This document shows, piece after piece, positions 1 through 64,000 of a DNA stretch of 64,000 nucleotides. Numbering within the stretch: the stretch's first letter is position 1; every line of letters starts with the position of its first letter. Source of the stretch: Candidatus Pseudogracilibacillus intestinigallinarum (GTDB lineage Bacteria > Bacillota > Bacilli > Bacillales > Amphibacillaceae); contig DXHX01000169.1 in the NCBI GenBank assembly GCA_019113205.1, positions 1-64,000 on the forward strand, read 5' to 3'. A program made the translations under genes and the position numbers. The notes under the pieces are model-generated. The model saw nothing but the letters and a program-made list of their open reading frames with translations. It ran no database searches and was not told the DNA's origin.

Positions 1-421
1 GTTCAATAATGCCTTTTTCTTTTTCAACAGATTCTTCTGAAAAATAAGGTGATTGTACAAAATCGAGTAATATTTCTACATTTCTTTCAATATTACTCGT
101 CGCCGAGAACAAATATGCTGTTTTAGTAAACGATGTATACGCATTTGGTGATGCACCTTCATACAAAAAGTCTGTAAATACATCTCTGTCTTCTTTTTCG
201 AATAATTTATGTTCTAAAAAATGTGCGATCCCATCTGGAACTGTCGTCATTTCATTTTGATTCAATGGAGTAAATGTCCGATCAATCGAACCATAATTCG
301 TCATAAAAATACCAAATGTTTTTTCTGACTCTGTTTTTGGAATAAGCATCACTTTTAATCCATTAGACAATGTCGTTTCATACACTGTTTCATCAATTGT
401 TTCATACACATGTTTATGCAT
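1..421 (-). CDS. ymfH: M16-family zinc peptidase YmfH, N-terminal part
   Basis: The gene runs off the low-coordinate edge, leaving about 140 N-terminal residues. The M16 (pitrilysin/insulinase-type) zinc site HFLEH is visible at residues 67-71 (HxxEH: H67, E70, H71), followed by the family-typical EGASPNAYTS segment. This is therefore the catalytically competent member of the YmfF/YmfH pair. The ATG at 421 overlaps the last codons of ymfF by 8 bases, which suggests translational coupling. The B. subtilis orthologues also form a tandem pair whose substrate is poorly defined; related M16 pairs process peptides such as subtilosin (AlbE/AlbF). The family call is firm, the substrate is unknown. 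Confidence 0.9.
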   Translation of the reverse strand, partial: MHKHVYETIDETVYETTLSNGLKVMLIPKTESEKTFGIFMTNYGSIDRTFTPLNQNEMTTVPDGIAHFLEHKLFEKEDRDVFTDFLYEGASPNAYTSFTKTAYLFSATSNIERNVEILLDFVQSPYFSEESVEKEKGIIE

Positions 422-1706
422 CTTGTTTCACCTCTGCTTCATTCGTTAATAAATAAACCGTATCAAGTTCAATTTGGTTGGCAACTTTAACAATTTCTTC
501 TTTTGTTACATCGCTAATTCGTTCCATAAATGTATCGATAGACCATGGATGTGCTACATATGTTTGTTGATACAATAACTCGACAATTCCACGTGGATGA
601 TCAAGTGTTTCACGAAGGTCATTCATATATAAACGTTTTGTTTCTTCGACAATTTCTTCTGTAAAATCGCCTTGTTGCATTGCTTCTAATTGTTTAAATA
701 TGATTGTTTTTGTTTTTTCACTCATGGCCCCTTCAATTCCAGCCATCACAATCAATAATCCTTTATGACTTTCTATTCTGGAAGTAGCATAATAGGCCAA
801 ACTTTCTTTTTCACGAACTTCTTGAAATAACTTTGAATTTGGATATGTTCCAAAAATACCATTAAATAGTAAAAGTGCAGCATATGCTTCATCATGTAAT
901 GTACAGTTCGTACGATAACCGATATGTAATTTTGCTTGATGGATTTGTTGGATTTCTGTAATGTTTTTTACCTCTTTTTTAACTACATTCTCTTCCGTTA
1001 CTATAGGAACAGAAATGCTCTTTTTCTGGTCAAATAAATGAGTTATTTTCTTTTCCATTTCTTTTGCATTTATATCACCTAATACATAAACATCAACACG
1101 ATCATCCTGTAACATTTGTTCATAATATGTATACATATTATGTTCATTTAAAAATGGAAGATCTTCTACATATCCATTTGTCGCAATACTGAAACGCTCC
1201 TTTTCACACATTTCCTCAATCAGTCTTTTATTCGAAAAGGCAACTTTATCATCTGTAATTGCTTCAATTTCATTTTTAAGTGTTATTTTTTCACGACGAA
1301 CGACTTCTTTCGGAAAACAATCACCAGCTATGTGCGGATGAAAAATAACTTCTTGTAGTAATAGCAACGCTTCTTCTGTTATTCCTTCACTATACGGTAA
1401 AAATTTTTCGTTCGCTATTTCTAAACGAAAATTAATGATATGATGATTTCCTTGTTTATTAGCATCTACAGATAATGATGCACCATATAAGTCATCTAAT
1501 TTACGCATAAAACTTTTTTCTGTTGGATAGTTTACTGTTCCTTTTTCTAATATATAAGGAAGTAAAGCACGTTTCGTAATGGTTTCTCTATGTAAAGGAG
1601 AGCGAAACTTCACGATAAATTGAATCGTTTTAAATTTTTTCGTCTCAATGAAATGAACATGATAACCTTCGTATTTTTTTATTGTTTCTTGTAATTTTTT
1701 ATGCAT
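414..1706 (-). CDS. ymfF: M16-family peptidase-like protein YmfF (no zinc motif)
   Basis: This 430-residue protein has the M16 two-domain fold signature, including the C-terminal R/Y motif region (ESLAYYATSR) and the insertion FNGIFG typical of this family. The zinc-binding HxxEH motif is absent: the equivalent stretch reads LPYILEKGT, with no histidine pair. It is therefore probably the non-catalytic partner of YmfH, as in other paired M16 systems in which one subunit binds zinc and the other supplies the R/Y pair. The ATG at 1706 follows an AAAGGAG ribosome binding site seven bases upstream. It overlaps ymfH. Heterodimer formation is inferred from the family. Confidence 0.88.
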   Translation of the reverse strand: MHKKLQETIKKYEGYHVHFIETKKFKTIQFIVKFRSPLHRETITKRALLPYILEKGTVNYPTEKSFMRKLDDLYGASLSVDANKQGNHHIINFRLEIANEKFLPYSEGITEEALLLLQEVIFHPHIAGDCFPKEVVRREKITLKNEIEAITDDKVAFSNKRLIEEMCEKERFSIATNGYVEDLPFLNEHNMYTYYEQMLQDDRVDVYVLGDINAKEMEKKITHLFDQKKSISVPIVTEENVVKKEVKNITEIQQIHQAKLHIGYRTNCTLHDEAYAALLLFNGIFGTYPNSKLFQEVREKESLAYYATSRIESHKGLLIVMAGIEGAMSEKTKTIIFKQLEAMQQGDFTEEIVEETKRLYMNDLRETLDHPRGIVELLYQQTYVAHPWSIDTFMERISDVTKEEIVKVANQIELDTVYLLTNEAEVKQDA

Positions 1707-1782
1707 AAAAACGCTCCTTTCACCTCTCGTTCATTTTACATCATTTTAAAACATTTATACATTATCCAATGCTTTTCTATAA

Positions 1783-1825
1783 AAAAACGGCCATGTTTAT
1801 GATAAAAATAAACATAGCCGTTTTT
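1783..1825 (-). terminator. Rho-independent terminator after nupQ
   Basis: An inverted repeat pairs AAAAACGGCCATGTTTAT with its complement (one mismatch) around a short AT loop. On the minus strand the 3' arm ends in a run of T residues. It lies just downstream of the last permease gene and separates the transporter operon from ymfF. Confidence 0.85.
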
Positions 1826-1858
1826 CAATTCATGACATTAATAATATTTGAATGTCAT

Positions 1859-2812
1859 TTATCTTGTACCTTTAATATACGGATCTCCCAATGCTTTCGG
1901 TGCTTCCGCGCGTCCGATAAATCCTGCTAATGCTAACACTGTTAAGACGTATGGAGCGATAGATAAGTATACTTGTGGTACATCTGCTAAAATCGGTACT
2001 CCTGAACTAATGACACTTAAACTTTGGGCAAAACCAAAGAATAAGGCTGCTCCCATTGCTCCGAGTGGGTGCCATTTCCCGAAAATAACCGCCGCTAAGG
2101 CCATAAATCCTTGTCCGGCAATTGTCGTCGCAGAGAAGTTTAATGCGATTGTCATTGCAAAGACGGAACCACCAAGTCCACCTAACATTCCTGAAATAAT
2201 GACAGCGATATAACGCATTCTATACACATTGATTCCGTTTGTATCTGCTGCCATTGGATGTTCTCCAACCGCTCTTAAACGTAGACCAAAAGGTGTTTTA
2301 TATAATACGTACCATGCAACAAATGCTAATATAATTGCAATATACGATGTTAAATATACACCTTTAAAGAAAATCGTTCCTATTACAGGTATATCAGATA
2401 ATAATGGAATTGTTTTTGTATAAAAAGGCTTTGAAATCATATCTGTTTGTCCCTTTTCATACCACTGTTTCGTTAAAAACACTCCAAGACCTAAAGCTAA
2501 AAAGTTTATGGCAATACCACTAACAACATGGTCAGCTCTTAGGGAAACAGTAGCAATCGCATGTATAATCGCAAACAATCCAGAAACGACCATTGCAACG
2601 AGCATAGATAACCACGGTGTCCAAGGCCCAAGTGTTTCTGCAAACGTTAGGTTAAAAACGATTCCAACAAATGCACCCATCACCATTAAACCTTCTAACC
2701 CAATGTTTACCACACCAGAACGCTCACTAAACACACCACCAAGTGCTGTAAAAATAAGTGGGGCAGAGAAAAATAGTGCTGCTGGTATGATGGCATTTAA
2801 AATATCGACCAT
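1859..2812 (-). CDS. nupQ: Nucleoside ABC transporter permease (NupQ-like)
   Basis: A 317-residue, highly hydrophobic protein of the BPD_transp_2 permease family (the branched-chain amino acid/sugar/nucleoside type). It contains about eight membrane segments and the conserved GGVFSERSGVVNIGLEG motif near residue 25-45, plus GQGFMALAAVIFGKWHP late in the sequence, as in B. subtilis NupQ. It is the last gene of the four-gene transporter operon, directly abutting nupP, and is followed by a terminator. The partner BMP lipoprotein and dual ATPase indicate nucleoside uptake, guanosine by analogy with B. subtilis. The exact substrate cannot be read from the sequence. Confidence 0.88.
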   Translation of the reverse strand: MVDILNAIIPAALFFSAPLIFTALGGVFSERSGVVNIGLEGLMVMGAFVGIVFNLTFAETLGPWTPWLSMLVAMVVSGLFAIIHAIATVSLRADHVVSGIAINFLALGLGVFLTKQWYEKGQTDMISKPFYTKTIPLLSDIPVIGTIFFKGVYLTSYIAIILAFVAWYVLYKTPFGLRLRAVGEHPMAADTNGINVYRMRYIAVIISGMLGGLGGSVFAMTIALNFSATTIAGQGFMALAAVIFGKWHPLGAMGAALFFGFAQSLSVISSGVPILADVPQVYLSIAPYVLTVLALAGFIGRAEAPKALGDPYIKGTR

Positions 2813-3859
2813 TTATTTCTCCCCCTTTTGGAAACGTAAAATGATTAAACGAATTAAATAACTTGAAGCAACGAAGAATATAATAAATGCGATAATAACA
2901 TCGACTAATTCACTAGGAACTCCTGCATCCGTCGGCATATTTAATGCTCCAACTTTTAATGCTCCAAATAATATAGCTGCAAACACGACACCGATTGCTC
3001 GGTTAGCACCTAATAATGCAACTGCAATTCCATCAAATCCTAAGTTGGTAAATCCTGATTGTATGGACATATTTCCGAAAGTTCCTAATCCTTCCATTGA
3101 ACCAGCTAATCCAGCAAATGCACCAGAGATAACCATGGCTAAAATAATATTTTTACTAACTTTCATTCCAGCATATTCTGATGCATGACGGTTATATCCA
3201 ACAGAGCGAATTTCATATCCGATCGTCGTCTTTTCCATAATAAACCACATAACAAAAACTGCTAACAACGCTAACACAATACCATAATGCATACGTGAAT
3301 AATCTGTTAAACCTTGCAACCATTCCGATTGTAATGATGCAGTTGGAGCAATTTTTTCAGTTTTATCTGCTGAATCAGTTAAAACGTTACGAATAATCGA
3401 GTTAGCACTATATAAAACGATATAGTTGAACATAATCGTAACGATTACCTCGTGTACTCCTAAACGTGCTTTTAATAATCCAGGAATAAATGCAATCACG
3501 GCCCCTGCTAGTGCAGCTACAATAACTGCCAAAGGTAAGTGAATGAATATCGGTAAGTCAAAAGACGTTCCTATCCAAACCGCCGCTAACCACCCTGCAA
3601 ACACTTGTCCTTCTGCACCAATATTAAATAATCCTGCTCTAAATGCAAAGGCTACTGCAAGACCAGTAAATATATATGGTGTTACTTGGCGAATGGTTTC
3701 TCCAAAGAAATACGCATCTCCAAATGCTCCATTCCATAATGCTTTATAACCTTCAATTGGACTATATCCGTAAATTAACATAATAATTGCCCCTGCAATT
3801 AATCCAATAAATACGGAAGCAAATGGAACGATGATATTAAATAGACGATTTGATATCAT
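2813..3859 (-). CDS. nupP: Nucleoside ABC transporter permease (NupP-like)
   Basis: A 348-residue membrane protein of the same permease family as the neighbouring gene, with the conserved FRAGLFNIGAEGQ motif around residue 73-85 and the GFTNLGFDGIAVALLG segment in the C-terminal half. About nine hydrophobic segments are visible. The ATG overlaps the stop of the upstream ATPase gene in an ATGA-type junction, so the two are probably translationally coupled. Together with NupQ it would form the heterodimeric membrane channel. The family assignment is secure; the substrate is inferred from NupNOPQ of B. subtilis. Confidence 0.88.
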   Translation of the reverse strand: MISNRLFNIIVPFASVFIGLIAGAIIMLIYGYSPIEGYKALWNGAFGDAYFFGETIRQVTPYIFTGLAVAFAFRAGLFNIGAEGQVFAGWLAAVWIGTSFDLPIFIHLPLAVIVAALAGAVIAFIPGLLKARLGVHEVIVTIMFNYIVLYSANSIIRNVLTDSADKTEKIAPTASLQSEWLQGLTDYSRMHYGIVLALLAVFVMWFIMEKTTIGYEIRSVGYNRHASEYAGMKVSKNIILAMVISGAFAGLAGSMEGLGTFGNMSIQSGFTNLGFDGIAVALLGANRAIGVVFAAILFGALKVGALNMPTDAGVPSELVDVIIAFIIFFVASSYLIRLIILRFQKGEK

Positions 3860-5385
3860 GTCTCCTCACCTACTCTTTCTTCCACACTACCTGCCATTAA
3901 TAAACCTAATTGCTGTTCATTTGTTTCACTCGGTTTGACATCAGCTACAATTTTACCATCAAAAAGAACGACGATACGGTCACTCACATTTAATATTTCA
4001 TCTAATTCGAATGAAACGAGTAAAACGGCTTTTCCATTATCGCGTTCTTCGATTAATTTTTTATGAATAAACTCAATCGCTCCAACATCTAATCCCCGTG
4101 TTGGCTGTGCTGCAATTAAAAAGTCTGGTGAACGATCTACTTCACGACCGATAATGACTTTTTGTTGGTTTCCACCAGAAAGCGCACTCGTCTTCGTATG
4201 GATGGAAGGTGTACGTACATCATACTCATCGACGATTTCCTTCGCATATTGATCAATTTTTTCATATTTTAATAATTTATATTTAGAATACGGTTCTTTG
4301 TAGTAAGATTGTAAAACAATGTTCTCAGATACTGGAAAATCTAATACGAGTCCCATTTTTTGTCTGTCTTGTGGGATATGTCCTAATCCCATTTCCGTTA
4401 CTTTTCGTGGCGATAACTTCGTAATTGGTTTTCCATTTAAAGAGATTGAACCGGATTCAACTTTTCGTAGTCCAGCTATTGCTTCAATTAATTCTGTTTG
4501 TCCATTTCCGTCGACACCTGCGATACCAACAATTTCATTTGCACGTACCTCTAAGTTTAATCCTTTTACTGTCGGTACATTTCGCGTATCATTTACATGT
4601 AAATTTTCCACTTCCAATACGACTTCCTGAGGGTTAGCTTCTGTTTTTTCTGTTTTGAAACTAACAGCTCGTCCAACCATTAATGCTGCCAATTCATCAA
4701 CTGTTGTATCCGCAACATTGACCGTACCAATTCCTTCCCCTTTACGAATTACCGTACAGCGGTCACATGTTTGCATAATTTCTTTTAATTTATGAGTAAT
4801 TAATATAATCGATTTACCTTCTTTTACTAGCGATTGCATAATTTCAATCAGTTCATCAATTTCTTGTGGTGTTAATACAGCAGTCGGTTCATCAAATATA
4901 AGTACATCTGCACCACGGTATAACATTTTTAAAATTTCTACCCTTTGTTGCATTCCAACCGAAATATCACGAATTTTCGCTTTCGGATCTACCCTTAACC
5001 CATATCGGTCAGATAATTCTTGAACTTCTTTTTCCGCTTTTCTTAAATCTATTTTAACACCTTTTTTCGGTTCACTTCCCAATATAATGTTTTGTGTAAC
5101 CGTAAAAGGCTCTACTAACATAAAATGTTGGTGTACCATTCCAATTCCTAAATCATTTGCGATATTTGGATTTGTAATGTGTACTTTTTCACCTTTAATT
5201 TTAATTTCACCGCGTTCTGGTTGATACAATCCAAATAATACGTTCATTAAAGTGGATTTTCCTGCACCATTTTCGCCTAATAGAGCATGAATTTCACCTT
5301 TTTTAACTTGTAATGTTATATTATTATTTGCTACAACCCCTGGAAATTCCTTACGAATATCTAACATTTCAATAACGTAATCCAC
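3856..5385 (-). CDS. nupO: Nucleoside ABC transporter dual ATPase (NupO-like)
   Basis: A 509-residue protein with two fused ABC ATPase domains. The N-terminal domain has Walker A GENGAGKST, the signature ISVGMQQRVEI and Walker B LIFDEPTAVLT. The C-terminal domain has the altered P-loop GVDGNGQTE and the signature LSGGNQQKVIIGRE; such a degenerate second P-loop is normal for this RbsA/NupO-like group. I place the start at the GTG at 5385: it gives the family N-terminus VDYVIEMLDIRKEFPG and has an AAGGGGTG ribosome binding site nine bases upstream. A longer reading from 5409 lacks such support. It energises import through NupP/NupQ. Confidence 0.9.
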   Translation of the reverse strand: MDYVIEMLDIRKEFPGVVANNNITLQVKKGEIHALLGENGAGKSTLMNVLFGLYQPERGEIKIKGEKVHITNPNIANDLGIGMVHQHFMLVEPFTVTQNIILGSEPKKGVKIDLRKAEKEVQELSDRYGLRVDPKAKIRDISVGMQQRVEILKMLYRGADVLIFDEPTAVLTPQEIDELIEIMQSLVKEGKSIILITHKLKEIMQTCDRCTVIRKGEGIGTVNVADTTVDELAALMVGRAVSFKTEKTEANPQEVVLEVENLHVNDTRNVPTVKGLNLEVRANEIVGIAGVDGNGQTELIEAIAGLRKVESGSISLNGKPITKLSPRKVTEMGLGHIPQDRQKMGLVLDFPVSENIVLQSYYKEPYSKYKLLKYEKIDQYAKEIVDEYDVRTPSIHTKTSALSGGNQQKVIIGREVDRSPDFLIAAQPTRGLDVGAIEFIHKKLIEERDNGKAVLLVSFELDEILNVSDRIVVLFDGKIVADVKPSETNEQQLGLLMAGSVEERVGEET

Positions 5386-5439
5386 CGCGTTCTTCACCCC
5401 TTCACACAAATAACTGTGTTAAACGATATGTAAGAAAAA

Positions 5440-5463
5440 GGAGCTAGAGTATTTACTAGCTCC
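5440..5463 (-). terminator. Hairpin between lipoprotein and ATPase genes
   Basis: Inverted repeat GGAGCTAG/CTAGCTCC with an 8-base loop, followed on the minus strand by CTTTTTCTT. It lies 7 bases past the nupN stop. The position fits a partial terminator or mRNA-stabilising hairpin that gives more binding protein than membrane and ATPase subunits, a common arrangement in ABC operons. Confidence 0.7.
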
Positions 5464-5470
5464 TCTCTTA

Positions 5471-6592
5471 TTATAGCGATTCTTCAAATTCTTTTAACTC
5501 GTCACGAGTTTTTGGAACATCCACATCGCCAGATTTAATTTTTTCTTCCCACTCTTTTACAGCTTCACGAATTTCATCAGTAAATGCTTCTTCATTCGTA
5601 TCAGCTACAGAAACACCTTCATCTTCTAATCCAAATACTAATGTTTCTCCACCTGGGAATTCTCCATTCATTGTTTCATTTGCAACTTCATGAACTGCAA
5701 TGTCTACACGTTTCACCATAGATGTTAACGTAACACTAGCAGATTTATCTTCATTAAGTCCTTCTTCATATTGGTCGCGGTCTACACCGATCACCCATAC
5801 TTCACGATCTGCATCATTTTGTTTAATGTCTTTTGCTTCAGCGAAAGCACCGTTACCAGTGTTTCCTGCTGCATGATAAATAATATCGATTCCATCATTA
5901 AACATGTTTGAAGCGATTAATTTTCCTTTATCTACTGCGTTAAAGTCTTCCGCATATTGAATTTTCACTTCAATATCAGGGTTTACTGATTTCGCTCCTG
6001 CAACAAATCCTACTTCAAATTTACTAATTAAATCAGATTCCACTCCACCGATGAAACCTAATTTATCTGTTTCTGTTTTCATTGCCGCAACTACACCTGC
6101 TAAGAATGAACCTTCATGTTCAGCAAATGTAATACTTGTAATATTGTCAGCCTCTTCTGCAACTGTATCAATAATTGCAAAGTAGTTGTCCGGATTTTGT
6201 GATGCAATTTCTTCTACAGCATCTTGTAATAAAAACCCAACACCGTAAACTAAATCAAAATCATTTTTCACTAAACGGCTAAAGTTCGGCATATAATCAC
6301 TATCATCTTCTGATTGTGCATAATCAAAACCGTCCGCACCTTTTTCTTTACCGTGCTCTTCACCCCAAGCGTTTAAACCTTCCCATGCAGATTGGTTAAA
6401 CGATTTGTCATCAATACCACCAGTATCTGTAACCATTGCTATTGAAAAATCATCAGTGGACTCACCGTTATTTCCATTTGCATCCTTGTTACCATCATTA
6501 CTATTGTTATTGTTCGAACCACCACATGCAGCTAAAAACATGCTTAAAACTAAAATTAATCCTAATGATAATAAAAACTTTTTATTTTTCAT
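5471..6592 (-). CDS. nupN: BMP-family nucleoside-binding lipoprotein (NupN-like)
   Basis: A 373-residue extracellular substrate-binding lipoprotein. The N-terminus has a lysine-rich start, a hydrophobic core and the lipobox LAAC with Cys23 as the lipidation site, followed by an Asn/Gly-rich linker. The mature part begins with the PnrA/BMP family motif DTGGIDDKSFNQSAWEGL and contains GFIGGVESDLISKFEVGF and the HAAGNTGNGAFAEA segment expected for a nucleoside-binding BMP domain. The ATG has a GGAGG site seven bases upstream. First gene of the transporter operon. About 155 bases of AT-rich upstream DNA hold no purine riboswitch that I can recognise. Confidence 0.9.
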   Translation of the reverse strand: MKNKKFLLSLGLILVLSMFLAACGGSNNNNSNDGNKDANGNNGESTDDFSIAMVTDTGGIDDKSFNQSAWEGLNAWGEEHGKEKGADGFDYAQSEDDSDYMPNFSRLVKNDFDLVYGVGFLLQDAVEEIASQNPDNYFAIIDTVAEEADNITSITFAEHEGSFLAGVVAAMKTETDKLGFIGGVESDLISKFEVGFVAGAKSVNPDIEVKIQYAEDFNAVDKGKLIASNMFNDGIDIIYHAAGNTGNGAFAEAKDIKQNDADREVWVIGVDRDQYEEGLNEDKSASVTLTSMVKRVDIAVHEVANETMNGEFPGGETLVFGLEDEGVSVADTNEEAFTDEIREAVKEWEEKIKSGDVDVPKTRDELKEFEESL

Positions 6593-6748
6593 TGTTCTCC
6601 TCCATTTTCGTTATTAGCGCAAAACAGATGTCATTTCCCCCCTTTTCTATGAATGTATGTAAACTTTATGTTAGTAATATAGCAATTTTATATTACTAAA
6701 ATTAATATAGCATTTATTGAAACTTTTTTGAACTCTTATTCTAGTTAT

Positions 6749-8980
6749 TTATGAACTTTTTTCATCATTCTTTTCAATTAAAACCATACGTGGCTTATTT
6801 CCTTCATATGGACCCACAATATTCCTCTCTTCCATCATATCAATTAAACGTGCTGCTCGCGTATATCCTATTCGAAATTTTCTTTGTAACATGGATACAC
6901 TAGCACTTTGCATTTCGACAATTAATTGTACCGCTTCTTCAAATAATTCATCTTCTACATCCGACAAAGTTTCTGATGGTTCTTCTGGAATCATTTCTTC
7001 TTCGTATTGAACATTTTGTTCATTCTTACAATGTGTGACAATTCTTTCCACTTCATCGTCTGATAAAAATGCTCCTTGGACTCGGATTGGTTTAGACATC
7101 CCTACAGGAATATAGAGCATGTCCCCCCTACCAAGTAATTTCTCTGCTCCACCAATATCAAGGATCGTTCGTGAATCGACTTGTGATGACACACTAAATG
7201 CAATACGAGATGGGATATTCGCTTTAATCACCCCTGTAATGACGTCAACAGAGGGTCTTTGTGTCGCAATAATTAAATGAATTCCCGCGGCTCTAGCCAT
7301 CTGTGCTAATCTTGTAATGGCATCTTCAACATCGTTAGAAGCAACCATCATTAAATCGGCTAACTCATCGACTAAAACGACGATATATGGTAATGGCTGT
7401 ACCTTCTCATCTGATAATTCATTTTGTTTTCGAATATAACTATTATAACTTTCTAAATTTCTTGTACCTGTGTCGGAAAACAATTCATATCGATGTTCCA
7501 TTTCAACGACAATTTTTCGTAATGCAACAGACGCTTTTTTTGGATCTGTAACGACCGGTGTTAATAAATGAGGGATACCATTGTACACATTTAATTCTAC
7601 TTTTTTTGGATCAATCATCATCATTTTTACTTCATCAGGTGTTGCACGCATTAAAATAGATGTAATAATTCCGTTTATGCAAACACTTTTACCACTACCT
7701 GTTGCCCCAGCAATGAGTAAATGAGGCATTTTATTTAATTCCCCTTGCACGACATTCCCAGATATATCTTTCCCTAATGCAAATAATAACTTTTTCTCAT
7801 GCACATTCGATACATCTAATACTTCACGTAGTGATACGGGTGCAACATCACTGTTTGGCACTTCAATTCCTACAGCAGATTTACCTGGAATAGGTGCCTC
7901 AATTCGAATATCTTGTGCCGCTAAAGCTAACGCAATATCATCTTGTAAGTTTACAATTTTACTTACTTTTACTCCTGCTTCAGGATGTACTTCATACTTT
8001 GTCACTGCGGGACCGACATGTGCCTTCGTTATTTTCGCCCGAACCCCAAAACTATCAAACGTTTCTTCTAGTAACTTTACCGTGCTTTGAATTTGAGATT
8101 TTTCTTTTTGCTGTGTATGTTTAACCGGTTCTGCAAGCAACGATACTGGTGGCAATGTATAATCTTCATTTGTTACATTCGGCACAGAAAAGGAAGCATC
8201 ATCTTGTTCTTCTAGTACATCTTCCATTAATTGCACTTCTAATTGTCCATGCTCTGTTTCTTCAAAACTATATGCTACATCAACTACATCTTCTTCCACT
8301 GGAGAAGGTATTTTTTCAATCTCTTCTTTCTTTTTCAACTTTTTATCTTGCTGCTTTTGGCGATTTTCACTAATTTTTTCTGTCGTTGTCGAAAATATAC
8401 GTTTAAAAAACATACCGACCTGATCAAACGTAATATTTAACATGAAAAATATACCGATTAAAATGGCGAAAATAGCAATCATTTTCGCTCCAGCCAATGA
8501 AAACAAAAACTTTGTCACTACTAATAAAATGGCTCCAATGAAGCCGCCACCTAATAGTGCGTACGTTCCTGTTCCATTTACATAACTCGTATATTGAGTC
8601 CATGTTTCTTTAAAAACGTCTATATTTTTTATGTCAAATGGTAACATTTGAAAGGATTGAATATGGGTAAACAATAATAACCCTAAAAAGAATATATAAA
8701 AGCCTACTTTACGCTTCGTAAAAAAATTGGGGTATGCTCTTTTAAATAATAAATACAACCCTATCACAAATATGGCGATGGATAATACGAAATACCATAT
8801 TCCTAAAAAGAATCGGAAAAAGTTTTCTAAAGTTGCCGGAATAAATCCATCACTTATAATAGATGCTCCGCTACCAAAAATCGCGATAAAAATTAATAAC
8901 AAACCGACCAATTCATGGCGAAGCAGTCGGGTTTCTTTCTTTTTTGATTTTCGTTTCGTTTTCGTTTTTTTTCTTGCCAA
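6749..8980 (-). CDS. ftsK: DNA translocase FtsK/SpoIIIE
   Basis: A 743-residue membrane-anchored DNA pump. Four to five membrane segments occupy roughly residues 23-183, followed by a charged linker (185-300), the RecA-like motor with Walker A GATGSGKS at 425-432 and Walker [12 protein letters not shown], and a C-terminal gamma winged-helix domain (about 675-735) that reads KOPS/SRS sequences. The start is TTG at 8980 with GAGGTG seven bases upstream. The length is close to SpoIIIE of B. subtilis (787 residues) and shorter than SftA. It would move trapped chromosome DNA through the division septum. Whether it serves sporulation cannot be told here. It is transcribed alone, after the dapG terminator. 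Confidence 0.92.
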
Positions 8981-9041
8981 CTTCTTTCACCTCTATAACA
9001 TATGGAGAATATTTCTTACGTTCCCCTTAAACAATTGATTC

Positions 9042-9056
9042 TAGTATATCATACTA
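9042..9056. promoter_or_regulatory. Operator-like dyad upstream of ftsK
   Basis: A 15-base perfect dyad, TAGTAT-3 bases-ATACTA, sits 62 bases upstream of the ftsK start. On the minus strand it contains TATGAT and TATACT, either of which could be a -10 element, so a bound protein would compete with RNA polymerase. No -35 element of good quality is visible. The regulator is unknown and a chance palindrome is possible. Confidence 0.3.
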
Positions 9057-9085
9057 TGAAGATGTCGTAGACCGTTTACAAACAA

Positions 9086-9135
9086 AAAGAAGTTAGAATA
9101 AAAGGATCTTTTATTCCTTTTACTCTAACTTTCTT
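9086..9135 (-). terminator. Rho-independent terminator after dapG
   Basis: A long inverted repeat (arms of about 20 bases, around AGTTAGAATAAAAGGA and its complement, with two mismatches) begins 13 bases past the dapG stop. The minus-strand 3' arm runs into CTTCTTTTTGTTTG. It ends the asd-dapG unit. Confidence 0.85.
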
Positions 9136-9147
9136 TATGCCATTCTA

Positions 9148-10380
9148 CTAAATATAAGCGGAAGTTTTATTTAATTCGAATGCTTCATGTAAAGCATTGA
9201 TTGCTAATTTCAATTGATTATTTTCTACTAATACCCAAATGGTCGTATGACTATCAGCAGATTGTAATACTTTCACATCGTTTTTCGTTAATGCTGTCGT
9301 TATTTTTGCAGCAACTCCAGGTATTCCTGTCATCCCAGCTCCAACCGTAGATACTTTTGCACAATGTTCAACGACAGTCACTTTAAAACCTTTTTCTTCT
9401 AGCAGTTGTACCGCTTTTTTAGCAACATCATTCGACACAGTATATACAACTTTCGTTGGTGACATATTAATAAAGTCTACAGATATATTCGCATCTGCCA
9501 TCGTTTGAAATATCGTTGCTTGCGATTGAATATCATTTTCCTTAATTGGAATATTCAGTTGAGCAATTTCATCAATATGTGCAATACCAGTTACGAGGCG
9601 ATCTGGAATATCAACTCCCATTTCCTTCGTTCGAGACGATGTGATGAGTGTACCAATATGATCTGAGTATGTTGAACGAATTCGAATTGGAATTTCCGCT
9701 TGCATTGCAATTTCCACTGCCCGTGGATGGATAACCTTTGCACCTTGATAAGCTAGATTAGAAGTTTCTGCATATGTGACGACATCGATAATCCGGGCTG
9801 AATCGACCACCCGTGGATCAGCTGTCATCATCCCTTCCACATCTGTAAAAATATCTACAGATTCCGCTTGTAATGATGCACCAAATGCAACCGCAGTCGT
9901 ATCACTACCACCACGGCCAATCGTCGTAATATCGCCTGATTCTGTCCTACCTTGGAATCCTGCAACAACGACAACATCATGATCCATTAGTTCATGTTTA
10001 ATCCGATCTGGTTTTACTTTTTTTATTTTTGCTTCTGTAAATTCATCGTTCGTTATTAAACCAGCTTGTGCACCAGTGAGCGCTGTAGCATTCAACCCAT
10101 TTTGTTGTAGTTCATTAGATAATACTACAGAGGCAATCGTTTCTCCACACGACATCAACATATCTAACTCACGTTTTGCATGGATTGATTTCTCTTTATA
10201 ATCGACCATTTTTAATAACGTATCTGTTGCATATGGATCGGGATTTCTACCTAAAGCTGAAACAACTACCACTAGTTTATTACCAGCGTCTAATCCACGC
10301 TTAATTTGTTTGATAACATGTGTTCGATTTTCTTTTGTCTGTACAGAAGTTCCACCAAATTTTTGAACTAATATTTTCAT
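9148..10380 (-). CDS. dapG: Aspartokinase I (DapG type)
   Basis: A 410-residue aspartate kinase, the first step of the aspartate pathway to diaminopimelate, lysine, threonine and methionine. The kinase domain shows KFGGTSVQ at residues 7-14, the GFQGRTESGDITTIGRGGSDTT region and DPRVV. The C-terminal third holds tandem ACT domains (DIQSQATIFQTMADANISVDFI and VSTVGAGMTGIPGVAAKI regions). The length matches the meso-diaminopimelate-sensitive isozyme of B. subtilis (404 residues), not the lysine-sensitive LysC that carries an internal beta-subunit start. It lies 20 bases after asd. dapA, the usual next gene, is absent and a terminator follows. Confidence 0.92.
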   Translation of the reverse strand: MKILVQKFGGTSVQTKENRTHVIKQIKRGLDAGNKLVVVVSALGRNPDPYATDTLLKMVDYKEKSIHAKRELDMLMSCGETIASVVLSNELQQNGLNATALTGAQAGLITNDEFTEAKIKKVKPDRIKHELMDHDVVVVAGFQGRTESGDITTIGRGGSDTTAVAFGASLQAESVDIFTDVEGMMTADPRVVDSARIIDVVTYAETSNLAYQGAKVIHPRAVEIAMQAEIPIRIRSTYSDHIGTLITSSRTKEMGVDIPDRLVTGIAHIDEIAQLNIPIKENDIQSQATIFQTMADANISVDFINMSPTKVVYTVSNDVAKKAVQLLEEKGFKVTVVEHCAKVSTVGAGMTGIPGVAAKITTALTKNDVKVLQSADSHTTIWVLVENNQLKLAINALHEAFELNKTSAYI

Positions 10381-10400
10381 TCTATAATCAAACCTTTTCC

Positions 10401-11444
10401 TTAAACAATTTTATTTTTTACTAAAGTTTCTGCAATTTGTACTGTGTTCCATGCAGCACCTTTTACTAAGTTATCTGATACAATCCACATATGGAAACCA
10501 TTTTTATGGTCTACATCTTTACGAATACGACCGACAAAAACTTCTTTCTTATCTGTCGCACTCAATGGTGTCGGATATGTTTGTGTTGCTGGATCATCTT
10601 CTAACATTAATCCTTCACCTTGTTTAATTGCTTCTTTAATCTCGTCTACAGATACTTCATTATCCGTCTCAATATAGACGCTTTCAGAGTGAGACGTAAA
10701 TACTGGCAGACGGACACATGTTGCTGCAACTTGTAAATTTGCATCTCCCATAATTTTCTTCGTCTCGTTCATCATTTTCCATTCTTCTTTTGTATAACCA
10801 TCTTCATCAAACACATCAATTTGTGGAAGTGCGTTAAATGCAATTGGGAAATGACGTTTATCCGAACCTGCTGGTAAAACATTTGCTTCCATTTCCTCTC
10901 CTGCTAAACGTTGCCCAGTTTGTTTTGTTAACTCTTGTTCAGCAGCTAAACCAGCACCTGATACAGCTTGGTATGTCGAAACGATAATACGTTTTAAACC
11001 AAATTTATCTTGAATTGGTTTTAATGCTGCCACCATTTGAATCGTTGAACAGTTCGGGTTTGCAATAATTCCTTGATGGTTTTCTAGATGTTCAGGGTTC
11101 ACTTCTGGAACTACTAAAGGTACATTTTCATCCATACGGAAGTGACTCGTATTATCCACAACAACGGCACCATGTTTTACCGCTTCCGGTGCTAATTTTT
11201 CAGAAATAGAGCCTCCTGCAGAGAAAAATGCAATATCAATATTTTTAAAACTATCTGCTGTAGCTTCTTCTACCGTTATCTCTCTATCTTGAAAATTAAC
11301 TTTAGTCCCTGCCGATCTTTTAGACGAAAGTAATTTCAATTCGTTAATCGGAAATAAGTTTTCCGATAAATAATGTACAATTTTCTGTCCTACTGCTCCA
11401 GTTGCTCCAACAACTGCAACATTGTATTGTTTTTCATTAGCCAT
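10401..11444 (-). CDS. asd: Aspartate-semialdehyde dehydrogenase
   Basis: A 347-residue NADPH-dependent enzyme that reduces aspartyl phosphate to aspartate semialdehyde. The nucleotide-binding motif VVGATGAVGQ is at residues 11-20 and the catalytic cysteine is C132 in NPNCSTIQ. The conserved SGAGLAAEQEL and CVRLPVFTSHSES segments are present. It is the first gene of a two-gene unit with dapG and supplies the diaminopimelate, lysine and threonine branches. The ribosome binding site GGAAGGGG is about 12 bases from the ATG, which is long. The upstream region lacks a recognisable lysine riboswitch. Confidence 0.94.
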   Translation of the reverse strand: MANEKQYNVAVVGATGAVGQKIVHYLSENLFPINELKLLSSKRSAGTKVNFQDREITVEEATADSFKNIDIAFFSAGGSISEKLAPEAVKHGAVVVDNTSHFRMDENVPLVVPEVNPEHLENHQGIIANPNCSTIQMVAALKPIQDKFGLKRIIVSTYQAVSGAGLAAEQELTKQTGQRLAGEEMEANVLPAGSDKRHFPIAFNALPQIDVFDEDGYTKEEWKMMNETKKIMGDANLQVAATCVRLPVFTSHSESVYIETDNEVSVDEIKEAIKQGEGLMLEDDPATQTYPTPLSATDKKEVFVGRIRKDVDHKNGFHMWIVSDNLVKGAAWNTVQIAETLVKNKIV

Positions 11445-11719
11445 GTAATTAAAATTCCCCTTCCAAAATCATCTTAATCTTATCCTAAAGTTCATTTTAA
11501 CATATTTTTTCTTGAATTCGAATAAAACATTTTAATTATTTTATTATTTTGTCAATTAAATTCATAAATAATTAAAATATTTGCTATGATAACATACAGT
11601 AAAATAAAAATTTTTGCGACGACTATACGCATGAAAAATATGAATTTGGATAATAGAAATGGTGACAAATAACGAGCACACGATATGAAATTGAGTTGAA
11701 TTAATATCATCAATATATA
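11445..11719 (-). other. AT-rich intergenic region upstream of asd
   Basis: This stretch of about 275 bases separates the mlpA terminator from asd. On the minus strand a perfect TTGACA hexamer lies at 11550-11555, but the sequence 15-17 bases downstream offers only a weak TAAAAT-like -10. It very likely holds the asd promoter. I see no small gene and no riboswitch aptamer. In B. subtilis ymxH, dpaA and dpaB occupy the corresponding interval. Confidence 0.45.
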
Positions 11720-11759
11720 AAATGGGGTTGATAGATGACCTTATCCATCAACCCCATTT
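11720..11759 (-). terminator. Rho-independent terminator after mlpA
   Basis: Inverted repeat with arms AAATGGGGTTGAT and ATCAACCCCATTT, 33 bases beyond the mlpA stop. On the minus strand it is followed by TATATATTG, so the U-tract is mediocre, but the stem is long and GC-rich for this genome. Confidence 0.8.
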
Positions 11760-11791
11760 ATTGTATAATTCTACTTGTTCTAATTAATTCG

Positions 11792-13012
11792 TTATTTCGT
11801 CTCTGACATAATGACGGCCTTTGAATATTTCCCAGTAAAAATATGTTCGATTACTTCATTGATCATCGTATGGTCCACTTGATCAATTCCCTTTAATAAT
11901 TCGTCTAATGTTCGATGTTTTTTTAATAATAATTCATTTCTTCCATTACGACTCATTCTACTATTCGTACTTTCAGAACCTAATACTAAATTTCCTTTTA
12001 ACTGTTCCTTCTTGTTATGAAATTCTTTTTCCATTAAACCATTTTTCTTTATATCTTCAATCGTATCGATTATTGTCTCTTCTAATAATGGAAGTTGCTC
12101 TTTATTCGTTCCAGCATAAATACCTAAAACACCACTATCTAAATAAGCAGAATGATAAGAGAAGACAGAATAGGCTAAACCACGTTTTTCACGAACTTCC
12201 TGAAACAATCTAGAACTCATCCCATTCCCTAAAGCACTATTTAATACCATTAATGCGGGCATACGTTCATCATCTACTGCGATTCCTCGAAAACCAAAAC
12301 AAGCATGTGCTTGCTCAATTTCTTTATGTTTCACAATCGTATCAAATATCATGGTTGGCTTTGTTCGTTCCATCAGTTGTGATTGTTGTTCAAATTGGTC
12401 GAATAATTGTTCGACTGTTTGAATAAATGTAACATCCACATTTCCAGCAATGGAAATAACGACATTTTCCGGAACGTAACATTCTTTTCTATAATCTTGT
12501 AATGATTTTTTCGTAAAGGAACGAACGAGTGCTTCTGTACCAATAATCGGACGACCTAACGGATGATTGCCAAAGTTTGCTTTTGCTAATAAATCGTGCA
12601 CATGACTATCTGGTGAGTCTTCATACATTTTAATCTCTTCTAAAACGACTTTTTTTTCTCGCTCTATTTCGTCTTCTGGAAAAACAGAATGGAAAAACAT
12701 GTCAGCAAGCACTTCCATTGCATATACTTTATATGTATCTAACACCCTCGCATAATAACATGTATATTCTTTAGATGTAAAAGCATTTACTTGCCCACCA
12801 ATTGCATCAAAACTTTCCGCTATTTCTTGTGCACTTTTTGTTTTTGTTCCTTTAAAAAACATATGTTCCAAAAAGTGTGAAATCCCACCATTCGTTTCAG
12901 ATTCATATCTTGAACCTGTTCCTACCCATACTCCCATAGTAACTGACCGTACAGTAGGTATATTTTCTAAAACGATGCGTACACCGTTCCTACATGTATA
13001 TGTTTCAATCAT
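11792..13012 (-). CDS. mlpA: M16-family zinc peptidase MlpA
   Basis: A 406-residue peptidase of the mitochondrial processing peptidase-like M16B family. The zinc site HFLEH is at residues 46-50 within GGISHFLEHMFFKGT, and the downstream glutamate region and the R/Y motif (KRGLAYSVFSYHS) are present. I start at the ATG at 13012, which has GGAGGGG six bases upstream; the upstream in-frame extension to 13039 is unsupported. In B. subtilis mlpA (ymxG) follows pnpA, as here. It is transcribed alone: tandem terminators lie upstream and one lies downstream. The substrate is uncertain. Confidence 0.9.
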   Translation of the reverse strand: MIETYTCRNGVRIVLENIPTVRSVTMGVWVGTGSRYESETNGGISHFLEHMFFKGTKTKSAQEIAESFDAIGGQVNAFTSKEYTCYYARVLDTYKVYAMEVLADMFFHSVFPEDEIEREKKVVLEEIKMYEDSPDSHVHDLLAKANFGNHPLGRPIIGTEALVRSFTKKSLQDYRKECYVPENVVISIAGNVDVTFIQTVEQLFDQFEQQSQLMERTKPTMIFDTIVKHKEIEQAHACFGFRGIAVDDERMPALMVLNSALGNGMSSRLFQEVREKRGLAYSVFSYHSAYLDSGVLGIYAGTNKEQLPLLEETIIDTIEDIKKNGLMEKEFHNKKEQLKGNLVLGSESTNSRMSRNGRNELLLKKHRTLDELLKGIDQVDHTMINEVIEHIFTGKYSKAVIMSETK

Positions 13013-13053
13013 AAATTCCCCTCCGATGTTCACCGTCATTCATCCATACATTT

Positions 13054-13069
13054 GTTTATCATATCAAAA
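13054..13069 (-). repeat. 16-bp direct repeat, copy near mlpA
   Basis: The minus strand reads TTTTGATATGATAAAC. An identical copy lies at 13161-13176, 107 bases away. Each copy contains a TATGAT hexamer that could act as a -10 element. This proximal copy has no convincing -35 element 16-18 bases upstream. Confidence 0.6.
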
Positions 13070-13160
13070 TTTATTCGAGTTGTTTCTTTCTTCATGCAAA
13101 ATGTATAAAATAACGGATTATACGTTCATTTCTCTATTTATTACATCGTTATGTAACTCG

Positions 13161-13176
13161 GTTTATCATATCAAAA
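13161..13176 (-). repeat. 16-bp direct repeat, distal copy
   Basis: Identical on the minus strand to the copy at 13054-13069 (TTTTGATATGATAAAC). This copy forms the -10 part of the candidate mlpA promoter at 13165-13194. Confidence 0.6.
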
Positions 13177-13194
13177 ATGCGCATATTGTGCCAA
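13165..13194 (-). promoter_or_regulatory. Candidate sigma-A promoter of mlpA
   Basis: The minus strand has TTGGCA (13189-13194), an 18-base spacer and TATGAT (13165-13170), a good match to the vegetative consensus. It lies downstream of the two pnp terminators and about 150 bases before the mlpA start, leaving a long untranslated leader. Confidence 0.6.
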
Positions 13195-13267
13195 TCTATT
13201 GATTTATTCACGAAAGTTTCTAGTTCTGTATCATAAAGTTATGTTTTTATTTTTACCCATAAAAAAT

Positions 13268-13293
13268 GGTGCCAGTGGATTTCCACGAACACC
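13268..13293 (-). terminator. Second terminator after pnp
   Basis: A nested hairpin on the minus strand, with outer GGTG/CACC and inner GTGGAAATCCAC, followed by ATTTTTTA. It lies 26 bases beyond the first pnp terminator and backs it up. Confidence 0.75.
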
Positions 13294-13318
13294 GTATATA
13301 GTAAAGTCCATTAAAAAA

Positions 13319-13338
13319 GAAACTGGATTTCCAGCTTC
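13319..13338 (-). terminator. First terminator after pnp
   Basis: Inverted repeat GAAGCTGGA-AA-TCCAGTTTC on the minus strand (one G-T pair), followed directly by TTTTTTAATGG. It begins six bases after the pnp stop. Confidence 0.85.
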
Positions 13339-13344
13339 TCTCTT

Positions 13345-15462
13345 TTACTTTGATTTTAATTGTTCTTTATTTTCACGTTCTTCTTGTAATACATCTTTAC
13401 GTGATAAATTGACTCGACCTTGGTTATCGATTTCTTTCACTTTAACCATAATCTTATCGCCAAGATCTACAACATCTTCTACTTTATTCGTACGTTTATC
13501 TTGTAATTGCGAAATATGAACTAATCCTTCTTTTCCTTTAAACAACTCAACGAATGCACCGAATTTTTCAATTCGTTTGACTGTTCCTAAATAAATTTGT
13601 CCTACTTCTACTTCACGAACTAAATCTTCAATAATCTTTTTCGCTTGGTCATTCATTTCTTCTTCTGTAGATGAAATAAATACTGTTCCATCTTGTTCGA
13701 TGTCAATTTTTACGCCAGTTTCCTCAATGATCTTATTGATTTGTTTTCCACTCGGTCCAATGACATCACGAATTTTATCTGGATTAATATGCATCGTTAA
13801 AATTTTCGGTGCATATGGTGATAATTTCGATTTTGGCTCATTAATCGTTGCTAACATAGAGTTTAAAATGTGAAGACGACCAATTTTCGCCTGTTCTAAT
13901 GATTCTTGTAAAATTTCCTTCGATAATCCATCAATTTTAATATCCATTTGGATTGCTGTAATACCTTTTTCAGTTCCAGCAACTTTAAAGTCCATATCTC
14001 CTAAAGCATCTTCTAAACCTTGGATATCCGATAAAATTGAATAATCATCACCTGTTTTAACTAACCCCATTGCAATACCTGCTACAGGTGCTTTAATTGG
14101 TACTCCTGCATCCATCATTGCTAATGTTCCTGCACAAATACTCGCTTGGGAAGAAGAACCATTCGATTCTAATACTTCCGATACGACACGTACTGTATAT
14201 GGAAATTCTGTTTCTGATGGGATTACTTTTTCTAATGCTCTTTCCCCTAATGCCCCGTGTCCAATTTCACGACGGCCTGGCGCACGAATTGGACCAACTT
14301 CTCCAACACTATATTGTGGGAAGTTATAGTGATGCATAAAACGTTTCGACTCTTCTAAATCTAATCCATCTAAAATTTGTACATCACCAAGTGCTCCTAA
14401 TGTACATACACTTAATACTTGAGTTTGTCCACGTGTAAATAGACCTGATCCATGTGTACGAGGTAATAATCCAACACGAGAAGATAACGGACGAATTTCG
14501 TCTGTTTTACGACCATCTGGACGTACTTTTTCTTCTGTTATTAAACGACGTACTTCATCTTTTAACATATCGTCTAATGTTAATTTCACGTGTTTCAATA
14601 CATCTTCTTCTGCATCTTCATACTGTGCTAATGTTTCTTCTTTTACTTGTTCAATCGCATCTTCACGTGCATGTTTCTCTTCTACTTGAATTGCTTTTGT
14701 TAAAGCATTTTTTGCTTTTGTTTCAACTTCTGTTTTAATTGCTGGATCGATTTCGAATAATTCAATTGCTGTCTTTTCTTTTCCTGCTTGTTCCACGATT
14801 TCTTCTTGGAAAGCAACTAAGCGGGCAATTTCTTCATGTGCGAACATAATAGCATCTAAAACAGTCGCTTCAGAAATTTCATTTGCTCCTGCTTCCACCA
14901 TATTTATTTCGTCCTTCGTTCCAGCAACTGTAAGTTCTAAATCACTTTGTGCTTGCTGTTCAATAGATGGATTAATAATAAATTCCCCATCGACTATTCC
15001 AACATTAATACCAGCAATTGGTCCGTTAAAAGGAATATCTGAAATTGATAAAGCAATAGATGATCCAATCATCGCAGCAATTTCAGATGAACAATCTTGG
15101 TCTACACTCATCACTGTACTAATAACTTGAACTTCATTTCTGAACCCTTCAGGAAAAAGTGGACGAATTGGGCGGTCAATTAAGCGTGATGCTAAAATGG
15201 CCTTTTCGCTCGGTCTACCTTCACGTTTAATAAATCCTCCAGGAATTTTACCAACTGCGTATAATTTCTCTTCATAGTTTACTGTTAAAGGAAAGAACGG
15301 TAAGTCTTTTGGTTCTTTGGAAGCCGTTGCGACAGATAGTACAGATGTGTCTCCATAATGTACCATACAAGCACCATTTGCTTGTTTTGCCAATTCGCCA
15401 ACTTCAACCGTTAATTTATTTCCATTAATCGTAGTAGAGAATACTTGCTTGTTTTCTACCAT
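13345..15462 (-). CDS. pnp: Polyribonucleotide nucleotidyltransferase (PNPase)
   Basis: A phosphorolytic 3'-5' exoribonuclease of the RNA degradosome. Two RNase PH-like domains (about residues 10-220 and 310-540) flank an all-helical linker, followed by a KH domain ([19 protein letters not shown]) and an S1 domain ([20 protein letters not shown]). The second RNase PH domain keeps KPDGR-like and [12 protein letters not shown] motifs. I start at the ATG at 15462, which yields 705 residues, the length of B. subtilis PnpA; the AAAGGGG site is about 11 bases upstream. It is downstream of rpsO with a terminator between them, the classic rpsO-pnp arrangement. Confidence 0.95.
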
Positions 15463-15580
15463 CTTTATTTGTACCCCTTTCAAATGAACATATTACAATT
15501 TTTACACTTTAAGTAACGATTAATTATTATGTTCATTTTTTATAAAAACATCTTTTTTTATGCATTTCATTTATGAAAAA

Positions 15581-15600
15581 AAGCAGGATTTCTCCTGCTT
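15581..15600 (-). terminator. Rho-independent terminator after rpsO
   Basis: A perfect 8-bp stem AAGCAGGA/TCCTGCTT with a 4-base loop, followed on the minus strand by TTTTTTT. It starts six bases past the rpsO stop and separates rpsO from pnp. Confidence 0.92.
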
Positions 15601-15606
15601 CTTACA

Positions 15607-15876
15607 TTATCTACGTAATCCAAGTTTTTGAATCACTTCACGGTAACGTGTAACGTCTTTTTTACGTAAATAGTTTAATAAGTTACGACGCTTACCAACC
15701 ATTTTTAATAAACCACGACGTGAATGGTGATCTTTTTTATGTGTACGTAAATGTTCGTTTAAATTATTAATTTCATTCGTTAAAATAGCGATTTGAACTT
15801 CTGGAGATCCAGTGTCATTTTCGTGTACTTTGAATTCGTTAATAATTTCATTTTTAACATCCTTTGAAATAGCCAT
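15607..15876 (-). CDS. rpsO: 30S ribosomal protein S15
   Basis: An 89-residue, full-length S15 with the family pattern [16 protein letters not shown] near residues 17-32, [15 protein letters not shown] and the C-terminal [21 protein letters not shown]15 binds the 16S rRNA central domain early in assembly. The ATG at 15876 has AGGAGGTG six bases upstream, and a structured leader precedes it. It lies between ribF and pnp. Many bacteria autoregulate rpsO through S15 binding to its own leader. Confidence 0.97.
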
Positions 15877-15882
15877 ATTGGC

Positions 15883-15951
15883 ACCTCCTAATTTCTATAT
15901 TATCCCCATCCCCCTAGCAAACGTCGGAGATACATTTTGCCAAGCGGAGGT
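15883..15951 (-). promoter_or_regulatory. Structured rpsO leader with anti-Shine-Dalgarno segment
   Basis: The minus strand contains ACCTCC (15946-15951), fully complementary to the rpsO Shine-Dalgarno GGAGGT (15883-15888). Between them TGGCAAA (15936-15942) can pair with TTTGCTA (15915-15921), bringing CCTCC next to GGGGG (15910-15914). Thus CCTCC can pair either with the G-run, leaving the ribosome site free, or with the ribosome site itself. This fits an S15 autoregulatory leader; the switching mechanism is inferred. Confidence 0.55.
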
Positions 15952-15962
15952 TCTACCTTTAT

Positions 15963-15991
15963 AGATTAACTTTTTTTCCATAAAAAAGCAA
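15963..15991 (-). promoter_or_regulatory. Candidate rpsO promoter
   Basis: The minus strand shows TTGCTT (15986-15991), a 17-base spacer and TAATCT (15963-15968). It lies within 40 bases of the ribF stop and just ahead of the structured leader. The -10 match is moderate. Confidence 0.4.
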
Positions 15992-16001
15992 GGCATTTCG
16001 T

Positions 16002-16940
16002 TTAAATTTGGAAGTATTTTCGGATGTTTTTTTCATCCTTTGTTAATTGCGCAACAATTTCATCTATCCCGTTAAACTTTCTTTCTTCACGGACAAATGT
16101 TATCCATTCAACTTCAATCCTTTCACCGTATATATCTGCTTCGAAATCTAAAATATATACTTCCGGAGAAGGTTTCGGTAAATGATCATGAAATGTTGGT
16201 TTTACACCTAAATTCAACAACCCATAATACTTTTTCCCAGCTATATACACATAAACCCCATATACCCCTTGTTTAGGTAGTAATTTATCCTCTTCAATTT
16301 GTAAATTTGCCGTCGGAAAACCTATTTGCCTTCCTCGTTTATCTCCATCTACAACTATACCCGAAGTAAAATAAGGACGTCCTAATAGTTGATGTACTTT
16401 TTCTACATCCCCTTCTTTTAATGCTGCACGTATATTAGTTGAACTAATCTTTTCAGATGCATAGTTCACTTTATCTATGACTGTTACTTCTACTTCATTC
16501 GATAAAAATGTCTGTATATTATCCATATTCCCTGCACCTTTATGACCAAAAGTATAGTCAAAGCCTGCAACTAGATGTTTAATATGTAACCCCTCTATGA
16601 AATGCTCTATAAATTGAGCAGGACTTAATTGGGAAAGTTCTTTATTAAACGTAATAATATATAAATAATCGACATCTAATTCAGATAAAAATGCTTCTTT
16701 TTCATTTACAGTCGTTATATAGTGAACTGTTTCTTTGCCCTTTTTCAGTACGACAGATGGGTGAGGAAAAAACGTAATAACAGCACTTTTTAATTGTTTT
16801 TCCTTTGCCTTTTGCACAGCTGTTTGAATCACTGCTTGATGGCCTTCATGAATTCCATCAAAAAAACCAATTGCTGCAACAGATGGACTTATTTTTTCTT
16901 TTTCCAAATTATGAGGATATGTTAATTGTATCGTTTCCAT
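16002..16940 (-). CDS. ribF: Bifunctional riboflavin kinase/FAD synthetase
   Basis: A 312-residue enzyme that phosphorylates riboflavin to FMN and adenylates FMN to FAD. The N-terminal nucleotidyltransferase domain has GFFDGIHEGHQAV near residues 26-38 and the SSTNIRAAL segment. The C-terminal flavokinase domain has GRPYFTSGIVVDGDKRGRQIGFPTAN and ends in the usual region for the kinase fold. The length matches B. subtilis RibC (316). The ATG at 16940 follows the truB stop by 8 bases, consistent with one rbfA-truB-ribF transcript. Confidence 0.95.
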   Translation of the reverse strand: METIQLTYPHNLEKEKISPSVAAIGFFDGIHEGHQAVIQTAVQKAKEKQLKSAVITFFPHPSVVLKKGKETVHYITTVNEKEAFLSELDVDYLYIITFNKELSQLSPAQFIEHFIEGLHIKHLVAGFDYTFGHKGAGNMDNIQTFLSNEVEVTVIDKVNYASEKISSTNIRAALKEGDVEKVHQLLGRPYFTSGIVVDGDKRGRQIGFPTANLQIEEDKLLPKQGVYGVYVYIAGKKYYGLLNLGVKPTFHDHLPKPSPEVYILDFEADIYGERIEVEWITFVREERKFNGIDEIVAQLTKDEKNIRKYFQI

Positions 16941-16948
16941 TCTTTCAC

Positions 16949-17851
16949 CTACTTATGCAAATTAAACACTCGAACTGGCTTAATTAAATTTGGATGATTT
17001 GGATGGATTTCGTATATTGCCAATAATTTCTGTTCATACATCATTGCAAACGGGTCGTTTGTCATTATGTCTGATGGCTTCGGAAACTTTTGACCTTGTA
17101 ATACACGATCCTTCATTTTTTCATCTACACTATAATGATATAGATGACGAACTGCTTTTTCAACTGGTAAGAGCATGGATGGAATATTGTTTTCGTCTAT
17201 TTTCCGTTCAATTTCCTCAAATGTGATCGTTTCATCTAGATGAAATCCATCTGTTTCCATTCGTTTTAAAAAAGACATATGTGCGGGATACCCTAACGCT
17301 TTCCCTATATCAACAGATAACGTTCGAATGTATGTCCCTTTTGAACAAGTTACTTTTATACGAAATGGGTTAGTAATCAGCCCGTTTGAATGTAGATGCT
17401 CTATATTATATATCATCACTTTTCGTTCTGGGCGCTCAATTTCAATGTTTTCTCGTGCATATTCATATAATTTTTTCCCATTTACTTTAATTGCAGAATA
17501 CATTGGTGGGATTTGTATAATTTCTCCAGTAAATGATGCAAGTACTTGTCTAATTTCTTCCTCTGTTGGAACAGAATCTAATGTTTTCTCTTCAACCGTT
17601 TCCCCATCCGCATCTTCTGTCGTCGTGCTTCTTCCTAAAAACACATCTGCAATATATTGTTTATGTAAAGGTAATAAAAACGAAATAATTTTCGTCGCTT
17701 CTCCAACACAAATTGGTAATACACCTTCCACTGAAGGGTCTAATGTACCGGTATGACCCACTTTTTTCGTTTGTAGCATTCGTCTTATTTTCATCACACA
17801 ATCATGAGACGTCATTCCTTTTGGCTTATATAAAGGTATTATTCCATGCAT
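16949..17851 (-). CDS. truB: tRNA pseudouridine-55 synthase
   Basis: A 300-residue enzyme that makes pseudouridine 55 in the T-loop of tRNAs. The N-terminus GIIPLYKPKGMTSHD and the catalytic motif GHTGTLDPSVEGVLP are clear, with D38 as the catalytic aspartate. YSAIKVNGKKLYEYAREN and GTYIRTLSVDIG complete the family signature. It lies about 150 bases after rbfA; that gap shows no convincing terminator, so co-transcription is plausible. ribF follows immediately. Confidence 0.96.
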   Translation of the reverse strand: MHGIIPLYKPKGMTSHDCVMKIRRMLQTKKVGHTGTLDPSVEGVLPICVGEATKIISFLLPLHKQYIADVFLGRSTTTEDADGETVEEKTLDSVPTEEEIRQVLASFTGEIIQIPPMYSAIKVNGKKLYEYARENIEIERPERKVMIYNIEHLHSNGLITNPFRIKVTCSKGTYIRTLSVDIGKALGYPAHMSFLKRMETDGFHLDETITFEEIERKIDENNIPSMLLPVEKAVRHLYHYSVDEKMKDRVLQGQKFPKPSDIMTNDPFAMMYEQKLLAIYEIHPNHPNLIKPVRVFNLHK

Positions 17852-18003
17852 CTTGCCTCAGCCTTTCTCCACTATAATTAAAAAAAGGCTAAGGATAGTC
17901 GGAAAATAATAGAAGTAAAAAGAAATATCTCTATACTATTTCTCTTTATCATTTACATTTTCCCGCTATTTCCTCAGCCCACACATACGCATTCATCTAT
18001 ATA

Positions 18004-18348
18004 TTAATCATTGTTTAATTGACGTAAAATTGCATCGATGCGATTTCCATATTCATGAGCTTCATCAAATTTAAATGAAATCTCAGGTACTTTTCGTAAA
18101 CGAATACGACGGCCCACTTCTGTACGAATAAACCCACTCGCTTTTGAAAGTCCAATTAAGGATGCCTCTTTTTCCGCCTCGTCTCCATATACAGAAATAT
18201 ATACGGTTGCAATTTGTAGGTCATTTGTTAAATCAACATCTGTTACAGTAACAAAACCAACTCGCGGATCTTTAATTTTTTGATTAATAATCTCTCCAAG
18301 TTCCTTTTTCATCTGTTCTGCTACTCGATTTGTACGCATATTATCCAT
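18004..18348 (-). CDS. rbfA: Ribosome-binding factor A
   Basis: A 114-residue KH-like protein that helps mature the 30S subunit and the 16S rRNA 5' region. The N-terminus [20 protein letters not shown] and the central [19 protein letters not shown] and AKVYVS-like VYISVYGDE segments are typical. The ATG at 18348 has GGGTG seven bases upstream. A candidate promoter lies about 65 bases upstream, so rbfA may head an rbfA-truB-ribF unit separate from, or nested in, the infB operon. Confidence 0.95.
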
Positions 18349-18410
18349 TTATTATCACCCTTTCTTCACGAATGTGAGGGATATATTTATCGTGTCCATA
18401 TTTATCTTTT

Positions 18411-18438
18411 AGTATAAACTAAATTAGAAGTGTGTAAA
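18411..18438 (-). promoter_or_regulatory. Candidate sigma-A promoter of rbfA
   Basis: The minus strand reads TTTACA (18433-18438), 16 bases, TATACT (18411-18416), close to the vegetative consensus. It lies in the 172-base gap between ylxP and rbfA. Confidence 0.6.
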
Positions 18439-18520
18439 GCACCATCACAAAAAAATACAATTGGCCATACACATTTTCTATATAAATAAATATGTCCGAC
18501 GATCAAAACAAGTACGCAAT

Positions 18521-18799
18521 TTATAATGGATAAATATTTGTAATTGTTCGTTCCACTTCAGGGTTTTGATCTATAAAACGTATAACTTGTTGAATTACTT
18601 TTTCTGCATGTACATATTCATTCGATACAGTTGCAATCCCTAATTTTGTACGTTGCCATAAATCTTCAAATTCAATTTCCGCAATTGAAACATTGAATTC
18701 GTTTTGTACTCGCTTCGTTATACGTTTTACGATCGATCGCTTTTCTTTCAGAGATTGTACATCATAAATCATGTATTCAACTTCTGCATAGACGACCAT
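18521..18799 (-). CDS. ylxP: YlxP-like protein (DUF503)
   Basis: A 92-residue protein of the DUF503 family. The sequence resembles B. subtilis YlxP, with the YDVQSLKEKRSIVKRIT segment near residues 12-28 and a C-terminal TITNIYPL. The first codon overlaps the infB stop, so the two are translationally coupled. Its constant position between infB and rbfA suggests a role in translation or ribosome assembly; no biochemical activity can be read from the sequence. Confidence 0.9.
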   Translation of the reverse strand: MVVYAEVEYMIYDVQSLKEKRSIVKRITKRVQNEFNVSIAEIEFEDLWQRTKLGIATVSNEYVHAEKVIQQVIRFIDQNPEVERTITNIYPL

Positions 18800-20868
18800 T
18801 ATCGTTCAATCTCAACCATTTCAAATGCTTCTATGATATCACCTGTTTTTATATCATTGAAATTTTTCACGGTAATCCCACATTCGTATCCAGCATCTAC
18901 TTCTCGTACATCATCTTTAAAACGTTTTAGTGCTAATAATTCACCTTCAAATAAGACGATACCATCACGAATAATTCGCACACTAGAATTACGTGTAATT
19001 TTTCCGTCTGTTACAAAGCTACCAGCAATCGTTCCAATCTTGGACACTTTAAATGTTTCTCGAACTTCTGCTTGACCAACAACTTGTTCTTCAAATTCCG
19101 GATCTAATAATCCTTTCATCGCTTGTTCCATTTCTTCGATTGCTTTATAAATTACACGGTGTAAACGTACATCTACCTTTTCTGATTCTGCCGCTTTTTG
19201 TGCATTTACGTCTGGACGAACGTTAAAACCAATAACAATCGCATTTGATGCAGAAGCTAAAATAATATCTGATTCATTAATCGCTCCAACACCTGTATGA
19301 ATAATATTGATGTTTACTGTTTCTACTTCAATTTTACGTAACGAAGAAGCTAACGCTTCAGCAGATCCGTTTACATCGGCTTTAATAATCACATTCAGGT
19401 CTTTCATTTCACCTTGTTTAATTTGTTCAAATAAATCATCTAAACTAATCTTAGCTTGTGAACCACGACTTTCAATAATGTGTTGTTGTTGTCTAGATTC
19501 ACCAATTTGACGTGCTTGACGCTCATCTCGGAATACTAGGAACTGGTCTCCAGCTTGTGGCACACCATTTAACCCTGTAATTTCTACCGGTGTAGAAGGC
19601 CCTGCCTCTTCAATACGTTTACCAAGGTCATTTACCATAGCACGAACTCTTCCGTACGTATTTCCTACAACGATTGGATCTCCAACATGTAATGTACCTT
19701 CTTGTACTAATAAACTTGCAACAGATCCACGACCTCTGTCTAACTGTGCATCGATTACTGTACCGAATGCTACTTTATTCGAGTTAGCTTTTAATTCTTC
19801 CATTTCAGCTACGAGTAAAATCATTTCTAATAAATCATCAATACCCTCGCGTTTCTTTGCAGAAATTGGTACGAAAATAGTGCTTCCGCCCCAATCCTCA
19901 GGAATTAACTCATATTCTGTTAATTCTTGCATGACACGATCAGGATTTGCCGCTTCTTTATCCATTTTATTGACAGCAACAATAATTGGAACATCTGCTG
20001 CTTTCGCGTGATTTAATGCTTCTACTGTTTGTGGCATAACGCCATCATCTGCTGCAACCACTAAAATTGCGATATCTGTTACTTGTGCCCCACGTGAACG
20101 CATGCTCGTAAAAGCTTCGTGTCCAGGTGTATCTAAAAATGTAATCTTTTTATCGTTTACTTCTACTTGATATGCACCGATATGTTGTGTAATTCCACCA
20201 GCTTCTCCATCCGTAACTTTAGAATGGCGAATGGAATCTAATGTTGTTGTTTTTCCGTGGTCAACGTGCCCCATAATTGTTACGACAGCAGGACGTTCCA
20301 CTAAATCTTTTTCTTTATCTTCTTTTCGATATTTATCAAAGTCTGTATCTTCTAAAATAATTTCTTTTTCAACGGTAACATTGTAATCGCTACAAATTAA
20401 TTCAACCGTATCATCATCTAAATCTTGGTTTTTATTCGCCATAACACCTAAAAACATTAATTTTTTAATGATTTCTGATACATCTTTGTTTAGTTTTTCT
20501 GCTAATTCATTCACTGTTAATGTATCATGATAAACGATATGTTCCGGTGTTTTTTTCTTTTCCACTTTTACTTCTTGATGTGCTTGTTTTTGATGACGTT
20601 TTTCTTTTTTATTCATCTTTTTCTTTTTGTTCTTTTTATCTTTATGTTGTGTTTGTTTCGTTTCATTTTTTTGTTTTTCCATTTTTTTCGCTTCTTTCAC
20701 TGGAGCTTGTTTTTTCTGGAACATTTCATCCAATTTCTCTCTCGTTTCCTTAGAAATTGAAGACATATGGTTACTTACTTCAATATTCAATCCTTGTAAC
20801 TTTTCAATAACTTCTTTACTTGAAAGATTATTTTCTTTTGCATATTCATAAACTCTCATTTTACCCAT
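18799..20868 (-). CDS. infB: Translation initiation factor IF-2
   Basis: A 689-residue GTPase that brings fMet-tRNA to the 30S subunit. The N-terminal IF2N module ([21 protein letters not shown]) is followed by a lysine-rich linker (about residues 50-105) and a second IF2N module. The G domain has [17 protein letters not shown] and NKMD, and the domain III/IV signatures are at the C-terminus. The N-terminal part is short compared with enterobacterial IF-2 but normal for Bacillaceae (716 in B. subtilis). The ATG at 20868 has GGGGGTG upstream. It is in the nusA-infB operon. Confidence 0.97.
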
Positions 20869-20888
20869 ACGTTCACCCCCAAAAATAT

Positions 20889-21188
20889 TTATGAAAGTAG
20901 TGTGCGTATTTTTTTGGCAAAACCATTATCTAAAATAGCTATAGCAACACGCTCGGATTTTCCGATTGCATGACCTAACGTATATCGGTCATCTACCTCC
21001 ATATAAGGTACTTGATATGTTGTGCATTTATCTTGTAATTTTTTTTTCGTCTGGTCGCCAACATCATCGGCTATTAATAATAACGAAACTTTTCCAGCCT
21101 GAATATCTTTAATTATTAATTCTTCACCGGTCGTTATTTTTCTAGCCCGATTTGCTAACCCAACGAGATTCAAATAATTACTTTTCAT
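20889..21188 (-). CDS. ylxQ: L7Ae-family RNA-binding protein YlxQ
   Basis: A 99-residue protein of the L7Ae/L30e kink-turn-binding family, with [17 protein letters not shown] and [16 protein letters not shown] visible. Its start overlaps the end of ylxR. The B. subtilis relatives YbxF and YlxQ bind kink-turn RNA. The place in the nusA-infB operon suggests an RNA or ribosome-linked role, but the natural target is not established by the sequence. Confidence 0.92.
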
Positions 21189-21459
21189 GTTCCTGGTCCT
21201 TTGCTAAATCCAATAATTGTTCATAAATTGTCGGATCAATTTTCACTTGAAACGTTTTTTCTAACACACGGTCTGCTTCTGCCTTACGAACAATCGTTTC
21301 ATCTATCGTCATGTAAGCACCACGACCATTTTGTTTTCCAGTCGGATCAATAAATACGTCGCCTTCTTTATTGCGTACGATACGAATCATCGCTTGTTTC
21401 GGTTTCATTTCTTGTGTCACAATACATTTTCGTTGAGGTGTTTTTTTGTTTTTCCGCAT
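21178..21459 (-). CDS. rnpM: YlxR/RnpM RNA-binding protein
   Basis: A 93-residue protein of the YlxR (DUF448) family, with RKCIVTQEMKPKQAMIRIV and the GRGAYMTID motif characteristic of the family. The B. subtilis protein binds RNase P RNA and has been named RnpM. It sits between nusA and ylxQ and overlaps ylxQ by 11 bases. The family call is secure; I rely on outside knowledge for the RNase P link. Confidence 0.93.
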   Translation of the reverse strand: MRKNKKTPQRKCIVTQEMKPKQAMIRIVRNKEGDVFIDPTGKQNGRGAYMTIDETIVRKAEADRVLEKTFQVKIDPTIYEQLLDLAKDQEHEK

Positions 21460-21479
21460 CGTATTATCCTCCTTGTATA

Positions 21480-22601
21480 TTATAAATCAAGTAAAAAATC
21501 GTCTTCTTCGTCTTCCTTTACCTCTTCTGAGTCAAAAAAAGTATCTTCGTCACGTAATAATCCTTCCTCACGTGCTACTGTTTCACTCTTAATATCGATT
21601 TTCCATCCTGTTAATTTTGCAGCTAATCGTGCATTTTGACCACGTTTCCCAATAGCTAAAGATAATTGATAGTCAGGTACGATGACTGTCGTTGAGTTTT
21701 CTTCTTCATCGACAATTACTTTTAATACTTTGGATGGACTTAATGCATTTGACACATATATAACAGGATCTTCTGACCATTCCACAATATCAATTTTTTC
21801 TCCGTTTAACTCATCCACAACTGCTTGTACACGTTGTCCTTTCGGTCCAACACAAGAACCGACTGGGTCAATCTCTTCGTCACTAGCATAAACAGAAATT
21901 TTCGAACGATCCCCAGCTTCACGTGAAATGGATTTCACTTCTACAATCCCACCATAAATTTCCGGTACTTCCATTTCAAATAAACGTTTTAATAAGCCTG
22001 GGTGTGAACGTGAAATATAAATTTGTGGACCTTTATTCGTATTTTCAACTTTTGTGACATACACTTTAATTCGATCATGTACATGATATTCTTCCGTCAC
22101 AATTTGTTCCTGCTTTGCTAATTTTGCTTCAATTTTTCCTAAATCAACATATACATAATTTGGATCTACACGTTGAATAATTCCTGTCATAACATCATCT
22201 TCACGGTCTTGGTATTCACTGAAAATAATACCTCTTTCCGCTTCTCTTACACGCTGTGTAACCACTTGTTTCGCAGCCTGTGCAGCGATACGACCAAAGT
22301 TCTTCGGTGTTACCTCAATTTCCACGATGTCGCCAATATTATATTGTAAATTAATTTCTCGTGCTTCTTCTAAAGTAATTTCTTCTTGTTCGTCTTCTAC
22401 TTCTTCCACTACTGTTTTTTGTGCATAAATATCCATTGCACCTTTTTCTTCATCAAATAAGACAGAAACATTGTTTGCTGATTTAAAATTCTTCTTGTAT
22501 GCAGAAATTAACGCTGCCTCTAATGCTTCTAATAATACTTCTTTATCGATTCCCTTTTCTTCTTCTAAAAGGTTAATCGCTTGGAACAACTCACTGCTCA
22601 C
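21480..22601 (-). CDS. nusA: Transcription factor NusA
   Basis: A 373-residue protein that modulates pausing, termination and antitermination by binding RNA polymerase. The N-terminal polymerase-binding domain (about 1-125) is followed by an S1 domain (GIIQRVDPNYVYVDLGKIEA), KH1 (about 230-280, with DPVGSCVGPKGQRVQAVV) and KH2 (YQLSLAIGKRGQNARLAAKLTGW). The acidic repeats of proteobacterial NusA are absent, as usual for Firmicutes. Translation starts at GTG 22601 with GGGGG eight bases upstream. It is second in the rimP operon. Confidence 0.96.
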   Translation of the reverse strand: MSSELFQAINLLEEEKGIDKEVLLEALEAALISAYKKNFKSANNVSVLFDEEKGAMDIYAQKTVVEEVEDEQEEITLEEAREINLQYNIGDIVEIEVTPKNFGRIAAQAAKQVVTQRVREAERGIIFSEYQDREDDVMTGIIQRVDPNYVYVDLGKIEAKLAKQEQIVTEEYHVHDRIKVYVTKVENTNKGPQIYISRSHPGLLKRLFEMEVPEIYGGIVEVKSISREAGDRSKISVYASDEEIDPVGSCVGPKGQRVQAVVDELNGEKIDIVEWSEDPVIYVSNALSPSKVLKVIVDEEENSTTVIVPDYQLSLAIGKRGQNARLAAKLTGWKIDIKSETVAREEGLLRDEDTFFDSEEVKEDEEDDFLLDL

Positions 22602-22615
22602 TTTTACATCCCCCT

Positions 22616-23086
22616 CTATAATTTAACAGCAAGTCTAGCTTTTGCAACCTTATCAAAAGGAATCTCTACTTGCTTTTTACGATGTTTAAATTGATATTCA
22701 ATAGTAATAACTTCATTTTCAAAACTTAATAATGTACCGACAAACTCTTTCTCACCTTCGATGTGTACATATAATGATACGTAAATATGTTCACCAACGT
22801 GATTTTGAAAATCCTCTTTTGAAGTTAAAGGTCTTTCAGCCCCTGGTGAACTTACTTCAAGAAAATATGCCCCTTTTATCGGATCATGTTCATCTAATAA
22901 TTCACTTACTTGCTCTGAAACGAGACTACATAGATTCAAGTCTACGCCACCACGTTTATCGATATAAATACGTAGAAAAAAGTCTTGTCCTTCTTTTACA
23001 TATTCCATGTCAAATAAAGATAACTCATTTTCCTTTAAAACAGGTTCAATTAATTGTTTAACTTCTGCTAAAACGTCATTACTCAA
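22616..23086 (-). CDS. rimP: Ribosome maturation factor RimP
   Basis: A 156-residue 30S assembly factor, the same length as its B. subtilis counterpart. The N-terminal domain contains FLRIYIDKRGGVDLNLC and the SPGAERPL motif; an Sm-like C-terminal domain follows. The start is TTG at 23086 with GGAGG seven bases upstream. A small hairpin (TCATCA/TGATGA) precedes the ribosome site, and a TACAAT hexamer at 23140-23145 could be its -10 element, though the -35 is weak. It opens the rimP-nusA-ylxRQ-infB-ylxP operon. Confidence 0.94.
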   Translation of the reverse strand: MSNDVLAEVKQLIEPVLKENELSLFDMEYVKEGQDFFLRIYIDKRGGVDLNLCSLVSEQVSELLDEHDPIKGAYFLEVSSPGAERPLTSKEDFQNHVGEHIYVSLYVHIEGEKEFVGTLLSFENEVITIEYQFKHRKKQVEIPFDKVAKARLAVKL

Positions 23087-23163
23087 ATGTATTCCTCCTT
23101 CATCACTTAGTTTATGATGAGATTTTTGTTCTATTCAGTATTGTATCCTTATTCAATATAAAA

Positions 23164-23188
23164 CCCTTGCCAGATAGATGGGCAAGGG
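23164..23188 (-). terminator. Second terminator after polC
   Basis: An 8-bp stem CCCTTGCC/GGCAAGGG with a short loop; the minus strand then reads TTTTATATT. It lies about 130 bases past polC, just before rimP. Confidence 0.8.
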
Positions 23189-23211
23189 AAAAAGTCTTTT
23201 GTATAGAAGAA

Positions 23212-23231
23212 AGAGTGGGAATCCCCACTCT
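23212..23231 (-). terminator. First terminator after polC
   Basis: A perfect inverted repeat AGAGTGGG/CCCACTCT with a 4-base centre, followed on the minus strand by TTCTTCT. With the hairpin at 23164-23188 it makes a tandem stop between polC and the rimP operon. Confidence 0.75.
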
Positions 23232-23315
23232 TTCACGTCGAGTTATCATCAGTCTTTCATTATTATAACATAGGAATACACTGTTGACAATTGTTTTATT
23301 TCCATTTATCTTTCC

Positions 23316-26300
23316 CTAAAACAGTGATAGTTGGTTTTCTTCCTCCATTCCATCTAAGCATCCATGTGTATCTAAATATTGTAAAACTGTTTTAGATATT
23401 TTGCTTCGTTCACGTAAATCTTCTTTCGATAGGAACTCACCTTGTTCGCGAGCTTTTACAATATTTAACGCAGCATTTGTTCCTAATCCATCTACAGCAT
23501 TAAATGGTGGAATTAAACTATCCCCTTCAACGATAAAATCTGTTGCACTAGAACGATATAAATCTACTTTTTGGAATGAAAAACCACGTATCCACATTTC
23601 ATATGCAACTTCAAGCACTGTCATTAAGCTTCTTTCTTTCGGTGGTGCATCGTTTCCTTTTTCTTTAATTTCCGAAATTCGTTTTCTTAACGCTTCAGGT
23701 CCACGAACCATCGTGTCTAACTCAAAGTCCGCAGCCCGAATAGAAAAATATGCTGCATAAAAATAAATTGGATAATGCACTTTAAAATAAGCAATTCGAA
23801 CAGCCATTAAAACATAGGCCGCAGCGTGTGCTTTCGGGAACATATATTTTATCTTTTTGCATGATTCGATATACCAATCTGGCACACCATTCTTTTGCAT
23901 TTCTACTACCCACTCATCTTGTAATCCTCGGCCTTTACGGACAGATTCCATAATGGTAAATGCTAAAGATGCTTCTAAGCCTTGTTGCATTAAATACACC
24001 ATAATATCGTCACGACAACCAATTACATCTCCAATTTCACATGTACCACTATTAATTAACTCTTGTGCATTTCCTAACCATACATCTGTACCGTGTGATA
24101 AACCAGAAATAATAACGAGTTCCGCAAATGTATTCGGCCTTGTTTCTTCTAACATTTGTCGAACAAAACTTGTCCCAAATTCCGGCACACCTAATGTTCC
24201 TGTGGCACAATCGATGTCTTCTGCCGTGACACCTAAAGGTGCTGGACTTGAAAAAATCCCCATTACTTCTTCATCGTCTAACGGAATCGTACTCGGTTCT
24301 ATCCCACTTAAATCTTGTAACATACGAATGACAGTCGGGTCATCATGCCCGAGTATATCAAGTTTTAACAAGTTGTCTTCAATAGAACGATAATCAAAAT
24401 GCGTTGTTTTCCATTCACTATTTCGATCATCTGCTGGGAATTGAATTGGTGTAAAATCATAAATTTCCATCTCATTCGGCACAACAATTATTCCACCAGG
24501 ATGCTGCCCTGTCGTTCGTTTTACCCCTTCACAACCATGAACTAATCTATCTACCTCTGCACCTTTAAAATGGATGTTTTTATCACTTGAATACCCTTTT
24601 ACATAACCATATGCAGTCTTAGTTGCAATAGTTCCAATGGTACCTGCACGGAATACATAATCTTCCCCAAATAATTCTTTCGTATAATTGTGTGCGTTTG
24701 GTTGATATTCCCCAGAGAAGTTTAAATCAATATCTGGAACTTTATCTCCTTTAAAGCCTAAAAACGTTTCGAACGGAATATCTTGTCCGTCTTTCTTTAA
24801 TGATGTTGCGCATTTAGGACAATCTTTATCCGGTAAATCAAAGCCACTCGCATAAGAACCATCTGTGAAAAACTCATTATAGTGACAGTTTGTACAAACA
24901 TAATGTGCTGGCAGTGGATTCACTTCCGTAATTTCAGTCATCGTAGCTACTAAGGAAGATCCAACAGAACCACGTGACCCTACTAAATAACCATCAATTA
25001 ATGATTTTTTTACGAGTTTATGCGAAATTAAATAAATTACCGCAAATCCGTGTCCAATAATACTTTTTAATTCTTTTTCGATTCGTGCTTCCACAATTTC
25101 AGGTAGTGGGGTGCCATAAATATTTTCGGCTGTTTTATACGTTAAATTACGTACTTCCTCCTCCGCACCTTCAATTGTTGGCGTGTATAAATCTTTTTTA
25201 AGTGGAGCAATATCTTCAATCATGTCTGCAATTTGTTGACTGTTATCGACAACTAATTCATGCGCTTTTTCCATTCCTAAAAACTCGAATTGAACGAGCA
25301 TTTCATTTGTCGTTCGAAAAGGTGTATTTGGTAATGTAACACGATTTAAAGGATTTCCTTTTTGTGATGCGATTAAAATTTCTCGATACAATTTTTCATG
25401 TTCGTCGATATAATGTGCATTACCTGTTGCAACGACTACTTTTCCAGTGTCTTCTCCTAGTTGAATCACTTTTTTAATTACTTCTAAAATTTGTGCTTCA
25501 TTTTGTACTAATTCCCTCTCAATTAAATGGGAGTAATTATCCGGAGGTTGTATTTCTAAGTAATCGTAAAAATGCACCATATCTTTTACTTCTTCCACAG
25601 ACTTCTGTAAACAAGCATCAAAAATTTCGCCTTGATCACATGCGGAACCGACCAAAATCCCTTCTCGTAATTTCCCTAATAATGAACGAGGAATTCGTGG
25701 CACGCGATAAAAATACTCTGTCAAAGATAAGGATACCAATTTATATAGGTTTTTTAAGCCTACTTCATTTTGGGCCAGTAATATTGCATGTGACGGACGT
25801 CCATGTTGGTAACTATCGCCTTCTCCCATATGATCATTTAATTGATTCATATTTATAATTTCTCTTTCCGCTAACTGTTCTACCAACTTCCAAAATAAAT
25901 AACCCGTCGCTTCCGCATCGTAAATTGCTCGGTGATGTTGTGTTAGTTCTACATTAAAGTGTTTACATAATGTATTCAAGCGGTGATTTCCTATATTTGG
26001 CAGTAAAAACCTCGCTAATTCTAACGTATCAATGACAGGCGTGCTAATACGATCAATACCAATTTTACTATATCCTTGATTTAAGAAACCTATATCAAAC
26101 GTAGCATTATGAGCAACTAATGTATCTTCACCGACCCACGCATGGAATTTCTTTAATACGTCTTCTACTTCTGGCGCTCCAACGAGCATATCATCTGTAA
26201 TGCCAGTAATTTCAATAATTTTATCTGGTAGTGTACGGTGGGGATTAGCAAAGCTTTCAAAACGATCGATTATTTCACCTTTATGAATTTTCACTCCCGC

Positions 26301-27608
26301 AAGTTCTATAATAGTATCAAAAACAGAAGATAATCCCGTTGTCTCTACGTCAAACACAACATAGGTTTCATCACGTAACAATAAGTCTTGCGGATTGTAG
26401 GCAATTGGTACACCATCATCTACAATATTTGCCTCTAGACCATAAATTGCTTTGATGCCATGTTTCTTCGCTGCTGCATATGCTTCCGGAAACCCTTGCA
26501 CGGCTGCATGATCTGTTATTGCTATTGCTTTATGTCCCCATTTTGCGGCTTGTTCCACTAATCTTCCTGGACTAACTACAGCATCTAATTGACTCATGGT
26601 CGAATGTGCGTGTAGCTCTACACGTTTTTTATCTTCTTCTGCATCGTCCATTCTTATTTTCACATCAACTTGTTCCACATCGTTTGCCATCATCGATAAT
26701 TCATTTGAATACATATCTGTCTGCACACGTCCACGTGCTTTTATCCAAATCCCTGATTGTACGGATTGGAACATTTCTTCGTCCTCATCAGTGCGTGAAA
26801 ACATTTTTATTTCTAGCGAATCTGTATAATCTGTCGCTTTAATAATTAATAAACTTCGTCCTGATCGTAATTTTCTTACTTCTACATTAAAAATATATCC
26901 CTGAACAGTAATTCGTCTCTCTTCTTCTATAATTTCTTCCATATGCACTGGTTCGTCTTTAATCGGATAACCAATTTGCAATGCCGTTACTTCTTGTTGC
27001 TTTTCAGATTTATCTATCTGTTCTTGTTGCTTCTTCATCGTGTTTTGTGCATTTTGACGATCCTCTTCATATGTCTGCATACGAAAATGCTCCAATTCAT
27101 CTGAAGTTGTAGATACCTCAAATAAAAGTGGATAAGCTTTCAACCCAATTTTTTCCGTATATAATTGGAATTGTGGTTGTAATTTTCGTTGTAAAGAAAT
27201 CGCTTCTGCTTCTGATTTTACTTCTGTAACAAGATTCCCATCTTTCAATGTGACCGATTGTTGCATAAACATCTCCATATGTGTTGGCAGCAATGCGGGT
27301 ACTTGTCGGATAAAGTCTTTCCAATAAAATTGTAATTCTGTTTCCGGACATTGTGTATCCTCTACATACAATGTCATTTCAGTCTGTGCTATATGATGAA
27401 ATGTTTGTTGTAATCCTTTATGTAATAATTCATACACATGGAATGGAAGAACATTTTTAATTTTTAAATGAAAATGCCATTTTTTATTACGTTTATGAAC
27501 GATTAATTTGTCCATTGTCGCTGTTGAGAAATATTCATCCACGATATTTTCTGGAAGTTTTAATTGTTCGAGCAATATTTCCATCTTTTTTCGTTTTGTT
27601 AAATCCAT
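23316..27608 (-). CDS. polC: DNA polymerase III PolC-type alpha subunit
   Basis: The 1430-residue replicative polymerase of low-GC Gram-positives (1437 in B. subtilis). In order: an N-terminal region and OB-fold (to about 330), a PHP domain split by the exonuclease ([10 protein letters not shown] at about 331), the DEDDh proofreading exonuclease (VVFDVETTG at about 414), a zinc finger with two CxxC pairs (about 901-932), and the polymerase core with [11 protein letters not shown] and the fingers. The ATG at 27608 has GGAGG eight bases upstream. In B. subtilis proS precedes polC; here rseP does, with a terminator between. Confidence 0.97.
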
Positions 27609-27655
27609 GAACCATTCCTCCAGTAATTATTCGTACAATATTTTATTAAATATAA

Positions 27656-27664
27656 ATTGTACCA
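27656..27664 (-). promoter_or_regulatory. Candidate extended -10 promoter of polC
   Basis: The minus strand reads TGGTACAAT, a TGN-extended -10 element, about 48 bases before the polC ATG and downstream of the rseP terminator. A weak TGTGAA lies 16 bases above the TACAAT hexamer. Confidence 0.5.
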
Positions 27665-27694
27665 TAGTTTTAATAGATTCACACATACAAAAAA

Positions 27695-27744
27695 ATTGGG
27701 AGAGTAATTGTTTATGTATGTATAAACAGTGTAACCATCCCAAC
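27695..27744 (-). terminator. Rho-independent terminator after rseP
   Basis: A long imperfect hairpin on the minus strand, base GTTGGGA/TCCCAA and upper part GTTTAT/ATAAAC, ending in TTTTTTTG. It begins about 10 bases after the rseP stop. Confidence 0.8.
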
Positions 27745-27753
27745 TTTTCATCT

Positions 27754-29013
27754 TTATAAAAATAACCGTTGAATATCGTTCCATGTAACGACAAGCATTA
27801 ATAACATTAGAAGCGCAAAACCAATGACATGTACAAATCCTTCTTTTTGAGGGTCAATAGGTTTCCCTCGTACCGCTTCAATTCCTACAAATAACAATCT
27901 TCCACCGTCAAGGGCAGGTAACGGAACTAAATTAATGATACCTAAGTTAATACTTAACATCGCTGTCCACATTAAAAAGTTCATAAATCCTGTTTGTACG
28001 ACTTGATCTGTTGCATCATAAATCCCTACTGGACCTGATAACATATCAAGTGATAGTTGGCCTGTTACAAGCATCGCTAAATTAGTTATAATGAGCTTCG
28101 TCGTTTCATAAGTTTGGGTAAACCCGTATTTAAACGTACCGATAAACGATTTTTCAAATGCTAATTTTACACCGACTTGTCCAATCGTTTCTTCTTCCAC
28201 TTGTAACTCTTTTGGGGTAACTGTAAGGTCTGTCTCTTTTCCATCCCGAAGAATTGTAAAATCTAATGCTGTTTCCGGACTTTTCTGTACAGTTGCAGTA
28301 AACTCTGTCCATTTTTCAATTTTATTACCTTCAATTGCGATAACTTCATCACCAGCTAGCAATCCAGCCGCTTCAGCCGGACTATCTGGTTCTACTTCAC
28401 CAATTAACGCACGATCTGTCGGCACTCCTTGAACAAGCCCTAAAATAATGAATATGACTATCGCCAAAATAAAGTTCATCATCGGACCAGCAAACAATTG
28501 CATCGCTCTTTGTCCAACTGTTTTCGATGCAAATTGGCGATCAAAAGGTGCGATTTGAGTTTCTCTTTCGTCCATAATGAAAAATGCATTTCTATCTACA
28601 TCAAAACGGTGCACGGTCGTTTCATCACCTATTTCATATCCAGCGATATACAACTCATGATCCAAGTCAATCGATTCCACTTCAATTAAATGTGCATTTG
28701 GATGTTTATCTTTATTATTTACAATAATCTGTTTCACTTTACCTGCATCATTAAACTCTAATCCAATATGATGTCCAGGTTTTAATTCAATAATTTCCGG
28801 GTCATCACCGGCAACTCGGACATACCCACCAATAGGTAATAACCGAACCGTATACAACGTTTCATTTTTTGTCGTTGAAAAAATCTTCGGTCCAAATCCA
28901 ATTGCAAATTCTCGTGCTAACATGCCAGCACGTTTTGCAAAAATTAAATGACCCCACTCATGCACAGAAACTAATAATCCGAACATGAAAATAAACGCGA
29001 TAACCGTCGTCAA
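27754..29013 (-). CDS. rseP: Site-2 intramembrane protease RseP/RasP
   Basis: A membrane zinc metalloprotease that cuts anti-sigma factors such as RsiW and FtsL-type substrates within the membrane. With the TTG start at 29013 (AGGAG seven bases upstream) it has 419 residues; a GTG at 29022 overlaps that ribosome site and is less likely. HEWGH (residues 18-22) is the HExxH zinc motif in the first membrane segment. A PDZ domain lies at about 200-280, and NLVPLPALDGGRL supplies the third ligand. The C-terminus MLVVTWNDIQRLFL matches RasP of B. subtilis. It follows cdsA directly; dxr, which separates them in B. subtilis, is absent. Confidence 0.94.
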   Translation of the reverse strand: MTTVIAFIFMFGLLVSVHEWGHLIFAKRAGMLAREFAIGFGPKIFSTTKNETLYTVRLLPIGGYVRVAGDDPEIIELKPGHHIGLEFNDAGKVKQIIVNNKDKHPNAHLIEVESIDLDHELYIAGYEIGDETTVHRFDVDRNAFFIMDERETQIAPFDRQFASKTVGQRAMQLFAGPMMNFILAIVIFIILGLVQGVPTDRALIGEVEPDSPAEAAGLLAGDEVIAIEGNKIEKWTEFTATVQKSPETALDFTILRDGKETDLTVTPKELQVEEETIGQVGVKLAFEKSFIGTFKYGFTQTYETTKLIITNLAMLVTGQLSLDMLSGPVGIYDATDQVVQTGFMNFLMWTAMLSINLGIINLVPLPALDGGRLLFVGIEAVRGKPIDPQKEGFVHVIGFALLMLLMLVVTWNDIQRLFL

Positions 29014-29040
29014 ACGAAACACTCCTTTTTAAAAACTTAT

Positions 29041-29808
29041 TTAGAAAAGTGGTAAAACGAACAACATTAATAATACAAATAATAAACTATCGAGACGGTC
29101 TAATATACCACCATGTCCTGGAAACAGTTTACCATAGTCTTTAATTCCATATTGACGCTTAATTGCCGAGGCAACTAAATCTCCCATCTGACCAAAAATA
29201 GAAATCGTACATGCAATAACTATTACCATAGTATACGATATATCAAAAGGATATATCACTTGAAAAATGACAGCTACAATCATAGCTATGACGATACCAC
29301 CGATTGCCCCACCAATTGTTTTATTCGGGCTAATTTCGGGCCATAATTTTCGTTTCCCTACACTTTTTCCAACAAAATATGCTCCCGAATCTGTCGCCCA
29401 AATCGTAAACAAAATAAACAATAAATAATTTAGTCCGAGCAAACGAATTTCAATTAACATATGAAAAGAAATCCCAATATAAAATGTCGCTAAAAACAAA
29501 AAGCTTGCTTGCTGAAATGTAAATTTATTTTTCGTTAAAACCGTTATAATAAATAGTATGATTGCAAATATTACAAATGTCTCTAATTTTATATCATTTT
29601 CCACTTCAATATTCAGAAGAATCATTAAAAATCCTACACTTATAACCGTATATAATATTCCCTTTTTCGGATCTAACATGCGCATTAGTTCATACAACCC
29701 TACAATAGCAAATAAATACGTCATGACAATAAACGGCCAGTTTCCGTAAATAATCAATGGTATTAATATAATTAATGCGATGATTGCTGTTACGATTCGC
29801 TGCTGCAT
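29041..29808 (-). CDS. cdsA: Phosphatidate cytidylyltransferase (CDP-diglyceride synthase)
   Basis: A 255-residue integral membrane enzyme that makes CDP-diacylglycerol from CTP and phosphatidate, the branch point of phospholipid synthesis. About seven membrane segments are visible. The C-terminal family signature appears as KDYGKLFPGHGGILDRLDSL, and the SPNKTIGGAIGG loop precedes it. The ATG at 29808 is 15 bases past uppS, so the genes form a uppS-cdsA-rseP unit. Confidence 0.95.
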   Translation of the reverse strand: MQQRIVTAIIALIILIPLIIYGNWPFIVMTYLFAIVGLYELMRMLDPKKGILYTVISVGFLMILLNIEVENDIKLETFVIFAIILFIITVLTKNKFTFQQASFLFLATFYIGISFHMLIEIRLLGLNYLLFILFTIWATDSGAYFVGKSVGKRKLWPEISPNKTIGGAIGGIVIAMIVAVIFQVIYPFDISYTMVIVIACTISIFGQMGDLVASAIKRQYGIKDYGKLFPGHGGILDRLDSLLFVLLMLFVLPLF

Positions 29809-29823
29809 TTACTTGTCCACTCC

Positions 29824-30582
29824 TTAAATTCCACCATAACGTCTTTTACGTTTTTGATAATCTTTTAATGCATCAAGAAAAATTTGTTCGTTAAAATCCG
29901 GCCACATTACATCTGTAAACCAAAACTCTGCATAAGCTAATTGCCATAATAAAAAATTACTTAATCGATGTTCTCCGCTTGTTCGGATGAGTAAATCAGG
30001 GTCTGGTACATCTTCTGTGTACAAATATTTAGCGATAACCGCTTCATCAATATCTGTTTCAGCAATTGTTCCGTCATGAACATCTTGTATTACTTGTTTA
30101 GTTGCCCGTACTATTTCATCACGGCTTCCATAGTTTAATGCAAAATTTAATAATAAACCATCGTTCTGTTTTGTCTTTTCTTTCGCATGTGAAATAGAAC
30201 GTTTCGTATGAGCTGGCAACGAATCAAATTCTCCAATTGTTTTGATGCGTACATTGTTTTCAATCATTTCTGGTAAATATTTATTAGAAAATTCGATTGG
30301 TAGACGCATTAAAAAATCAATTTCTCTTTTTGGGCGTTTCCAATTCTCTGTAGAAAAAGCATACAATGTTAATACTTTAATATTTTGTTCTACGGCTTCT
30401 TTAACAATTCTCCGAACGACTTCCATACCTTCTTTATGACCCGCAATTCTCGGAAGGCCCCTTTCACTCGCCCACCTTCCATTTCCATCCATAATAATGG
30501 CTACATGATTTGGTACATTATCTATTTTTTTTGTCTGTATTTCTTTTTCGTTTTTATTAAAAAAAGGCATCCACTTAGACAT
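29824..30582 (-). CDS. uppS: Undecaprenyl diphosphate synthase
   Basis: A 252-residue cis-prenyltransferase that builds the C55 carrier for peptidoglycan and teichoic acids. The substrate-binding start HVAIIMDGNGRWASERGLPR (about residues 27-46) carries the essential aspartate, and the C-terminal PDLLIRTSGEHRLSNFLLWQ and ELWF-like EFWFTDVMWPDF motifs are present. It opens the uppS-cdsA-rseP unit, behind a candidate extended -10 promoter overlapping the end of the frr terminator. Confidence 0.96.
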   Translation of the reverse strand: MSKWMPFFNKNEKEIQTKKIDNVPNHVAIIMDGNGRWASERGLPRIAGHKEGMEVVRRIVKEAVEQNIKVLTLYAFSTENWKRPKREIDFLMRLPIEFSNKYLPEMIENNVRIKTIGEFDSLPAHTKRSISHAKEKTKQNDGLLLNFALNYGSRDEIVRATKQVIQDVHDGTIAETDIDEAVIAKYLYTEDVPDPDLLIRTSGEHRLSNFLLWQLAYAEFWFTDVMWPDFNEQIFLDALKDYQKRKRRYGGI

Positions 30583-30708
30583 TCATCGCCCTCCACAGTT
30601 TAAACTAGCATATATTACTATTTACTTATTCAAATTATACTCAATCTATTGGTGAATTGCGACATAAAAGAATCTTTTCATACGAAAAGTACAATCCACA
30701 ACTATTGT

Positions 30709-30717
30709 ATTATACCA
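30709..30717 (-). promoter_or_regulatory. Candidate extended -10 promoter of uppS
   Basis: The minus strand reads TGGTATAAT, a consensus -10 with a TGN extension, only 7 bases beyond the stem of the frr terminator. TTGTCA-like sequence within the terminator stem lies at a short spacing, so promoter and terminator overlap. The leader to uppS would be about 120 bases. Confidence 0.6.
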
Positions 30718-30724
30718 TAAAAAA

Positions 30725-30755
30725 ACAGTGACAACGACTCAATCGTTATCACTGT
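30725..30755 (-). terminator. Rho-independent terminator after frr
   Basis: Inverted repeat with arms ACAGTGATAACGA and TCGTTGTCACTGT on the minus strand, followed by TTTTTTATGG. It begins 17 bases past the frr stop. Confidence 0.9.
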
Positions 30756-30772
30756 AAATATTTCGACAAATA

Positions 30773-31330
30773 TTAAACTTCCATAATTTCTGCTTCTTTT
30801 TCCGCAGCTAAACGGTCAATCTCAGCAATATAATGGTCTGTTTCTTTTTGTACTTTATCTTGAGAAGTGCGTAATTCGTCTTCTGTAATTTCCGCGTCTT
30901 TTTCAAGTTTTTTTAATTGGTCATTTGCATCTCGGCGAATATTACGAACTTGTACTCGTGATTCCTCCGCATATTTTCCAACAATTTTCGTTAAATCTTT
31001 ACGACGTTCTTCTGTTAATGCTGGAATGTTAATACGAATTAAATTCCCATCATTTGAAGGTGTTAATCCTAAATCTGCTTTTTGAATTGCTTTTTCAATA
31101 TCAGCTAATGCTGTTTTATCAAATGGTGTAATTACTAACATTCTAGCTTCAGGAGCACCAATTTGCGCTAATTGGTTTAAAGGCGTAGGAGCACCATAAT
31201 ATTCAACAAAAACATTGTCTAATAAACTAGGATTTGCTCTACCAGCTCGAACTGTTGCTAAATTACGTGAAAATGCTTGGATTGCTGTTTCCATTTTTTC
31301 TTCTAATGTAGAAAACACTTCTTTCGTCAT
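30773..31330 (-). CDS. frr: Ribosome recycling factor
   Basis: A 185-residue factor that with EF-G splits post-termination ribosomes. The two-domain RRF sequence is complete: [16 protein letters not shown] near residues 25-40, [25 protein letters not shown] in the middle, and the helical C-terminus with [20 protein letters not shown]. It follows pyrH by two bases in a pyrH-frr unit and is closed by a strong terminator. Confidence 0.97.
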
Positions 31331-31332
31331 TA

Positions 31333-32052
31333 TTATTTCCCCCTAATTGTTGTTCCAAGTACTTCGCCTTGTACAACTCGTTTAATATTTCCTTCTTCTG
31401 TAATAGAAAATACGATTAATGGAATATCGTTGTCCATACATAGTGAAGATGCAGTTGAGTCCATTACCTCTAAACCTTCGTTTAACATATCTAAATATGT
31501 TAATTCTTCATATTTCACAGCATCTTTATTTACCTTTGGATCTGCACTATACACTCCATCAACATTATTTTTAGCCATTAAAATAACGTCAGCTTCAATT
31601 TCTGCTGCACGTAAAGCTGCTGTTGTGTCTGTAGAGAAGTATGGATTTCCTGTACCAGCTGCAAAAATGACGACACGTTTCTTTTCTAAATGACGTACAG
31701 CTTTTCTTCTAATATAAGGTTCTGCTACTTGTCTCATTTCGATAGAAGTTTGAACGCGAGTTGGAATTCCAATTTGTTCTAAACTATCTTGTAACGCTAA
31801 TGAGTTCATCACAGTTGCTAACATTCCCATATAATCGGCATTGGCACGTTCCATACCCATTTCACTACCGATTTTACCTCGCCAAATGTTTCCGCCACCT
31901 ACTACTACTGCAACTTCTACACCTAATTGTGCTACTTCCTTTACCTGTTCTGCAATCGAACGAATAATTTTCGGTTCAATACCAAAACCTTGATCACCAC
32001 TTAAAGCCTCGCCACTTAATTTAAGTACGATTCTACGATATCGTGTTGTCAT
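31333..32052 (-). CDS. pyrH: UMP kinase
   Basis: A 239-residue amino-acid-kinase-fold enzyme that makes UDP from [19 protein letters not shown] at the start, [11 protein letters not shown] and [17 protein letters not shown] are characteristic of bacterial UMP kinases. The location between tsf and frr is conserved in Firmicutes. A long terminator lies upstream, so pyrH-frr is probably transcribed from its own promoter in the 64 bases between; a TATAAA-like hexamer is present but no clear -35. Confidence 0.97.
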
Positions 32053-32116
32053 TTTATACCTCCAAAAACAGTTAAATATTTAATCTAATTAGTTTATAGT
32101 CATTATTTTATACAAC

Positions 32117-32183
32117 AAAACACGAACAATCTGACAAATAGTGAAATAAACTCCCATTATTTCTGTGAAATTGTTCGTGTTTT
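32117..32183 (-). terminator. Terminator-like hairpin after tsf
   Basis: Arms AAAACACGAACAAT and ATTGTTCGTGTTTT form a perfect 14-bp stem enclosing about 39 bases, so the loop is unusually large. The minus strand continues with GTTGTATAAAA. It begins 29 bases past tsf. Confidence 0.75.
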
Positions 32184-32211
32184 ACGATGAATTCCTTATT
32201 CGTTCATCAAA

Positions 32212-33096
32212 TTACTTTTTAATTTGACTCATTACTTCCTCAGCGAAATCTTCTTCTTTTTTCTCGATTCCTTCGCCCACTTCATAACGAATAAACCCTT
32301 TAACTGCAGCACCTTTATCAGCAACAAACTTTTTCACTTTCATATCTGAATCTTTAACGAAAGCTTGGTCTAATAAACAAATCTCTTCGAAGAATTTTCC
32401 TAAACGACCTTCTACCATTTTCTCAACGATGTTTTCAGGTTTTCCTTCGTTTAATGCTTGCTCTTTTAATACTGCTCTTTCACGGTTTACTTCGTCTACA
32501 GGTACTTCATCACGTGAAACATATTTCGGATTTACAGCCGCAACATGCATTGCGATATCTTTCGCTGCTGCTTCATCTGTTGTACCTTCTAACAATACTA
32601 ACGCACCGATACGTCCGCCCATGTGTAAATATTCACCAAACACATCTGCATCTGTTTTCGATAATACTTCAAAACGACGTAATGTAATTTTTTCACCAAT
32701 TGTCGCAATTGCTGAGTCAACATACTCTTGAACTGTTTTCCCTTCAGATTCAACTGTTTGTCCTAAAGCTTCCTCTAAGTTAGCTGGTTTATTTACAACT
32801 AGGTGATCCCCTAAGTCAGCAACTAATTTTTGGAAAGTTTCGTTTTTCATAACGAAGTCTGTTTCACAGTTTACTTCTAATAAAACTGCGTCATTTCCTT
32901 TAACAACAATTGATGTAGTACCTTCTGCAGCGATACGTCCTGCTTTTTTCGCTGCTTTTGCAGCACCGCTTTTACGTAAGAAATCAATAGCCTCTTCCAT
33001 ATTTCCGTTCGTTTCTTGTAATGCTTTCTTACAATCCATCATTCCAGCACCAGTTTGTTCACGTAACTCTTTTACCATTTTAGCAGTAATTGCCAT
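32212..33096 (-). CDS. tsf: Translation elongation factor Ts
   Basis: A 294-residue nucleotide exchange factor for EF-Tu. The N-terminal [20 protein letters not shown] and the [13 protein letters not shown] motif define the family, and the dimerisation and C-terminal modules are complete. It follows rpsB with a hairpin between, the usual rpsB-tsf arrangement. The ATG has AGGAGG upstream. Confidence 0.97.
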
Positions 33097-33158
33097 TGTA
33101 CAGTCCTCCTAAAAAATTTTTATGTTTTAATATACATGTATAAAGTTCTCTGTAAAAA

Positions 33159-33188
33159 AGGTGATAAAAGGTTGTCCCCTTATCACCT
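33159..33188 (-). terminator. Hairpin/attenuator between rpsB and tsf
   Basis: A perfect 9-bp stem AGGTGATAA/TTATCACCT with a 12-base loop, followed on the minus strand by TTTTTTACAG. It looks like a functional terminator, yet tsf follows with only about 60 bases for a promoter, so it probably attenuates rather than stops read-through. Confidence 0.75.
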
Positions 33189-33202
33189 CTTACTGTTTAC
33201 AA

Positions 33203-33949
33203 TTATTCTTCTGTAGTTACTTCTTCTGTTTCTACTACCTCTTCTGTAGCAGCTTCATCCATTTCTGTACCTTGTCTTCCTTCGATGATTGCATCAGCGA
33301 TTTTACCCGAAAGTAGTTTCACCGCACGAATCGCATCATCGTTTGCAGGAATAACATAGTCAATTTCGTCCGGATCACAGTTTGTATCAACGATTCCGAT
33401 AATAGGAATACCTAATTTACGAGCTTCTGCAATTGCAATCGCTTCTTTACGAGGGTCGATTACGAATAATGCATCCGGAAGCTTCTTCATATCTTTAATT
33501 CCGCCTAAGAATTTAATTAGACGTTCTTTTTCTTTTAATAAATTTACTGTTTCTTTTTTCGGTAATACGTCAAACGTACCATCTTCTTCCATTGTTTCAA
33601 TTTGCTTTAAACGGTTAATACGTTTACGAATTGTTTGGAAGTTTGTTAATGTACCACCTAACCAACGTTGGTTAACGAAGTACATACCTGAACGGTTTGC
33701 TTCTTCTTTTACTGATTCTTGTGCTTGTTTTTTCGTACCTACGAAAAGAACTGTTCCACCGTCTTCAGATAATTGTCTTACAAAATTGTATGCTTCTTCA
33801 ATTTTCTTCACTGTTTTTTGTAAGTCGATAATATAGATTCCGTTTCTTTCTGTAAAAATATACTTTTTCATTTTCGGGTTCCAACGACGTGTTTGGTGTC
33901 CGAAATGAACTCCAGCTTCTAAAAGCTGTTTCATTGAAATAACTGACAT
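33203..33949 (-). CDS. rpsB: 30S ribosomal protein S2
   Basis: A 248-residue S2 with the N-terminus [19 protein letters not shown] and the conserved [20 protein letters not shown] and [21 protein letters not shown] segments. The acidic C-terminal tail ([13 protein letters not shown]) is common in Bacillaceae. S2 joins the 30S subunit late and is needed for S1 or initiation. The ATG has AAAGGAGG upstream, behind a leader with potential structure. It is downstream of the fla/che operon with no obvious terminator between. Confidence 0.97.
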
Positions 33950-34030
33950 GGTAATTTCCTCCTTTGGTTTTTCCTCCGCCTAAATCATTTTCATATATGA
34001 CCTTTGTAAGGCACCTATATATAAATCAAT
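33950..34030 (-). promoter_or_regulatory. rpsB leader region
   Basis: The 5' region of rpsB carries pairing segments (CCTT/AAGG and GCCT/AGGC on the minus strand) and two purine-rich GGAGG runs, one distant at about 33976 and one close to the start. This could be a ribosomal-protein autoregulatory leader. I do not recognise a specific described leader family and the fold is not confirmed. Confidence 0.3.
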
Positions 34031-34105
34031 AGACGTGTGTAATTGTTTATTTTATTACCATAGATTAAATTATCATATATACACAAATTAAGCAAGTGAT
34101 TTACG

Positions 34106-34579
34106 TTAATTCTTTTGTAATTTCACAATTAATTCTACCTCTGTTTTCCCACGATCAAACGTTCGAGCAATTTCCTCAATTGATTTTCCAGCTTGATACA
34201 TTTGGATCATACGAACTTCTGGAGAGGTTTCAACTTTATCATGTTCTTTTTCTATCATCCTTTGTAATATGGGCCCAAAATGAGCACCCTCTTGCAGCTC
34301 TTCTCCCTTTTTTTGATCAGATAATAGATGGTTCTCCTGTGCTGTGTCTGTTTTATTAGTTGGTTTCTCTCTTGCTTCTTTCATCACATCTTCTTGTTTG
34401 AATAATTGAATAAGATGATTGTTTTCTTCATGGAGTACATCCATAAATTCTGCTAATAAAGACTCGATTTCTGCTTTTCTAGCGTTCCTTTCCGCTTGTA
34501 CTTGTTTAAACAAACTATAAACTGCATATATTAATATAATGTGCAACAAAAAACTTATCATCCATAAAAATGATGTCAT
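34106..34579 (-). CDS. swrB: Swarming motility protein SwrB-like (DUF6115)
   Basis: A 157-residue protein with one N-terminal membrane segment (about residues 4-22), a charged coiled-coil-like stretch and a C-terminal helix-turn-helix-like segment (VRMIQMYQAGKSIEEIARTF, about 121-140). This is the layout of B. subtilis SwrB (YlxL, 167 residues), which promotes assembly of the flagellar type III export apparatus. It occupies the same terminal position in the fla/che operon. The sequence family is clear; function is by analogy. Confidence 0.85.
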   Translation of the reverse strand: MTSFLWMISFLLHIILIYAVYSLFKQVQAERNARKAEIESLLAEFMDVLHEENNHLIQLFKQEDVMKEAREKPTNKTDTAQENHLLSDQKKGEELQEGAHFGPILQRMIEKEHDKVETSPEVRMIQMYQAGKSIEEIARTFDRGKTEVELIVKLQKN

Positions 34580-34620
34580 TCTTTCACCTCAAAATATATA
34601 ACTAGCTAAACGTCCGATAC

Positions 34621-34929
34621 TTACCGTGAAAAATCAATGTGATTTCCTAAATATGGATGTGACAATTCAGTAAATTTTTTCTCTCGTTCGCTTTCTAGTG
34701 TTTTTTTCTCCCTTTGCCTTTTTCCTTGTTGTTCGTTCTCGCCTGTATCGTTCCATTGAACTTCCTCATACTCATTTACTTTCGCTTGATTTAATTTAGC
34801 CTGTTTTATTTCCTTTTCTGTCAACGTTTCTTGGAACTGTTGTCCTTGCCTCATTAATTGATTTTGAATACGACTTGCATCTTGTGATCTTGGGATTGCA
34901 ATTTGCATATCGATTGATTTATAACCCAT
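34621..34929 (-). CDS. Small conserved protein of unknown function in the fla/che operon
   Basis: About 102 residues, starting at the ATG at 34929 (AGAGGG six bases upstream); an upstream ATG at 34950 has no ribosome site. The N-terminus MGYKSIDMQIAIPRSQDASR is followed by a Gln/Glu/Lys-rich, probably helical middle (about 25-85) and a distinctive C-terminal HPYLGNHIDFSR. No membrane segment or known catalytic motif is visible. From memory, similar small proteins occur at this place in other Bacillales. Position between a FapA-like gene and swrB suggests a motility link. I do not assign a function. Confidence 0.7.
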   Translation of the reverse strand: MGYKSIDMQIAIPRSQDASRIQNQLMRQGQQFQETLTEKEIKQAKLNQAKVNEYEEVQWNDTGENEQQGKRQREKKTLESEREKKFTELSHPYLGNHIDFSR

Positions 34930-35028
34930 ATATATCCCTCTTTTCAACATGAGTTTCTTAAACAGTTTGACTAAAAAAGATAAATTTATGATTGTGAACC
35001 GATTTTTACTCGCTCATTCATATTGGTA

Positions 35029-36366
35029 TTACATATTTAGTTCATATTTTATTTCATTCTTTTCATTTCTTAATATAACATGACGAATTTCTTTTCGCAT
35101 TGTTTTTTTATATTTTCCAAAAACGAGCATTACATTTGGATAAATGGTTCCTTTCACCACGACATTACCTCTATTTCTATTTGTCAGTCGTTTGCGTTGT
35201 TGTATGAAATTAATTTTTTCTTCTGTTAGTTGTATCGAACGTTTCAATCGAAGTAACAAGACACGATCTTCAGAAGATTTCTGTTTCTTTTGCTCCATAT
35301 TATGAATTAAAATATGTAATTTTCTTTTGGTTGCAAGTAATTCATCTTTCTTATCCTCTTTTTGGATAGGACTGTTTCTTTCTCCTAATATTCCGACAAT
35401 TGTTTCTGTATGCATACGATTACCTATATCGTAAGCCATTATTTTTCGGCGAGCAAACACTTCACCACCAATAATATGTCCATGTTCACATATAATATTT
35501 CTCTCCGATTTACATATCGTATGTAGAATTGAGTGTTGTACAATGATGTCTTTACCAGCACTAACATTTGCCTGATTCATATATTTCGTATAAATATTTT
35601 CAACCGCTTCTATTTTTCCTTGCCGTAAACTAACTAACCCATCATAAACATAGACAGATCTTTCTGCTTTTAATACCGCACCTTCTACAATACCATGGAC
35701 AATGATATCCCCTTTAGCTTTTATTGTATAACCTGTTGGAACATCCCCGTGAATAACGATTGTGCCATCGTAATGGATATCTTTTTTAACTTTTAGGTAC
35801 GAGAAGTCTAATTCATACTGTTTTAAGACTGATACAATATTATCTAATACAGAAATACGCCCTTCCTTTAAGGCGACATACGTCTGATTCGTTTCATCGA
35901 ATACAACATTTTCCCCTGTTCTTACAAGAAGTGGCGTACCATGAGAAGCTTGGATTTGTTGACCAAAAACATCTGTCCCATCTATTCCAGTTGTTTCCTT
36001 CACTAATTTCGCAAACGGTTTATCTTCTTTTACAGTCGGAACATGGAGGATTTGTGCAAGGTTTAATGCATCCATTGGTACAATATGTTCCGAATCTGTA
36101 TGAAGGAATTGTAGAGAGGCATTTTTTCCATTTTCCGGATGTTTCCCCTCTGCGATAACAACTGGAAATATTGATTCATCTTTCTTTTGCTCAATTGCTA
36201 TTAATACATTTTCGCATATACCATATGTAATACGATACTTATGCAATAATTGTAGGATGGATTTTTTTGTCCACTTTTCTTTTGAAACCTTTTGTTCCGG
36301 CAATGACAAAATGGCTTGTAGCTTATTTTCTGAAATGTGAATCTTAAAGTCATTATTTACTTTCAT
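35029..36366 (-). CDS. FapA-family (DUF342) protein
   Basis: A 445-residue protein of the FapA/DUF342 family. The N-terminal part (to about 190) is mixed alpha/beta; residues about 195-330 form a repetitive right-handed beta-helix with short repeats (IVIHGDVPTGYTIKAKGDII, IIVQHSILHTI, NIICEHGHIIGGEVFARRKI), and about 340-395 is a lysine-rich coiled coil. I start at the ATG at 36366 because GGAGG lies seven bases upstream; an ATG two codons earlier is too close to it. The family occurs after sigD in many Bacillaceae. In Vibrio a FapA homologue acts in polar localisation and signalling; here the role is unknown. Confidence 0.82.
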   Translation of the reverse strand: MKVNNDFKIHISENKLQAILSLPEQKVSKEKWTKKSILQLLHKYRITYGICENVLIAIEQKKDESIFPVVIAEGKHPENGKNASLQFLHTDSEHIVPMDALNLAQILHVPTVKEDKPFAKLVKETTGIDGTDVFGQQIQASHGTPLLVRTGENVVFDETNQTYVALKEGRISVLDNIVSVLKQYELDFSYLKVKKDIHYDGTIVIHGDVPTGYTIKAKGDIIVHGIVEGAVLKAERSVYVYDGLVSLRQGKIEAVENIYTKYMNQANVSAGKDIIVQHSILHTICKSERNIICEHGHIIGGEVFARRKIMAYDIGNRMHTETIVGILGERNSPIQKEDKKDELLATKRKLHILIHNMEQKKQKSSEDRVLLLRLKRSIQLTEEKINFIQQRKRLTNRNRGNVVVKGTIYPNVMLVFGKYKKTMRKEIRHVILRNEKNEIKYELNM

Positions 36367-36396
36367 ATACATACCTCCATATGGTTAGGAGTGGTA

Positions 36397-37167
36397 TTAT
36401 GCGATTTTTTGTATAATATTTCTTAATTTTAAAATCGCTCGCTTATGAATCTGACTAATTCTTGAGGTAGTTAATTGTAATACTTCTCCTATTTCCGTTA
36501 ATGTCAATTCTTCTTCATAAAATAAACTGATGACAAGCTGTTCATTTTCATTAAGTTGTTGAACACTCTCCATCAATTGTGCTTTCAACTCTTCTTTTAA
36601 AAGCTCTTCATCAGGAGAGTGAAGTGTTTCATCTTCGATCATCGCACCGAGTGATACCTTTTCTTCTTGATTATTCGACACTACGGTTTGATCCATCGAA
36701 ATAACATTCGAAAGTAGTGCATGTTGGAGTATATCTTCTACTTCCTCCACAGGCATTTGTAATTCTGCAGAAATTTCACTTGGTGTCGGTGTGTGATGTA
36801 ATTGTTGTTCTAATATTTCAGCAACTTTTTCTACACGTTTTGTCTGCTCCCGTAGGCCTCGTGGCAACCAATCTTCTTTTCGTAGCCCATCCATAATCGC
36901 ACCTCGAATACGAATTGTTGCATACGTATCGAATTTTAATTGTCTAGATATATCAAATTTATGAAGTGCGTCATACAAACCGATTAACCCTAAACTTTTT
37001 ATTTCATTTTTTTCAAAATTATCAGGTAATGTACTGCTAATTCTATCGACATGATATTGCACTAAGTACATATAATGAGTAATTAACGCATCTGCTACAT
37101 CATTTTCTTTATTTGCAGTCCATCTCTGCCATAAATCATGTATATATTGGGAGTTTTTCACTTCCAC
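36397..37167 (-). CDS. sigD: Flagellar sigma factor SigD (FliA family)
   Basis: A 256-residue sigma-28 type factor that directs late flagellar, chemotaxis and autolysin genes. Region 2 shows GLIGLYDALHKFDISRQLKFDTYATIRIRGAIMDGLR split across residues about 56-95, with the family-specific DWLPRGLREQ following. Region 4 has ELTLTEIGEVLQLTTSRISQIHKRAILKLR at the C-terminus. It is placed 20 bases upstream of cheD's end in transcriptional order, as in B. subtilis. Being late in the long operon, its level would depend on read-through. Confidence 0.95.
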   Translation of the reverse strand: MEVKNSQYIHDLWQRWTANKENDVADALITHYMYLVQYHVDRISSTLPDNFEKNEIKSLGLIGLYDALHKFDISRQLKFDTYATIRIRGAIMDGLRKEDWLPRGLREQTKRVEKVAEILEQQLHHTPTPSEISAELQMPVEEVEDILQHALLSNVISMDQTVVSNNQEEKVSLGAMIEDETLHSPDEELLKEELKAQLMESVQQLNENEQLVISLFYEEELTLTEIGEVLQLTTSRISQIHKRAILKLRNIIQKIA

Positions 37168-37186
37168 GTCAACTCCTCCCTACTAC

Positions 37187-37687
37187 TTAAATAATTTTCT
37201 CGTCCTTACTTACAGTACGAATATGTAATTCTCCTGTAGACGGATCAAATTCAATTGTTCGTCCATTACTTCCACCTACATCTGAAGCAATAATTGGTAT
37301 TTGATGTTGCTTTAAACGATCAATTACAGCATCAACATTCCGTGGCCCGATACGCATGACATCAGAGGAGCTATTCATTTGAAACATTTGTGCTCCACCA
37401 GCTATTTTAGCCTTTAATAATAATTTTCTCGCATGTTGTGCTAATAACTTTTCAATTAAGATATCAATTGCTGTATCTGCATACTTATATTCATTCATAA
37501 CCGTCTGTTTCGTTACCTGTGAATCCGGCAACATAATATGTGACATACCTGCAATTTGTTCGTTTAAATCATACACAACCACCCCGACACAAGAACCTAA
37601 TCCCGAAGTCCTTATAACATCTGGTGACTTTGCAATATTTAAATCTGCAATTCCAACCTTTATGACCTTTTTAGTTTGTGTCATCAT
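37187..37687 (-). CDS. cheD: Chemoreceptor glutamine deamidase CheD
   Basis: A 166-residue deamidase that converts receptor glutamines to glutamates and interacts with CheC and receptors. Cys33 in GLGSCVGV and His50 in MSHIMLP are the catalytic pair, and GGAQMF and the NVDAV segment are present. I choose the ATG at 37687 (AGGA seven bases upstream), which puts the catalytic cysteine at position 33 as in B. subtilis. The start overlaps the end of cheC, consistent with coupled synthesis of the CheC-CheD pair. Confidence 0.93.
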   Translation of the reverse strand: MMTQTKKVIKVGIADLNIAKSPDVIRTSGLGSCVGVVVYDLNEQIAGMSHIMLPDSQVTKQTVMNEYKYADTAIDILIEKLLAQHARKLLLKAKIAGGAQMFQMNSSSDVMRIGPRNVDAVIDRLKQHQIPIIASDVGGSNGRTIEFDPSTGELHIRTVSKDEKII

Positions 37688-38312
37688 ATTCAATTCCTAA
37701 AGCATGGAAGAATTTTTGGATCGAATCTGGGTCAGGGACTAATAAGAAATGACCTTTAATACTATCTTCCGTTGTCATGCTCTGTATTTTAGTATTAATA
37801 ATAATTGCATGGTCTGTTACAGATTGAAGTTCCAGTAAACCAGTTACTAATGTCGCAGCAGCCATATCAACACTTATATATGGTACACTTGGTAGCATTC
37901 GCAAATTTGTAAAATCTGCTAAGGCTGTTAAGTAAGATCCAGTTAAAATGTTCGCGATTTCTTGTAAAACTGATATGGCCATTTCATTCAATTGATTGTT
38001 AGCATCCATTAGTTTAAGCTGATTCATTTGTGTCATTTGATCAATAAAAAACTGTGCTTCTTCTAACGTTAATATGAAATAAACCGTTCCTGTAATTTCA
38101 CCTTGAATACGGAAAAAGATTGCGACGATTAATTTTTCCGGTCCCCCTATAAACTCCATCATTTCATTAATCGTAACAATATTTACCGAAGGAACTTCCA
38201 TCGTTATTTCTTTTTGAATCATTTGCGACATGGAAGTCGTTGCATTACCTGCCCCGATGTTCCCGATCTCACGCAACACATCTTTTTGTATCGTCGTTAA
38301 TTTCTTAGTCAT
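37671..38312 (-). CDS. cheC: CheY-P phosphatase CheC
   Basis: About 213 residues from the ATG at 38312; an upstream in-frame TTG at 38321 overlaps the cheW stop and cannot be excluded, as no good ribosome site marks either. The two CheC/FliY-type phosphatase motifs are intact: DVLREIGNIGAGNA and EMAISVLQEIANILTGSYL, each with the Glu and Asn that act on phospho-CheY. CheC forms a complex with CheD, linking phosphatase activity to receptor adaptation. The gene is sandwiched between cheW and cheD. Confidence 0.92.
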   Translation of the reverse strand: MTKKLTTIQKDVLREIGNIGAGNATTSMSQMIQKEITMEVPSVNIVTINEMMEFIGGPEKLIVAIFFRIQGEITGTVYFILTLEEAQFFIDQMTQMNQLKLMDANNQLNEMAISVLQEIANILTGSYLTALADFTNLRMLPSVPYISVDMAAATLVTGLLELQSVTDHAIIINTKIQSMTTEDSIKGHFLLVPDPDSIQKFFHALGIEYDDTN

Positions 38313-38317
38313 CAGTA

Positions 38318-38791
38318 TCAACCATTTTTACGTTCACCCGCTTTAAGGGCATCCATTTCCAAAGCATTTTCTAAATCAACTAAAATGAGTAAACGATCTT
38401 CATGTCGAACCACTCCATCAATAAATGGTGCATCGACTGTCGAATCAATCGTTTCAGGAGGTTGCTCAATGAATGTCGGATCAATATCTACTACATCATT
38501 TGCTTCGTCTACGATGACACCGATCGTTAGCTCTTCCATATGCACGACTAAAATTCTTGTATCATTTGTAAAAATGGTTTCCTTCCCATAAAATCGTTGT
38601 TTCAAATCCACAACAGGTGTTACTACTCCTCTTAAATTTATAACACCTATAATAAAATCAACTGTAGATGGAACTCTCGTAATAGGTAATAGTTTCTCTA
38701 TAGATCCAACCATTTGAACGGAAATCGCATATTCACGCTGTTCAATTTGAAAAACAATTAATTTATTTTCTAATAAAGCTTGCTCTGTCAT
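38318..38791 (-). CDS. cheW: Chemotaxis coupling protein CheW
   Basis: A 157-residue SH3-like CheW domain protein that links receptors to CheA. The typical EYAISVQMVGSIEKLLPITRVP, GVINLRGVVTPVVDLKQRF and VDEANDVVDI segments are visible. It follows cheA by 11 bases and its stop overlaps the region of the cheC start. The length matches B. subtilis CheW (156). No receiver domain is attached, so it is not CheV. Confidence 0.95.
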   Translation of the reverse strand: MTEQALLENKLIVFQIEQREYAISVQMVGSIEKLLPITRVPSTVDFIIGVINLRGVVTPVVDLKQRFYGKETIFTNDTRILVVHMEELTIGVIVDEANDVVDIDPTFIEQPPETIDSTVDAPFIDGVVRHEDRLLILVDLENALEMDALKAGERKNG

Positions 38792-38802
38792 GATTGCCCC
38801 TC

Positions 38803-40821
38803 CTATTTCACAAGTGCATTACTATCTATAATTAACGCTACTTCACCGTTCCCTAAAATAGTTGCACCTGAAATCGCATATACACTCGTTAAATAATCAC
38901 CTAAAGATTTTAAAACTACTTCTTGCTGTCCGATAAATGTATCTACGACAAGTCCAGTTAATTTATTTCCTTTTCGAATAATTACAATAGATACATAATC
39001 ACTTTCCTCTTGTTCTTCATTCGGAACTTGGAAAACATTCTCTAAAAAGGTTAATGGTATAACATTTCCACGAAAATCAATCACTTTATTATGGTGTGCA
39101 TCATAAATATCAGACTTCTTCAAAATAGCCGTTTCAATAATAGATGATAATGGAATAGCATATTTTTCTTTTCCAACTTCTACGAGGAGAACGGAAATAA
39201 TGGATAAAGTTAGTGGTAATTGAATAGTAAAAACAGAACCGATACCTTCTTCAGCATCGATGGATATAGCACCACCTAGCGATTCTATGGTTGTTTTAAC
39301 AACGTCTAAACCAACACCACGACCAGACACGTCTGAAATTTCTTCATTCGTAGAAAATCCACTAGCTAAAATAAGTTCATATATTTGTTGATCTGTTAAT
39401 GATTCGGCTTCTTGTGGTGACACAACTCCTTTTTCTAATGCCTTTTGCAGTACTTTCTGTTTATTTATCCCTGCACCATTATCGACGATTTCTACGAATA
39501 CATGGTTTCCACTATGATAAGCTTTAAGTGTAATCTTTCCTTCACGATCTTTTCCTTTTCTTTCTCTTTCCTCCGGCATTTCAATGCCATGATCTATCGC
39601 ATTACGAATTAAATGTACTAATGGATCCCCAATTTCATCAATAACAGTACGATCTAATTCAGTTTCCGCACCGATAATTTCTATCGAGACTTCTTTATTT
39701 AAATCACGAGCTAATTGTCGTATCATTCGTGGGAATCGATTAAATACCGTATCAATTGGGACCATTCGCATCGTTAAAATAATATTTTGTAAATCACTTG
39801 AAACACGAGACATCCTTTCGACCGTTTCTTGTAATTCATTATTTTTTAAATCTAAAGAAATTTGTTCTAAACGACCGCGATCAATTACTAATTCTTCAAA
39901 TAAATTCATTAGTACGTCTAAACGATCAATATTGACACGGATGGTTTTTGCTGGTGCTTGTTTGTTTTGTTGTTTCGGTTTTCCAGATTGTTTTTCTGCC
40001 TTCGGTTGTTCTTCCTTTTCCACGGAAATTTGTTTTTCTTTTGCTCCCGCTTCTAATTGTTCGATTGTAAAATTAGTAATCATAATTTCATCTACTTCAG
40101 ACACTTTTTTCAATTTATCTTCTAATTCAGTAGCTACTTCCTTCGATACGAAAATAACTCGAAACTCTAAATCAAAATTTTCCTCTTCTAATTCATTTGC
40201 AGGAGGATTAGAATAAATGATTTCCCCACTCTTTTCGAGAATTTCAAAAATCATAAAGACACGAGCACCTTTTAATAAACAATCTTCTCGTAATCGTACG
40301 TACAATTCATAGTTATGAAATCCTTTATCTTTTGACTCTTGTAAAATAGTTAATTGGAATTCATCTAACTGGATATTGGTATCTTCAACTACTTCGGCAT
40401 TTACTACATTAGTTGTTCCAGATGATTCATCGGAGAGCCTTTCTCCTTTTTCTAATTTATCTAATTGTGCCATCATTTCGGTTACATCTTTTGTTCCATC
40501 ACCACCATTAGAAACATCTTCAACCATTTCATTTAAGGCATCAACTGTCGTAAATAAAAAGTCCATCATTTCAGTGTACACAGTTAAACGGTCATAACGA
40601 ATACCATCAAAAATATTTTCTAGTTTATGTGTTAATTTTGCTAAGTCTTCAAAACCCATCGTTGCTGACATACCTTTTAATGTATGTGCAGCTCGAAATA
40701 TTTCTTCAATATATTGTTTTTCGGTTGGATTCTTTTCTAATTCAAGCAATTGCTCGTACAGTGTATCTAAATGTTCTGTACTTTCATCAATAAAAATTCC
40801 TATGTATTGCGATGTATCCAT
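38803..40821 (-). CDS. cheA: Chemotaxis histidine kinase CheA
   Basis: A 672-residue kinase with all five domains. P1 (HPt) carries the phosphorylated His46 in AAHTLKGMSATMGF; P2 lies at about 160-265; P3 dimerisation at about 295-360; P4 kinase has N box HLIRNAIDHGIE, G1 DNGAGI and G2 GRGVGLD; P5 is CheW-like at the C-terminus. It phosphorylates CheY, and normally CheB. The CheB next to it lacks the usual phosphoacceptor, see findings. A 128-base gap separates it from cheB, unlike the tight junctions elsewhere in the operon. Confidence 0.96.
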   Translation of the reverse strand: MDTSQYIGIFIDESTEHLDTLYEQLLELEKNPTEKQYIEEIFRAAHTLKGMSATMGFEDLAKLTHKLENIFDGIRYDRLTVYTEMMDFLFTTVDALNEMVEDVSNGGDGTKDVTEMMAQLDKLEKGERLSDESSGTTNVVNAEVVEDTNIQLDEFQLTILQESKDKGFHNYELYVRLREDCLLKGARVFMIFEILEKSGEIIYSNPPANELEEENFDLEFRVIFVSKEVATELEDKLKKVSEVDEIMITNFTIEQLEAGAKEKQISVEKEEQPKAEKQSGKPKQQNKQAPAKTIRVNIDRLDVLMNLFEELVIDRGRLEQISLDLKNNELQETVERMSRVSSDLQNIILTMRMVPIDTVFNRFPRMIRQLARDLNKEVSIEIIGAETELDRTVIDEIGDPLVHLIRNAIDHGIEMPEERERKGKDREGKITLKAYHSGNHVFVEIVDNGAGINKQKVLQKALEKGVVSPQEAESLTDQQIYELILASGFSTNEEISDVSGRGVGLDVVKTTIESLGGAISIDAEEGIGSVFTIQLPLTLSIISVLLVEVGKEKYAIPLSSIIETAILKKSDIYDAHHNKVIDFRGNVIPLTFLENVFQVPNEEQEESDYVSIVIIRKGNKLTGLVVDTFIGQQEVVLKSLGDYLTSVYAISGATILGNGEVALIIDSNALVK

Positions 40822-40949
40822 TTATGTTCCCCCTTTTTGTCAAACGTCTCCATTCCATTATAAATATACAAGTTAATATTTCTTCTACGTGACAAATCAT
40901 CTATTAATCTTTAGACAAAAATGCTATTTTTATAGAAAAATTTGCTCAT
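40822..40949 (-). promoter_or_regulatory. Gap between cheB and cheA with a possible internal promoter
   Basis: This is the largest gap in the motility operon. On the minus strand TATAAT occurs at 40857-40862, 36 bases before the cheA ATG, but no good -35 element lies 16-18 bases above it. A GGGGG ribosome site for cheA is near 40830. I see no SigD-type promoter and no terminator. An internal promoter is possible but weakly supported. Confidence 0.25.
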
Positions 40950-42008
40950 TTATACAATATATTTCAAAATCGTTTGACTAACTAGTTCAATTGGCACAAC
41001 TTCTGTAGCAAAATTCGTTGCAATTGCTGCACTAGGCATTCCATTTACAACGACCGTATCTTTCGCTTCCACAATAACAGTAGTGTGTACGTCATATTGT
41101 TTCATTCGTTTAATACCTGCTGCACCATCTTTTCCCATTCCTGTTAAAATAACAGCTACTTTATTCACACTCGTCAACAATGCGAGCGATTGAAATAAAA
41201 CATCTACAGACGGGCGATGTGGGCTATCATGATGTTCTTGATGAATATGAAAACAAAATGTTCGTTGTTTTTTTCGTACTTCCATATGATAGTTACCCGG
41301 AGCAATATAGACGATTCCTTTTTCTAACGTCTCTAAATGTTCAGCTTCTTTTACATGAATTTCATTATGAATTCGATTTAATCGATCAGCTAACGATTTT
41401 GTAAATTTTTCTGGCATATGTTGCACAATTAAAATTGGTACATTCAATTTTGGGGGCAGATTACGTATGACAACTTCTAACGCACGTGGACCACCTGTCG
41501 ATGTACCGATTGCAATGAGTGTTTGAATATTTGTCTTATCCATCGTTGTATGCACATTTTCAATCATAGGCTGTACAATCTGTTTTTCTTGTTTGAACGG
41601 CTCTTTTTCCCGACTCACTTTTCTTCTTCTTAATTTCTCATATCTGTATACTCGTTTCATCTTCGTTTGCAATAGAGTGCTATCTACTTCTTCAAATGGA
41701 TGGATATTGACATATTGAGCAATACCTAATTGAATAGCATAAACGATTCTTTTCGTTTCATATATATCATCATTTGCTATTAATATGGTTCTCGTCCCAT
41801 GTTGTTCAATAACCTTTTGCAATAATTCGTCTTTTACATCAATAGAAAGTAAAATTATATCTGGCGTGTTTGAAGTTAATGCTTCTAATACAGACGTTTC
41901 ATTCATGTTCATAAATGAATGAATATTTGCCCACGTCTCTACCGCTTGTTTTACATTCATATCTTTTTTGTCATTCGTACCTATGAGACTAACGGTAAGT
42001 TTATCCAT
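40950..42008 (-). CDS. cheB: Chemoreceptor methylesterase CheB with degenerate receiver domain
   Basis: A 352-residue protein. The C-terminal methylesterase (about 162-352) is intact, with Ser170 in GTSTGGP, His197 in VQHMP and Asp294 in GMGKDGA as the catalytic triad. The N-terminal 120 residues have the length and PDIILLS pattern of a receiver domain, but the acidic pair normally in VVDDS is replaced by LIGTN, the phospho-aspartate position by Ser55, and the conserved lysine by a NIHPFEE segment. Phosphorylation by CheA in the usual way therefore looks impossible. It lies between flhG and cheA as in B. subtilis. Confidence 0.88.
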   Translation of the reverse strand: MDKLTVSLIGTNDKKDMNVKQAVETWANIHSFMNMNETSVLEALTSNTPDIILLSIDVKDELLQKVIEQHGTRTILIANDDIYETKRIVYAIQLGIAQYVNIHPFEEVDSTLLQTKMKRVYRYEKLRRRKVSREKEPFKQEKQIVQPMIENVHTTMDKTNIQTLIAIGTSTGGPRALEVVIRNLPPKLNVPILIVQHMPEKFTKSLADRLNRIHNEIHVKEAEHLETLEKGIVYIAPGNYHMEVRKKQRTFCFHIHQEHHDSPHRPSVDVLFQSLALLTSVNKVAVILTGMGKDGAAGIKRMKQYDVHTTVIVEAKDTVVVNGMPSAAIATNFATEVVPIELVSQTILKYIV

Positions 42009-42014
42009 CTTTTC

Positions 42015-42875
42015 TTATCCTTTACCAAACATTTTTTTCAATCTTAATATAAAGGAACCTCGTTCTTCCAAAAGGGAATCTACTTTATCTCCAGTAACAT
42101 ACGATTCGACAATTGTTTTCATCGCTTTTGATATGGAGGCATGTTGATTCAAAATCGTATACGGTACTTGTTTAATTACTGCAGTTGTCACAATAGAGTC
42201 TTCTGGTAATATACCGATTGGTTTTACCTCTTTTTGCAAAAAATGTTTGATTACTTTTGTAAATTTCATCATCGTTTGCTTACCTTCACGTTCATTTTTA
42301 CAACGATTAATGAGAACATTCATAGGTAAAGCATTGTTTCGCTGTATAATATGCTTCATCATACTATACGCATCTGTAATGGCTGTTGGCTCTGGAGTTG
42401 TCAGTACAATACATTCATCGGAAGCTAAAATAAAAGAGAGTGCCGCTTCAGATACCCCTGCACCAAGATCAAATAGAATATAATCATATAATTGGACCGC
42501 TTTTTCCATTTCGTCGAAGAAAAATTGCAACTGTTCGTTACGCAAATGTACAATTTCTTCTAAACTCGTCCCACCAGCTATATAATTCAGGTTATTTGGA
42601 CCTAGTTCTATTATATCATTAATTGGTGAATAATCGTTAAATAAATTAGCAATTGAATAATTAGCATCATTTCCAACTAAAATATCGATATTTCCCATAC
42701 CGATATCCAAATCAATTAATAGTACTTTAAAATCTAGTTGTAATAGTTGTAAAGCGAAATTCAATGACGTATTGGACTTTCCTACGCCCCCTTTTCCACT
42801 CACCACACTAATTGTCTTTGCTTTTTTATCATGATGATGCAACATTTGTCGTAATTTCTTTGCTTGATCACTCAT
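42015..42875 (-). CDS. flhG: Flagellar number regulator FlhG (YlxH), ParA/MinD-like ATPase
   Basis: A 286-residue P-loop ATPase of the MinD/ParA group. The deviant Walker A SGKGGVGKS is at residues 26-34, with LIDLDIGMGNIDILVG and ILFDLGAGVSE for switch and Walker B regions. The DQAKKLR N-terminal segment resembles the FlhF-activating helix of FlhG. It works with FlhF to set flagellar number and position and, in B. subtilis, interacts with the C-ring. It overlaps flhF by 8 bases. Confidence 0.94.
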   Translation of the reverse strand: MSDQAKKLRQMLHHHDKKAKTISVVSGKGGVGKSNTSLNFALQLLQLDFKVLLIDLDIGMGNIDILVGNDANYSIANLFNDYSPINDIIELGPNNLNYIAGGTSLEEIVHLRNEQLQFFFDEMEKAVQLYDYILFDLGAGVSEAALSFILASDECIVLTTPEPTAITDAYSMMKHIIQRNNALPMNVLINRCKNEREGKQTMMKFTKVIKHFLQKEVKPIGILPEDSIVTTAVIKQVPYTILNQHASISKAMKTIVESYVTGDKVDSLLEERGSFILRLKKMFGKG

Positions 42876-43983
42876 ATTTATCCCTACTTACGATCAATTC
42901 ACTTATTTGTTCTACGGATGGAATGATGACATCTTCAGGAACATCTTGTCCATCTGTCATATACGCAAGCCTTACATTTTCCGTCCACAATAAATTAATA
43001 ATTGGACCGTAAGTGGATGTCTCATCCATTTTCGTGAAAATAATATCTTTCACATTGAACAATTGAAACTGTTTAAATATATCCATCACATCTTCATTTT
43101 TCGCTGTTAAAGATAATACTAAATAAGAAATGACACGCTCGTTATGATCTGAAAGCATCGTTTTTAATTGTTGTACATATTTCTCGTCACGGAAGTTTCT
43201 TCCTGCCGTATCAACAAAAATCGCATCGTATGAGGCAAACTTTTGTAATGCACGTTGATAATCTTCCATCGAATACGCAACTTCAATAGGTACATTTAAA
43301 ATTCTTGCATATGTTTTTAACTGTTCAATTGCGGCAATTCGATACGTATCTGTCGTAATAAAAGCAATTTTTTTCTGATGTTCCATCATGAACATCGCAG
43401 CGATTTTTGCTAATGTTGTCGTTTTTCCAACTCCTGTCGGTCCAACAAATTGAATTATTTTCTTGTCTGTAGCTATAGAAGATGGTATTTTCGTTTGAAT
43501 CGTGTCCGCAATATATAATTGTAATTCTTTGTGCAATATACCTTTATGTAAGTCAGGTATATTTTTCGTTTGTTCCAAAACATGTGCCACTAATTCCTCG
43601 CAAATTGAGCGTTCAATATATTGTTTCTCTAAATATGCAAACAAAGATTGATATAATGGTGGATATGTTTTTGATTCAAATGTTTGAGATGATAACAATT
43701 TTTTCATTTCTTTTAGTTCAGATAAAATATGTGCTTGTTCCATCGTTTGCTTAGAATCAGCAGTCACCTTGGGTACTTCTCTTCGTTGTTCTTTACGTAT
43801 ACGTTGTATCGGTTGTTTTTCAACTGCGGCAATTACTTCATATTGCTTTTTTTCAAAAAAACCTAAAAACCCACCTTTTTTTACTTCTTTACTACTTAAA
43901 ATTACTGCATCTGTGCCTAATTCTTCTCGTATTTTTTGCATTGCATCTTTCAACGTATGAGCAACGTATTTTTTTATTTTCAT
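42868..43983 (-). CDS. flhF: SRP-type GTPase FlhF
   Basis: A 371-residue GTPase of the Ffh/FtsY family that helps place flagella. The basic N-terminal B domain (MKIKKYVAHTLKDAMQKIREEL) is followed by the helical N domain and a G domain with VGPTGVGKTTTLAKI at about 180-194, DTYRIAAIEQLKTYA, DTAGRN and TKMDETSTYG. The length matches B. subtilis FlhF (366). It overlaps flhA upstream and flhG downstream, which supports coupled synthesis of the FlhF/FlhG pair. Confidence 0.95.
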   Translation of the reverse strand: MKIKKYVAHTLKDAMQKIREELGTDAVILSSKEVKKGGFLGFFEKKQYEVIAAVEKQPIQRIRKEQRREVPKVTADSKQTMEQAHILSELKEMKKLLSSQTFESKTYPPLYQSLFAYLEKQYIERSICEELVAHVLEQTKNIPDLHKGILHKELQLYIADTIQTKIPSSIATDKKIIQFVGPTGVGKTTTLAKIAAMFMMEHQKKIAFITTDTYRIAAIEQLKTYARILNVPIEVAYSMEDYQRALQKFASYDAIFVDTAGRNFRDEKYVQQLKTMLSDHNERVISYLVLSLTAKNEDVMDIFKQFQLFNVKDIIFTKMDETSTYGPIINLLWTENVRLAYMTDGQDVPEDVIIPSVEQISELIVSRDKYE

Positions 43984-46010
43984 GATACATTCACTACTCC
44001 TACACTTTGAATTTGGATGTTCGATTCTAATTCATTATAGGAAAGAACAGCAACATGGGGTAAAGAACGTTCGATTAACTGTTTCACATACATCCGAATG
44101 GTAGGCGAACATAAAATGACAATTTGATCCATTTGATGTGCGATACGTTCATATTCAGAAACGACATTTCGTATAATTGATTCCTGCATATTAGGTTCGA
44201 GCGCTAAGTATGAGCCATGTTCTGTCTGTTGAATATTAGTACTAATTAATTGTTCTACATCAGGGGCTATCGTCATCACACTTAATGTGTTCCCATCTCC
44301 GACATATTGTTTCGTTATTTGCACTGCTAATGATTGGCGAACATATTCAGCTAACAATTCCGTATCATTTGTCATCGGTGCAAAATCTGCCAAAGTTTCA
44401 AAAATGACCGGCAAATTTCGAATCGATACATTTTCACGTAATAATTTGGATAATACTTTTTGAATTTCGCCAACAGATAAAGGATCTGGCGTCACTTCTT
44501 CCACTAAAATTTCGTACTCTTCTTTTAAATGATCGATTAATTCCTTCGTTTCTTGTCGACCTAATAACTGATATGCGTTTTTCTTTAACACTTCTGTTAA
44601 ATGAGTGGAAACGACAGATGGTGGATCTACCACTGTATACCCAAACATTTCTGCTTCATCCTTCTTCTCTTCACTTATCCATTTTGCTGGTAAACCAAAT
44701 GCCGGTTCCTTCGTTTCTATCCCTTCTACCATATCGTCATCAATTCCAGGTGTCATTGCTAAATAATGATCCAGTAATAGTTCTCCTTCTGCGACAATAT
44801 TCCCTTTTACTTTTAATCGATATTCATTCGGTGCTAATTGAATATTATCCCTTATGCGTACTACCGGAATAACGACGCCTAAATCAATTGCTAACTGACG
44901 ACGTATCATTACAATTCTATCTAATAAATCGCCACCTTGACCTGCATCTACGAGTGGAATAAGGGAATAACCAAATTCAAATTCAATTGGATCCATACTT
45001 AATAAACTTACGACATTTTCTTGTGCTTTCATATTTTCACTATCTTCTTCATCTAATTGCTCTTCTAACACTTCATCTTCTTTCGTATTCCGTAACATCA
45101 TATAGGCACTTATTGCAAGTGCAGCAGCAATCGTTGTCGTTAACATAAAGTTAATAGGGGTTAAACCTAATAGAAAAATAGTTCCTGCCGCAATAAATAA
45201 TAATTTTGGGTAACGTAATAATTGTTCTGTTACGTCTGAGCCTAAATTCCCGTCGGTCGATACACGAGTAACGACAATCCCTGTTGCTGTTGCAATCAAT
45301 AACGCTGGGATTTGACTTACTAAACCATCTCCAACCGTTAAACGCATAAATGTATTAATTGCTTCATTAAATGTCATATCCATTTGAACCATACCGATAA
45401 TAAGCCCGAATATGATATTAATTAACACAATAATAATTCCTGCAATCGCATCTCCTTTTACGAACTTAGATGCTCCATCCATCGATCCATGGAAATCAGC
45501 TTCGTTTTCTACTTTTTCACGACGTTCTTTCGCTTCATGTTCTGATATTAATCCAGCATTCAAATCCGCATCGATACTCATTTGTTTTCCCGGCATCGCA
45601 TCCAATGTAAAACGTGCCGATACTTCTGCAACCCTTTCGGCACCTTTTGTAATAACGATAAATTGAATAATGACTAATATAATGAATACTACAAATCCTA
45701 CGAGGGGGTTGTTTCCAATAACAAAAGATCCAAAAGTATCAACGACTCCACCTGCATCGGCAGTTGCCAAGATGGATCTTGTCGTCGATACGTTCAAACC
45801 GAGGCGAAATAATGTTAGTAATAATAATAAAGATGGAAAAATGGAGAACTGTAATGGTTCTTGTATATTCATTGATACTAATATGACAATTAATGCTAAG
45901 GAAATATTACATAAAATAAGCACACTTAATAGCCATCCTGGTAATGGAATGACCAACATTATAATAATTAAAATAACTCCTAATAAGACAGATAAATCTC
46001 GTAATTTCAT
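43980..46010 (-). CDS. flhA: Flagellar export gate protein FlhA
   Basis: A 676-residue export gate subunit (677 in B. subtilis). About eight membrane segments fill the first 320 residues, including the conserved FHIPEP-type loop region (RVAEVSARFTLDAMPGKQMSIDADLNAGLI). The cytoplasmic C-terminal domain, which docks chaperone-substrate complexes, follows from about 345. It forms the nonameric ring below the FliPQR-FlhB core. The stop overlaps the flhF start. Confidence 0.96.
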   Translation of the reverse strand: MKLRDLSVLLGVILIIIMLVIPLPGWLLSVLILCNISLALIVILVSMNIQEPLQFSIFPSLLLLLTLFRLGLNVSTTRSILATADAGGVVDTFGSFVIGNNPLVGFVVFIILVIIQFIVITKGAERVAEVSARFTLDAMPGKQMSIDADLNAGLISEHEAKERREKVENEADFHGSMDGASKFVKGDAIAGIIIVLINIIFGLIIGMVQMDMTFNEAINTFMRLTVGDGLVSQIPALLIATATGIVVTRVSTDGNLGSDVTEQLLRYPKLLFIAAGTIFLLGLTPINFMLTTTIAAALAISAYMMLRNTKEDEVLEEQLDEEDSENMKAQENVVSLLSMDPIEFEFGYSLIPLVDAGQGGDLLDRIVMIRRQLAIDLGVVIPVVRIRDNIQLAPNEYRLKVKGNIVAEGELLLDHYLAMTPGIDDDMVEGIETKEPAFGLPAKWISEEKKDEAEMFGYTVVDPPSVVSTHLTEVLKKNAYQLLGRQETKELIDHLKEEYEILVEEVTPDPLSVGEIQKVLSKLLRENVSIRNLPVIFETLADFAPMTNDTELLAEYVRQSLAVQITKQYVGDGNTLSVMTIAPDVEQLISTNIQQTEHGSYLALEPNMQESIIRNVVSEYERIAHQMDQIVILCSPTIRMYVKQLIERSLPHVAVLSYNELESNIQIQSVGVVNVS

Positions 46011-46022
46011 GTAATATACTCC

Positions 46023-47108
46023 TTACTTGCTCATTCTATTTTCTTGCTGGAATACGAACGCCAATATTTCTGCAACCATTTTATAAAATTGTTCAGGTAT
46101 AACATCATTTATTTCAACTTCATCATATAATGCTCTAGCTAAAGGCCGATTTTCAACCATCATAATATCATGTTCTTTTGCAATTTCTTTTATTTTTTGA
46201 GCGACATCATCTGTCCCTTTTGCAACGACATAGGGAACAGAAACAACTGCTTCATCATATTTTAATGCAATTGCATAATGCGTAGGGTTTGTAATGACAA
46301 CATCTGCTTTTGGTACTTCTGACATCATCCGACTCATTGCAGCTTGTCGTTGTTTTTCTCTGAGTTTAGATTTTATCAATGGGTCCCCTTCAATATTCTT
46401 ATGCTCGTCCTTAATATCTTGTTTCGACATTCGAATGTTTTTTTCGAAGTCATATTTTTGATACATATAATCAAGTACAGCTAAAAAAAGTAATAATATT
46501 GTCGCGGCAACACCCATAACAATCGTTACTTGACCAAAAAATTGTACAGCATTTTCTGGTTCTTTCATGGCCAACATCATCATGTCGTCCTTGTATATCC
46601 AAATAATTAAAAATGTTGTTGCCCCAATTAACGTAATTTTTAGCAATGATTTCAACAATTCCACTAAGGCACGAACTGAAAAAATTCGTTTCGCTCCTTT
46701 AATAGGATCAATTTTTTTCAAATCAAACTTCAACGGTTCCGTCGTAAACAAAAAACCAACTTGTAATAAATTTGCAGCTACTGACACAATAATTGCTACT
46801 AGCATGACTGGAAAAACAATATAAGCAAAACTTTTTAATACATCGATTAAAATAATTTGCGAAGTGTTTATATCTAATTCCATATGGACATATTTTGTAA
46901 ATGTTGTAAAATATAAACTTTCCATATGGTCTTTAACAAATCCACCAAAAGCAAATAAAACAATGAATGAACCTAACAATAATAATGCCGTATTCACATC
47001 TGAACTTTTAGCGACTCGTCCCTTTTTCCGTTCGTCTTCTCGTTTTTTCGGAGTTGCTTTTTCTGTTTTTTCACCAGCAAAATATTGTAAATCTAATTGT
47101 AGACGCAT
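46023..47108 (-). CDS. flhB: Flagellar export switch protein FlhB
   Basis: A 361-residue protein with four membrane segments (about 30-210) and a cytoplasmic domain containing the self-cleaving NPTH motif in VVITNPTHYAIAL. Cleavage between Asn and Pro switches export from rod/hook to filament substrates. The N-terminus LQYFAGEKTEKATPKK is typical of Bacillus FlhB. It lies between fliR and flhA. Confidence 0.96.
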   Translation of the reverse strand: MRLQLDLQYFAGEKTEKATPKKREDERKKGRVAKSSDVNTALLLLGSFIVLFAFGGFVKDHMESLYFTTFTKYVHMELDINTSQIILIDVLKSFAYIVFPVMLVAIIVSVAANLLQVGFLFTTEPLKFDLKKIDPIKGAKRIFSVRALVELLKSLLKITLIGATTFLIIWIYKDDMMMLAMKEPENAVQFFGQVTIVMGVAATILLLFLAVLDYMYQKYDFEKNIRMSKQDIKDEHKNIEGDPLIKSKLREKQRQAAMSRMMSEVPKADVVITNPTHYAIALKYDEAVVSVPYVVAKGTDDVAQKIKEIAKEHDIMMVENRPLARALYDEVEINDVIPEQFYKMVAEILAFVFQQENRMSK

Positions 47109-47109
47109 G

Positions 47110-47883
47110 TTATCCTCCGAGAATGATCATTAAATCACGCATCGTTTTAAACATCGTTTCAAACAAAAAGCGTGTTAAATTTATATATAGAGCAATAAAA
47201 AAAGATAAAACAAGAAAACTAACTGTAATTTTTAATGGTAGACCGACTACAAAAACGTTTAATTGTGGAACAGTTCTTGCAACAATCCCTAAAGCAACAT
47301 CTACTAAAAAAAGACAGCCTACTATTGGTAAGGACATTTGAAATGCAATTAAAAACATTTTATTGAATGTTTGAATGGTAAACGATGCAAATATGTCCTT
47401 AAACGAAATGAATGCATCGACCGGAATAAATTGAAAACTATTGTACATCCCATCAATTAATAAATGATGTCCATTAACAGTGAGTAAAAAAAGCAAAGCA
47501 ATAACATAAAAATATTGGCCAATAAGTGGACTTTGTGCACCGGTTTGTGGGTCAATAACATTTGCTACAGCAAAACCCATCTGAAAATCAATAAATCCTC
47601 CGGCTATTTGCACAGCAGATAAAATCATAAAAGCAATAAAACCAATCATTAACCCTACAATGACCTCTTTCATCACTAAAAAATAATATGTAAAATCAAT
47701 ATCTGCTATTACAACATCAATATGCATAGAAATAATCATACTTAAAAAAACGGCAAATCCAATTTTGAACATAGTCGGAATTGTTCGATATGAAAAAAGC
47801 GGCATGACTAAAAAAAAGCTCGTTATCCGCGCAAATACTAATAAAAAAGTTGGTAGAAGAGATAAAGGTAATAAATCTAACAT
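47110..47883 (-). CDS. fliR: Flagellar export protein FliR
   Basis: A 257-residue hydrophobic protein with five to six membrane segments, and the family pattern FLLVFARITSFFLVMPLFSYRTIP at the N-terminus. FliR forms the export core with FliP and FliQ. The length fits B. subtilis FliR (259). It follows fliQ by 4 bases and precedes flhB by 1, so translation of the core components is tightly linked. Confidence 0.95.
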   Translation of the reverse strand: MLDLLPLSLLPTFLLVFARITSFFLVMPLFSYRTIPTMFKIGFAVFLSMIISMHIDVVIADIDFTYYFLVMKEVIVGLMIGFIAFMILSAVQIAGGFIDFQMGFAVANVIDPQTGAQSPLIGQYFYVIALLFLLTVNGHHLLIDGMYNSFQFIPVDAFISFKDIFASFTIQTFNKMFLIAFQMSLPIVGCLFLVDVALGIVARTVPQLNVFVVGLPLKITVSFLVLSFFIALYINLTRFLFETMFKTMRDLMIILGG

Positions 47884-47887
47884 TTGC

Positions 47888-48157
47888 TCACCCTATAAAC
47901 AAGTGCATATTTTCATATATATTAGTCGTAAATTGCACTAGTTTTGTCAACATCCACGGACCAAAAAACACGACACCAACTAACACAGCAATTATTTTTG
48001 GAATAAAGGCTAATGTTTGTTCCTGTATTTGTGTTGTCGCTTGAAAAATACTAACTGCTAATCCAACTGCCAATGCTAATAACAGTATCGGACCTGCAAC
48101 TAGTAAAATCGTTATAATACCTCTTTCTGCTAGTGTTAATACAAATTCACTACTCAA
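47888..48157 (-). CDS. fliQ: Flagellar export protein FliQ
   Basis: An 89-residue protein with two membrane segments, exactly the B. subtilis length. The core GPILLLALAVGLAVSIFQATTQIQEQTL is split by the usual loop and is the family hallmark. Four copies join five FliP and one FliR in the export core. The gene lies 28 bases after fliP. Confidence 0.95.
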   Translation of the reverse strand: MSSEFVLTLAERGIITILLVAGPILLLALAVGLAVSIFQATTQIQEQTLAFIPKIIAVLVGVVFFGPWMLTKLVQFTTNIYENMHLFIG

Positions 48158-48185
48158 TCCTTACACACCTTCTTTTTTCATACGG

Positions 48186-48851
48186 TCAAAAACCTTGTAA
48201 AATGGAATGCGTAATTAAATACCATCCATCTACTAAAACGAACAATAAAATTTTAAATGGCAAAGAAATCATAACAGGTGGTAACATCATCATCCCCATC
48301 GACATTAAAATACTAGCGACAGCCATATCAATTATTAAAAATGGAATAAAAATCATAAACCCCATTTGAAATGCAGTTTTCAATTCACTAATTGCAAATG
48401 CTGGTACTAATGTCATTAACGGAATGTCTTCTAATGTTTCGGGATTTTCCGTTCCCGTATAATTTAAAAATAGTGCTAAATCTTTTTGCCGAGTATGTTG
48501 TGCCATAAACTCTTTTATCGGTATACTTGCATGATCATATGCCTCATCAAGTGTAATCTCTTCGTTGAATAACGGTTGTAATGCCTCATCATATACCTCA
48601 CTAAACGTTGGTGCCATAATAAAAAACGTCAAAAATAATGCCAAACCAATTAACACTTGATTCGGTGGCATTTGTTGGGTTGCAAGAGATGTTCGTACAA
48701 ATGATAATACAACGATAATTCTCGTAAAACTCGTCATTAATATTAAAATACCTGGAGCAATAGATAAAATGGTTAATAAAATAATTAATTTCACCGATGT
48801 TGAAAGTTGTGAAGGATCAGCACTAGAGAACATATTTATAAAATCATTCAT
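48186..48851 (-). CDS. fliP: Flagellar export protein FliP
   Basis: A 221-residue export core protein, identical in length to B. subtilis FliP when the ATG at 48851 (AAGGA eight bases upstream) is used; an in-frame reading from 48860 is less likely. Membrane segments surround the TSFTRIIVVLSFVRTSLATQ motif and the MVPAFAISELKTAFQMGF segment. It overlaps the end of fliO, the small protein thought to assist FliP assembly. Confidence 0.96.
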   Translation of the reverse strand: MNDFINMFSSADPSQLSTSVKLIILLTILSIAPGILILMTSFTRIIVVLSFVRTSLATQQMPPNQVLIGLALFLTFFIMAPTFSEVYDEALQPLFNEEITLDEAYDHASIPIKEFMAQHTRQKDLALFLNYTGTENPETLEDIPLMTLVPAFAISELKTAFQMGFMIFIPFLIIDMAVASILMSMGMMMLPPVMISLPFKILLFVLVDGWYLITHSILQGF

Positions 48852-49476
48852 CTCGATCATCCTTCACTTTCTTTTTAAAAAAATCTTGTCTTTTTTTAGA
48901 CCAATTCATTAATTCTTCTTTAAAAGTTGCCGCCATATTCGATTCATCCTTTTCCTTCCCTCTTTTAAAAAAGGATGGAATATAATTGGATGGGTCCATT
49001 TTTTCTTCTGCTGCTTTTTCCAATTGTTGAATGGTATGCTCATCTGTAATTTCTTCCAATAATTGCACATTATCGCCTACACCAAGCATATAAACTTTTT
49101 CACCAATTTTAATCAACTGCACGGATTTATTCGTACCTAAAACGAATCCGCCTATTTTTTGTATATTTCCATGTTGAACATTTGTGTAATTTTTCCGTTT
49201 TAAAAATAGAAGAATAATGTACAATAATACTAAAATTAAAAACAGTGCAAAGATCATTTTAATTATATTCATAAAAAAAGAAGAAGATCGTTGCTCACTA
49301 TCTTGTAACAACATATCGTTTGATCCATCTATTTCTATACTTGTATGGTTTTGTAATTCCTCACAATCGCCATTTTCCTCCATGCAATCTTTTACATTCG
49401 GTAATACATTATCCGCATATGTAGCAACAGGAAAAAGTAAACAAATGAACATCATTGCTACAACAATCTTTTTCAT
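48844..49476 (-). CDS. fliO: Flagellar biosynthesis protein FliO (FliZ of B. subtilis)
   Basis: About 210 residues from the ATG at 49476. A cleavable signal sequence (MKKIVVAMMFICLLFPVATYA) is followed by an extracytoplasmic stretch with two cysteines, a second membrane segment (about 73-92, FALFLILVLLYIILLFL) and a cytoplasmic FliO domain with VLGTNKSVQLIKIGEKVYMLGV. The signal-peptide form is typical of Bacillus. It assists assembly of the FliP ring. A GTG nine bases upstream of the ATG is an alternative start. Confidence 0.9.
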   Translation of the reverse strand: MKKIVVAMMFICLLFPVATYADNVLPNVKDCMEENGDCEELQNHTSIEIDGSNDMLLQDSEQRSSSFFMNIIKMIFALFLILVLLYIILLFLKRKNYTNVQHGNIQKIGGFVLGTNKSVQLIKIGEKVYMLGVGDNVQLLEEITDEHTIQQLEKAAEEKMDPSNYIPSFFKRGKEKDESNMAATFKEELMNWSKKRQDFFKKKVKDDRDE

Positions 49477-49489
49477 TTGTATCACACTC

Positions 49490-49852
49490 TTATGCTAATG
49501 CTTTCGAAACAGCTTCAATCACTCGATCAGCTTGAAAAGGTTTTACGATAAAATCTTTTGCCCCGGCTTGAATAGCATCAATTACCATCGCTTGTTGCCC
49601 CATTGCGGAACACATAATAATTGTAGCGCTCGGATCTATTTCTTTAATTTCCTTTAAAGCTTGAATGCCATCTTTTTCAGGCATTGTAATGTCCATTGTC
49701 ACTAAATCTGGAGTTAATTCTTTATATTTTTCTACTGCCACACTACCATTTTCAGCTTCACCTACAACGTTATAACCATTCTTCTCTAAAATATCTTTAA
49801 TCATCATTCTCATAAATGCTGCATCATCTACAATTAATACTTTTTGTGCCAT
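49490..49852 (-). CDS. cheY: Chemotaxis response regulator CheY
   Basis: A 120-residue single-domain receiver, the same length as B. subtilis CheY. All functional residues are present: Asp9-Asp10 in VDDA, phospho-acceptor Asp54 in TMDITMP, Ser82/Ala83 in CSAM and Lys104 in VKPF. I choose the ATG at 49852, eight bases after GGTGG; an earlier GTG lies inside that site. Phospho-CheY acts on FliM and FliY in the switch. It contrasts with the degenerate receiver of CheB in the same operon. Confidence 0.97.
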   Translation of the reverse strand: MAQKVLIVDDAAFMRMMIKDILEKNGYNVVGEAENGSVAVEKYKELTPDLVTMDITMPEKDGIQALKEIKEIDPSATIIMCSAMGQQAMVIDAIQAGAKDFIVKPFQADRVIEAVSKALA

Positions 49853-49873
49853 TATTATTTCCACCTTTATCCA

Positions 49874-51031
49874 TTAATTTAATTTCATTAAACGATCTTT
49901 TGGACTGACAATATCTGTCACTCTTACACCAAAGTTCTCATCAATTACAACGACTTCTCCTTTAGCGATTAATTTATTATTCACTAAAACATCTACAGGC
50001 TCACCTGCCAGTTTATCAAGTTCAATAATTGCACCTTGAGATAACTCTAAAATATCCTCTACTGTTTGCTTTGTTCTTCCTAATTCAACTGTTACCGAAA
50101 GAGGTACATCTAAAAGCATATCTAAATTTCGTTTATTCGTTTGATTAAGAGGTGTTGGTTCAAATGCTTCAAACGCTGCATGTTGAATCGTTGAGTCAGG
50201 TGCAATATGGTTACCAATATGTTGAGGTTCCGATTGAGTCGGTGTCGGCTGCTCCATTTGTGCTGTTTCAACTTCTGTTTGTGTGACGCTTATGTCACTT
50301 TGTTGAGCAATATTCATGTCTTTCATAGTTGTCTCTTGATTAATTGGCTCTTCTGTAGGTTCAAGTAATTGATTGACTAAATCTTTTGCAAAATCTAGTG
50401 GTATCAATTGAAAAATATTCGAATCAATTAAGTCACCAATTTTTAAATTAAAAGCAACCCGGACTAATACATCTTCGTCACTACCTTTTGCCACTTCCTC
50501 TAGTTTATCAATGTCTTTATAATCAACTTGTGGTGGTGAGATATCTACACGTTTATTAAATACTGTAGACATGCTCGTTGCTGAAGATCCCATCATTTGA
50601 TTCATTGCTTCTTGTACTGCACTTAATTCAATTTCCGATAGCTCTTCATTTGGTTGTAAGCCATTACCACCAAGCATAATATCTGAAATAATTGCGGCAT
50701 CTTTCGCTTTCATTAAAAAGATGTTTTCCCCATCAAAACCATCACAATAATCTACTTGTAAACTTACGTGTTCATAGGGAAATTCCTCTTTAATCCCTGT
50801 CTTCTTTACAAACGAAACAGTCGGTGTCGTAATATCCACTTTTTGATTCAATAAAGTCGACAATGTCGTTGCTGAACTTCCAAAAGAAATATTACCAATT
50901 TCCCCCAGTGCATCCATTTCAAGAGGAGTTAAATATGTATTACTCTCATCTTCATATGTGATCTCCGAAGTACTATCATCTGTTACGTTTAATAATGCAT
51001 CAATTTCTTCTTGTGTTAATTTGTTATCCAT
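49874..51031 (-). CDS. fliY: Flagellar switch protein and CheY-P phosphatase FliY
   Basis: A 385-residue switch component combining a CheC-like phosphatase and a FliN domain. The N-terminus LTQEEIDALLNVTDD is a CheY-P-binding peptide. Two phosphatase motifs follow (LGEIGNISFGSSAT at about 40-52 and EIELSAVQEAMNQMMGSSA), then a low-complexity linker (about 225-290) and the C-terminal FliN domain (LDMLLDVPLSVTVELGRTKQ). The ATG at 51031 has GGAGGAG upstream and overlaps the fliM stop; a GTG one codon earlier is possible. Confidence 0.94.
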   Translation of the reverse strand: MDNKLTQEEIDALLNVTDDSTSEITYEDESNTYLTPLEMDALGEIGNISFGSSATTLSTLLNQKVDITTPTVSFVKKTGIKEEFPYEHVSLQVDYCDGFDGENIFLMKAKDAAIISDIMLGGNGLQPNEELSEIELSAVQEAMNQMMGSSATSMSTVFNKRVDISPPQVDYKDIDKLEEVAKGSDEDVLVRVAFNLKIGDLIDSNIFQLIPLDFAKDLVNQLLEPTEEPINQETTMKDMNIAQQSDISVTQTEVETAQMEQPTPTQSEPQHIGNHIAPDSTIQHAAFEAFEPTPLNQTNKRNLDMLLDVPLSVTVELGRTKQTVEDILELSQGAIIELDKLAGEPVDVLVNNKLIAKGEVVVIDENFGVRVTDIVSPKDRLMKLN

Positions 51032-52023
51032 CACGATAAACTCCTCCTTTCTATATGATCCATCACTTGTACCGCTACTTTTTTATGTACAGTTCCAACT
51101 TGAACATGCATCTTTGGCTCTCCATTCACTTCTAATGTTAACGGGTCTTGAATCTTTTGATTTAAACTAATGATATCCTCTGTCGATAATTGTAATAACT
51201 CATTCACCGTAATATTTGATTGACCTAAAATAACTTTTGCCTCTAATTCTACTTTTTCCATATGTTTCGATAAAATGGCATATTTTTCAGGGTCACGTTC
51301 CTTTGTTGCGGACTCCATCCAATAGTGAGCAGATAATTTAGGTATAATTGGCTCTAACACTATATGTGGAATACAAATATTAATCATTCCTGATACATCG
51401 CCAATTTGTGTATTAAAGGAAACGACTACTACTGTTTCATTTGGCGAAACCATTTGTAAAAATTGTGGATTCACTTCAAATTCATCCAACATTGGGTCGA
51501 TTTCTACGATTGTTGACCAAGCTTCTTGAATATTTACAACAGCTTTTTCGAACATCTGTGTCATTATAGTCGTCTCGATTTCCGTTAAACTCTCTGGCTG
51601 CACATCACTATTTCCTTTTCCGCCTAACAAACGATCCATCATACTGTAAGCAATATTTGGATTCACTTCCATCAAAATTTTACCTTCCAATGGTTCCATA
51701 CTAATCACATTTAAAATTGTCATCTTCGGTATGGAACGGATAAATTCTTCATACGGAATTTGATCTACAGAGGCAACAGAAATATTTACATATGTCCTTA
51801 ATTGGCCAGAAAAAAATGTCGTTAACAGCCTTGCATAATTTTCATGGATTCGTGATATACTTCGAATTTGATCTTTCGAAAAACGCAATGCACGCTTAAA
51901 ATCATATACTTTTACTTTTTTATCTTCTTCTTCTTTCTTTAATTCTTCTGCATCCATTTCCCCAGATGAAATAGCTGATAATAAAGCATCTATTTCTGTC
52001 TGTGACAAAATTTCTTCAGACAA
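51031..52023 (-). CDS. fliM: Flagellar switch protein FliM
   Basis: A 330-residue rotor switch protein. The CheY-P-binding peptide SEEILSQTEIDALLSAI forms the N-terminus, the CheC-like middle domain runs from about 45 to 230 (with the GMINICIPHIVLEPI segment), and the FliN-like domain closes the protein. The length matches B. subtilis FliM (332). It follows fliL and overlaps fliY by the stop codon region. Confidence 0.96.
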   Translation of the reverse strand: MSEEILSQTEIDALLSAISSGEMDAEELKKEEEDKKVKVYDFKRALRFSKDQIRSISRIHENYARLLTTFFSGQLRTYVNISVASVDQIPYEEFIRSIPKMTILNVISMEPLEGKILMEVNPNIAYSMMDRLLGGKGNSDVQPESLTEIETTIMTQMFEKAVVNIQEAWSTIVEIDPMLDEFEVNPQFLQMVSPNETVVVVSFNTQIGDVSGMINICIPHIVLEPIIPKLSAHYWMESATKERDPEKYAILSKHMEKVELEAKVILGQSNITVNELLQLSTEDIISLNQKIQDPLTLEVNGEPKMHVQVGTVHKKVAVQVMDHIERRSLS

Positions 52024-52053
52024 TGTTCATCACCTCCATGACGGAGCAATCAT

Positions 52054-52473
52054 TTATTGCATAATTTTACTTATTGTATATACGTCTTTAATTGTTCCCT
52101 CTGTCATAATCTCATTTAGTTTTTGTTGTAACACTTTTTCTAAATCGGCTAAACCTGCATTAAAATCTTCTTCCGTCATTACTGCCAGTTCTTTAATTAA
52201 AATATTTTTAATTTGGAATTCACGTTTTTCAATTTCTTTTAAACTAGCTTTGCTATCCATTATTAACTGGAATTGAATACGGACAAATACACCATCTTTT
52301 AAATCTGTCGTTACTTCAGGAGTTTCATAAGAAAATTCATTCATTTCATCAATAGATAATTCTTTACTTTCAATATTATTATTGTTGAAATAAAGAACGA
52401 CTACGACGGTAATCATTGCAATGGCAAGTAATGATGCAACAGAGATCGCGGTTATTTTTAATACTTTACTCAT
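52054..52473 (-). CDS. fliL: Flagellar basal-body-associated protein FliL
   Basis: About 139 residues from the ATG at 52473 (AGGTG seven bases upstream); an ATG two codons earlier is too close to that site. One N-terminal membrane segment (about 7-29, ITAISVASLLAIAMITVVVVLYF) leads to a periplasmic-side domain like stomatin/SPFH-fold FliL proteins. It supports the stator-rotor interaction. It overlaps the end of flbD. Confidence 0.92.
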   Translation of the reverse strand: MSKVLKITAISVASLLAIAMITVVVVLYFNNNNIESKELSIDEMNEFSYETPEVTTDLKDGVFVRIQFQLIMDSKASLKEIEKREFQIKNILIKELAVMTEEDFNAGLADLEKVLQQKLNEIMTEGTIKDVYTISKIMQ

Positions 52474-52684
52474 CTTCATTCACCTGCTTTGTTAGAAAAC
52501 CAATCATTCCAACTTGTCGATACATTTCTAATATTTTTCGTAAAACTTCTTCTTTATTCGTTTGAACGACGAATTTTTTCCCATTTAATAATGTAATCGT
52601 CGTATCTGGTAATGATTGTACCTGCTCCACCATAAATGGATTCAGATAAAATGTTTCTCCGTTTAATCTAGTTAATTCAATCAT
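52466..52684 (-). CDS. flbD: FlbD-family flagellar protein (SwrD)
   Basis: A 72-residue FlbD-family protein with the typical start MIELTRLNGETFYLNPFMVEQV and the central PDTTITLLNGKKFVV. The B. subtilis member (YlzI) was named SwrD because it raises flagellar power for swarming. It sits between flgE and fliL and overlaps fliL by a few bases. The family is clear, the mechanism is not. Confidence 0.93.
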   Translation of the reverse strand: MIELTRLNGETFYLNPFMVEQVQSLPDTTITLLNGKKFVVQTNKEEVLRKILEMYRQVGMIGFLTKQVNEDE

Positions 52685-52749
52685 ATTTGGCGAGTTGTAG
52701 CGAATAACGATTGTTTATATCGGTATTCCTACAACTCTACCTCCTCAAT

Positions 52750-53541
52750 TTATCGTTTTAAGTTTACTAATTCTTGTAAAATTTCATCTGAAGTTGTAAT
52801 AATTCTTGTATTCGCTTGGAAACCTCGTTGCGATACGATCATTTCTGTAAACTCTTCTGCTAAATCAACGTTTGACATTTCCAACGAACTTGCTGCAAGG
52901 TCTCCTGCCCCATTAATTCCAGGAGCACCATGTTGTGCTTCACCAGAGTTTTGTGACTCAATATATAAACTACCTCCGACCTTCTCTAGGCCTTCAGGGT
53001 TAGCAAAAATAGTAATTCCAATTTTTTGATCACTATTTGTACCATCTGCTGTCACGATATTTACATCCCCATTTTTGGCAATACTAAAGCTTTGTGTTGT
53101 ACTAGGGTCGATTTGGATTGTACTATTATCATCTTGTAATAAAAAATATCCATCCGCTGTTACGACGTTTCCTGCATCATCTAGATAGAAATTACCCGCA
53201 CGTGTGTAATAAATATTTTCCCCATCAGATACTTTAAAAAAGCCATCCCCTTCAATTGCAACATCTAATGGGCGTCCTGTAGATTGTAAGAATCCTTGTG
53301 TATGAATATTATCTACCGAACCAACTTGGGATCCTAAACCGACTTGCATTGGGTTAATTCCACCTCGTCCAGCCTCAGCGGCTTGTGCTCCTCTTGTCGT
53401 TTGTGACATCATATCTTGGAAAGTAACTCGTCCTTTTTTAAACCCTGACGTGTTCACGTTGGAAATATTATTCCCTATAACATCTAATTTTGTTTGAAAT
53501 CCTCTCATACCTGAAATTCCAGAATACATTGAACGTAACAT
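52750..53541 (-). CDS. flgE: Flagellar hook protein FlgE
   Basis: A 263-residue hook subunit of the short Bacillus type (264 in B. subtilis; proteobacterial FlgE is longer). The rod/hook N-terminal motif MLRSMYSGISGMRGFQTKLDVIGNNISNVNT and the C-terminal LAEEFTEMIVSQRGFQANTRI are present, split here by a FlgG-like central domain. I use the ATG at 53541, with AGAGGG six bases upstream; the extension to 53580 has no such signal. Confidence 0.93.
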   Translation of the reverse strand: MLRSMYSGISGMRGFQTKLDVIGNNISNVNTSGFKKGRVTFQDMMSQTTRGAQAAEAGRGGINPMQVGLGSQVGSVDNIHTQGFLQSTGRPLDVAIEGDGFFKVSDGENIYYTRAGNFYLDDAGNVVTADGYFLLQDDNSTIQIDPSTTQSFSIAKNGDVNIVTADGTNSDQKIGITIFANPEGLEKVGGSLYIESQNSGEAQHGAPGINGAGDLAASSLEMSNVDLAEEFTEMIVSQRGFQANTRIITTSDEILQELVNLKR

Positions 53542-53614
53542 ATTTTTCCCTCTTTCATTATTATTCACTATGTCTATCATTCCATAGTGGATAGCCTCTC
53601 CTAACAGAGTCCAG

Positions 53615-53974
53615 CTATATTAAAATCGTTCCATTAATATTAGTAAATATTCGATTATTCGCTTCTGTTTTATGTAATGCTGTAACGACTGTGTTGTTTT
53701 TTGCGCTAACGATAAGTGCCGCATCATTCACAACGACGAGAGCATCTGTGACACCTTTGTTCTTCGCTTCATTAAGTTTCGTTCCAATTTTTTCCCACGT
53801 TTGATCTGTTATATGAATATTTCTTTCTTGCATACGGAGTTTCGCATGTTTACTCACTTTTAATTCAGATGCTTGTTCAAAAATTGCTTTAAAGCTTGTA
53901 CTAGCTGTTGGCTGTTTTTTAGTTGCCGAATGATTCACATAATGTTGCTGTATTGGATGTATGTATTTATGCAT
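53615..53974 (-). CDS. Flagellar operon protein of TIGR02530 type (FlbX-like)
   Basis: About 119 residues from the ATG at 53974 (AGGT seven bases upstream). The family-typical core FKAIFEQASELKVSKHAKLRMQERNI is followed by a beta-rich end with DALVVVNDAALIVSAKNNTVVTALH. Such proteins are found between flgD and flgE in many Bacillales and Clostridia. I recall no defined function; location suggests hook assembly. It overlaps the end of flgD. Confidence 0.8.
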   Translation of the reverse strand: MHKYIHPIQQHYVNHSATKKQPTASTSFKAIFEQASELKVSKHAKLRMQERNIHITDQTWEKIGTKLNEAKNKGVTDALVVVNDAALIVSAKNNTVVTALHKTEANNRIFTNINGTILI

Positions 53975-54413
53975 CCTTTTTACCTGCTTCATTTACTTTT
54001 AGAATTCCATCAGCAAAAACTTTTTGACCATTTTCTAATTCTAAAATAGCCCAGCCTTCTTGGGAACTAACTGCATTGACAACACTTGTGACAATCGTTT
54101 TTTCATTCGTCTCTTCATCAATAGATTCATATGTCACTTCTTTTCCGATCATATGACTATATTGAATAACAGGAGATACTAATTGATTTTGCACTAATGT
54201 ATCTATAGAACTCGCCATATTCATCATTTGCTCTAAAGATGAAAATGTCGCCATCTGTGCAATAAAATCGCGATCTTCCATCGGATTCAATGGATCTTGG
54301 TTTTGTAGTTGTGTCATTAAAATTTTTATAAATTCATCTTTTCCTAACTCGGAACTAGGTGCACGATCTCTCGGTACGTTTGATATATATAAATCTGAAT
54401 CAATTTTTGTCAT
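53967..54413 (-). CDS. flgD: Flagellar hook cap protein FlgD
   Basis: A 148-residue hook-capping scaffold. The conserved N-terminal export/capping motif LGKDEFIKILMTQLQNQDPLNPMEDRDFIAQMA is clear (residues about 22-54), followed by SSLEQMMNMASSI. The C-terminal Tudor/fibronectin-type part is short, as in other Bacillus FlgD proteins (B. subtilis 140). The ATG has GGAGG upstream. It follows fliK. Confidence 0.94.
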   Translation of the reverse strand: MTKIDSDLYISNVPRDRAPSSELGKDEFIKILMTQLQNQDPLNPMEDRDFIAQMATFSSLEQMMNMASSIDTLVQNQLVSPVIQYSHMIGKEVTYESIDEETNEKTIVTSVVNAVSSQEGWAILELENGQKVFADGILKVNEAGKKDA

Positions 54414-55659
54414 TTTCTTCCTCCTCCCCTAATTGTTGCAACAATTGTTCAAAATCGATGGACGGAGTTTTTTTATCTTTCCGTTCGTCTTTATCTTGTT
54501 TTGGTTCTTCTTCATTTAATTCCTCTTCATTGTTTGAAAAGAATTCCTCATCAGAAATAGTTGGATCCTTTTCAATAATTACTTGATGCGGAGAAAAAAG
54601 ATGTTTTAATTGATGTATGTTGCTCTCTAAAATTTTCTTCGTTGCATTGGTTGTAACAAATAATTCCACTCGCATTTCTCCGTTTACCTCAGCCATTCTT
54701 ACCGTAATATGGCCTAATTGTGTTGGATTAATTTGTAACTGTAGTTGCATCATGCCATCTTGTTTAAAAATAGAACTTTTTTGGATAACAGTCGTTAATT
54801 TTGATACGAGTTGTTCTGATATTTCTTCTACTTTTCCTGTTTGACGAATATGTATATCGTATTGCTGTACTTCATCTATTGGTAGATTCGTTGGATTACT
54901 CATTTGAGTTGACATTACTGTATCGTTTATTTGTTGACTACTTTGTACGGTATCATATCGCTGAAAAGCTTGCTCCAACCAATTTGCGATAGTAGATTTT
55001 GTAATTATCGCATCATTTTGATACATATTTTGTGTTGTCATCTCTGTACGTTTTTCAAATGTTTTCACCAAAAGTTTAAAAGTCTCTGAAATTTTTTCTT
55101 CTTCTAATTCCTCTAATTGATTAAATAGTGCTTCTTTATCTTTCGTTGATAATTGATTCACTTTTTTTAATACGACGAGTAGCTGTTGCAAAGATGAAGG
55201 CTCATGTATTGTCTCTGTATGCATGTATCGAATAATCTCATTAGACAGTTGCATCACTTCTTCTTTTGTCATTTTTGAAAATGTTTGTCCAACATCTTCA
55301 AATGTATTCTTTGAAGCATACATATTTTGTTGTACGTCGAAATCAATGGTTGTATCACTATTTGTTAAAAACGTATGAATAGTAGGTTGAAACATGCTAT
55401 TATCGATATTTTCATGTACGTCTTCCTTAACCAAGCTGTCTAGCTCATATGTTTCATCATGCTCACCGATAGAATGATCGGTTGTTTCTTCTTCGTCATT
55501 TTCTACCATTGGTTCTTTTTCGTTTGTAGATAATGCATTTACATCCTCTTTTTCATTGGCTATAAGAAATGTTTTGAAACTAGTATCCTGCTCATTTATA
55601 TCCAATTCATTTTGCTGCATATTCGCATTTGTTCGTGTGAATACTTGCATAATTTCCAT
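54400..55659 (-). CDS. fliK: Flagellar hook-length control protein FliK
   Basis: About 419 residues from the ATG at 55659 (GGGGG eight bases upstream). The long N-terminal part is rich in Glu, Gln, Asn and Thr and poorly conserved, as expected of a molecular ruler. The C-terminal FliK domain (about 300-375) contains LQLQINPTQLGHITVRMAEVNGEM, which triggers the FlhB switch, and the tail is acidic. It lies between the MotE-like gene and flgD. Confidence 0.9.
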   Translation of the reverse strand: MEIMQVFTRTNANMQQNELDINEQDTSFKTFLIANEKEDVNALSTNEKEPMVENDEEETTDHSIGEHDETYELDSLVKEDVHENIDNSMFQPTIHTFLTNSDTTIDFDVQQNMYASKNTFEDVGQTFSKMTKEEVMQLSNEIIRYMHTETIHEPSSLQQLLVVLKKVNQLSTKDKEALFNQLEELEEEKISETFKLLVKTFEKRTEMTTQNMYQNDAIITKSTIANWLEQAFQRYDTVQSSQQINDTVMSTQMSNPTNLPIDEVQQYDIHIRQTGKVEEISEQLVSKLTTVIQKSSIFKQDGMMQLQLQINPTQLGHITVRMAEVNGEMRVELFVTTNATKKILESNIHQLKHLFSPHQVIIEKDPTISDEEFFSNNEEELNEEEPKQDKDERKDKKTPSIDFEQLLQQLGEEEENDKN

Positions 55660-55693
55660 TCCATTCACCCCCTTCCAAATTATAAAATGGCAA

Positions 55694-56251
55694 TTATTTC
55701 ATCATTAACTTTGTCAATGTGGCAGCTCTTTTTGATTCCATTTCAGCTAAAATATTTCCTCTCACATCACTCGGGATGTTGGATAGAATTTGAATGGCGT
55801 CTTGGTCATTCATTTGCGTTATAATTGCAGCAGCATTTTCTGGTTCCATTTTCCTGTAAGAGGATGCAGCTCTTTTTAATGCTTCATTTCCGTCTTCTTC
55901 ATCCTCTATGTTTTCTTTTTCGTTTTTCTGCTCACTTTTTTCTTTCTTTTTTAAATCTAACTCTAAATCATCTGCAATTGCCCGTAAACTTTCTACATCT
56001 TTCGATAGATCATTGATTTCTTCATCTTTTGATGCAATTAAATCCTCTTGTTTTTTAATTGTTTCTTCTAATTGTTCGACTTCATTACTCTTAATAAAAG
56101 AAGAAACAACCGGTACATCAGCTAATTTATCCTTCACATCAATGCCAACTAAAGTTAATCCGATGTACACAATCCCCACTGTTAGCATTAACGGGATGAT
56201 AATTGCAAATATGATTAATAGAATTGGAGATTTCTTTTTTTCTTTTGTCAT
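55694..56251 (-). CDS. ylxF: MotE/YlxF-family flagellar protein
   Basis: A 185-residue protein starting at the ATG at 56251 (AGGTG five bases upstream, directly after fliJ). A membrane segment lies at about residues 10-32, a coiled coil at about 60-110, and a C-terminal MgtE-N/MotE-like domain with YRKMEPENAAAIITQMNDQD and VRGNILAEMESKRAA. B. subtilis YlxF has the same layout and position. It may chaperone stator or export components; this is inferred from distant MotE. Confidence 0.85.
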   Translation of the reverse strand: MTKEKKKSPILLIIFAIIIPLMLTVGIVYIGLTLVGIDVKDKLADVPVVSSFIKSNEVEQLEETIKKQEDLIASKDEEINDLSKDVESLRAIADDLELDLKKKEKSEQKNEKENIEDEEDGNEALKRAASSYRKMEPENAAAIITQMNDQDAIQILSNIPSDVRGNILAEMESKRAATLTKLMMK

Positions 56252-56255
56252 ATTT

Positions 56256-56705
56256 TCACCTATTTTGGATCGAACTTGTAAACTGTCGGATGGACAGTTC
56301 ATCCATTAATATATTTTCTTCTCGTATCAGTTCTTCCTGTCTTGCCTGTTTTTTTCGTTCAATAAGTTTTTCTATTTTTTTCATTTCAATATGTGTTTCT
56401 GTTAAATATGCTTGTTTTTCTAGCATTTTTTTTCTTGCCTGTTGCACATTTTGTTGTAATGTAGACGCTTTTCTCGTCATAGATTGTATGAACATCGATT
56501 GTTCTTTAATTTTTTCAATCGAAGTATATGTTTGCATATATTGATTCATCAATACTTCCGCATGTTCTTTCTTCTTTAATAATTCATATAATGCTGTTGC
56601 CTGTTTTTCAAATATTACAGTCGCTTCATTTTTTTCTTTTTGAGCAATCGTTTTTTCTTGCTCCCGTATTTGTAAAACCTTTTGCAATACTGCCACATTA
56701 TCCAT
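56256..56705 (-). CDS. fliJ: Flagellar export chaperone FliJ
   Basis: A 149-residue protein that is almost entirely antiparallel coiled coil, rich in Lys, Glu and Gln, matching the FliJ central stalk of the export ATPase (147 in B. subtilis). The start VLQKVLQIREQEKTIAQKEK is characteristic. It overlaps the fliI stop and precedes ylxF, as in other Bacilli. The assignment relies mainly on composition, size and place. Confidence 0.88.
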   Translation of the reverse strand: MDNVAVLQKVLQIREQEKTIAQKEKNEATVIFEKQATALYELLKKKEHAEVLMNQYMQTYTSIEKIKEQSMFIQSMTRKASTLQQNVQQARKKMLEKQAYLTETHIEMKKIEKLIERKKQARQEELIREENILMDELSIRQFTSSIQNR

Positions 56706-58021
56706 TACTGTCCACCTGCCAAAATAAGATGTAATTTTTCAATTGATTGTTCGAAAGTTTCTTGTTCATAAATTCCTTGTTTTAAATAATCAATAATAAT
56801 CGGATAATATTTTATTGCTTCATCAATTTTAGGGTCTGTACCGTGACGATATGCACCAATCTGTATTAATTCTACATTTTCTTCATATGTTGCCATCAAC
56901 GTTCTTATTTTTTGTACGGTTGTACGATGTGCTGGTGAAACGATATCATGCATCACCCTACTAACAGACTTCAGTATATTAATTGCTGGAAATTGCCCCA
57001 TTTCAGCTAATCTTCTCTCTAGAACAAAATGGCCATCCAATATACCACGAACCGCATCTGCAATCGGTTCATTCATATCATCACCATCTACTAGTACGGT
57101 ATAAAACGCTGTAATTGTTCCTTGTTCATTCGTGCCTGTTCTCTCTAACAATTTAGGTAATATGGCAAAGACCGATGGTGTATATCCTTTAGACGTCGGT
57201 GGCTCGCCTACTGCTAGCCCTATTTCCCGTTGTGCCATTGCAACTCTCGTAACAGAGTCCATCATTAAATTCACCTTATATCCTTGATCACGAAAGTATT
57301 CACTGATTGCCGTTGCAGTATACGCACCTTTAATTCGCATTAATGCTGGTTGATCGGATGTCGCAACAATAATAATTGATTTTTTCAATCCTGCTTCACC
57401 AAGGTCTTTTTCAATAAATTCCCTTACTTCACGACCACGTTCTCCAATTAATGCAATAACATTTATATCTGCGGCACTATTTCTGGCAATCATTCCTAAT
57501 AATGTACTTTTTCCAACCCCACTACCTGCAAAAATACCTATACGTTGTCCTTCTCCTACCGTCAGCATAGAATCAATTGCTCGAATTCCCACTTGAATTG
57601 GTTGATCAATCGGTGGCCGACTCATTGGATTTGGTGGTTCATTTTCAGTGAAAACTTTTTTTAATCCTTTCGGTAAAATGCTATGGTTCAATGGTAACCC
57701 TAAAGCATCTACGACATGGCCAATTAAACTATGACCAATCTTTACTGTTAAAGGTTGATTGGTAGCTTCAACTAGACAACCAGGACCAATTTCAGATACT
57801 TCCGTATAAGGCATTAAAATGATTTTTTCATGATGAAATCCAACAACTTCCGCTAATATCGGTGATTGGCTTTTATTTTCAGGATGAATGATACAAACTT
57901 CTCCAATATTCGCTGCGGGTCCTAATGATTCAATCATAATACCGACAACACGAGTAATTTTTCCATAATATTTGTATGTATCTGTCTCTTCAATCGTCTG
58001 AATGCACGTATCAAAATCCAT
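56705..58021 (-). CDS. fliI: Flagellum-specific export ATPase FliI
   Basis: A 438-residue F1-beta-like ATPase. Walker A GSGVGKST lies at residues 166-173, Walker B at VNLMMDSVTRVAMAQRE, and the GERGREVREFIEKDLG loop is conserved. It drives delivery of substrates to the FlhA/FlhB gate together with FliH and FliJ. The length is the same as B. subtilis FliI (438). It is one base from fliH. Confidence 0.97.
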   Translation of the reverse strand: MDFDTCIQTIEETDTYKYYGKITRVVGIMIESLGPAANIGEVCIIHPENKSQSPILAEVVGFHHEKIILMPYTEVSEIGPGCLVEATNQPLTVKIGHSLIGHVVDALGLPLNHSILPKGLKKVFTENEPPNPMSRPPIDQPIQVGIRAIDSMLTVGEGQRIGIFAGSGVGKSTLLGMIARNSAADINVIALIGERGREVREFIEKDLGEAGLKKSIIIVATSDQPALMRIKGAYTATAISEYFRDQGYKVNLMMDSVTRVAMAQREIGLAVGEPPTSKGYTPSVFAILPKLLERTGTNEQGTITAFYTVLVDGDDMNEPIADAVRGILDGHFVLERRLAEMGQFPAINILKSVSRVMHDIVSPAHRTTVQKIRTLMATYEENVELIQIGAYRHGTDPKIDEAIKYYPIIIDYLKQGIYEQETFEQSIEKLHLILAGGQ

Positions 58022-58022
58022 A

Positions 58023-58769
58023 TTAATTCTCCATTATCTTTTCTTCTAACGCACGTTTAATTTGTTTCAACTGTGTATCTACACTAGCATCTATTTGTCC
58101 AAATGGATGACGGATCATACAATCATTTTCTTGTAAATTCGAATCTACATGTAAATAAAGCAATTCATCTTCATCTAACAATTGTTCTAACTCTTCTTTT
58201 TGAGCATGTAAGGAAGCGTAATGCATCGGGTGAACATATATAGATATAGTCGAAGTATCTTTTAAATGTCGCACTGCTTTTTCTACTATGCCTTTCATTA
58301 CATGTTCATCCGTTTTAATTTCAGTATCAATGATCTTTTTCGCCACATGCATGGCTAACTGAACAATTGTATTAGAGTGTTTTTCAATCGTTGCTATGTA
58401 ATCTAGCTCACTTTTTCGAACAATGTCATTCGCCTCATCCAAATAAGTTTGGTAATCGGTTTTCGCTTCGTTTTCACCATCGATATATCCTTCTTTATAC
58501 CCTTGCTGTTTTGCCTGTTCAAATACAGTGATTTTTTCATTGGCAATCTTTTCTTTTTCCGTGGCAATATAGGTTTCTAACTCTTGGATAGACGTTTCCT
58601 TTTGCTGTTCTAAGGTAGCTAAAGTTTGTTCCAACACTTTAATTTCATTTACGATGTCATCTTTTGATCGGCTCTGACGACGTATCTCTTTATCTTGTGG
58701 AATATCCGCTTGAATCTTTTTAATAGAAATTACTTTTTTGTTTTCCAAATTTCCCTTTAGATTAGACAA
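58023..58769 (-). CDS. fliH: Flagellar assembly protein FliH
   Basis: About 248 residues. The first 100 are charged and coiled-coil forming; the C-terminal half has the FliH/HrpE pattern (YIATIEKHSNTIVQLAMHVAKKIIDTEI) and ends in IDASVDTQLKQIKRALEEK. It holds the FliI ATPase as a dimer and anchors it to the C-ring. I choose TTG at 58769, nine bases after GGAGGAG within the end of fliG; an in-frame TTG at 58796 lies ahead of that site and is less likely. Confidence 0.88.
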   Translation of the reverse strand: MSNLKGNLENKKVISIKKIQADIPQDKEIRRQSRSKDDIVNEIKVLEQTLATLEQQKETSIQELETYIATEKEKIANEKITVFEQAKQQGYKEGYIDGENEAKTDYQTYLDEANDIVRKSELDYIATIEKHSNTIVQLAMHVAKKIIDTEIKTDEHVMKGIVEKAVRHLKDTSTISIYVHPMHYASLHAQKEELEQLLDEDELLYLHVDSNLQENDCMIRHPFGQIDASVDTQLKQIKRALEEKIMEN

Positions 58770-59775
58770 TAATATCGTCTCCTCCACCACGGGCAATTAC
58801 GATTTCCCCAATTTCATCTAAGCGGCGAATCGTTCCTACAATACGTGTTTGTGCTTCTTCAACATCACGTAATCGTACAGGTCCCATAAATTCCATTTCT
58901 TCTTTAAATGTTTCCACCATACGTTGTGACATATTTTGGAAAATTACATCCTTTACTTCTTCACTTGCGACACGTAACGATAATTTCAAGTCTTCATTAT
59001 CCACTTCGCGAATAATGCGTTGGATAGCGCGATTGTCTAAAATAACAATATCGTCAAAGATAAACATACGTTTTTTAATTTCTTCCGCTAATTCAGGATT
59101 TTGAATTTCTAACGTATCTAAAATAGTCCTTTCTGTACTTCGATCCACTTCATTTAACACTTCAACAACTGATTGAATACCACCTGTTTGTGTATAGTCT
59201 TCTGTTAAGGATGTCGAAATATTCTTTTCAAGTACATGTTCAATTTCCGTAATAATATCTGGTGGTGTGGAGTCCATCGTTGCAATTCTGCTTGCAATAT
59301 CCGCTTGCACTTCTTCCTCTAATGAAGATAATATTTGTCCAGCTTGTTCAGGTTCTAAATAAGATAGGACAAGTGCGATCGTTTGTGGATGTTCATTTTG
59401 TATAAAATTAAGCACTTGATTCGGGTCTGCTTTCCGCGCAAAATCAAAAGGTCTTACTTGTAAAGAAGATGTTAAACGATTAATAATATTTGTTGCCTCT
59501 TGAGTGCCAAAGGCTTTTTCAAGCACTGTTTTTGCATATCCTACTCCACCTTGAGAAATATATTGTTGAGCAATGGCAATCTGATGAAATTGTTCCACTA
59601 TAGATTCTTTCAAATCTGAATCTACCTTTTGAATAGTTGATATTTCCAGGCTTAAACGTTCTACTTCTTCTTCCGATAAATGTTTGTATACTTCGGCCGA
59701 CACATCTGGTCCTAGTGAGATAAGCAAAATGGCTGCCTTCTGTTTTCCAGTTAATCTTTTCTGTTTAATACTCAT
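58762..59775 (-). CDS. fliG: Flagellar motor switch protein FliG
   Basis: A 337-residue rotor protein (338 in B. subtilis). The N-terminal FliF-binding domain begins TGKQKAAILLISLGPDVSAEV; the middle armadillo repeat has the EHPQTIALVLSYLEP motif (EHPQ, about 127-141); the C-terminal torque domain shows DDIVILDNRAIQRIIREVDN and GPVRLRDVEEAQ with alternating charged residues that meet the stator. It overlaps the start of fliH. Confidence 0.96.
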   Translation of the reverse strand: MSIKQKRLTGKQKAAILLISLGPDVSAEVYKHLSEEEVERLSLEISTIQKVDSDLKESIVEQFHQIAIAQQYISQGGVGYAKTVLEKAFGTQEATNIINRLTSSLQVRPFDFARKADPNQVLNFIQNEHPQTIALVLSYLEPEQAGQILSSLEEEVQADIASRIATMDSTPPDIITEIEHVLEKNISTSLTEDYTQTGGIQSVVEVLNEVDRSTERTILDTLEIQNPELAEEIKKRMFIFDDIVILDNRAIQRIIREVDNEDLKLSLRVASEEVKDVIFQNMSQRMVETFKEEMEFMGPVRLRDVEEAQTRIVGTIRRLDEIGEIVIARGGGDDIIV

Positions 59776-59787
59776 ACTCCTTTCCTC

Positions 59788-61383
59788 CTAATCTTCCGAA
59801 ATCCAACTACGTAATAATTTCGCAAAGTCTTCCGGTTTGTCTTTCGCCATTTTTTCAAGTTGTTCTTTTTGAATGTCTTGGTCTGTTTTTGGTTGTTCTT
59901 CTAAATCTGATACAACTGCTGAATCTTCAGTTGTTATGTCAGACACCGTTACATTTTCTTCCACTATATCTTCTGTACGTTTCCTACGCATTACAAAGAA
60001 AATAATAATAATCGTTACAATAATGATTGCCACTACGATATATGGCCAAATTGTGGATGACCCTTCTTCAGACATATCAGCAGTTAATTGATCACGGCCA
60101 TGGAACGTTTGAAAGACGATAGAGATTTTATCATCTGTTTCTATTTCTCCATAAGTTTTATCAATAGAAGTTGTAATCATCGATTCTAGAATAGAAGCCA
60201 TTCCCTCTTCTACTGCGTTCAATTCTTGCTGCGTTAATTCCACTACTTCTCCGTCAATTACTCTCGTATTATCAACCATCACCTGAATACCTAAGTCACG
60301 AATTTTATATGGTGCTTCTGCAATTTCTTTCTTAATATTATTAAACTCATAATTAACGGTTTCTTTTGCTAAATCATAATCGCCACCTTCTCCTTGCATA
60401 ACTCCAGGATAATTGGCAATATCTTCTTCCCCAGTACCAGCAACTCCACCAATTTCATCCGTTCCTTCAAATGTTTCTTGAATCGTTTCAATACTTACTG
60501 GAATTCCTTCCATCGCATCAATATCAACAGGTTCTACTAGGTCTTCTACACGATTTTCATTTGTGAAATCAATATCTGCTGTTACAGATGTTATTACTTT
60601 ATCGACCCCAACAATAGCACTTAGCATTTGTTGTACTCGTTTTTGAATATCATTTTCAATTTCTGTTTTTACATCTTGTGTTGCTCCAATATGGTCTGCT
60701 TGATTTGATGCATATTGATCGAAGTATTCAAAGTTCTGATTCATAATGACGATATTTTCCTCTGGTAAATTCGGAATCGCTTTTGAAACGAGATGGTATA
60801 AACCTTTCATTTGATTCGGCTGAAATTCATAACCGTATTCTGTTTGAAGTACAATGGATACACTAGCATTTTCTGTCATGTCAGATACAAATACCGATTG
60901 TTCTGGTAAGTTAATCATCACATTTGCATCTTCAATTCCTTCCATACCTTTCATCAAGTTACTGAGCTCTGTTTGCATCGCATCTAACTTCATAATATTA
61001 AATTCATTATCGGTAATTCCCCATGAAGAGTTCTCACTAAAAAACGAATAATCGATATTCCCACTATTCGGAATACCTTCATTCGCTAATTCAACAATTA
61101 AAGTTTGTGAATGCTCTTCAGGTACTTTAATCGTCGTCCCATTATCGACTATTTCATACTGAATATTTCTTGTATCAAGTTCCTCTTTAATTTGACCTAC
61201 CTCTTGTATAGATAGGTTCGAATATAAAGGAACGAAGCTATGCTTATTGGTTAAAACAGTGATAACGACAATTCCTACTATAAGTAAAATTGTCATACTT
61301 ATGTATAATACTCTTTTAAAAATGGAAGTTTTATTCCAAGATAATTTAATTTGTTCCATAAATTGATTTAATTTTTCCTTCAT
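59788..61383 (-). CDS. fliF: Flagellar MS-ring protein FliF
   Basis: A 531-residue MS-ring subunit (536 in B. subtilis). Membrane segments lie near residues 26-46 and 437-458. The ring-building motifs between them include FVPLYSNLSIQEVGQI and the ANVMINLPEQSVFVSD segment. The cytoplasmic C-terminus ends KPEDFAKLLRSWISED, the FliG-binding motif. It is the base on which the C-ring and export gate assemble. It follows fliE and is followed by fliG within 12 bases. Confidence 0.96.
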   Translation of the reverse strand: MKEKLNQFMEQIKLSWNKTSIFKRVLYISMTILLIVGIVVITVLTNKHSFVPLYSNLSIQEVGQIKEELDTRNIQYEIVDNGTTIKVPEEHSQTLIVELANEGIPNSGNIDYSFFSENSSWGITDNEFNIMKLDAMQTELSNLMKGMEGIEDANVMINLPEQSVFVSDMTENASVSIVLQTEYGYEFQPNQMKGLYHLVSKAIPNLPEENIVIMNQNFEYFDQYASNQADHIGATQDVKTEIENDIQKRVQQMLSAIVGVDKVITSVTADIDFTNENRVEDLVEPVDIDAMEGIPVSIETIQETFEGTDEIGGVAGTGEEDIANYPGVMQGEGGDYDLAKETVNYEFNNIKKEIAEAPYKIRDLGIQVMVDNTRVIDGEVVELTQQELNAVEEGMASILESMITTSIDKTYGEIETDDKISIVFQTFHGRDQLTADMSEEGSSTIWPYIVVAIIIVTIIIIFFVMRRKRTEDIVEENVTVSDITTEDSAVVSDLEEQPKTDQDIQKEQLEKMAKDKPEDFAKLLRSWISED

Positions 61384-61418
61384 TTATCACACCGGACTTT
61401 GTTTATATTTTCTATGTA

Positions 61419-61721
61419 CTAGATTTGCATTCTCATCACATCATTATAAGCGTCGATTACTTTTTGCTGAATTTGGACTGTCGCTTCTACAGTAATTTTT
61501 GCTTTTTGCGCCGTTAACATGACGTCATGAAGATCTGTTGTTTCTCCACTCAAAAAGGCATTTGTCTTTACATCTGATTCATGTTCCACTGCACTAACTT
61601 TTTCTAATGCTTGTTTAAATATATGCTGAAAATTTGCTTCATTTTGTATTTTCTGTGGTGTTTGTTTTGCTATTTGCTCTTTTGGTGATATAGCAGACAG
61701 AGCGATTAGTTTCGTCATCAT
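61419..61721 (-). CDS. fliE: Flagellar hook-basal body protein FliE
   Basis: About 100 residues. Three consecutive ATGs lie at 61724, 61721 and 61718; AAAGGA upstream favours 61721. The C-terminal family motif AQKAKITVEATVQIQQKVIDAYNDVMRMQI is plain and carries the conserved LT-like region and MQI ending. FliE links the MS ring to the rod. The overall length is close to B. subtilis FliE (106). It overlaps the end of flgC when read from the longer in-frame start. Confidence 0.92.
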   Translation of the reverse strand: MMTKLIALSAISPKEQIAKQTPQKIQNEANFQHIFKQALEKVSAVEHESDVKTNAFLSGETTDLHDVMLTAQKAKITVEATVQIQQKVIDAYNDVMRMQI

Positions 61722-61734
61722 CATTCGTCCTTTC

Positions 61735-62193
61735 TTACGACCTACCAATTTCTAATGCTTTTAATAGCATATCTTTCGTTGCGTTTAATGCAGTAATATT
61801 CGCCTCATAAGAACGAGTTGCTCCCATTAAATCTACCATTTCTTTTAATGGGTCTACATTCGGATAAAGCACATAGCCTTCATCATTTGCATCTGGATGA
61901 GTTGGGTCAAAAATCGCTTTAAATGGCTCTTGATCTTGTACAAGCCCACTCACTTTAACTCCTTGTGAAGTTGCTTTTTGATTCATTTGTGCTTTACTCA
62001 TATACGATTTAAATGAATGATTTTCTGGTTGTAGCACGACCATTTTTCTGCGATATGGTTCAAATTGACCATCTGGTAACATTGTCGCTCTTGTTGATTG
62101 TTGGTTAGCAATATTGGAGGAGGCTACATCCATTCGCAGTCTCTGAGCTGTTAAAGCACCAGCGCTTATATTTAATCCATGAAAAACTGACAT
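61735..62193 (-). CDS. flgC: Flagellar basal-body rod protein FlgC
   Basis: A 152-residue proximal rod protein. The N-terminal rod motif LNISAGALTAQRLRMDVASSNIANQQSTR and the C-terminal VDLMGATRSYEANITALNATKDM are both present, with DPTHPDANDEGYVLYPNVD between. The start touches the flgB stop. The length is near B. subtilis FlgC (150). Confidence 0.96.
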   Translation of the reverse strand: MSVFHGLNISAGALTAQRLRMDVASSNIANQQSTRATMLPDGQFEPYRRKMVVLQPENHSFKSYMSKAQMNQKATSQGVKVSGLVQDQEPFKAIFDPTHPDANDEGYVLYPNVDPLKEMVDLMGATRSYEANITALNATKDMLLKALEIGRS

Positions 62194-62573
62194 TACTTCC
62201 CACCTCTTATCACCGTATTCAATAAGCCAAATTTACCATTTAAACGGTCAACAGCGCCACGATAATAAATTTGGTTTTTTGCTAATTCTGCCATTTCTTT
62301 GTCAACATCCACATTATTTCCACTGTGGTTATAGGATGTGTGGTTTTGATTCATTACTTTATAAGGTGTATGTATTCCATTTGAACGAATATGCTTGTCT
62401 TCCGTCACATGTAATTGAAGTTCTCCTTCTAACATGCTTTTGAATGTTACCTTTTGTGCCTTATAATTAGGTGTATCGACATTTGCAAGATTATTTGAGA
62501 TAACAGAATTTTTCTTTGATGCATAATGCAATGATTGTTCTAAATTTTGAAATGTTTGATTAAATAGTTTCAA
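62193..62573 (-). CDS. flgB: Flagellar basal-body rod protein FlgB, first gene of the fla/che operon
   Basis: A 126-residue rod protein with the N-terminal SLHYASKKNSVISNNLANVDTPNYKAQKV motif and the C-terminal VDVDKEMAELAKNQIYYRGAVDRLN. The start is TTG at 62573 with GAGGG six bases upstream. As first gene of the operon it follows an AT-rich leader of about 355 bases after the codY terminator, with a CodY-box-like site 20-34 bases ahead of the start codon. Confidence 0.95.
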   Translation of the reverse strand: MKLFNQTFQNLEQSLHYASKKNSVISNNLANVDTPNYKAQKVTFKSMLEGELQLHVTEDKHIRSNGIHTPYKVMNQNHTSYNHSGNNVDVDKEMAELAKNQIYYRGAVDRLNGKFGLLNTVIRGGK

Positions 62574-62928
62574 CTGAATCCCTCAATATAAATTTTTTCT
62601 GAAATTTTTCATACCATCATTATTTTAGATGATGTTGCGACTAAAGTCCACTAATATTTCATCATTTTTAACTAATTTTTCATGATTATCACTGTATGTT
62701 CAAATTTTTTTAAGTTTTTTTCAAATTTAACCAATTAAATACAACGAAAAGTCCTAAATATATTCAAATACAAATAATATATTACACTAGAAGTATTATG
62801 TATTAGCCATTTTTTTCATTATTCTGAAGTTATATAGGCAAAATGTAATGCAAAATTTCGCCTGTTTTCTTCTTAGAAATAATGACATACGGCCTAATTT
62901 ACATGCTTCCCTTATGTAACAAACAAAA
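62574..62928 (-). promoter_or_regulatory. Upstream region of the fla/che operon
   Basis: This 355-base AT-rich stretch must hold the operon promoter or promoters. I cannot point to a clear one: several TATATT/TATAAC hexamers occur near 62775-62835 without good -35 partners, and I see no SigD-type GCCGATAA element. An imperfect hairpin (GGCGAAAT/ATTTTGCC with one G-T pair) lies at 62837-62862. A CodY-box-like site is at 62593-62607. No convincing small gene is present. Confidence 0.6.
62593..62607. promoter_or_regulatory. Candidate CodY box upstream of flgB
   Basis: The 15-base site matches the CodY consensus AATTTTCWGAAAATT at 12 of 15 positions, with the central TTTTCTGAAA intact. It lies 20-34 bases upstream of the flgB start codon, inside the transcribed leader or near the promoter. 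CodY is known to repress the fla/che promoter in B. subtilis. AT-rich background raises the chance of false matches. Confidence 0.5.
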
Positions 62929-62972
62929 AACACCTTTAAAGATAGAATTTTCACTCTAACTTTAAAGGTGTT
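62929..62972 (-). terminator. Rho-independent terminator after codY
   Basis: A long hairpin with arms AACACCTTTAAAG and CTTTAAAGGTGTT, extended by four more pairs after one mismatch. The minus strand continues with TTTTTTGTTTGTT. It lies about 58 bases past the codY stop and isolates codY from the flagellar operon. Confidence 0.93.
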
Positions 62973-63030
62973 GATTCCAAACATATGCTCATGTAGAACA
63001 TGCCATCTTCTAGTGGCCTTTATGTTTCAT

Positions 63031-63810
63031 TTAGTTCGTACTTAACTTTTCTAATTCTTGTAAAAATCTTTCATTTAGAACTTTGATGTACGTACCTTTC
63101 ATTCCTAATGAACGTGATTCAATTACACCAGCACTTTCTAATTTACGAAGTGCATTCACGATAACCGAACGTGTAATACCAACTCTGTCAGCTATTTTAC
63201 TCGCTACCAATAAACCTTCTGTTCCATTTAACTCTTCGAAAATATGTTCAATCGCTTCTAACTCACTAAATGATAATGAATTAATTGCCATTTGCACGAC
63301 TGCTTTACTTCGAGCTTCCATTTCGATTTCTTCTGCTTTTCCTTGTAAAATTTCCATTCCTACAACTGTAGCACCATATTCTGCTAATAATAAGTCATCA
63401 TCATGGAAACTACCGCTTAAACGTCCTAAAATTAACGTTCCTAAACGTTCTCCTCCACCAATAATCGGCACAATTGTCGTTAATCCATCTTTAAATAATT
63501 CTCGATTTTCGTACGGGAAAACAGATAACGGCTGTTCAATATCGATATTAGGTGTCGTTTCTGAAATATGAAAAAGTTCTCTCGTATATTCCTCTGGGAA
63601 TTGTCTTTCTTCTAACATTTGTTTAATTCGATCATTTTCAACTTCTTGGTTAATTGCAACGCCTAATAAACGACCTCTTCTACTTAATACGAACACGTTT
63701 CCGTTTATTACCTCTGATAGTGTACGTGACATGTCATTAAAATTTACCGGCTTTCCTGCAGATTTTTGTAATAATGCATTGATTTTTCTTGTTCTCTCTA
63801 ATAATTCCAT
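63031..63810 (-). CDS. codY: Global nutrient-responsive repressor CodY
   Basis: A 259-residue protein, the exact B. subtilis length. The N-terminal GAF domain (about 1-155) binds branched-chain amino acids, GTP raises DNA affinity, and the C-terminal winged helix contains [28 protein letters not shown] (about 203-230). It represses stationary-phase, amino-acid and motility genes in rich conditions. It follows hslU by 34 bases, in the conserved hslVU-codY order, and is followed by a terminator. Confidence 0.97.
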
Positions 63811-63844
63811 ATTTTGTTCATCCTTTCAAAGTTACGATTTCATT

Positions 63845-64000
63845 TTATAGTATAAATTGACTTAAATTACGATCTTTGACGATATCATTTAATTTTTCAT
63901 CGACATATTGTGCGGTAATTTCCACCACTTCTAGATTGATCTCTGGTGCCTCAAATGATAAATCTTCTAATAATTTTTCTAAAATAGTATGCAATCTTCT
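63845..64000 (-). CDS. hslU: HslU (ClpY) protease ATPase, C-terminal end
   Basis: The last 51 codons of a gene that continues past the window edge. The translated end [20 protein letters not shown] and the final DRNLSQFIL are the C-terminal signature of HslU, whose tail inserts into the HslV (ClpQ/CodW) protease to activate it. It precedes codY by 34 bases, as in B. subtilis. Confidence 0.92.

Follow-up and report, generated by a model that had tools for sequence, protein, structure and literature searches.

A putative pseudo-receiver on the chemoreceptor methylesterase CheB of Candidatus Pseudogracilibacillus intestinigallinarum and graded receiver decay among its relatives

The phosphorylation of CheB by CheA is the textbook negative feedback of chemotaxis. 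In CheB of Salmonella, the active site is blocked by the receiver as long as the latter is unphosphorylated (1A2O); phosphorylation opens the enzyme, and deletion of the regulatory domain activates it partly (PMC8609364). With the E. coli variants CheBc and CheB-D56E adaptation remains precise, the main loss being that of noise suppression (PMC5809149). For B. subtilis, the role of CheB phosphorylation has been called unknown, phosphorylation has been stated to be necessary for CheB activity, and the same source notes that CheB of C. jejuni is devoid of the domain (PMC340952); in the Campylobacterota, the F3 class is marked by a CheB without a receiver (PMC9321776). Pseudo-receivers have been recognised as a class, and how they are controlled is mostly unexplained (PMC12632262). 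The term CheB is absent from the main text of this review and of a 2015 survey (PMC4395418), and a literature search of open-access full text returned no report of a pseudo-receiver CheB.

The CheB described here is encoded in a window of 64,000 nucleotides, i. e. the whole stretch analysed, which covers nearly all of a 64,703-base contig from a genome of 2.47 Mb. Its reading frame, placed correctly by a first-pass annotation that gave no strand, lies on the minus strand, starts with ATG and is open over its whole length. A genome-wide search found this single copy only, so that the presence of a further, canonical CheB was dismissed. The gene and its parts are as follows.

40950-42008, minus strand: cheB, a 352-aa chemoreceptor methylesterase with a putative pseudo-receiver N-terminus (open reading frame, translation, PF01339)
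41622-42008, minus strand: putative pseudo-receiver domain, residues 1-129, with a (βα)5 fold (AlphaFold secondary structure, pLDDT, fold match, key-residue census)
41529-41621, minus strand: interdomain linker, residues 130-160 (low confidence, pLDDT below 50 over most of 132-154)
40953-41528, minus strand: methylesterase domain, residues 161-352, with the triad Ser170/His197/Asp294 (PF01339, invariant columns, 3sft)

In its domain order, catalytic domain, triad, operon position and N-terminal receiver fold, the protein is like the canonical two-domain CheBs (Salmonella 1A2O, P. atrosepticum 6YMZ and the B. subtilis type), and its database relatives include CheBs of Salirhabdus, Alkalibacillus, Virgibacillus and Halobacillus. 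The Ser-His-Asp catalytic domain and the place in the che operon beside cheA identify it as a CheB. Pfam detects CheB_methylest (PF01339) with 196.5 bits over residues 165-347, the catalytic domain of the AlphaFold model matches 3sft (Z 32.2, rmsd 1.4 Å over 189 residues), and Ser170, His197 and Asp294 are invariant in an alignment of 46 CheB sequences, so that the triad is indeed intact, as first proposed. It is quite improbable that this CheB is becoming a pseudogene, with receptors no longer demethylated and adaptation carried by CheC and CheD alone. Some other genomes of the family are without a detectable CheB and the genome is small (2.47 Mb), yet the catalytic domain retains 57% identity to the family consensus with an invariant triad and invariant signature residues, the reading frame is uninterrupted, and a CheR is encoded, albeit divided by a contig end.

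Unlike the canonical enzymes, this CheB has lost the five phosphorylation residues of the receiver, shares 12.6% receiver identity with the consensus and is not predicted to adopt the closed arrangement. Gly10 and Thr11 stand in for the Asp-Asp pair and Ser55 for the phospho-Asp, while Ala78 occupies the Ser/Thr position and Ile102 or His103 the Lys position. The first-pass annotation had listed the acidic pair, the phospho-Asp and the Lys as missing; the loss is real and goes beyond these three features, as all five residues are gone. Hence, the residue set of a canonical receiver (acidic pair, phospho-Asp, Ser/Thr, Lys) is absent, and the residue loss is that of a pseudo-receiver as defined in PMC12632262. 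Asp57 as a shifted phospho-acceptor was ruled out: the alignment is ungapped from Pro49-Asp50, the Pro-Asp shared with canonical relatives before β3, and Ser55 aligns with their Asp56. Because β3 ends at residue 55 here and at residue 56 (= Asp56) in the canonical relative G144, Ser55 is in register and Asp57 lies two residues further (AlphaFold models, both built from the same 46 sequences). An Asp57 and an acidic pair in the normal pocket, named at the outset as the arrangement that would overturn the proposal, were thus looked for; Ser55 was found at the phosphorylation position, with neither acidic pair nor Lys.

The fold of the domain is nevertheless predicted to be that of a receiver. 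The AlphaFold model, which is confident here, shows a (βα)5 arrangement with block pLDDT values of 71-94, and its receiver-fold matches reach Z scores of about 15-16, for instance 15.7 with the YycF receiver 3f6p (rmsd 2.2 Å over 115 residues). The hydrophobic core is kept at 29 of 38 core positions versus 19 of 75 elsewhere (Fisher p=2.7e-7), and only 5 of 38 positions that are conserved to at least 95% in canonical CheBs are retained. The fold thus appears to be under some constraint and the active site under none. Pfam Response_reg (PF00072) has no match in the receiver domain at E<=1. The domain is called receiver-like here, since it is the fold, the position and the intermediates that identify it as a receiver, and not PF00072; for the same reason a PF00072-based census would miss it. 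The open frame, the fold and the core pattern rule out a sequencing error or frameshift; together with congeners whose receivers are partly decayed, the frame and the core bear out the earlier view that poor sequence is not the cause, and also speak against chance.

The decay is specific to this domain. Among the 125 canonical CheBs of the host family, conservation is stronger in the receiver than in the catalytic domain: the receiver has 73.7% identity to the family consensus (minimum 61%) against the 12.6% found here, whereas the catalytic domain is close to its canonical counterparts (56.8% versus 65.0%). Likewise, the terminal branch leading to this CheB has a length of 4.44 when the tree is built from receivers and of 0.56 when it is built from catalytic domains (FastTree). 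A profile of the canonical family receivers still scores it with 11.6 bits (best of 200 shuffles, 6.7), and scores those of two congeners, G001 and G002, with 75 and 45 bits, respectively. These intermediates favour decay and support the view that the receiver decayed in place and was not swapped for an unrelated domain.

CheB was found in 138 of the 159 genomes of the host family, and 134 of these proteins plus the one described here make up a census of 135; the CheBs of G009, G028 and G035, which align over their full length, lie outside it. The census comprises 125 canonical CheBs (two of which carry Ala at the Ser/Thr position), one split CheB (G031) and nine that are altered or receiver-less. 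All CheBs found in the host genus, which is monophyletic in a FastTree phylogeny of che and flagellar proteins, are altered: G001 has Asp-Gln in place of Asp-Asp and has thus lost one acidic residue, G002 has lost the acidic pair and the Lys, and G004 has lost the whole receiver with cheA still adjacent. Outside the genus, the acidic pair has become Ile-His in G026 and G027 (genus g14), the first Asp and the Lys are lost in G156, and the receivers of G052 and G155 are deleted. Of the 135, the CheB described here alone has lost the phospho-Asp without losing the domain. It is not receiver-less, as the domain is present as a fold; the receiver-less proteins are those of G004, G052 and G155, which have the architecture of the Campylobacterota F3 CheB. 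In these three the catalytic domain starts almost directly after flhG, and no receiver remnant was found near cheB. As the cases outside the host genus occur in separate genera among canonical relatives, receiver alteration or deletion likely arose at least four times independently in the family. The alignment with relatives that had been recommended thus not only equates Ser55 with the canonical Asp56 but also reveals a genus-wide and recurrent erosion that the first-pass annotation had not seen.

Across the class, 20 CheBs picked for short frames or for alignment mainly over the catalytic domain were checked, and many receiver-less CheBs can be ruled out: a canonical receiver is present in 16, separated by a long linker. 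The remaining four are two split genes, one apparently receiver-less CheB (G446) and one that is degenerate and frame-broken (G190). In G446, from another family of the same order, the cheB frame is short (247 aa), and the stretch read contains no receiver (L270); in G190, from another family of the class, Asn stands at the phospho-Asp position and the frame is broken at β1 (L280).

The kept fold and hydrophobic core mean that the domain may still have a job. It could have been repurposed, i. e. it may have lost phosphorylation and come to control the esterase in response to another ligand or a protein partner. Such regulation is known for pseudo-receivers, for example ShkA with c-di-GMP and JadR1 with jadomycin B (PMC12632262), and the fold and core have been kept here although relatives tolerate simple deletion. 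Yet no new motif is common to the eroded receivers of the genus, whose pairwise identity is 14-31% (54-59% for the catalytic domains). G004 has deleted this region altogether, and no pocket or ligand candidate was identified. All of this makes repurposing rather unlikely. It is likewise unlikely that the domain serves as a docking module or sensor which works without phosphorylation and ties receptor demethylation to some other signal; if it did, chemotactic adaptation would have an input other than CheA.

We regard as the probable explanation, judging from sequences and models, that this CheB is a working methylesterase whose receiver became a pseudo-receiver under relaxed selection and which no longer depends on phosphorylation by CheA. 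With the acidic pair, the phospho-acceptor and the Lys missing, the CheA-to-CheB feedback would be lost; this part of the first-pass annotation is supported by the missing residues together with the structure-based register. As to the consequence, that annotation had left a choice between constitutive activity and control by another ligand. The former appears better supported, because the eroded receivers diverge, a congener deleted the domain and the closed arrangement is not predicted, while nothing points to the latter. In detail, the model of the canonical relative G144 agrees with the closed arrangement of 1A2O to 2.3 Å over 325 residues (pTM 0.86), whereas the model of the present CheB deviates by 8.1 Å over 313 residues (pTM 0.66). 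This difference may, however, stem from a weak coevolution signal in the decayed protein rather than from a real opening.

Further genes of the chemotaxis pathway lie in the same window. The minus-strand fla/che order is flhB-flhA-flhF-flhG-cheB-cheA-cheW-cheC-cheD-sigD, with cheY and a fliY-like gene upstream:

38803-40821, minus strand: cheA, with P1 (His46), P2, P3, P4 (N, G1 and G2 boxes) and P5 intact (Pfam, motifs, per-domain identity)
38318-38791, minus strand: cheW (PF01584, 103 bits)
37671-38321, minus strand: cheC (PF04509)
37187-37693, minus strand: cheD (PF03975, 126 bits)
49490-49864, minus strand: cheY, with the motifs VDDAA, TMDITMP, MCSAM and FIVKPF (PF00072, 115 bits)
49874-51034, minus strand: fliY-like motor switch/CheC-type protein (CheC and FliMN_C domains)

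CheY, with 115 bits for Response_reg and the above motifs, keeps every canonical receiver residue, just as had been asserted. The gap between cheB and cheA (40822-40949) spans 128 bases, whereas several relatives have no more than some tens of bases there; a pattern scan of its minus strand gave no promoter-like match. Downstream of sigD, at 35029-36372, the window has a gene for FapA (DUF342; FapA domains of 145 and 105 bits), at the position of swrB in B. subtilis. Elsewhere in the genome, cheR is present but split over two contig ends (L117 and L118; contigs C109 and C129 of G000), with about 15 codons missing. A disruption by insertion was rejected, as the contig ends look like an assembly gap, on whose two sides ndk and the shikimate-pathway gene are conserved. 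The search for MCP signalling domains gave seven above the cut-off. CheV was not found in G000, an assembly of 175 contigs in which a gap is possible, and is present in four congeners; its loss has no clear link to the receiver, as the canonical relative G138 is also without CheV. On sequence, the network would thus combine a functional kinase and regulator with a methyltransferase and a CheC/CheD branch.

The intact CheA rules out its loss as the cause of receiver decay in the host. It may be the cause in G052, whose che operon (L144, 3568-8999) holds the receiver-deleted cheB, cheW, cheC and cheD but no cheA; no CheA was found in the whole genome, which is 99% complete, while CheR is kept. 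G052 is a methylation system without its kinase. G155 (L150), G156 (L151) and G098 (L154) also have no cheA between cheB and cheW; the one CheA of each genome is encoded on a different contig, accompanied by a cheW of its own, and CheA is likewise apart from CheB in many genomes of g25.

CheA might still regulate CheB without phosphorylation if the pseudo-receiver bound the P2 domain of CheA or the arrays and thereby localised the enzyme. P2 is kept (85 bits in Pfam, with no sign of decay in motifs or per-domain identity), as is the receiver fold, and α4, which carries the usual partner face of receivers, keeps a few family residues. However, α5 and β5, which belong to this face too, have lost every consensus residue, and CheY requires P2 anyway. 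We judge this docking to be very improbable.

For the preferred reading, i. e. a phosphorylation-independent esterase, the following course of events is conceivable. The genus ancestor probably already had relaxed constraint on the receiver, which one congener has since deleted. In the present CheB, phosphorylation by CheA-P would no longer be possible, and the domains would no longer adopt the closed inhibitory arrangement, their contact being weakened or gone. The demethylation rate would then be set by the amount of CheB and the receptor conformation rather than by CheA activity, and adaptation would proceed via CheR/CheB turnover and the CheC-CheD-CheY-P loop. The CheC/CheD network may tolerate the loss, in part because CheBc and CheB-D56E of E. 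coli adapt precisely. On the other hand, a full-length CheB that cannot be phosphorylated could have weak activity, as phosphorylation has been called necessary in B. subtilis (PMC340952).

Compared to known systems, this CheB resembles that of C. jejuni (Campylobacterota F3) as a natural CheB outside receiver phosphorylation control (PMC340952, PMC9321776). Unlike in the F3 class, it keeps a folded receiver-like domain, its CheA has no additional receiver (Pfam domains), and the network has CheC and CheD. It is like the pseudo-receiver and aspartate-less receiver proteins (PsR, ALR) in having a receiver fold without the active-site residues (PMC12632262, PMC4395418), and unlike them in its methylesterase output and in a gene that adjoins an intact cheA instead of being an orphan; nor can it be identified computationally via PF00072, as PsR and ALR proteins are. 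With CheB-D56E and CheBc it shares the putative absence of phosphorylation feedback, under which precise adaptation is kept in E. coli (PMC5809149); those variants are engineered, whereas the present one would be a natural state in a Bacillus-type network.

Taken together, within one family the receiver switch of CheB was lost or eroded in several lineages, while the esterase and mostly also CheA stayed. Receiver-less CheBs and pseudo-receivers as such were known already; a folded pseudo-receiver on a CheB beside an intact cheA, which the standard receiver model does not detect, is new, as is a graded decay series within one family that passes from one residue (G001) via several (G002, g14, G156) and all (the present CheB) to deletion of the domain (G004, G052, G155). 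This series offers matched natural pairs for testing the role of the feedback in a CheC/CheD-type network, and the CheB described here is relevant to the unsolved question of what CheB phosphorylation does in Bacillus-type chemotaxis. Given the repeated decay and deletion in relatives, our findings suggest that the CheA-CheB feedback loop is dispensable in this type of chemotaxis.
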